Shown piece by piece: positions 1 through 24,376 of a DNA stretch of 24,376 bases (the stretch's first letter is position 1; each line of letters opens with the position of its first letter). The notes under the pieces were generated by a model. It saw only the letters and a list, made by a program, of their open reading frames with translations. It was not told the origin of the DNA and ran no database searches. Position numbers and translations under genes: made by a program. Source of the stretch: a virus; the IMG/VR virus record IMGVR_UViG_3300042320_001322, positions 1 through 24,376 of that record. One strand, 5' to 3'.

Positions 1-2745
1 CGTGGATATGCCCGTTGTTCCGCCAATCGTCAACTTGTTGTAGTAAAGACCGCCGCCACGAAATTCTCTTGCGGCTGTAGATGTGTCAGAAAGAACAATT
101 GTGGATGTTCCTGCAATAAGTGTTGGTGCTATAGAGCAATTCCACACAATATTTGTGCCTGAAAGCGTCCAAGTACCAGAACCCATTTTCAAAGTAGCGG
201 CACTAGTAGAACTATTATTAAACTGCCCCGTTGTCACGTTGTAGGTGACAGCGTCAAACGTCCCCGTGGTAAGTGTCAGGGTTCTTGTTGCCCCCAAAGA
301 CAGCGCATCGGCAAGCTGGACGGTTCCAGATGGGTGGTTGATTGTTACAGGACAGCCAAACTGAACGCCGTTGCTGGTGATGGTTTCTGTTGTGCCGCTG
401 GAAAAAGTGATTGTCCCCGTTGTGCTGGATGACGTAACTCCCGTACCGAATTTCCAGTCGCCGTAAACAACAGGGGTGTTTGTGCTGGTTGTCAGCGTCA
501 TCGCGCTGGTACGCAGTGAAGCGTCAAACGTGCCGATGTTCCATGCGGCGTTAATTGTGATCGTGCCTGTTACGCTGCCAGCGGCTTCATCAAACACCGC
601 CGTGTCTTGCGCCAGCGGGAAGTTGTTGATGTCAGGCGTTCCACCAGACCCTGGTGCCCAGGCCGTAGCACTCCAGTTCTGAGCGCCTGCAAGGTTCCAG
701 TACACCGTCTTGGCAGCAGGGAATGTGATGCCTGTGTTACCCCCGCAGTCACCTGCTCGTGTGGGTGATGCGCCTGATGCTGCGCCAGCAAGGTTGATAT
801 CGCGGAAGTCGCAATCATCGGCAGAGATGGCCGCTGCTGTTATGGTGCGTTGAGTGCCAATGGTGTCGGATCGCAGGAAGATACGCCGCACTGCGGATGC
901 GCCAGCACAGGTCAGGGTGCCGTTGATGGTTTGGTCAGCGGGAAAAGTACAACCCATTAACCCCGCAGATGCTGGTGCTGTAAACGCAAGATTGTTAAAT
1001 GTGTTTGCACCAGTAATACTGTGCGTTTGCGAACCAGTATTTGTAAAAGATAGGTTATAAAAAGTCAATCCTCCACCAGCAAACGATCCGCCAATAGTTC
1101 CAAAGTTGTGATTTAACTGAGAGGTTCCTGCATTGAAAGTAAGGTTAGTGGAATTGGTAAATGTAAACGCATTGTTATTTGAAAAGTTTAAAGTACTTGC
1201 GCCAAGATTTATTGTTCTGACATTGCCGTTGCTTGAAGAAAACGTACCACCAGTTACCGCATACCCCGCTGTAGTAAACGTCCCGTTTGTCACCGTAAGC
1301 GTGTTTGACCCAATGTTCAACGCATCAGCAAGCTGTACTGTGCCGCCGTAGGTGTCGATGGTGATGCCGCTAAATGTTTTGCCTGAACTGGTGATGGTTT
1401 GGGTTGTGCCGCCGGAAAAGGTAAGAGCTGCCGATCCAACAAACGCAGTTCCAGAGCCATTAGTCCAATTTCCATATACCGTTGTTGCTCCAAACGCAAT
1501 GGTTATTGCACTAGTTCTGCCAGACATGTCCACGTTGGGGACATATGCAATGGCAGTATCCAACGTAATGGTTCCCGTCACCGAGCCAGCATTGGTAAAC
1601 GTGGCGGTGTCTTGCGGCAGGGGGAAATTGTCCGTGGATGGGGAGCCAGTTGATGTTGCGGCCCAACCGTTTGCACTCCAGTTCTGAGCGCCAGCCAAGT
1701 TCCAATACACCGTCTTAGGCGTACTAAAAGTGATGTTCCTGCACTCGCCGCGATTGCCGATGCGTGTTCCGCTGATGGGGGCTGATGTGCCACGGACGTA
1801 CAGGCCACGGAAGTCTGCGTCTGTCAGGCTGGGGGTAGAGTTGACCACCAGATCAACAGAAATGCCGTAAGTGGCTGATGCAAAGAACACCCTCCTGTTA
1901 CCTGCTGTGCCTGTGGTGGATAGTGTGCCGTTGATGGTTTGTTGGGCGGCAAAGGTGACAAACGCAATACCGGCTAGTGAGGGAGCCGTAACGGAAAAAT
2001 TGTTGAATGTGTTTATTCCAACAATAGGTCTTGATGTTGCCGTAGAACTGTTTGTCCATGCTACGTTATAAAATATCTGACCGCCAACTGAAATGCCGGC
2101 GCTAGTGCCCGTCAAATTAAATTGAGACGTCCCAGAATTAAATGTTAAATTTGTTGTTGAAGTGGCAAGTATTACCGTTGAGCTATTACCGGTTATAGTA
2201 AAAGTCGATGCGTTTAAATTAATTGTTCTGTTGAGAGTGCCGGACATGGCAAGGCCGCCAGCAACAACCGAATAGCTATTGGCTGAAGAAGTATCAAAAG
2301 TACCAGCTAATACAGAAATACCAAAAACATTAGTTACTGTTATTGCGCTACCAAGCGTCCATGCTCCGCCAGTTCCGTTAAATACCACTTGCCCAGCAAT
2401 TGAAGTGCCGTTAGTGGTTACCGTCCTACCGGTTGTGGTTGAGCTAAACGTGATTGTGCCCGTTGAACTCCACAGCGTCCCCGCCAGCAGCGACATAGAG
2501 CCGCGAACGTCCAGTGTGGGGGAAGTACCCGTAGCAAACGTAACCGTACCTGCTGACACCGTAATGTCCAGACAGGCCAAAGCGCCCGTCATTGTGACGG
2601 TGTAGGTACCGGCTTGGTCAAAGAAGACGCTATCCGCTACGGTCGGGACAGACGCACCACTACCCCCGCCGGAGGACGCGGACCAGTTAGTTGTGCTGGT
2701 GGTGTTCCAAGTGCCGGTGCCACCAACCCAATACCTGTCGGCCAT
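1..2745 (-). CDS. Modular repetitive tail fibre / adhesin (partial, C-terminus off the left edge)
   Basis: The frame is open for 915 codons from ATG 2745 to base 1. I checked every in-frame triplet and found no stop, so this is the second largest gene here although it has no end in the window. An AGGAG sits 5 nt before the ATG, just after the stop of the preceding gene. The protein is very rich in Thr, Ser, Gly, Asn and Ala with few charged residues. It begins MADRYWVGGTGTWN and is built of three modules headed by Y-W-N/V motifs at about residues 5, 347 and 682 (spacing 342 and 335). The third module is cut by the window edge. Modules share motifs such as TVYWNLAGAQNWSA, FPL.QDTA.F and GTVQLADAL. 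This composition and repetition fit a beta-helical tail fibre or surface adhesin at the virion tip. The receptor is unknown. Its place at the end of the tail gene run supports the role. Confidence 0.85.
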   Translation of the reverse strand, partial: MADRYWVGGTGTWNTTSTTNWSASSGGGSGASVPTVADSVFFDQAGTYTVTMTGALACLDITVSAGTVTFATGTSPTLDVRGSMSLLAGTLWSSTGTITFSSTTTGRTVTTNGTSIAGQVVFNGTGGAWTLGSAITVTNVFGISVLAGTFDTSSANSYSVVAGGLAMSGTLNRTINLNASTFTITGNSSTVILATSTTNLTFNSGTSQFNLTGTSAGISVGGQIFYNVAWTNSSTATSRPIVGINTFNNFSVTAPSLAGIAFVTFAAQQTINGTLSTTGTAGNRRVFFASATYGISVDLVVNSTPSLTDADFRGLYVRGTSAPISGTRIGNRGECRNITFSTPKTVYWNLAGAQNWSANGWAATSTGSPSTDNFPLPQDTATFTNAGSVTGTITLDTAIAYVPNVDMSGRTSAITIAFGATTVYGNWTNGSGTAFVGSAALTFSGGTTQTITSSGKTFSGITIDTYGGTVQLADALNIGSNTLTVTNGTFTTAGYAVTGGTFSSSNGNVRTINLGASTLNFSNNNAFTFTNSTNLTFNAGTSQLNHNFGTIGGSFAGGGLTFYNLSFTNTGSQTHSITGANTFNNLAFTAPASAGLMGCTFPADQTINGTLTCAGASAVRRIFLRSDTIGTQRTITAAAISADDCDFRDINLAGAASGASPTRAGDCGGNTGITFPAAKTVYWNLAGAQNWSATAWAPGSGGTPDINNFPLAQDTAVFDEAAGSVTGTITINAAWNIGTFDASLRTSAMTLTTSTNTPVVYGDWKFGTGVTSSSTTGTITFSSGTTETITSNGVQFGCPVTINHPSGTVQLADALSLGATRTLTLTTGTFDAVTYNVTTGQFNNSSTSAATLKMGSGTWTLSGTNIVWNCSIAPTLIAGTSTIVLSDTSTAAREFRGGGLYYNKLTIGGTTGIST

Positions 2746-2747
2746 GC

Positions 2748-2921
2748 TTACTCCTGCGGAGTTTCAACAGGCGGGGCAGTGACGATGGCAATCCAGTTAT
2801 CAAACCGCTGCTGCTTCATCGCTTGAATCTCAGCGTCGGTCATGCCGTGGTTCTCAGGCAGATGAAGGGCGTCCCGAAAGACGCCGTGCGGTGAGTCAAA
2901 CTCAAAGTCGATTTTGATCAT
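2748..2921 (-). CDS. Small conserved phage protein before the fibre gene (57 aa)
   Basis: An ATG at 2921 opens a 57-residue protein beginning MIKIDFEFDSPHGVFRDALH and ending PVETPQE, with stop TAA at 2750-2748. A GGGGG tract lies 7 nt upstream as a weak Shine-Dalgarno. The stop lies 2 nt before the fibre ATG, so the two are likely translationally coupled. The protein is acidic and soluble with no membrane segment. Small proteins of this look sit beside fibre genes in related aquatic phages, from my memory of the families. A fibre chaperone or tail-tip role is possible but cannot be shown from sequence. The gene is real by its tight packing, codon use and lack of an alternative in the interval. 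Confidence 0.8.
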   Translation of the reverse strand: MIKIDFEFDSPHGVFRDALHLPENHGMTDAEIQAMKQQRFDNWIAIVTAPPVETPQE

Positions 2922-2933
2922 CGACTACCCCCA

Positions 2934-3509
2934 TCAACCAGCCAGAGAGAAGGTGTACGATACATTCAATGTATCACCGGATACCACGTTACGATCCCCA
3001 GGCGATTGAAAGTCAGCAGCCGAGAACAGGGTTCCGGTGGAGCCGCCAGCAGTGTTGTTGCTGGTCAAGAACGCACCGCCCACCGTCTGAGTAGCGTTGA
3101 TGCTAAACGATGCGGGGGATGCGCTGTTGGTCACAACAGAGGGGTTGGCATTAGTGGCCGCAGCAAAAGTGGCAGTCGGGCGATTGCCAGCATAAGGAGT
3201 GACTTCAGTCCAGCCAGCGTGGGAGGCCATCGTGTCGCCAGCAGCCGGGGTATTAGACGCGCCAGCACCATACAGGCCGATGTACCAAGTGGTGATCTGG
3301 GTGGTGCTTGTCAAAGCGGTTCCGGCCATGTACTGAAGACCCACGTTGACCACAAGGTTCTGGGACTCAGCGGTCCACTTCAGAATGCCGTCTTTGTCGT
3401 AGCACTCCATGCGGAAGCGGCCAGTGGCTTTTGCCACCTCAGTGTTCTTGGTGCCTGCAATCAAACCGCCAGAAACGGCGTCAGAGGCTTTTGCAATTTC
3501 ATAAGACAT
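2934..3509 (-). CDS. Tail-associated structural protein (191 aa)
   Basis: The start at 3509 has a strong AAGGAG 5 nt upstream (AAGGAGCCACC-ATG). The product is Ala/Thr/Ser/Asn-rich and beta-rich, with a charged N-terminal 45 residues (RFRMECYDKDGILKWTAES) followed by LVVNVGLQYMAGTAL and DTMASHAGWTEVTPYAGNRP. The C-terminal GDTLNVSYTFSLAG is typical of a conserved family found next to fibre genes in many aquatic phages. I recognise the family but know of no established function. The position between the adaptor/tail genes and the fibre suggests a tail-tip or fibre-attachment component. No membrane segment or signal peptide is seen. Confidence 0.75.
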   Translation of the reverse strand: MSYEIAKASDAVSGGLIAGTKNTEVAKATGRFRMECYDKDGILKWTAESQNLVVNVGLQYMAGTALTSTTQITTWYIGLYGAGASNTPAAGDTMASHAGWTEVTPYAGNRPTATFAAATNANPSVVTNSASPASFSINATQTVGGAFLTSNNTAGGSTGTLFSAADFQSPGDRNVVSGDTLNVSYTFSLAG

Positions 3510-3518
3510 GGTGGCTCC

Positions 3519-3935
3519 TTAGTTAATACGGATCAAGGCCGTTTCAGGGTGGAAGGCGGGGAATTGGATTTTAAAGTCCTGCGTAAGCGTCACCTGATCA
3601 AGACCGAAATTTAAAACCCCAATTGCGCGGTTGCTTTTGGTTGAATTGTAGATAAGCGCCCCCCTGACCGAAAACGTGGTGGCGTACCAAATCGGGTCAT
3701 CAAAACTGGCGTATCCAGCGCCGTCGGCAAATGCTACCAACGGATTGAGCAGCGTTTGCCCGCCGGCAACGTACCCGCTGCTGCTGACCTCATTGGCGGA
3801 GGTGTAGATTAAAGTGGAAGGCCCCAAGTTTGCCGAAGAATCGTACAACGCGATTTTGATCGTGTCGGTCAAAAGGTTGTGGATGCCCTCTAGCAACTGA
3901 CCCTTAAAACTGGTGACCAAGCCTGCGGTGATCAT
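3519..3935 (-). CDS. Tail-associated structural protein (138 aa)
   Basis: The protein begins MITAGLVTSFKGQLLEGIHN and continues DTIKIALYDSSANLGPSTLIYT, a pattern I know from conserved phage structural proteins encoded near tail fibres. The ATG overlaps the stop of the upstream adaptor gene by one base (TAATG), so translation is probably coupled. The composition is beta-rich with an Ala/Ser/Tyr-rich middle and no membrane segment. The function is unassigned. By position it is a tail-tube closure, nozzle or fibre-base component. The 9-nt gap to the next gene supports one operon. Confidence 0.75.
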   Translation of the reverse strand: MITAGLVTSFKGQLLEGIHNLLTDTIKIALYDSSANLGPSTLIYTSANEVSSSGYVAGGQTLLNPLVAFADGAGYASFDDPIWYATTFSVRGALIYNSTKSNRAIGVLNFGLDQVTLTQDFKIQFPAFHPETALIRIN

Positions 3936-4603
3936 TACTGCACCTTCAACTTGACTTGGCCATCCACATAAGCATCGCCACGCTGCTTGCCGTCGCCCAG
4001 GTTCTTCAGCAGCATCAGCGCCTCTTTGTACTTGCCGTCGTACAGCGCCATCATGTCGGTTTCCCCCTTCATGAATGTGTATGCCTCGACCAAAGAGCCA
4101 TACAGGAGCACGGAATCAAAATTGTCGCCCAGCCATGTACGGCCGGCAGGGACTTCCGTTATGGACTCGGGGTAGTAGTAGTAGTGCAGTTCTACGCCAT
4201 ACGCAGCGTTTGGCGTGGGGCCCAAAATAAACGACAACTCGTCCGTAATCGTCGGCCCGTCTACGGTCGGCCCAAAAATGGCGTAATACTTGGGGAGCCC
4301 AGTGGCGGTCGGCGAAGGGTAGACCTGCCGGATGTAGTTGACATCTACGTTCTTGAGAAACGAATAGTTTCCGCTGTTGTCGATGACTGCCAACGAGTAA
4401 GTGGACAGATAATCGCCTGGGGCAGACAAATATTTGTTGTTTGCACTTAAACTGCCAGTGGCGTTCTTTCTCAAGTTGGCAAGCTGCACCGTGTTGTAAA
4501 TACGTTGCTCGGCCTGTTGGATAAAGGTATCCAACTCGGTAGTCGTGAAAGACGTATTTTCGGTGTAGCTTTCGATGGCGTTTTTAAGCTCTGTGTAGTT
4601 CAT
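3935..4603 (-). CDS. Neck adaptor protein, SU10-adaptor type (222 aa)
   Basis: The N-terminus MNYTELKNAIESYTENTSFT, then LDTFIQQAEQRIYNTVQLANLRKNA, matches my memory of the phage SU10-type adaptor family (head-to-tail connector). Later motifs include KYLSAPGDYL, LPKYYAIFGPT and LHYYYYPESI. Such proteins form a ring under the portal and link the head to the tail. ATG 4603 overlaps the previous stop as ATGA (4 nt), with GGAG 8 nt upstream. The length of about 220 residues is usual for the family. Alternative names for relatives are tail tubular A-like or gp11-like connector. Confidence 0.8.
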   Translation of the reverse strand: MNYTELKNAIESYTENTSFTTTELDTFIQQAEQRIYNTVQLANLRKNATGSLSANNKYLSAPGDYLSTYSLAVIDNSGNYSFLKNVDVNYIRQVYPSPTATGLPKYYAIFGPTVDGPTITDELSFILGPTPNAAYGVELHYYYYPESITEVPAGRTWLGDNFDSVLLYGSLVEAYTFMKGETDMMALYDGKYKEALMLLKNLGDGKQRGDAYVDGQVKLKVQ

Positions 4604-4935
4604 GTGATCTCCACCGTCACAGGAGACAAAATCCCGCCTGCATAAAGCTGCTTTGCCGGCTGCATGGGCTGCATCCCAATACTAGCAATTGTTGTGTCCA
4701 CCGTCAATCCAACGTAAACGGTGACTGCCATTCTGGCCTCTGGCCTGGGCTGATACAAAGCAATCGGCTCGTTGATCGTTCGCTTGGGCTCCAACTGCGG
4801 ATGCTTGGGCTCGTAGCACTCCCGGCAGACCTTGAAACCTTTCCAGTCTTTGATCAGGGCGTTCAGCTTGAACCGCTGCCCGCACTGGTCACACAGGGCT
4901 ATCGCATATTTGCCAGAGACGTAACCACCGGGCAT
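4600..4935 (-). CDS. Zinc-ribbon neck-region protein (111 aa)
   Basis: Two CxxC knuckles are visible, C15-x2-C18 (CDQC) and C37-x2-C40 (CREC), separated by 18 residues. This is a classic zinc ribbon of the kind seen in a conserved phage family containing 'YEPKHPQLEP'. The C-terminal half is hydrophobic and beta-rich and ends LYAGGILSPVTVEIT. The start at 4935 has GAGGT 6 nt upstream. It lies between two adaptor genes with 4-nt and 2-nt junctions, so it is likely a structural or assembly factor of the head-tail neck. Zinc binding is inferred from the Cys spacing. The biochemical role is unknown. Confidence 0.75.
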   Translation of the reverse strand: MPGGYVSGKYAIALCDQCGQRFKLNALIKDWKGFKVCRECYEPKHPQLEPKRTINEPIALYQPRPEARMAVTVYVGLTVDTTIASIGMQPMQPAKQLYAGGILSPVTVEIT

Positions 4936-4937
4936 GG

Positions 4938-5615
4938 TTACCTCGCTTGGTACATCGGCACAGCAAAATAACCGGACCGCTCCCGGTCCTCAGCCGCAGC
5001 GCGAGCAAACTCCTCATCGTACATGGCCTTGAGCAGCTGAATACGATCCGGAGCCTTTTTGACGGACAAATAGTACGCCACCCCCGCCACCAAGCAAGGC
5101 AGGAACCGGAAAGAGACATCGGCAGTGTTTGTGAACGCGCCTGCATCCTGAATGCGCCGAATGGCATAGTACCGGAAGATGTAGGACTGCGTTGCATCCG
5201 GGGCCGGGTACAAGAACAGCTTTGCAGGGGCGGTGCGCTGCACAAAATACTGGGCGGGACGGGACTGAGTTGACTTATTGGGGATGTGCAGGTACTCCGC
5301 GTACCCAATTCGGTCAATTGTGATGTCCTGCTGTGTCGGCAAGCCCGTGTTGGTGCGGATGACCGCTGACAAGGCGTCTACAGTGTCGTCTGGCAGCGTG
5401 TACTCATACTGCCCGGTAACCAAGGCAACCTGCCGCTGCTCAATCGTCCACAAATTCAGCCCCCTGTTGGCCCATTCTGAAAACATCAGATTGATGGACC
5501 TTAGGGCCGTCTTCATGTCGTAGCCATCCCTGGCTTCAAGGCCGCAGCGTTCATAGGCTTCGACGATGATGTCGTCGAAGTCTAGGTTGAAAGTAGCTGT
5601 GCCCGAGGTGGCCAT
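4938..5615 (-). CDS. Head-tail connector / tail accessory factor, P22 gp4-like (225 aa)
   Basis: The sequence FDDIIVEAYERCGLEARDGYDMKTALRSINLMFSEWANRGLNLW... is the signature of connector proteins of the P22 gp4 / gp6-like kind. It starts with an N-terminal alpha-helical part (residues 10-60) and continues into a beta-rich domain with VTGQYEYTLPDD and LFLYPAPD. Such proteins extend the portal and seal the DNA channel. No good Shine-Dalgarno precedes ATG 5615. The preceding stop is 3 nt away, so translation may restart by coupling. It shares general fold features with the 222-aa adaptor two genes on, suggesting old duplication or two neck rings. Confidence 0.78.
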   Translation of the reverse strand: MATSGTATFNLDFDDIIVEAYERCGLEARDGYDMKTALRSINLMFSEWANRGLNLWTIEQRQVALVTGQYEYTLPDDTVDALSAVIRTNTGLPTQQDITIDRIGYAEYLHIPNKSTQSRPAQYFVQRTAPAKLFLYPAPDATQSYIFRYYAIRRIQDAGAFTNTADVSFRFLPCLVAGVAYYLSVKKAPDRIQLLKAMYDEEFARAAAEDRERSGYFAVPMYQAR

Positions 5616-5618
5616 GGC

Positions 5619-5837
5619 TTAGTAGATCGTAGCAGTGCGAGGGCGGGCTGCGCCCACGCCACGGACCTTGACGTTATCGCCTGAAATAGACTTTTTTACG
5701 GGCTGGCTCAAAGTTTTGCCTTGGGGGCCTGCGGTATCAGGACCACTGGCATAGATTGCGCCGCCTTTGGCAAAGCCCTTCTTGGCAATGCCTTCTCCGC
5801 GCATGGCGAGGCCGCCTTTTTTCATGCCGTGTTTCAT
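5619..5837 (-). CDS. Small basic Gly/Lys-rich phage protein (72 aa)
   Basis: The protein begins MKHGMKKGGLAMRGEGIAKK and is strongly basic, with KGG and AKKG repeats. It ends in VRGVGAARPRTATIY, resembling the end of the 61-aa protein at 6491-6676 (RGVGVARNKQCKMY). ATG 5837 overlaps the stop of the DUF6496-like gene as ATGA. Similar basic mini-proteins occur among structural genes of aquatic phages, and some are virion-associated. DNA or capsid binding is plausible from charge but not shown. It contains no membrane segment. Confidence 0.7.
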   Translation of the reverse strand: MKHGMKKGGLAMRGEGIAKKGFAKGGAIYASGPDTAGPQGKTLSQPVKKSISGDNVKVRGVGAARPRTATIY

Positions 5838-5998
5838 TTCTTGCCGCCTTTCTTCTTGGCCGGTTTGGACATGCCCGCTTCGCTTAGGCCGATTGCGATA
5901 GCTTGCTTGGGGTTAGTAACTTTTTGGCCTGACGAAGACTTGAGCTTTCCGGCCTTAAATTCATGCATCACTGTCTTGACTTTGTTAGTTGCTCGCAC
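5834..5998 (-). CDS. DUF6496-like small phage protein (54 aa, GTG start)
   Basis: The core MHEFKAGKLKSSSGQKVTNP followed by KQAIAIGLSEAG is the typical DUF6496 pattern as I remember it. I place the start at GTG 5998 because AAGGAG lies 7 nt upstream. It also restores the usual 'KVKTVMHEFK' N-terminus, whereas ATG 5968 has no Shine-Dalgarno. The C-terminal tail SKPAKKKGGKK is strongly basic. The gene overlaps the end of the membrane coiled-coil gene by 14 nt and the next start by 4 nt (ATGA). The function of the family is unknown. Location among virion genes suggests a minor structural or DNA-binding role. Confidence 0.85.
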   Translation of the reverse strand: MRATNKVKTVMHEFKAGKLKSSSGQKVTNPKQAIAIGLSEAGMSKPAKKKGGKK

Positions 5999-6233
5999 TG
6001 CGATGCTCCTTCATGAAGTCGTCAATCTTCTTCTCAAGCCGGTCAAGCCGGTCCAAGACGCGATTGATGTCGGTATGCACCTCCGCTTTGGTGACATACT
6101 CTTTCGCAATCTCTTCCCGAGTGCGATTCAACAAAATTTGAATCCGCTTGACCTCGTCCGTCGACACCTTGACCCAAAACAAGATCAAGGCGGAGACCAA
6201 AGAGAGCGCGGCGTTCCACAGGGTCACATCCAT
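5985..6233 (-). CDS. Membrane-anchored coiled-coil protein, holin or spanin candidate (82 aa)
   Basis: Residues about 4-22 (TLWNAALSLVSALILFWVKV) form one hydrophobic transmembrane helix. They are followed by a charged heptad-like region from about residue 25 to 78, including VHTDINRVLDRLDRLEKKID. The ATG at 6233 has GGAAG 7 nt upstream and follows the previous stop by 1 nt. A single N-terminal helix plus cytoplasmic or periplasmic coiled coil is common in small phage lysis or virion proteins. No lysis cassette is otherwise visible in the window. The holin/spanin assignment is an inference. A tail-associated membrane protein is the main alternative. Confidence 0.7.
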   Translation of the reverse strand: MDVTLWNAALSLVSALILFWVKVSTDEVKRIQILLNRTREEIAKEYVTKAEVHTDINRVLDRLDRLEKKIDDFMKEHRSASN

Positions 6234-6234
6234 T

Positions 6235-6489
6235 TCAGCACTTCCATGCTCTCAGGCTTTTGTTGATCCGGCTATTCGGGTCCTTGGCCGTTTTCTCGCT
6301 AGTCAGCTTCTTCTTCATGCCTTCCATACGGGCACAAAAAGAATCTTTGCGAGAGCCCCCTTCAGGCTGGGGCGGCTTCAGGCCCGGTTTGCCCGGATTG
6401 GCACGGTTGTAGGACGCCCTCCCTTTGGCGTTCAAGCCGCCTTTGGGATTTTTTCCCTCTTTGCGCTGCCAAGCCGGGGTTTTAGCCAT
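6235..6489 (-). CDS. DUF6321-like basic phage protein (84 aa)
   Basis: From M at 6489 the product begins MAKTPAWQRKEGKNPKGGLN and has the conserved AKGRASYNRANPGKPGLKPP and SRKDSFCARMEGM stretches. It ends NSRINKSLRAWKC. This is the DUF6321 pattern as I know it. I prefer 6489 over the upstream in-frame codon at 6534 because the family starts with this motif. It is highly basic (Lys/Arg-rich) and lacks membrane segments. It follows the preceding stop by 1 nt without a clear Shine-Dalgarno, so coupled translation is likely. Function is unknown. The family is often found near capsid and tail genes. Confidence 0.83.
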   Translation of the reverse strand: MAKTPAWQRKEGKNPKGGLNAKGRASYNRANPGKPGLKPPQPEGGSRKDSFCARMEGMKKKLTSEKTAKDPNSRINKSLRAWKC

Positions 6490-6490
6490 G

Positions 6491-6676
6491 TCAGTACATC
6501 TTGCACTGCTTGTTGCGGGCCACGCCCACACCACGCGGCGCTACAGAAGAAAAGGGCTTTTGGTAGTTCTTGCGAGGGGTTTGCTCAGGACCACCCTTAG
6601 ACATGTCCTGTTTTTGAGCCCCAGGTTGCACTTCGCCCTGGTACTGATCAATCGCCATTTTTGCTGCTCGTCCCAT
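6491..6676 (-). CDS. Small basic phage protein with RGVGVAR...CKMY tail (61 aa)
   Basis: The sequence starts MGRAAKMAIDQYQGEVQPGA and ends SVAPRGVGVARNKQCKMY. The Shine-Dalgarno AAGGAG lies 6 nt before ATG 6676 and overlaps the stop codon of the upstream gene. The protein is basic and Gln/Pro/Lys-rich. Its C-terminal 'RGVG-AR-Y' motif recurs in the 72-aa protein at 5619-5837, hinting at a common binding site or distant duplication. It sits between beta-rich head/tail proteins and the DUF6321-like gene. No function is known to me. Confidence 0.72.
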   Translation of the reverse strand: MGRAAKMAIDQYQGEVQPGAQKQDMSKGGPEQTPRKNYQKPFSSVAPRGVGVARNKQCKMY

Positions 6677-6686
6677 GATGGACTCC

Positions 6687-6983
6687 TTAACCGTAGAAAA
6701 ACGTCACCGAAGTGATGTTGCTGAGGGTGAGATACGGATCAGCTTCAAACCTGACCCCGTCATTTGGGATCAGCAAGTACATGCACCCCGTGCCTGATGT
6801 GCTTGCAGGCGTGGCCAGATTGATAAGCTCGGTGCCCGATGTTCCACCATCTTTAAACGAGATGGAGCCGGCAGTGCCGGCAGGAACATAGTAAATCGCC
6901 TTGATGCGAGCGCGAGGCAGACCGATCCCGGTAGCCCCGGTAGCGGTCATCGTCTTGGCTTTTACGTCATATTGAAAGCCCAT
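6687..6983 (-). CDS. Small beta-rich virion protein (98 aa)
   Basis: The protein starts MGFQYDVKAKTMTATGATGI and continues with beta-rich segments (IKAIYYVPAGTAGSISF, CMYLLIPNDGVRFEADPYL, ITSVTFFYG). The ATG at 6983 has AGGAG 6 nt upstream. Its size and composition resemble capsid decoration or head-fibre base proteins, and it directly follows a Thr/Ala-rich structural protein downstream of the major capsid gene. There is no catalytic motif or membrane helix. Decoration of the capsid is an inference from position and fold-like composition. Confidence 0.7.
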   Translation of the reverse strand: MGFQYDVKAKTMTATGATGIGLPRARIKAIYYVPAGTAGSISFKDGGTSGTELINLATPASTSGTGCMYLLIPNDGVRFEADPYLTLSNITSVTFFYG

Positions 6984-6996
6984 GGCGGACTCCTAA

Positions 6997-7530
6997 TCAA
7001 GCCGTACGGGTGAATACGTAGGCTGTTGCGCTGGAGAACATGATGGTAAAGCGGGCAAGACCAGTCGCACCAGAAGCAACGGTCAGGTCGCCAAACGAAG
7101 CTGCGGTGTCAACCCCAGCACTAGACAAGACGCCATTGGTTGCAGCAGCAATCGTCACGGTGTTTGCGCCAGCGGTGTTATCAATGTACAGGTCCATCAC
7201 GGTGCCACGGGTTGCTCCCAAAGCTGCACCTAGCAAGGTGCCAGTGGGCAGCGTGATCGTGGTCGCCAGGGCCGAAGTCGAGGTGATGTAGCCAGTTGCA
7301 ACCTGTGCTGCAGTGGCGGTGGCCGTAGCGTTAATCGCAGCGGTGGTGGGGTGGTTTTGGTCAGTAAAAACCAGATTTGTGGCGGTCAAATTTGTGGTGG
7401 TCAAATCCGTGACACTGGTAGTAGCCCCAAAAGTGGCATTTACAGTGACTGCGCCAGTCGTGGCGCTTTTGGTGATGGATTGAAAGCCGTTCTGCGAACG
7501 AACCGGGCCAGTGAAAGTGGTGCTTGCCAT
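6997..7530 (-). CDS. Thr/Ala-rich head or fibre-like structural protein (177 aa)
   Basis: The N-terminus MASTTFTGPVRSQNGFQSIT is a recurrent start of phage virion proteins. The rest is Thr, Ala and Val-rich with alternating beta pattern (LTTTNLTATNLVFTD, GTVMDLYIDNTAGANTVTI, FTIMFSSATAYVFTRTA). It has GAGGA 5 nt before ATG 7530. It is the first gene after the capsid terminator and so may start a new transcript or be reached by read-through. A capsid-surface or head-fibre protein is most likely. Enzymatic function is unlikely. Confidence 0.72.
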   Translation of the reverse strand: MASTTFTGPVRSQNGFQSITKSATTGAVTVNATFGATTSVTDLTTTNLTATNLVFTDQNHPTTAAINATATATAAQVATGYITSTSALATTITLPTGTLLGAALGATRGTVMDLYIDNTAGANTVTIAAATNGVLSSAGVDTAASFGDLTVASGATGLARFTIMFSSATAYVFTRTA

Positions 7531-7630
7531 TTGTTCCTCACATGCGAGTATGTTGGCGGCGCTCTGTCTGCATGTCGTCAGCCGGGACTGTCAGAAACGC
7601 CGGGGACCCCGGAATGAAACCAATATACAC

Positions 7631-7662
7631 CAAAAGAAAAGGGAGCACAAGGCTCCCTTTTC
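7631..7662 (-). terminator. Rho-independent terminator after the major capsid gene
   Basis: An 11-bp perfect stem GAAAAGGGAGC / GCTCCCTTTTC (7636-7646 and 7652-7662) encloses the 5-nt loop. On the minus strand it lies 8 nt after the capsid stop and is followed by TTTTGG, making a U-rich tail. It probably limits read-through into the next genes and so adjusts the ratio of capsid to downstream proteins. The A-rich side would also give a weaker plus-strand terminator. Confidence 0.85.
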
Positions 7663-7670
7663 TCGGTTTC

Positions 7671-8582
7671 TTAGGCCCCAGGAGAGCCGTAGATACCACG
7701 CGGGTCGGACCAACCGAAGCTGTAACGCTCGCGAGCCTTGTACCGCACGTTGCCGGTGTCGAAGTCGCCTTCGAAAGCGGTGCGGATAGGCGAACGCTGG
7801 AACATCTTCAGACCGTTGGGCGCATCGGTAATCAGGAACCATGCGTTGGTGTCGGTCAGGAAGTGGTTGACAGCGTAGCCCTCGGGGATCAGGCCCATGG
7901 ACTTGATCGCGTTGATGTCGTTATCGGCGGTTGCAGTACGCAGAGTCGACTTCATCAGGCGCTCGGCGGTGAACTGCAGTTCCTTCGGAACGATCATCTT
8001 GCGGGCGGTCAAAGCGACCTTCAGGCCACGCTCGTCCGTGAACGCTGCGATGTCGATGATGCCCTGCTCGAGAGAGGTCTCGTTCAGGTCAGCAGCAACA
8101 GTCGGGCGGTTGGAAAAGTCAGGGCCCAAAGCGGTCGGGTGAGCGGTCGAGCACAGAGCAACGCCGTCGCCGCCAGCATACTGGCCGCCGGTAAAGGCAT
8201 TGTTCAGCACCGAAGCGCCCTTGACCTGCTTGGTGTTGGCCATCGAACGAGCCAGAGCCTTGGTGTAGCGAGCCGACAGGCGGTCGTAGAGGTTGTCCTC
8301 AACGGCCTCTTCGGTCAGCGCAAACGCCATGGCAATGGTCTCATGGGTGTAGCGAGCAGTGAACGATTCCAGAGCGGTATCGTATGCCACGCCAGCACCC
8401 TCGGTTTTCACCGGAGCGGAGCCAAAGCCGGTCAGCATGACCTCTTCTTCAAATGCACGGTCAGAGGTCTCAATCGAGAAAATCTCTTCGTGCTCGTTTT
8501 CGTATCGCTTGTACTCGATGCCGAACAGAGCGTTCAGGCCGGGCTCAAGCTCTTTTACGAGTTGTGAACGGGTAATAGCCAT
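7671..8582 (-). CDS. Major capsid protein, Mu gpT / HK97-fold type (303 aa)
   Basis: The sequence starts MAITRSQLVKELEPGLNALF, the standard beginning of this capsid family in aquatic phages. Further family features are an acidic region about residues 28-55 with IFSIETSDRAFEEEVMLTGF, TALESFTARYTHETIAMAFALTEEAVEDN, and a C-terminal YKARERYSFGWSDPRGIYGS. The length of 303 is normal for the Mu-gpT-like superfamily. The start has GGAG 7 nt upstream. It lies after a scaffold and two head-associated proteins and before a strong terminator, as expected for a highly expressed capsid gene. Its codon use is GC-rich at third positions compared with the fibre gene, which fits high expression. Confidence 0.92.
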   Translation of the reverse strand: MAITRSQLVKELEPGLNALFGIEYKRYENEHEEIFSIETSDRAFEEEVMLTGFGSAPVKTEGAGVAYDTALESFTARYTHETIAMAFALTEEAVEDNLYDRLSARYTKALARSMANTKQVKGASVLNNAFTGGQYAGGDGVALCSTAHPTALGPDFSNRPTVAADLNETSLEQGIIDIAAFTDERGLKVALTARKMIVPKELQFTAERLMKSTLRTATADNDINAIKSMGLIPEGYAVNHFLTDTNAWFLITDAPNGLKMFQRSPIRTAFEGDFDTGNVRYKARERYSFGWSDPRGIYGSPGA

Positions 8583-8584
8583 GA

Positions 8585-9172
8585 TTAAGCTCCATCAGCA
8601 GCAACACCGACGCTACCGTACTGGTGTTGATTGAGTTTGACGACCAGGACTGCATAGTCACCCAGCGCATTGTCGGGAGACTCATACAGACCCACGATTT
8701 TGAAGGTCAGACCTTGGGTCTTAGCGATGGAAGCCGACGACAGCGAGCCGTTGGAAACACCAGAAGTGGTGCTGCCAGTGGTGGAGGCGGTCGGATCAGC
8801 GTTCTTGCCGATATTTGCCTGGGTCACAGCGCCATCAGCTTGGACCAGGAACAACTGGCTCGGGTCATCCAACACTTCACAGGCGATGATGCCTTGAGTA
8901 ATGTTGATGCTACCGGGGTAGTAGTTTTTCCAGGTGGGCTTGTTAGCACGGGTGGGGTCATCGTACTGAACACCGTTGAACACGCCCGTGGGGGCAGTGT
9001 GGGTGGATGCGTCGTACTTGATGATGTAGCCGTCGTATACGACGACCAGATCGCCTTGGTAAATCGCCCCGGCCTGATTGTCCTGAATCTGATAGCCGTA
9101 CTGCTTCTGAGCGCCAGTAGCAGACAGGTTACCAGAAGGACGCAGACCAAAAGGCTTATTGACGTTTGCCAT
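8585..9172 (-). CDS. Head-associated structural protein before the capsid gene (195 aa)
   Basis: The protein starts MANVNKPFGLRPSGNLSATG, the 'PFGLRP' start of a conserved family encoded next to major capsid genes. It then shows GDLVVVYDGYIIKYD and GVFNGVQYDDPTRANKPTWK with Ser/Thr-rich linker around residues 125-145. Its beta-rich composition fits a capsid decoration or stabilising protein, but the role is not established. AGGAG lies 7 nt before ATG 9172, and the stop is 2 nt before the capsid start, so equal expression is likely. Confidence 0.8.
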   Translation of the reverse strand: MANVNKPFGLRPSGNLSATGAQKQYGYQIQDNQAGAIYQGDLVVVYDGYIIKYDASTHTAPTGVFNGVQYDDPTRANKPTWKNYYPGSINITQGIIACEVLDDPSQLFLVQADGAVTQANIGKNADPTASTTGSTTSGVSNGSLSSASIAKTQGLTFKIVGLYESPDNALGDYAVLVVKLNQHQYGSVGVAADGA

Positions 9173-9212
9173 TTGAAGCTCCTGCTAAGTGTGGGATGTA
9201 CCAGCGTCCTTT

Positions 9213-9686
9213 TTAAGTCGGCTGGCGGAAAGTTGTGCGAGAACTCCGCTCCGGAGATTGGATTCTCATTGTAGAGTGAGCGTTCTCACGCATCATCTCG
9301 TTGTCCACTGCCAGCAACTGTTCCTGGGCCTTACGGCGGAAATACGCATTACGCTCTTCAATGGTTTCCTTCGGAATCTTGGCAAGCAAGAGACCACCAA
9401 CAGAAATAATGCCGGCGTGTTTGCCGTCATCCATTGTCGGGAGAATATTGTGGTATTCCTCCGGCACATCCTGCAAGCGCACAAGCTCATAACCTTCGCG
9501 CAGCTTGGAGTAGACGTTCTGTTTGTCTTGGAAACCGTTTACCTCAGAGCGAATCCAGCGGTATTCAAAGCCTTCAGGGGCAGGCGGCGTGTCAAGACGC
9601 GACGGGGGAGACCAGGGTTTGCGGCGTTCAGCTTTGGCACGGGTATCTGCGCTGCGGCTGGCACGGTCAATTTTCATTTCGCTCAT
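9213..9686 (-). CDS. Conserved head-module protein (157 aa)
   Basis: A basic N-terminal segment (residues 1-30) is followed by the conserved core EGFEYRWIRSEVNGFQDKQN, then VYSKLREGYELVRLQDVPEE and GIISVGGLLLAKIPKETIEE with a terminal helical region. I know this core from capsid modules of marine and freshwater phages, where it is annotated only as structural or hypothetical. AAGGAG lies 8 nt before ATG 9686. Placement between scaffold and capsid genes suggests a minor head or assembly protein. No catalytic motif is apparent. Confidence 0.75.
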   Translation of the reverse strand: MSEMKIDRASRSADTRAKAERRKPWSPPSRLDTPPAPEGFEYRWIRSEVNGFQDKQNVYSKLREGYELVRLQDVPEEYHNILPTMDDGKHAGIISVGGLLLAKIPKETIEERNAYFRRKAQEQLLAVDNEMMRENAHSTMRIQSPERSSRTTFRQPT

Positions 9687-9690
9687 GGTC

Positions 9691-10623
9691 TTACTCCTTC
9701 ACGTACTTGGCATATTCCTCGAGAGGAACGCCCAGTTTCTTCGCAATAGCAACCTGACTCGGCGATAGCCGGACAGTACGGCGCACACTATTCACTCCCG
9801 AACTACGGGCTGCAGGTGCAACAGCAGGTGCGGAACGCTGTTGTCTGGAAGACTGGTTTGACGAACGACCTTCGTCAGCGAAGCTTTTGGGAAACTGCTC
9901 CCTAATTCTTCGATCCAGTTCAGTGTAATACTCGTCCGAAGAGGGGTCAACCCCCTCTTCCTCGATAAGCTGCTGATGAATTCCCCAGGCCGCATAAGTC
10001 ATCACGCGGTTCTGGCCAAACCACTCGTTATTAGACGCCCATTCCTCGGCCCGGGGATCGGGCTTACGGGCCGGTTGCGCCGGTTGTTGAGGGGCCTGCT
10101 GTTGGGCGGCATATTGCTGCTGTTGGCGGGGATCGGGCTGCTGTTCCTGCAGCCAAGACGCCACCTGCCGCTGCTCTTGGACAAGAGTTGACAGCCTTTC
10201 CTGTGCTTCGGTCTCAGTATCAATGTCGCCTTCTTCACGGGCTTTTTTGATAATCTGCCGCAGGGCAGTTTGCTGGGTATCGAGGCGGGCTTTGGCCTCG
10301 TTGAGGCGGCTGTAGTCGGTCTGAACCAGCTTTTGTTGCAGTTGCTGAGCCTGGGTTTGCAGTCCCTTTGCGTACTCCAAGGCTGCCTGCTCGCGGCGCT
10401 CGGCTTCGCGCATGCGAGCGGTGAGCTTAGAGATGCGTTTTTGGACGTTGTCGTTGACCGCATCAAGCTCGTCCTTGTGGGACGCAGAAGCCGAGCTCTG
10501 GGGCTCGGTGGGGGTTTCGGAAGCAGCTTGCGGCTGCTCGTCTGGCTCAAATGTGACGTTGGTGGCTTTTTCATCGCCCCCTAGGTCAAATTCGAGTTGA
10601 TCGTCATTCATCACAGTTGCCAT
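9691..10623 (-). CDS. Scaffolding protein for capsid assembly (310 aa)
   Basis: It is a low-complexity, acidic, largely helical protein. It has an acidic N-terminus (residues 1-50), a long coiled-coil-like region at about 55-160 rich in Gln, Glu, Ala and Arg, a Gln/Pro-rich linker (about 160-190), and a basic C-terminal part (RRTVRLSPSQVAIAKKLGVP) that would bind the capsid shell. This layout is typical of phage scaffolds, which line the inside of the procapsid and then leave. GAGGT lies 5 nt before ATG 10623. It follows the GroES-like gene and precedes head-protein genes. Confidence 0.85.
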   Translation of the reverse strand: MATVMNDDQLEFDLGGDEKATNVTFEPDEQPQAASETPTEPQSSASASHKDELDAVNDNVQKRISKLTARMREAERREQAALEYAKGLQTQAQQLQQKLVQTDYSRLNEAKARLDTQQTALRQIIKKAREEGDIDTETEAQERLSTLVQEQRQVASWLQEQQPDPRQQQQYAAQQQAPQQPAQPARKPDPRAEEWASNNEWFGQNRVMTYAAWGIHQQLIEEEGVDPSSDEYYTELDRRIREQFPKSFADEGRSSNQSSRQQRSAPAVAPAARSSGVNSVRRTVRLSPSQVAIAKKLGVPLEEYAKYVKE

Positions 10624-10631
10624 TTTTTACC

Positions 10632-11090
10632 TCACATGTGTAGGATGTCTTCGGGATTTTTGATCGTCGCCAGAATTTCGTCGTCATTGAGAATGCGTAT
10701 CTCGCCTCCGTCAATCATCATCCGCGCCCCAGCATATCGACCAAAAATAATCCAATCCCCCTCTTTGCACCAAGGGCCGTCAGGGAATTTGCCCGTGTCC
10801 TTGTATGCCAGCGGCCCAACGGCCAGGACATACGCGCACGTAGTTGTGAGTTGTTGGCGCTCGATGGTTTGCTCAGCCAATTCAATGCCGCCTTTGGTGC
10901 GGCGAGCGCCTGCGTATGGCAAGACAACTACCCGCCATCCTGTGGGCTGGGGCAAGCGGTCTCGTATGGATTCAGCCGTGCTGATGTGCTCGGCTTTGGA
11001 GGCCTCTTCAGCGGCAATTTTTGCCGCCTCGTCGGCAGCTTTTGCCGCTGCCTCTTTGGCCCATTTCTCTTCCAGTGCAGTTGCTTCCAT
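10632..11090 (-). CDS. GroES-like co-chaperonin with helical N-terminal extension (152 aa)
   Basis: Residues about 43-148 form a Cpn10 domain: RDRLPQPTGWRVVVLPY, RTKGGIELAEQT (mobile-loop region), CAYVLAVGPLAYKD, WCKEGDWIIFGRYAGARM and IRILNDDEILATI. These align with the GroES pattern of an N-terminal beta strand, a flexible loop with a hydrophobic contact, and a closing strand. The first 40 residues are an Ala/Glu/Lys-rich helix absent from bacterial GroES. Phage GroES-like proteins (T4 gp31 is the classic case) cap host GroEL to fold capsid protein. Its position two genes upstream of head proteins supports that. AAGGAG lies 4 nt before ATG 11090. Confidence 0.85.
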   Translation of the reverse strand: MEATALEEKWAKEAAAKAADEAAKIAAEEASKAEHISTAESIRDRLPQPTGWRVVVLPYAGARRTKGGIELAEQTIERQQLTTTCAYVLAVGPLAYKDTGKFPDGPWCKEGDWIIFGRYAGARMMIDGGEIRILNDDEILATIKNPEDILHM

Positions 11091-11099
11091 GATGCTCCT

Positions 11100-11282
11100 T
11101 TAGTCAGGGTTTTTGTCCAAGAGGTCTTTTACCGCCTCTTCAACAAACTTGTACCCCTCTAGACGACCCATCAGGAATCTGTACTGCTCCATATCCTTGA
11201 CAGCGCCATTTACCACCATGCGCTCCGTATTTTCTCGGAGCCGTTTGACGGCAAATAACACTTTCTCTGCGAACTCAAGCAT
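11100..11282 (-). CDS. Small helical phage protein (60 aa)
   Basis: The sequence MLEFAEKVLFAVKRLRENTE, then MVVNGAVKDMEQYRFLMGRL and EGYKFVEEAVKDLLDKNPD, is wholly alpha-helical and amphipathic. I have seen this pattern in small conserved proteins encoded just after portal genes in aquatic phages. AGGAG lies 6 nt before ATG 11282. The gap to the GroES-like start is 9 nt. It may act as a portal or scaffold cofactor. The function is unknown. Confidence 0.78.
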   Translation of the reverse strand: MLEFAEKVLFAVKRLRENTERMVVNGAVKDMEQYRFLMGRLEGYKFVEEAVKDLLDKNPD

Positions 11283-11346
11283 GGATTGCTCCTATGAAGC
11301 AGACACATAACCCGTGTCTGAGGGGTGATTTGATTATGCAGCAAAT

Positions 11347-11493
11347 CTACGCAATTTTCACCTTGTTAAATGCGTCCTTGCGATAGACGTACTTTACATC
11401 AGGTTTGGTTTTAGCGGTTTCCCGAGTTTTGGGCCCCCGCATTGGCTGCGGTTTGGGCATTTTGGAAGTTTTGTTGTGCGACTTGCGATGCAT
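11347..11493 (-). CDS. 48-aa basic protein overlapping the portal 3' end
   Basis: ATG 11493 is preceded by an excellent AAGGAG 6 nt upstream (AAGGAGCGCAGC-ATG), located inside the portal coding sequence in another frame. The product begins MHRKSHNKTSKMPKPQPMRG, continues with KPDVKYVYRKDAFNKVKIA and is highly basic. The first 83 nt overlap the portal gene and the last 64 nt extend past its stop at 11411, into space not otherwise used. The strong ribosome site and the use of that gap support a real gene. No function is known. It could be a small DNA-binding or assembly protein. Confidence 0.65.
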   Translation of the reverse strand: MHRKSHNKTSKMPKPQPMRGPKTRETAKTKPDVKYVYRKDAFNKVKIA

Positions 11494-13855
11494 GCTGCGC
11501 TCCTTGCAGGTTGAGGGATTCCTGGTCAATACCGGTCTTGGCCTCCAAGGTCGCCGCCTTGAGACGCAGGTTTGCTTGGTCGTCGGCAATATCTGCTGCC
11601 GTGCGCTGCTGATCGTTGGCCAAGCGTCCCTGATCAAGGGCCAAACGAGCCTTGTCCCGCTCGGCGTTTTGAGCCAATTCCTGTTGCTTGAGCGCAACCA
11701 GCGGGTCTTCCTGATTGCCGGCAAGCTGCTCCTGCAGCGCCTTCATCTCCTGGAAGTACTGGGCAACCTTCAAGGCAATCATTGCCTCGCGCTGCAGCGG
11801 CGATACAAGGCCTTCTGGGTCGGTGCCGTACTGCTGGAACAACTCCGCTTCCGTAGCCTCTTCGGCCTTGAGGCGCAGGTGGTCAAAGCAGTGCTTCTGC
11901 AGGTTGACGGCCACGTTGGGCATCGACCCAACCAGGGGTGCCATGCCAAACATCAGGTGCGCCAGGATGTGGGCATCGTGCTGCTGGCCGGCAAATGCCT
12001 TGAGCGGCGAGCCATCCAAAGCCTGCGCGTTCTCGCTGGCCGGGTCCTTGGGCTTGTCGACGTTCTGCGTGTTGAGAATCTGGTCGATATCGCGCACGCC
12101 GATGGCCTCGTACATGCGGCGGTAGGCCTCATACATGTTGTGCATCTGCGGTGCGCTCTGAGCCAGTTGCAACTGGGTCTGCGCCATCGTGATCCGTTGG
12201 GCCACCGAGAAGATGTTGGGGTCAGAGACCGGCAGGATGTCGATACGGTCGTCAAAATCGCGCTTCTTGATGTAGCGGCTCTCGCCAGGGACATCGTAGG
12301 GGTACTTTTCCGGCAGGTACTCGGCAAAGCCATCGGCCAGCAGTTTGAACTCAATCTTCTGGCTGTAGTGCAGGCGTTTGTGGATGCTCGACATGACGGC
12401 GCTGCCCTTTTCCAGCAGCGCAATCGTGGTACCCACAGCGGCGTTTTGGTTGCTGTCGCCCACCTGCATGTCCGAGATGCTGGCAAGGCGTTGTCCGGCC
12501 TGCACACAGAAGCCCAGGAGCGAAAACAGCGTCTGGCTGGGCTCCTTGTAGGGCAGGGGCATGAGAGTGCTCTGCAAGTCCGCGCCGCCTGCATCGATGT
12601 CCCGGAATTCACCGGGCTGCAGCGGCATGTCGTCGTTCATGATCCGCGCACCCTTGGCCTTGAAGCCAGCGGGCAGGTTGGAGAGCGTGCCGGCGTCCAC
12701 CAGTTGCTGCAAAGCAGACGTTGCGGTCTTGGTCAGGCCGCCGATCAGGTGCAAAAAGCCAAGGCCATAGGACCCCGGGCCCTGGACGAGCAGGTAGTGG
12801 ACATAGTACTGCTTACGCTGATGCTTCTCGTCGCCTTCCTTCCAATTGCGGCGCACTCCTACGCAAGCTTGGGTGACTTCGTCAATCGTGACGATGTAGG
12901 GCAGCTTGATGCCGGTGATTTCGCCCTCTTCGTCCTTGTGCTCAAAGCCAGAGAGGTCCAGATCGACCTGGAACTCGAGCAACGTGACTTCTTCCGGCTC
13001 GGTAGTGGGTTGGACGCCCGTGACGCGGTCTACTTCCTTTTGAATCGTGCTCTGCGGCACCTCGGCAGGGACAGAAGCCTGGGCACTGTCGAGGTACTGG
13101 CCGCGCAAGACCGCTTTCTTGTAGTCGTTGACCGACATCGGAACGCGGTGAGTGATGCGCTGGCATTCGCTCATGACCGACGAGCCCTTGTAAGGGATGT
13201 ACAGGTCATCAGGGGTGATCAGCTTGCTGACCATCCGGCCCTTGTCGTAGTCGTAGTAGACCTTCTTGAAAGCCGAGCCGCCGTAGCCAATCCAGAACAG
13301 CAACTGGTCGAAGTCCGGGGTGTACTCCTCCATCACCGTGGTGATTTCGTAGTTCATGAAGTCCCGAACGCGGGCGGCTTGCATGATCTTCTCGCGGGTC
13401 TCCTTGCCCAGCACCTGAGTGCGGACAGGGCCGTCAGCCGGCATGAGTTCCTTGAGCGCCTGTGCTTGAAATTGCACGATGGCCTCGGTCAGCATAGGGT
13501 GCTGAGCGCCGCACGCGCCCTTGAACGGCTTGGTGCGCTCCTCGAAGGAGAAGCCCAGCATCTTCAGGCCCTTGCCGTACTGCTCTTCCCACTCCTTGCG
13601 CGAGGACTTGTCGGCCTCGTACATCACGATCAGGTCAGAGGCAATCTGCTGCAACTCTGACGGGTCCATGACCTCGGCAAGGTTGCTGTCGAAGGGGACA
13701 TCATCGTCCTCTTCTTCGCCGATGTTGACCACCACATCGCCGGTCTCAGCGTCAAACTCAATCTCGATGTCAGGCAGCTTCTCTGGCTCCTCGACCTCCA
13801 CCAGTTTGTCGCCTACGGGCAGTTCGTCAACGGTGATGTTTTTCTCAATCGGCAT
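11411..13855 (-). CDS. Portal protein (814 aa)
   Basis: Portal proteins form the 12-subunit ring through which DNA enters the head. Here an acidic N-terminal leader (about residues 1-55, with EIEFDAETGDVVVNIG and EEEDDDVPFDSNL) precedes the portal core: SSRKEWEEQYGKGLKMLGF, FKGACGAQHPMLTEAIVQFQ, FDQLLFWIGYGGSAFKKVYYD and ITPDDLYIPYKGSSVMSEC. The C-terminal ~130 residues are Gln/Ala-rich and helical, like the barrel of long podovirus portals. The length of about 800 is normal for portals with a barrel. The start has AAGGA 6 nt upstream. The 3' end encodes a second gene in another frame. Confidence 0.9.
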   Translation of the reverse strand: MPIEKNITVDELPVGDKLVEVEEPEKLPDIEIEFDAETGDVVVNIGEEEDDDVPFDSNLAEVMDPSELQQIASDLIVMYEADKSSRKEWEEQYGKGLKMLGFSFEERTKPFKGACGAQHPMLTEAIVQFQAQALKELMPADGPVRTQVLGKETREKIMQAARVRDFMNYEITTVMEEYTPDFDQLLFWIGYGGSAFKKVYYDYDKGRMVSKLITPDDLYIPYKGSSVMSECQRITHRVPMSVNDYKKAVLRGQYLDSAQASVPAEVPQSTIQKEVDRVTGVQPTTEPEEVTLLEFQVDLDLSGFEHKDEEGEITGIKLPYIVTIDEVTQACVGVRRNWKEGDEKHQRKQYYVHYLLVQGPGSYGLGFLHLIGGLTKTATSALQQLVDAGTLSNLPAGFKAKGARIMNDDMPLQPGEFRDIDAGGADLQSTLMPLPYKEPSQTLFSLLGFCVQAGQRLASISDMQVGDSNQNAAVGTTIALLEKGSAVMSSIHKRLHYSQKIEFKLLADGFAEYLPEKYPYDVPGESRYIKKRDFDDRIDILPVSDPNIFSVAQRITMAQTQLQLAQSAPQMHNMYEAYRRMYEAIGVRDIDQILNTQNVDKPKDPASENAQALDGSPLKAFAGQQHDAHILAHLMFGMAPLVGSMPNVAVNLQKHCFDHLRLKAEEATEAELFQQYGTDPEGLVSPLQREAMIALKVAQYFQEMKALQEQLAGNQEDPLVALKQQELAQNAERDKARLALDQGRLANDQQRTAADIADDQANLRLKAATLEAKTGIDQESLNLQGAQHASQVAQQNFQNAQTAANAGAQNSGNR

Positions 13856-13864
13856 GTTGCTTCC

Positions 13865-16800
13865 TTACAGATATGCGCGGTTGTCGGTGCGCTTGCGTTC
13901 GACCATGCCGCCAGACTTGAATGGTACGCCCTTCTTCTGGATACGGGCTGCGGCCTCTGGCCCCCACACAATTGCTCTGTGCATGACCGGATCGCCGGTT
14001 GCGGTAGTCAAAGTCACATCGCGAAGCTCAAATCCTGGCCCAAGGTCTTTAATCACCTGCTTGAGGTTGTTTGGCAGTTTTTCATAAAGCTGCGCCTGGG
14101 CAGACTCTTGGCCAGGGAACGCGACAAACCGTTTGCCCTGCTGAATCGCGCCCACAACAGCGTTTTTGGCCATCAACTGCTGCAGTACTTGAGGAGACCG
14201 CTCCGTGCCAGCAAAAGGCTGTTGGGTTAGGTAAAACTCGGGGAAAGGCTTCCCTTGTTTTTCAGCGGCGTCTGCAATCTGAAGCCTTTGATAGATCGTC
14301 TCGTTTTTAGCCATCAAAGAAGTTCGTTCTGCCGAGAGCGAATCTACCAAACTGTCTTTGCCTTCTTCCGATGCTTTTCTCAGCTTGACATTGACATCGG
14401 CTATTTGTTTTTCAATCTGCTTTGCCATCGCCCTGTCTTTCTCTTTGCTCCCGCCCCGAGCACCGAATGACTGAAGGTACTCGAGCAGATCGGACTGCAG
14501 TTCGTTGACATAAATGCCTTCTGCTTTGCCTATGCCGGGGATGTTTGTGGTGTGTTCGCTAAACCGGCTAAACGCAATTGGGTTCAACGGGGAGCCCTTC
14601 AAGGTCGGGTGTTGGCCCTCATACGGCATCAAGTAGCCTACTTCTTTTCTTGCTGAATTGAAGGCATTATTAAAGGGACGGCTGATTTCCCTTTGAATAA
14701 GTTTTATTTGGCTTTCTCTTATCTCTCTCATGGCCTTCTCTTGAGAGGACAAGGTGGTCGGTGTTGAATAAGACATTGCTGACTCAAGAACCCTGGGGTC
14801 TAGCCGTCCTGCGTTTACTTCGCGAGCAACATTATCAAGTTGAGCCCTGGACAACTGAGCCGGAGCAGCTGTCTGGTTACTTGCTTGAAGGCGGCTGTTG
14901 AAATCTGGCTTCATTGGATAGAAGTCATCAGGTTCCTCTACGCCATACCGCCTAGAAAGCTCCGAAATCTTTTGATAGCCCCTTTGATACAACTCTTCTG
15001 CGGCCCTGGGCATGGCCAAGGCTGTCAATTGCTCGTCCGTCAGATTCGGCATTGTCTGCCGAATCTCTAATTTAATCCTTTTTACGGCAGGCATGAAGTC
15101 AGGGGACGCCTCTGTGTTTAGCAAAAGCGTTTGTATGCCCCTGATACTGTTTGCATCATCTGCCGCAGAGGCATAAAGGCTTGGGAGAACCGATAGCCGT
15201 TGTTTGACTTCATCGGAAACTGGGAGGCCTGGGTTTTTGGCCAGTTCTATAAGGCGTTTTTGATGGTTGGTCGAAAAAACGCCGTTATCCGCACCTTGTC
15301 GAGCCCTATCTAAGATCGTCAGCAAAGTATTTGCTGCGACTTGAGTTCCCCTGACCTCTGGAGGCAGTTCTTGGGCCAGATGGATCACCCCCAACGGCTT
15401 GCCGGGGTAGATATTGTCTGTCGACTGATAATTTTGGCCGTATTTGCCAGGGGGAGAAACTGATGTGTTGAATCTGCCGGGGTCAAAAACTGATTTAACC
15501 TTGTTCAGAAGCTCAGCGGGAGCAATCTTGGCATTTCCAGGCACATCGGCAAGTGCATCCTGCACCCTTTCGATGTCATAGTCCCTAAATTTGCCCTTGA
15601 TCATGCCCAGGAACTGGTCTTTCTGGACCGGAGACGACATGTTGGCCACGAATTCGTCCAGCCGCCCCACAAAAGGAGCCTGCGAGGAGGGCAAATGCTG
15701 GAAAATCGACTGCGAAGGAGCAACAGCAAACGACGGCTGCGCTCCGAGGGCCTGGAGCATCTCTGCACTGCGCCCGCCACGCTCCAAAGTACGGGTAACA
15801 GGCGCTTCCAAGGCCTTTTCGGTGCGCATTCCAAGCGCCGTGGCCCCTCTTCCGACCGCATTTCCGACCGCCCGTGCCACCGGAGCGACCACTGGAGCTA
15901 CTGCGGGCACCAAACCAGCCGCAAAACCGACCTCCCCGGCCCTTTTGATGCCCTGAAGATCAGGGTGAAACACCGAAAAACCCAGTTGATCGGGTGCTTG
16001 GCCCAAAAAACCGCTCACAGCAGCATAAGTGCGGGGGTCCGGCAGCGTATTTACGTCCCTCTGGGCTGCCAAAGCACGGGCGGCGGCCCCCTGGCGAGCA
16101 ATCTGAGGGTTAAAAGTAGCCGGCCGGGACGCTGCGGCGATCTCTTCGGGCGTCAAAGCGACTTCTCCGCTTTCTGGAGAGCCGTTTGAGCGCCTGACTG
16201 GCGGCATTCCGCCGGACAGGCCCCCTGTCGTAGACATAGGTTCCATGTCCCTCGTCGGGTCTATCGGCTGATTTGCTTGCCTTGCGTCCCTCAGCAAATC
16301 CTCAAGCGGCGTTTTCCCTGAAAAATGTTTGTATAGGTTATAGCCCAGATTAGCGCCCATGCCGGGGCCCATGCCAAGACTAACTACCTTATCCAATGCT
16401 GCCCGAGCCGCTCCCCGAACCCTCATCGCTGAGTCGTTTTTTGGCTCATCCTTTTTCGCCTCGCCGCCATCAGCCATTTTCACCGGCTGCAGAGCCTTGA
16501 CCGGATTGAGCGCGGTGATCTCCAAATCCTGGAGAGCATTGACAGGCTTATAGTCCGCCAACTGCTGCGCAAACTCCTCATCCTCAATCCGATTCATCCG
16601 TGCGCGAAGCTCATCATCACTGACCTCGCGATCCTTATCCTCATCCCCCAAGAACGCCAAAGCCAAAGCGGCCTTGTATCCTGATCCGAGGTCCTCGGCG
16701 CTTGCTGCAACAGGGGCGGCTCGCGCTCCAGCCCGAGGAGCAGCAGAAGCAGAAATACCCAAAGGCGGCTCCATAACAGCCGGCTGCGGCGCGGCAGTAG

Positions 16801-17311
16801 CCGGGGCAGGGGTTTGGGCTTGAGCCCGGGCCCGAGCAGGAGTTGTGCCGCTCATCTTCTTTGACAACCACTGGCGAGCCTGCTCCGCCGTCTTGCCCTT
16901 CAAATGCGGATTGGCTTCCAAAACCTGCGCCGAAAACAGGCTGCTGACAGGCGTATCGGGCGCGGCATTTAAGATGGTCCGGGCTCCAGCAGGACCAAAG
17001 AAGTGGGCGGTATAAATTTCCGAGGGACTCGGCTCACGGCCAAGATTGCGGCGCAAGAAGTCGGTGTTGCTCGCAATCACATCCACGCCCACGCGGATGT
17101 TTTCATCAGGGTTGAGCTTCTTGCCGGGCTGGCCACCAAACTGCTTCCAGGTCGAATCAATCACCCCGAACAGGCCTGCTGCCGAGGATGCATTGGTTTT
17201 GGACGAAGGATTGAGGGAACTCTCGTTACGTGCAATCTGCACGGCCACATCAGGATTTACATTCTTCGCCTGTGCGGCCGCCCGGATTTTGTCGATGAGT
17301 TCTTGGGCCAT
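13865..17311 (-). CDS. Giant virion protein with N-terminal lytic transglycosylase domain (1148 aa)
   Basis: Residues about 15-150 form an SLT-type lysozyme-like domain. VAVQIARNESSLNPSSKTNA carries the likely catalytic Glu30, and AAGLFGVIDSTWKQFGG completes the active-site region. After a Pro/Ala-rich linker (about 155-215) comes a long unassigned region with helical and low-complexity parts. Near residues 965-980 is GIYVNELQSDLLEYLQSFG, which resembles the 'E.QSD' motif I know from large polyvalent phage proteins. The C-terminus ends KSGGMVERKRTDNRAYL. It is probably injected or internal to the virion and cuts peptidoglycan at infection. Its place between terminase and portal, rather than in the tail genes, is unusual. 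A GAGGA lies 9 nt before ATG 17311. Confidence 0.75.
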   Translation of the reverse strand: MAQELIDKIRAAAQAKNVNPDVAVQIARNESSLNPSSKTNASSAAGLFGVIDSTWKQFGGQPGKKLNPDENIRVGVDVIASNTDFLRRNLGREPSPSEIYTAHFFGPAGARTILNAAPDTPVSSLFSAQVLEANPHLKGKTAEQARQWLSKKMSGTTPARARAQAQTPAPATAAPQPAVMEPPLGISASAAPRAGARAAPVAASAEDLGSGYKAALALAFLGDEDKDREVSDDELRARMNRIEDEEFAQQLADYKPVNALQDLEITALNPVKALQPVKMADGGEAKKDEPKNDSAMRVRGAARAALDKVVSLGMGPGMGANLGYNLYKHFSGKTPLEDLLRDARQANQPIDPTRDMEPMSTTGGLSGGMPPVRRSNGSPESGEVALTPEEIAAASRPATFNPQIARQGAAARALAAQRDVNTLPDPRTYAAVSGFLGQAPDQLGFSVFHPDLQGIKRAGEVGFAAGLVPAVAPVVAPVARAVGNAVGRGATALGMRTEKALEAPVTRTLERGGRSAEMLQALGAQPSFAVAPSQSIFQHLPSSQAPFVGRLDEFVANMSSPVQKDQFLGMIKGKFRDYDIERVQDALADVPGNAKIAPAELLNKVKSVFDPGRFNTSVSPPGKYGQNYQSTDNIYPGKPLGVIHLAQELPPEVRGTQVAANTLLTILDRARQGADNGVFSTNHQKRLIELAKNPGLPVSDEVKQRLSVLPSLYASAADDANSIRGIQTLLLNTEASPDFMPAVKRIKLEIRQTMPNLTDEQLTALAMPRAAEELYQRGYQKISELSRRYGVEEPDDFYPMKPDFNSRLQASNQTAAPAQLSRAQLDNVAREVNAGRLDPRVLESAMSYSTPTTLSSQEKAMREIRESQIKLIQREISRPFNNAFNSARKEVGYLMPYEGQHPTLKGSPLNPIAFSRFSEHTTNIPGIGKAEGIYVNELQSDLLEYLQSFGARGGSKEKDRAMAKQIEKQIADVNVKLRKASEEGKDSLVDSLSAERTSLMAKNETIYQRLQIADAAEKQGKPFPEFYLTQQPFAGTERSPQVLQQLMAKNAVVGAIQQGKRFVAFPGQESAQAQLYEKLPNNLKQVIKDLGPGFELRDVTLTTATGDPVMHRAIVWGPEAAARIQKKGVPFKSGGMVERKRTDNRAYL

Positions 17312-17358
17312 GGTTCGTGGTCCTCGGTCAGATGGATGCGGCCATTGTATGGCGACCC

Positions 17359-18822
17359 CTAATAATACTCAACGGGCTGCGTGTCAAGACTTCCCTCGTC
17401 CTCATGGTCCGTTTCCAAGCTGATAAAATTGCCCTGGCGGAATCGGTGCCAAGCCATAACAGCAGTGTCGACCTGATCGTCGTTGTTGCCGTTGGGGAAA
17501 GCAGCACACTCTTCCACCATCTCCTCGGCCCACTCTTTGCCCTCTGGGTACCACACCATCCCAGACTCAAGGATGGGAGCAACAGCATTGGCGCGGCTGA
17601 TCTTATCCTGCCCGGTTTTACGGCCGCCAGGGGAGAACATAGTAACGGGGATCGCGAGCCGGCGCAACTCCTGCTGAAGCGGGGTCCCCGTTGCCTTGGC
17701 CTCGATCAAGACACTGTCGGGCCGCCAGTACTGATACTCGTCCTTGGCCACGCGCTTGAGTTCCGGGAAATCCCACCGGCCCTTGCGCACATTGAGCAAG
17801 ATGAGGTTGGGCCCCGAATCGGCATCCGGGGTAAACACGCCCCAGGTGCTGATAACAGAGTAGTCAGCCGTCTCCTTCTTACTGTAGGCGGTGTCCAAGC
17901 ACTGCAGGACATAGTCGCACTGTGGCGGCTCGTCGTATTGCCATTTCCTCCACCAGTTTCTTTTGAGGATCGCCCCCTCGTCGTTGGTCGGCTGCTGCTG
18001 CCACTGGGCGTTCCACTTCTTCAAGCCGATAGATACTTTGACCTTCTCCAGTTCGTCTAAGCTCCAGTACTCCGGCCAGAGTGGATTTCCGGAAGGCAAG
18101 ATCGCAGGAAATTCCAGCACCTCCCACTGATCGCTCTTGAGATACCCCTGCTGCTTGAGCAGGCGGCCCGATAGGTCGTCCGTTTTCCATCGTGTGTTGA
18201 TTACGATAATTGAACCATTGGGCTGTAACCGCTGCCGGGGGCCAGAGGTATACCACTCGTAAGTGTTCTCCATGGCGGTCTCAGACAAAGCATCCTGCTC
18301 GTCCAAGATGTCGTCGAGCACAACAACATTGCCGCCCCGGCCGGTCATCGCGCCGCCTTTGCCGATGAAGAAGGCTTCACCACCAAGGTTCGTGTTCCAC
18401 CGGCCGGCGGCCTTGCTGTCTGCTGAGAGGCTCACCTTCGGAAAGAGTTCTTTGTACTTCTCGTCCTCAACAAGATTCCTGATCATCCGGCCAAACCGCT
18501 GCGCGAGTTCAGCAGTATGGGAGCCGACAATGAGTTTTGAATCGGGGACCCGGCCCATCAAATAGGCAGGGAACAGATAGCTGCCCATCTGCGACTTGCC
18601 GTGACGGGGAGGCATCGCGATCATCAGGCGCTTGCACTTGCCTTCGACCACGCGATCCAGGGCAGCAGCGATCCGGCGATGGTGTTCGCCGACGATCATT
18701 TCAGGCCACACGTATCGACAGAAATCCAGGAAGTTACTTGTTGCGCGTTCCTGGGCTTCAAGAAATTGCAGGCGAAGTTCGAGGCGAAGCCTTTCGGCTT
18801 CGAGGTCTTCAGGTTTTGACAT
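17359..18822 (-). CDS. terL: Terminase large subunit, ATPase and nuclease (487 aa)
   Basis: The ATPase domain has Walker A at about 71-77 (PPRHGKS) and Walker B at about 166-173 (VVVLDDIL). The nuclease domain has the expected acidic residues D310 (CLDTAYS), E374 (VLIEAKATG) and D448/D449 (NDDQVDT). The protein cuts concatemeric DNA and drives it through the portal. I start at ATG 18822 (MSKPEDLEAE). A longer TTG start at 18861 lacks a Shine-Dalgarno. No Shine-Dalgarno precedes 18822 either, but a good promoter lies so close that the message may be leaderless. The small subunit is encoded about 4.5 kb upstream, which is unusual. Confidence 0.95.
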   Translation of the reverse strand: MSKPEDLEAERLRLELRLQFLEAQERATSNFLDFCRYVWPEMIVGEHHRRIAAALDRVVEGKCKRLMIAMPPRHGKSQMGSYLFPAYLMGRVPDSKLIVGSHTAELAQRFGRMIRNLVEDEKYKELFPKVSLSADSKAAGRWNTNLGGEAFFIGKGGAMTGRGGNVVVLDDILDEQDALSETAMENTYEWYTSGPRQRLQPNGSIIVINTRWKTDDLSGRLLKQQGYLKSDQWEVLEFPAILPSGNPLWPEYWSLDELEKVKVSIGLKKWNAQWQQQPTNDEGAILKRNWWRKWQYDEPPQCDYVLQCLDTAYSKKETADYSVISTWGVFTPDADSGPNLILLNVRKGRWDFPELKRVAKDEYQYWRPDSVLIEAKATGTPLQQELRRLAIPVTMFSPGGRKTGQDKISRANAVAPILESGMVWYPEGKEWAEEMVEECAAFPNGNNDDQVDTAVMAWHRFRQGNFISLETDHEDEGSLDTQPVEYY

Positions 18823-18829
18823 AGCTACA

Positions 18830-18858
18830 AATATACCCCCGTATATCGATTTTGAAAA
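18830..18858 (-). promoter_or_regulatory. Promoter for the terminase/head operon, predicted leaderless
   Basis: On the minus strand TTTTCA (18853-18858) and TATATT (18830-18835) are separated by 17 nt. The -10 box ends 7 nt before the terminase ATG, so transcription would begin at or next to the start codon. This explains why no Shine-Dalgarno is seen. The assignment is by sequence match only. Confidence 0.5.
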
Positions 18859-18863
18859 CAAGG

Positions 18864-18964
18864 GGGGTGTTTATGGCCCCCGGGGGTCAGGTTCTAGGGA
18901 GGTTTTCCTTGGCCAAAAATCGGGATAGGGGCGTTCGCTCCGGTTGACGGGGTGTTTATGGCCC
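18864..18964. repeat. 16-bp direct repeat pair upstream of terL
   Basis: The 16-mer GGGGTGTTTATGGCCC occurs at 18864-18879 and 18949-18964, 85 bp apart start to start (about eight helical turns). Between them lies GGGGTCAG, whose reverse complement CTGACCCC follows the second copy. It may bind terminase or a late regulator. Confidence 0.75.
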
Positions 18965-19062
18965 TCCCCCTCTAAAGCTGACCCCTAACTCTAACCTGTG
19001 CGTCGCATCCCACGGACTGATTGGCGGGCCCACCCACCCCCGCCTCCACCTTGTGGGAAAAA

Positions 19063-19080
19063 TTTTAGAACGTTCTAAAA
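19063..19080. promoter_or_regulatory. 18-bp perfect palindrome, candidate operator
   Basis: TTTTAGAACGTTCTAAAA is a perfect 18-bp palindrome lying 20 nt past the accessory-block terminator stem and about 205 nt upstream of the terminase promoter. A perfect palindrome with A/T flanks and a GAACGTTC centre is typical of a site for a dimeric regulator. It does not match the LexA box types I know (GAAC-N4-GTTC or CTG-N10-CAG), because the half-sites abut. Confidence 0.5.
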
Positions 19081-19100
19081 AGCAACACGGCGCGCGGGGA

Positions 19101-19130
19101 AATAAAAAAGCCCCAGCAGCTGCTGGGGCT
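19101..19130 (-). terminator. Rho-independent terminator ending the accessory block
   Basis: The 22-bp self-complementary sequence AGCCCCAGCAG/CTGCTGGGGCT (19109-19130) is followed on the minus strand by six U-coding bases (19104-19109). It lies 36 nt after the stop of the 92-aa gene. A second hairpin CTGGGCCC/GGGCCCAG (19143-19160) precedes it. This separates accessory transcription from the terminase operon. Confidence 0.9.
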
Positions 19131-19166
19131 TGGCCTGTGTGCCTGGGCCCGAGGGCCCAGTTTGTG

Positions 19167-19445
19167 TTAGGTGTTGGCCTCGGCCGCCTTCTTGGCTTGA
19201 TAGGCCTCGAAGGTGGAACGGCTGCGCTCCTTGACCAGGGTCTTGTCGCCCAGGTCCATATCCTCCAGCTGGACCTGCACGCCGGACGGGTCAGCATAGA
19301 ACATGTACTCACGCTTGTCGTAGTCGTACTCTTGCTGCACTGGGCGCAGGCCGACCATGAAACCTGCCAGGGCTGCAACGTCCTTGGCGCTGGTGCTGGT
19401 GGGCAAGAGGAAGCGCTGACCGTTGATATTGATAACCTTGTTCAT
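19167..19445 (-). CDS. Small hypothetical protein with hairpin leader (92 aa)
   Basis: From ATG 19445 the product begins MNKVININGQRFLLPTSTSA and continues VAALAGFMVGLRPVQQEYDY, KREYMFYADPSGVQVQLEDM and a basic C-terminal helix (VKERSRSTFEAYQAKKAAE). I choose this start because AGAAAGGATAGA lies 3 nt upstream, as in four other genes of the block, and the upstream codons lie in its leader hairpin. It looks like a small soluble alpha/beta protein. I do not recognise the family. It is the last gene before the terminator. Confidence 0.78.
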   Translation of the reverse strand: MNKVININGQRFLLPTSTSAKDVAALAGFMVGLRPVQQEYDYDKREYMFYADPSGVQVQLEDMDLGDKTLVKERSRSTFEAYQAKKAAEANT

Positions 19446-19448
19446 GAC

Positions 19449-19500
19449 TCTATCCTTTCTAGGGTTGACTGCAGCACCGTGCTGCAGTGATGACATTATA
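19449..19500 (-). promoter_or_regulatory. Hairpin leader cassette, copy 1
   Basis: In minus-strand order: TATAAT (19495-19500), 7 nt, the stem-loop CTGCAGC-ACGGT-GCTGCAG (19469-19487), 8 nt, AGAAAGGATAGA (19449-19460), 3 nt, ATG. The -10 spacing puts the stem at the very 5' end of the mRNA. No consensus -35 is seen. Instead a 9-bp inverted repeat TAGCACCGG/CCGGTGCTA (19499-19524) overlaps the -10. Confidence 0.7.
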
Positions 19501-19531
19501 GCACCGGTTTTTATCCCGGTGCTACATTTTT

Positions 19532-19864
19532 TTAACTAACTGTAATCTCGAAGGTCAGGTCCTTAACTGTCTCAGTTATCAGATCGGTCAGGTCCAGGTC
19601 CTTCCTGACGTAGCGGTCGATATCGCCTTCAATGTCCAGGTGGACCGTGGCCCAGGTATCGAGGCGGTCATTCAGGTAGTTATCGGCCCAGTCCTCGATA
19701 CCGGCGCTGATCCGGGAGTCCAGGTCTCCCTTGAGCCCTTCGATGGCAGCGGATGCGCCTTCGGTGACTTTGCCAGCCAGTTCGGTCTGGACCCGCTGGG
19801 CGACATCGCTGACAAGCTTGTCATACAGTCCGCCGAGCAGGGTGAGCATTTCAGATTGGTCCAT
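19532..19864 (-). CDS. Acidic hypothetical protein with helical region (110 aa)
   Basis: From ATG 19864 it begins MDQSEMLTLLGGLYDKLVSD and is acidic and mainly helical. It has an amphipathic part (VAQRVQTELAGKVTEGASAA) followed by regularly spaced Asp/Leu segments (DNYLNDRLDTWATVHLDIEG, YVRKDLDLTDLITETVKDL). Acidic helical phage proteins of this size are sometimes DNA mimics or protein inhibitors, but that is speculation. The start is fixed by the shared AGAAAGGATAGA 4 nt upstream. The longer frame to 19948 would read through the leader hairpin as poly-Ala and is unlikely. Confidence 0.75.
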   Translation of the reverse strand: MDQSEMLTLLGGLYDKLVSDVAQRVQTELAGKVTEGASAAIEGLKGDLDSRISAGIEDWADNYLNDRLDTWATVHLDIEGDIDRYVRKDLDLTDLITETVKDLTFEITVS

Positions 19865-19868
19865 GATC

Positions 19869-19922
19869 TCTATCCTTTCTAAGGGTTTAGCTGCAGCGGC
19901 CGCTGCAGCAGACCACATTATA
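19869..19922 (-). promoter_or_regulatory. Hairpin leader cassette, copy 2
   Basis: TATAAT (19917-19922), 7 nt, the 20-bp perfect palindrome GCTGCAGCGGCCGCTGCAGC (19890-19909), 9 nt, AGAAAGGATAGA (19869-19880), 4 nt, ATG. The only -35-like hexamer (TTGGCC) is 20 nt from the -10. This copy has a CGGCCG apex rather than the xxGGT apex of the others. Confidence 0.7.
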
Positions 19923-19957
19923 ACCCAGGTCCGTGGCCCACGGGCCAATTGTATTTT

Positions 19958-20218
19958 TTAATCGGCCACCAGCGCCCGATCAATTTCGGACTGCAGGACC
20001 ATATCGGCCGCTGCCCAGCACTCGGCCGGCTCGCCCTGGTCATCCGTGAACGTCACGCCCTCATAAATGGGTTTGTCCAGTTCAGCGTAAACCGACTGCA
20101 TGAGCGAGAGCACGGCAGCATTACGCGTGGTCATCAGGAACAGGGCCAAGGCTTTCGCCCTGGCCCCCTGGGTGGTGGGATCATGGATCACGGCCAGGGC
20201 CAATTGTTCTATGTGCAT
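19958..20218 (-). CDS. Small hypothetical protein (86 aa)
   Basis: From ATG 20218 the product is MHIEQLALAVIHDPTTQGAR and continues with a helical AKALALFLMTTRNAAVLSLM, then acidic YAELDKPIYEGVTFTDDQGE and a helical end. I choose this start because GGAGG lies 8 nt upstream and the preceding stop is 2 nt away. The longer frame to 20377 has a Pro/Gly/Arg-rich translation of the neighbouring gene. It is the last gene of the three-gene unit starting at 20720. The family is not recognised. Confidence 0.72.
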   Translation of the reverse strand: MHIEQLALAVIHDPTTQGARAKALALFLMTTRNAAVLSLMQSVYAELDKPIYEGVTFTDDQGEPAECWAAADMVLQSEIDRALVAD

Positions 20219-20220
20219 GG

Positions 20221-20487
20221 TCAGGCCTCCGCGCCATACTGGCCCACCCAGCCCAGGCGGGCCAGGGCTGGGACCTTGGCCCACTCGAGGCCAAAAACGC
20301 TGGGGAAATATTCCGCCCCGGGCTCGACATACACGCGGCCAGTGCTGGCCGCGTGGCGGGGCGGGTGACCGCCGCAAAGCTCCGCCTTATCGCCCCTAAA
20401 GTCGGTGACAGTATCGCCCAGGCAAGCGGGCCGCGTAGTGCCCTCATGGACCAGGGTCCAGCCATCGCGCTCGATCAATTGTTTCAT
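20221..20487 (-). CDS. Small conserved phage protein (88 aa)
   Basis: It begins MKQLIERDGWTLVHEGTTRP, followed by ACLGDTVTDFRGDKAELCGG and PPRHAASTGRVYVEP, and ends FPSVFGLEWAKVPALARLGW. Small proteins with this 'GDTVTDFRGD...GRVYV' core occur in many phages and prophages, in my experience without an assigned function. It is a soluble, beta-rich protein. A GAGGGGG lies 8 nt before the ATG, and the upstream stop is 2 nt away, so it is in one transcript with the 76-aa protein. Confidence 0.75.
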   Translation of the reverse strand: MKQLIERDGWTLVHEGTTRPACLGDTVTDFRGDKAELCGGHPPRHAASTGRVYVEPGAEYFPSVFGLEWAKVPALARLGWVGQYGAEA

Positions 20488-20489
20488 GG

Positions 20490-20720
20490 TCAGGCCCCCT
20501 CGATTTCCGGAGGCAGAACCTCCGCATACGGGTTACCTGCGAACAGGCGGGCCAGGGGGACCATGGCAACATTGTCCCCTTCTTCCTCCTGGACCGCGCA
20601 AATCACGGCGACATATTCGCCAGTAACTGCATCGGTGCATTCCACCAGGGCAACATCCTTGTTCTTGAAGGCGCGTTTTATCGTCTCGAAATTTGAGACG
20701 TCTCCGGGCTTGAGGGCCAT
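20490..20720 (-). CDS. DUF6117-like small protein (76 aa)
   Basis: From ATG 20720 the sequence MALKPGDVSNFETIKRAFKN, then ALVECTDAVTGEYVAVICAV, ends LARLFAGNPYAEVLPP. The 'NFET..RA...ALVECTDA.TGE...VICAV' pattern fits the DUF6117 family as I remember it, found on phages, plasmids and islands. The role is unknown. The shared leader element AGAAAGGATAGA lies 3 nt upstream, which fixes the start. It is the first of three genes in a small operon. Confidence 0.8.
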   Translation of the reverse strand: MALKPGDVSNFETIKRAFKNKDVALVECTDAVTGEYVAVICAVQEEEGDNVAMVPLARLFAGNPYAEVLPPEIEGA

Positions 20721-20723
20721 AAC

Positions 20724-20791
20724 TCTATCCTTTCTTGATCCGGGGCACCGCGCCCCGGTCCGGGAATTATATACCAAAATTCACGCGTCAA
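20724..20791 (-). promoter_or_regulatory. Hairpin leader cassette, copy 3, with promoter
   Basis: TTGACG (20786-20791), a 14-nt spacer, TATAAT (20766-20771; the run is TGGTATATAAT, which may act as an extended -10), 7 nt, stem-loop CCGGGGC-GCGGT-GCCCCGG (20740-20758), 4 nt, AGAAAGGATAGA (20724-20735), 3 nt, ATG. The spacer is shorter than usual, so the -35 is uncertain. Confidence 0.65.
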
Positions 20792-20796
20792 CCTAG

Positions 20797-21000
20797 GGGA
20801 AACCCGGTCCGGCTGCCGCCGGACCGGGTTTCCCGGGCCACGGCCCGGGGCCCATGGCCCCCGGACCACGCGCCATGCGCCACGTTTTACGGGGCGAGCG
20901 GCAGGGACCAGGGGGCAGGTTTCCCCCTGCAAAACTAACCGGGGGAAACCGGGCAATTGAGAATGGTTTTCATTGGCAAATAGGACTGATTCTCAATTGC
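20797..21000. repeat. Cluster of inverted repeats in a gene-free interval
   Basis: Between the DUF932 stop (21012) and the copy-3 promoter lie five inverted repeats. They are a perfect 16-bp stem at 20797-20812/20819-20834 (6-nt loop), 7-bp CCGGGCC/GGCCCGG at 20833-20848, 6-bp GGGGCC/GGCCCC at 20847-20861, 7-bp CAGGGGG/CCCCCTG at 20909-20929, and a 12-bp stem GCAATTGAGAAT/ATTCTCAATTGC at 20953-20964/20989-21000 with a 24-nt spacer. None has a U-tract on the minus strand, so they are not standard terminators. No ORF is convincing here. Confidence 0.85.
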
Positions 21001-21011
21001 ATCAGGCCGGG

Positions 21012-21971
21012 TTAAGCGGCGAGCAGTTCCATGGCCTTATTTTTCAGGGCTGCACCAGTGCCGAACCATGCCGACTCAAGGCGGGTTGACCCCTGCCGGC
21101 CGCGCTCATGGTCTACCATCTCGGTGACTGCGTTAAGCATTCCCCAGCGGGTCCCCATGACTCCGGGGATATCGGACCCGATAGCCGAACCCTTGAACAA
21201 ATCCATGATGCGGCGGTATCCCTTGGTTTCCGGGATATCAAGCCGGCCAGTATGGTAGGGCTCGAGCAGCGCCTTGATAAATTCGTCCGCCTCGGGCTCG
21301 CTCATGGGGCGGCCGGCAAGGGCCCGGGACTCAATCAGGAATCGCTCCCAGTTGTCCGCCACAATGCCCAGTTCAAGGCGGACCCGGTCCGCATCGAATC
21401 GCTCGGAGTGCAGCACCCGAACCTCTCCGGTAGTTTCGCCTGCCAGGGCCCGGACAATGGTGTTATTGCACACTACGCGGACGGCCGTAAATTTTGCGAC
21501 CGTGGCCATAGTCCCATCATAGGACGTTCCGAGCAAAAGGTAAGGCCGGACGATATCGCCCCCCAGGACCTCAGCGCCGGGGTTGACCCTTGCCAGGGCC
21601 CACACTCGGCGGCCGTGGCTCAGGGCCCCGGCGGTTTCGAGCTCAAACCCGCCGATGTCCGCAAGCTTGCCGAAAAACCCCATAACCTCGGCCGGCTGCA
21701 CCGTGCGATAACCGTCCGAAACCACGGACAGGGCTGCCCCGGTATCGCTGCGATGCAGGACCTTGCGACCCTTGAAAACCTCGGGCTCAGTGGCCGCCTC
21801 GGTCCGATACAAAACCGGGGACTCGAGCACGGTATAGGCTAGTCCGGCCTGATGGGTCCATTCCTCGATTGAGGCCCCGGGCTGCAGCTGGTGGCCGAGG
21901 CCGTGCCATGGGGTTTGGCCGAGGTATGCCATAGCAGCGCGGCCGGTAGTGGTGTCGATCATGTGAGCCAT
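21012..21971 (-). CDS. DUF932 / phage-plasmid-like protein (TIGR03299-type, 319 aa)
   Basis: The protein matches the DUF932 pattern I know as 'phage/plasmid-like protein'. It has TPWHGLGHQLQPGASIEEWT, then VLHRSDTGAALSVVSDGYRTVQPAEVM, RVWALARVNPGAEVLGGD, the core LLLGTSYDGTMATVAKFTAV followed by RVVCNNTIVRAL, and a helical C-terminus with MLNAVTEMVDHERGR. It is a common accessory gene on phages and plasmids. Its molecular role is not established, though links to DNA metabolism and defence contexts are often proposed. Length is normal. The start is fixed by AGAAAGGATAGA 3 nt upstream. Confidence 0.88.
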   Translation of the reverse strand: MAHMIDTTTGRAAMAYLGQTPWHGLGHQLQPGASIEEWTHQAGLAYTVLESPVLYRTEAATEPEVFKGRKVLHRSDTGAALSVVSDGYRTVQPAEVMGFFGKLADIGGFELETAGALSHGRRVWALARVNPGAEVLGGDIVRPYLLLGTSYDGTMATVAKFTAVRVVCNNTIVRALAGETTGEVRVLHSERFDADRVRLELGIVADNWERFLIESRALAGRPMSEPEADEFIKALLEPYHTGRLDIPETKGYRRIMDLFKGSAIGSDIPGVMGTRWGMLNAVTEMVDHERGRQGSTRLESAWFGTGAALKNKAMELLAA

Positions 21972-21974
21972 TTA

Positions 21975-22054
21975 TCTATCCTTTCTTGAGGGTGCCCCGC
22001 TGCACCATGCTGCGGGGCTGAGTGAATTCTAAGCCTAAATCGGGCCCGGTCCAA
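21975..22054 (-). promoter_or_regulatory. Hairpin leader cassette, copy 4, with sigma70-like promoter
   Basis: TTGGAC (22049-22054), a 17-nt spacer, TAGAAT (22026-22031), 7 nt, a stem-loop at 21994-22018 (7-bp outer stem GCCCCGC/GCGGGGC, one A-A mismatch, 2-bp GC/GC around loop ATGGT), 7 nt, AGAAAGGATAGA (21975-21986), 3 nt, ATG. This is the clearest full promoter of the set. Confidence 0.75.
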
Positions 22055-22075
22055 TTGATTTTTTTAATCGCGAAT

Positions 22076-22147
22076 CTAATCCCAATTGCCAAATTTATCT
22101 ATCAAATACCACGCCACGAGGAACAGCAGCAAGACCACAAAAAACAT
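22076..22147 (-). CDS. Single-span membrane micropeptide (23 aa)
   Basis: ATG 22147 shares its A with the stop of the upstream 231-aa gene (TAATG) and has GGGAGG about 9 nt upstream. The frame stops at TAG 22076. The peptide is MFFVVLLLFLVAWYLIDKFG plus NWD. It is one hydrophobic helix (residues 2-16) with a short charged tail. Overlapping stop/start and the strong hydrophobic run in a 175-nt gap support a real coupled gene. It could be a tiny holin, toxin-like peptide or regulator of a host membrane enzyme. None of these is shown. Confidence 0.55.
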   Translation of the reverse strand: MFFVVLLLFLVAWYLIDKFGNWD

Positions 22148-22842
22148 TACTGAGCCCTCCCGATATCTCCGGCCACATGGTGGCGCAAAAAAGACCCCGG
22201 GGGCAGCGACCGAGCAAAAGCCCGCAGCGACTGCCCATCATCGGCCGGGGCCTGTTTTTTGACCCCGTGCCACTGTATCGCTGTAGGGCCGCTCGCGGCA
22301 TAGCATCCGCCGCCAGCATCGGACCCGACTTTTTTAGCCCCGGTCCCGTGAGCAACAAAAACAACAACATCGGACCGTTCGGGCCTTGCGCACAGTGGGC
22401 GGCCGTTCCCGCACTGGGCACATGTAAAAGCTTCCGACAATTCGGCAGGGCAGCGATAAAACCGGACCCCGTCAACAGTGGCCGGCCAATTGTCGGCGGT
22501 ATCCTTCGGGGCAGCATACACGGCGGGACGGCCGGCTTTTACCGCCGCCACAGCATCGGCTACGGTATCGCAGGACGCATTTATCACGGTTTGGCCCTTC
22601 TTGGCCTTCGGAATAGCAGCGGCCGGAAAATGCGAATAGGTCCAGGCAAGCCCCTGCCGGGGGACTGACTCGAGCAAGGCCTGCAGATAGCCCTCGTCGA
22701 CCAAGGTCGCGCCCTGCTCACTCTTGGGGTGCAGCTTGCACGTTTTGGGGCACGTTTTATAGGTTTCGTGCTCGCCACTGCGATACGTCACAGCAATAGG
22801 GCCGGTTTTCCGGTTACCGGACACGGGAACGGTTTTCAGCAT
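22147..22842 (-). CDS. Cys-rich phage protein, DUF7227-like (231 aa)
   Basis: Starting MLKTVPVSGNRKTGPIAVTY, it has an N-terminal Cys pair (C31 and C35, TCPKTCKLHP). A second cluster is C131, C141, C144 and C151 (CPAELSEAFTCAQCGNGRPL), typical of a metal-binding site. Between them lies INASCDTVADAVAAVKAGRP, and after the cluster VVFVAHGTGAKK. I recall this architecture from phage proteins grouped as DUF7227. No catalytic role is established. Metal binding is inferred. The leader AGAAAGGATAGA lies 3 nt upstream of ATG 22842, followed upstream by a small hairpin. Confidence 0.72.
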   Translation of the reverse strand: MLKTVPVSGNRKTGPIAVTYRSGEHETYKTCPKTCKLHPKSEQGATLVDEGYLQALLESVPRQGLAWTYSHFPAAAIPKAKKGQTVINASCDTVADAVAAVKAGRPAVYAAPKDTADNWPATVDGVRFYRCPAELSEAFTCAQCGNGRPLCARPERSDVVVFVAHGTGAKKVGSDAGGGCYAASGPTAIQWHGVKKQAPADDGQSLRAFARSLPPGSFLRHHVAGDIGRAQ

Positions 22843-22845
22843 GAC

Positions 22846-22887
22846 TCTATCCTTTCTTGATTTGCCGATATGGCAGACGCCAGTTTA
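22846..22887 (-). promoter_or_regulatory. Hairpin leader cassette, copy 5 (degenerate)
   Basis: A 4-bp stem-loop TGCC-ATATC-GGCA (22863-22875) lies 5 nt before AGAAAGGATAGA (22846-22857) and 3 nt from ATG. A weak -10 TAAACT (22882-22887) sits 6 nt upstream of the stem. The -10 and the loop diverge from the other copies, while the 12-mer is identical. Confidence 0.5.
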
Positions 22888-22921
22888 CACTAGGCGTGCG
22901 TTTTGTGCATAGGTGAAAACC

Positions 22922-23335
22922 CTAACCGGTTTCCCCCAGGGCCTGCACCAGTTCCGGCCATGGCATGCCCCGGCTTGGCCAGTCAAACAGGGGCGGAAGC
23001 TTCAGGCCGTGCTCAGCAAGGGCGACCGCATCGCGCCCATGGTAGAGGTAGATTCGGGGCGGCCGCAGCAGCGAGCCCTTGTAAAAAACCAGGACAAAGC
23101 AAGGGCGGCCCTTTAAGGCATGCCGGGTCAAAAAGGCAATTTGATGGGGCCGTAGCGATACCTTCAAGCCCCGGGCGACCACTTTGAGCTCGACCGAGAC
23201 AAAGCCGGAACCAATGCCCATAAGACAATCGGATATCCCGAGGTTTACCCGGTTTTCGATTCGCTCGATGTCCACACCTAAGGGCAGCAAGCCCTCTCGG
23301 ACCCGAGTTGCAAAGGCGGCTTCAGGGGCGGTCAT
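22922..23335 (-). CDS. PD-(D/E)xK-type (VRR-NUC-like) nuclease (137 aa)
   Basis: From MTAPEAAFAT the protein has E28 (IENRV), D36 (NLGISDCLM), the E49-x-K51 pair in VSVELKVV, and Q65 (RPHQIAFL). This gives the E...D...ExK...Q order of PD-(D/E)xK nucleases such as VRR-NUC and Holliday-junction resolvase-like phage proteins. It may resolve branched DNA before packaging, since it overlaps the end of the small terminase gene by 14 nt. GGAAG abuts the ATG at a short distance, and a longer in-frame start to 23434 exists, so the start is not certain. Confidence 0.75.
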   Translation of the reverse strand: MTAPEAAFATRVREGLLPLGVDIERIENRVNLGISDCLMGIGSGFVSVELKVVARGLKVSLRPHQIAFLTRHALKGRPCFVLVFYKGSLLRPPRIYLYHGRDAVALAEHGLKLPPLFDWPSRGMPWPELVQALGETG

Positions 23336-23999
23336 CTTCCGGGCCTTTCGAGTTGTCCCGCTCAAAAATGTCGGGGGGAGGTTCTGCCACCGGAGCGACA
23401 AAAGCCGGGTCCCTATCTCGTTCTGCACTTTCAATCACTGCTCCCGTGCTGGCGTCGATCAGGGCGGACGGGGGCGGCCCGCCGTACAGCTTGCGCAGTT
23501 CGTCCAGCTTGCGCTGCACTTCTTCCTTCGACATGGAGTCAATAGTACCGTGCCGGATTTCCTTGCGGTCGACGTAGATTGTGCCCAAGGCCTGCCCTCG
23601 GCGGTATTCTGCCTGAACGGCCGCCGCATAAGCTCCGGCCTCGAGCGCCTTGTCCCGAATCAACTGCAAGTCTCGCATGTGCCGCTCGTACGAGGTGTTG
23701 TACTTTGAGTTCAGCTGCGCCCGGTACTCTTGAATCGCAGCGACCACATGCGGGTACTCTTCCGGATTCGTCAGCTTCCAGGCCATGACAGAAGCCGACT
23801 TTTCGTTGTACCCCGCCCGGATGGCAGCTTCCTTCATGGTGACCCGGCCGTCCCCGCTCACAAGCTCAGTGACAAACTTCCACTGCTTAGAGTTCATGGT
23901 CCGCCGCTGCTTGCGCAACGGGGCCACTTCCCGGGACATCCGGGTACGGGCCTTGTCCGGCGTTACCGGGGCAACATTCCAGACATCCTTCTTGGGCAT
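23322..23999 (-). CDS. terS: Terminase small subunit (225 aa)
   Basis: From MPKKDVWNVA it has a basic N-terminus and a helix-turn-helix-like part RTMNSKQWKFVTELVSGDGR, VTMKEAAIRAGYNEKSASVM, typical of small terminase DNA-binding domains (Terminase_2-like). A helical oligomerisation part (YNTSYERHMRDLQLIRDKAL) and an acidic disordered tail follow. It recognises phage DNA and loads the large subunit. I use ATG 23999, which overlaps the upstream stop as TGATG and has GGAAGG 4 nt upstream. A start at 24023 is less well supported. It is separated from terL by an accessory block. Confidence 0.88.
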   Translation of the reverse strand: MPKKDVWNVAPVTPDKARTRMSREVAPLRKQRRTMNSKQWKFVTELVSGDGRVTMKEAAIRAGYNEKSASVMAWKLTNPEEYPHVVAAIQEYRAQLNSKYNTSYERHMRDLQLIRDKALEAGAYAAAVQAEYRRGQALGTIYVDRKEIRHGTIDSMSKEEVQRKLDELRKLYGGPPPSALIDASTGAVIESAERDRDPAFVAPVAEPPPDIFERDNSKGPEDDRP

Positions 24000-24214
24000 C
24001 AGGCCTTCCTCCACAGCCGCCACCCGCCTTCGACCTTGCGCAGGACAAAAGACCAGTCGGGCTGGTGGACCTTCACAAACCGGATCGAGGCCACCCGTGC
24101 AGAGTTGGCCTGCTCCTTGGATGTGAATCGAATGCTGTCCCCCGGCTGCATGTCAGCGAACGGATACTTGGTTCTGGCCACGGGCAACTCGATTCCCTGC
24201 TCAATTCGTAACAC
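23999..24214 (-). CDS. Small conserved phage protein (71 aa, GTG start)
   Basis: GTG 24214 has GGAGG 6 nt upstream (GGAGGATAGCT-GTG). The product reads MLRIEQGIELPVARTKYPFA, then DMQPGDSIRFTSKEQANSAR and WSFVLRKVEGGWRLWRKA. The 'KYPFADMQPGDSI.F' motif followed by a basic surface is a phage family I recognise (DUF7303-like); its function is unknown, though single-stranded DNA or RNA binding is a reasonable guess from size and charge. A longer TTG start at 24241 lies in the promoter -10 region and is unlikely. The gene opens the small-terminase operon. Confidence 0.8.
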   Translation of the reverse strand: MLRIEQGIELPVARTKYPFADMQPGDSIRFTSKEQANSARVASIRFVKVHQPDWSFVLRKVEGGWRLWRKA

Positions 24215-24240
24215 AGCTATCCTCCGAAAAACTGCTGCCA

Positions 24241-24269
24241 AGTGTAAACAGGTTCCAAGCCCAAGTCAA
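24241..24269 (-). promoter_or_regulatory. Sigma70-like promoter for the small-terminase operon
   Basis: TTGACT (24264-24269) and TACACT (24241-24246) are separated by 17 nt on the minus strand. The start point would fall about 20 nt before GTG 24214, leaving room for the GGAGG ribosome site. A 10-bp palindrome TCCTATAGGA (24281-24290) lies 11 nt upstream of the -35 and could be a regulator site. No gene is seen from 24270 to 24376. Confidence 0.7.
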
Positions 24270-24376
24270 TTCAAGAGGTTTCCTATAGGACTTTTAGGGG
24301 GTAACAACGATTTTATTTTTTTTGAAAGTGTCGCGCGGAGGGCCCCGGAAATATTGCACTGAATCTCCCCCCGTTA

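Follow-up and report, generated by a model that had tools for sequence, protein, structure and literature searches.

A predicted lytic transglycosylase fusion with an exchangeable C-terminal cassette encoded between the terminase and portal genes of an uncultured virus

The window analyzed here is the whole 24,376-nucleotide stretch of IMG/VR record IMGVR_UViG_3300042320_001322; its source is an uncultured virus of bacteria. A real open reading frame for a protein of 1148 aa was confirmed between the genes for the terminase large subunit (TerL) and the portal protein, the position given by the initial annotation, which had overlooked that the gene lies on the minus strand; on the plus strand, positions 13865–17311 contain many stops. 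The dN/dS values against the relative L003 were 0.13 over the ELQSD module and 0.039 over residues 900–1138; thus, the sequence is more than an open frame. The following features were recognized:

17359..18861, minus strand: flanking TerL gene (PHROG 38, E=3.8e-112)
13865..17311, stop codon counted, minus strand: gene for the 1148-aa protein (open frame with ATG start; purifying selection)
16847..17311, minus strand: predicted SLT lytic transglycosylase domain, residues 1–155 (PF01464; gp144 alignment)
17222..17224, minus strand: codon of E30, the probable catalytic glutamate (aligned with gp144 E115)
16454..16468, minus strand: border motif GGEAK, residues 282–286 (relative L010 differs here by an insertion)
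16163..16183, minus strand: border motif GSPESGE, residues 377–383 (relative L008 differs directly after the motif by an insertion)
15842..15940, minus strand: Ala/Val-rich hydrophobic segment, residues 458–490 (Kyte–Doolittle maximum 1.95)
13913..15724, minus strand: exchanged cassette, residues 530–1133 (replaced in L008 and L010; flanks 87–98% identical in DNA)
13901..15679, minus strand: ELQSD module as searched and folded, residues 545–1137 (97 IMG/VR relatives, alignment A3, AlphaFold2 pLDDT 86.2)
15362..15679, minus strand: conserved N-lobe of the module, residues 545–650 (A3 and model; approximate boundaries)
13898..14626, minus strand: conserved C-lobe with the ELQSD motif, residues 896–1138 (alignments A2 and A3, EIQSDW profile match; approximate boundaries)
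14489..14503, minus strand: ELQSD motif, residues 937–941 (Q, S and D invariant in 44 aligned sequences)
13868..13912, minus strand: C-terminal tail GGMVERKRTDNRAYL, residues 1134–1148 (similar tail in 51/66 genes; codon analysis)
11411..13855, minus strand: flanking portal gene (PHROG 1216, E=1.6e-44)

Genes occupying the same slot were collected by ELQSD scans (80 of 97 confirmed IMG/VR loci retained) and a TerL scan (80 of 130 loci retained), yielding 66 slot genes from 91 loci. The portal gene was downstream of the slot gene in 84/84 rows, and TerL was upstream in all 33 rows having a TerL match. An open reading frame was present in each of 61 TerL–portal gaps (from 61 loci without dereplication, including three named phages), and 15 of these carried the ELQSD module; this count is less biased than the ELQSD share among the 66 genes, since the latter pools the ELQSD scans with the TerL scan. 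The slot is fixed in position and hypervariable in content. Among cultured phages, the pelagiphages HTVC027P and HTVC023P also have a gene there. Other slot proteins carry PcfJ-like, DUF6973 and HExxH segments. Another C-terminal cluster comprised 27 of 52 tail-bearing genes by single linkage, which may mask additional C-terminal families. The label PcfJ was weak for this cluster (L010, E=0.01; L152, E=6.8e-4, under the cut-off), and no PcfJ match was found in nine other scanned members (L008, L094, L096, L106, L112, L125, L132, L134 and L161). It was clear in L139 (1.7e-6) and in phage DSL-LC04 (OR003939; PF14284, E=5.2e-9), both lacking the tail. DSL-LC04 encodes its PcfJ-like protein in the same slot, shares GG and GSPE border motifs and has TerL and portal proteins 62–64% identical to those of the window; its slot protein differs in having no SLT match, no ELQSD module and no DNRRYL-like tail. 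None of the top literature matches listed, many of them unrelated papers, describes the slot, its exchange-border motifs or the recurrent tail, and the available portions of PMC10611076, PMC12753301 and PMC9599517 contain nothing about the slot.

The SLT domain named by the initial annotation matched PF01464 over residues 9–84 (E=1.4e-8; 34.8 bits, above the curated cut-off of 21.3). Its nearest solved structures by sequence were those of gp144, a lytic transglycosylase of phage phiKZ (9xps and 3bkh, E about 7e-11). Glutamate 30, likewise singled out in that annotation, aligned with E115, the catalytic residue of gp144, and probably occupies the catalytic position of the predicted domain. The gp144 chains have 260–268 residues, whereas the SLT domain here continues into about 1000 further residues, with GLFG in place of the GWFQ of gp144. 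The GL[FM]Q motif is important for SLT enzymes; that of the window protein is slightly degenerate, Gly replacing Gln of GLFQ in this protein, L008 and L010 (3/66 genes). Other variants among the 66 genes were GLFQ (15), GEMQV (30) and GPMQV (6). By pattern, an SLT-type N-terminus was found in 55 slot genes and was absent from 11, which implies that wall cutting is dispensable for the slot. These counts bear on the reading of the gene as an endolysin fusion, a lysis enzyme acting at the end of infection and no virion protein. The closest solved SLT relative indeed bears the name endolysin gp144, and PF01464 had its single match within a 46,966-base, possibly incomplete record in this same gene; however, the TerL–portal slot is kept in the surveyed loci, the 11 genes mentioned have no such N-terminus, and three of six records searched had no PF01464 match. 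We regard this reading as very unlikely.

Residues ~530–1133 are cleanly swapped between close relatives. Of 224 exchange junctions, 55 lay within 4 aa of a GGE[VA]/GSPExGE-type motif vs. 2.5% for random positions, a pattern picked post hoc from inspected sequences, with junctions of related phages not being independent and BLAST ends being off by a few residues. With unique contexts only, 48 of 196 junctions were at a motif vs. 1.8% for nearby random positions, while control motifs gave 1/224 and 7/224. Such motifs thus occur at exchange junctions about 10 times above chance; the remaining 169 junctions were more than 4 aa away, including the left border (~530) of the cassette in the window. 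GGE[VA] was counted 77 times (shuffle mean 6.1) and GSP[PE]xGE 46 times (shuffle mean 0.02), the latter in 36 distinct DNA 21-mers; amino acids being kept while the DNA varied, this points to constraint on GSP[PE]xGE at the protein level.

A similar basic tail closes 51 of the 66 slot genes and is missing by the same pattern from 15. G1, G2 and Y14 are the same in 38/38 unique versions of the tail, although their codons vary; part of the tail's conservation may be hitchhiking, because DNA adjoining the portal gene is conserved regardless. The clustering of junctions at the motifs and the adjacency of the tail to the portal gene would also suit mere linkers or recombination spots without a role in the protein, the identity of the module being neutral. 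Against such a reading, which we find unlikely, stand the preserved amino acids over differing DNA in both the border motif and the tail, and motif counts well above those of shuffled sequences.

Polymorphic toxins of the Rhs/CDI type keep their N-terminal part constant while their C-terminal modules are exchanged. The slot proteins show the same arrangement, but their gene is viral, the exchanged module is succeeded by a constant tail, the portal gene comes next, and any toxicity of the modules is conjectural.

Judged from the alignments, residues ~545–1138 constitute a conserved module of about 600 aa, with 97 confirmed relatives in IMG/VR. The motif 'ELQSD' pointed out by the initial annotation proved to be a conserved feature, and its guess of further domains in the long C-terminal part was borne out by this module, probably distant kin of a polyvalent-protein domain. 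AlphaFold2 gave a confident model of residues 545–1137 from 44 sequences (pLDDT 86.2); a model built on 5 sequences had scored low (pLDDT 56.4) and was set aside. The module had no convincing Pfam or PHROG match: across all 44 sequences of A3, matches in Pfam (best E 4.8e-4; 25 of 35 families listed) and PHROGs (best E 0.002; 25 of 28 families listed) were sporadic and weak, none common to more than three members. PDB sequences yielded a best E of 0.029 with an unrelated chain, NCBIfam searched with the window protein had no match for the module, and neither named phages nor plasmids matched it. In GTDB genomes, two short peptide patterns matched 48 stretches, none confirmed as the module; since the scan rests on these patterns, absence from GTDB is unproven. 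With the predicted structure, Foldseek found nothing in the PDB at E<=1e-3 (best 0.02), VIA-align 2 reached a best Z of 8.8, mostly on insert helices and within the range rated common for the tool, and BFVD gave three matches at E<=1e-3 with low TM-scores (0.16–0.26 over the module model). These outcomes do not establish a new fold.

Comparison of trimmed profiles linked the module to the EIQSDW family with a probability of 77.7 (E=1.9e-5, 195 columns), while the best of 20 permuted controls, in which permutation breaks local order, had a probability of 3.1 and E of 0.014; untrimmed alignments gave a weak probability of 24.9. Four of five scanned EIQSDW proteins carried LPD38 or ART-PolyVal. 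The ELQSD module therefore appears to be divergently related to the EIQSDW domain, which occurs in polyvalent proteins of phages. As described in the available part of Iyer et al. 2017 (PMC5512222), polyvalent proteins are predicted injected proteins of phages and conjugative elements. The window protein resembles those described there in its large size, in combining a muralytic domain with other modules and in being encoded among virion genes of a portal–terminase phage; EIQSDW relatives of its module co-occur with LPD38 and ART-PolyVal, and HExxH in 21/66 slot genes parallels their metallopeptidases. Its polypeptide combines the SLT domain with a conserved module of confident predicted fold; besides SLT, no catalogued polyvalent-protein domain was found among the Pfam, PHROG and NCBIfam matches. 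It differs in the ELQSD module, which has no convincing Pfam/PHROG match and no NCBIfam match, and in the fixed slot, the border motifs at exchange junctions and the recurrent tail, which are undescribed in the part of that paper available; cassette recombination is suggested there for one locus.

The T7 internal protein gp16 provides another comparison: according to the available part of PMC8954989, it has 1318 aa, and its basic C-terminal residues are reported to be necessary for infectivity. The window protein resembles it in the N-terminal SLT domain, comparable size, long C-terminal part and basic C-terminus. It could be a gp16-like internal ejection protein of large size, with a C-terminal part that serves DNA translocation alone and has no activity directed at the host, and with variability that is ordinary phage mosaicism; in favor of this, the family PHROG 342, annotated as 'internal virion protein with endolysin domain', was matched by the SLT part of L139 (E=2.3e-10). 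However, the window protein itself does not match this family at E<=0.1, its gene lies between TerL and portal, and relatives carry PcfJ-like, DUF6973 and HExxH segments. The strongly hydrophobic segment expected for gp16-like membrane insertion occurs in five of the 66 genes (Kyte–Doolittle window of at least 1.6); a membrane-spanning reading of residues 458–490 was considered and rejected. We consider the gp16 kind rather unlikely.

We consider it reasonably likely that the gene encodes a polyvalent protein that is carried in the virion and ejected from it, and that is built as a standard chassis bearing exchangeable cargo; the SLT-type N-terminus in 55/66 and the tail in 51/66 genes support the chassis. 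The initial annotation stood as to domains, position and motif, and missed the cassette exchange, border motifs and recurrent tail. Gene position and analogy with T7 gp16 suggest that the protein is incorporated into the virion close to the portal; at infection, it would exit with the DNA. The SLT domain, assigned by homology, may then locally open the peptidoglycan, and the ELQSD module would enter the host and act on a host component, as its distant polyvalent-domain kinship and its replacement by other modules suggest. Recombination may swap whole cargo units at the GGE[VA]/GSPExGE-type borders, where junctions are enriched; these motifs could be either flexible connectors or cleavage sites, and the basic tail may be a chassis part aiding packaging or ejection. 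Through such cartridge-like exchange among related phages, the viral DNA is probably accompanied into the cell by differing sets of host-acting proteins. A bolder version, possible but doubtful, is plug-and-play ejection: one chassis gene with standard connectors and a basic C-terminal signal would take different modules into the virion and on through the portal, phages would swap host-acting cassettes, connectors would be cut after delivery to free the effectors, and the ELQSD/EIQSDW superfamily would be a new class of injected enzymes.

The TerL–portal slot offers a recognizable place to seek injected proteins of a phage group that has few members in culture, and the ELQSD/EIQSDW relationship defines a putative domain superfamily without a convincing model in the searched libraries. 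A testable idea is offered as well: phages could deliver interchangeable proteins by means of connectors and a tail that are both standard. Should this tail be a packaging or ejection signal, the delivery step would become directly testable.

The gene studied here lies between the portal gene and the gene for the terminase large subunit (TerL):

13865-17311, minus strand: open frame of 1148 aa with an ATG start

It is separated by 9 bases from the portal gene on its 3' side and by 47 bases from the end of the TerL gene on its 5' side; both neighbours have strong PHROG matches. The true start of TerL (17359-18861, minus strand) probably lies 13 codons downstream of the listed TTG; an ATG opens MSKPEDLEAERL, resembling the TerL start of relative L094. 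The window is a viral record of 24,376 bases, and a 46,966-base IMG/VR record carries the same sequence (99.97% identity over 17,013 bases compared). Judged by portal and TerL, the nearest named relatives are phage DSL-LC04 (62–64%) and, at 43–55%, HTVC027P, HTVC023P, and 023Pt_psg01.

Elsewhere in the window, a GroES-like co-chaperonin (10632-11090, minus strand; PF00166, E=1.5e-10) is encoded inside the head-gene cluster; relatives keep this gene too, and the annotations of DSL-LC04 and of three other named phages include it. Region 18862-22146 contains three copies of a 28-nt direct repeat, AGAAAGGATAG-like on the minus strand and immediately preceding start codons, which is perhaps a shared ribosome-binding leader, as well as a 24-nt repeat pair and imperfect inverted repeats. 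A DUF932 protein (E=3.7e-54) adjoins a DUF7227 protein (E=2.1e-33) at 21012-22842 (minus strand).

Residues 9-84 of the slot protein match PF01464 (SLT), and residues 11-137 align with gp144 (E about 7e-11), which we take to be a phiKZ protein with E115 as its catalytic residue; E30 stands opposite E115 in the sequence alignment. An SLT-type N-terminus was recognized by pattern in 55 of 66 nonredundant slot genes, in three sequence types (19, 30, and 6), and Pfam confirmed it in all 15 pattern-positive relatives scanned; the pattern was absent from the other 11 genes. In the 46,966-base record, PF01464 matched the slot protein and nothing else; across six records searched, three had one match each and three had none. 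The protein might be a lysis enzyme; we prefer to regard it as a packaged and ejected protein, the SLT domain of which would cut the cell wall.

Residues 545-1138, the ELQSD module, recur in uncultured phages: 97 IMG/VR relatives were confirmed and 80 of these loci kept for analysis. The alignment of 44 module sequences has 33 invariant columns, including those of H901, R916, Q939, S940, D941, K1049, K1088, D1089, and W1116 in the window protein. Against relative L003, dN/dS was 0.13 over the module and 0.039 over residues 900-1138 (21 synonymous and 3 nonsynonymous changes). No convincing Pfam, PHROG, or PDB-sequence match was present among the matches listed, and a sequence search found no match in named phages or plasmids. 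The AlphaFold2 model (pLDDT 86.2, pTM 0.76) shows a helical part flanked by conserved parts at both ends. Foldseek found nothing in PDB at E<=1e-3 and three matches in BFVD at this threshold, all uncultured-phage proteins with low TM-scores; the next two, also with low TM-scores, were 'Large polyvalent protein associated domain-containing' (E=4.3e-3 and 0.02).

The L163 protein from the same slot contains ELQSDWGQEGKKKGF. A scan with this region yielded 51 IMG/VR loci, of which 31 were aligned as the EIQSDW family. Untrimmed profiles of the two alignments matched with a probability of 24.9 (E=7.8e-4); their C-lobes, with gap-rich columns dropped, reached 77.7 (E=1.9e-5) over 195 columns, against a best probability of 3.1 and a best E of 0.014 in 20 column-permuted controls and a probability of 0.3 in the reversed one. 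N-lobes matched over 23 columns only (probability 21.2; controls <=1.0). LPD38 was found in two and ART-PolyVal in three of five EIQSDW proteins scanned, at least one of these domains of polyvalent phage proteins being present in four. In our reading of these profile comparisons, the ELQSD module belongs to the EIQSDW polyvalent-protein domain family as a divergent member.

The position of the gene is fixed. In a survey of 84 rows (80 ELQSD loci plus L005, L008, L010, and L015, with L005 and L050 being the same contig), the portal gene was downstream in all 84, its match beginning within 300 bases except in L028, L029, and L082 (up to 1795). Wherever a TerL match was present (33 rows), it lay upstream; the available DNA of the remaining 51 had none, the slot gene being truncated by the contig end in 49. 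Capsid proteins were 73–100% identical to that of the window (32 rows holding a capsid). In a TerL-anchored sample, an ORF occupied all 61 TerL-portal gaps (595 to 6638 bases), 15 of them with the ELQSD module.

The content of the slot is hypervariable, and the 66 genes encode 410 to 2000 aa. DUF6973 occurs in L005, L007, L132, and L134 (L097 is just under the cut-off). Of the 66 genes, 21 encode an HExxH motif (shuffled mean 0.45); a motif search did not find HExxH in the window protein itself. In pelagiphage HTVC023P, the slot contains only the ~200-aa gp30 (L168:3718-4323), which ends in GGGMARMKPTKMY, loosely like the recurrent tail, and is perhaps a minimal version.

Exchange was evident in L008 and L010. 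Residues ~530-1133 are replaced in both, with adjacent segments at 87–98% DNA identity with the window; the left border falls at residues 528-531 and the right one at the G that opens the tail (residue 1134). Both carry an insertion of about 480–490 bases at residues 194-203. A further insertion of about 765 bases follows GSPESGE in L008 (residues 383-387); in L010, one of about 510 bases follows GGEA (residues 284-289). No border motif was found at 194-203 and ~530 in these pairs. An inserted segment of both contains 'IGDSLAEG' and may be SGNH-like.

The border motifs are enriched in the 66 genes: GGE[VA] occurs 77 times (shuffles: mean 6.1, maximum 14), GSP[PE]xGE 46 times (0.02), GGM[VI] 46 times (1.8), and GGP[VA] 22 times (6.3, maximum 14). 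Comparison at the DNA level gave 224 junctions in 45 genes. A motif is within 4 aa at 55 of them (expected 2.5%) and within 12 aa at 92 (6.3%); 169 have none within 4 aa. Two control motifs gave 1/224 and 7/224 (about 2% expected for each). At unique 12-aa junction contexts, 48 of 196 were at a motif, compared with 1.8% at positions 15-75 aa off. The motifs might be mere linkers or recombination spots. The 46 GSP[PE]xGE copies comprise 36 distinct DNA 21-mers, so the motif is conserved at the protein and not the DNA level. The border motifs may have a role in cleavage. A 72-aa ORF (5619-5837, minus strand) carries KKGFAKGGAIYASG, which resembles the border motifs (KKGFAKGGMV in L084); this signal may thus have another user in the window.

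A basic tail like GGMVERKRTDNRAYL closes 51 of the 66 genes. In 38 unique 15-codon versions, three residues never change (G1, G2, and Y14), 32 versions retain D10 and 33 retain R12, and the codons differ; pN/pS over the whole tail is 0.45, and constraint is therefore limited to some positions. By a looser pattern, 52 genes bear the tail; the ELQSD module is present in 25 of these, and the other 27 have a different C-terminal part, partly PcfJ-like. According to PMC8954989, the five positively charged C-terminal residues of T7 gp16 are necessary for infectivity; their resemblance to the basic tail of the slot genes is an analogy. The tail may have a role in packaging. The slot protein could alternatively be a gp16-like DNA conduit.

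Polyvalent proteins are already published (PMC5512222), and the same paper suggests that cassettes may have recombined at one locus; a literature search revealed, among the matches listed, no earlier account of the TerL-portal slot, border motifs, or tail. Our data fit a polyvalent protein associated with the virion, in which the chassis is constant and the cargo is exchanged; it would be packaged and ejected and would act on the host.
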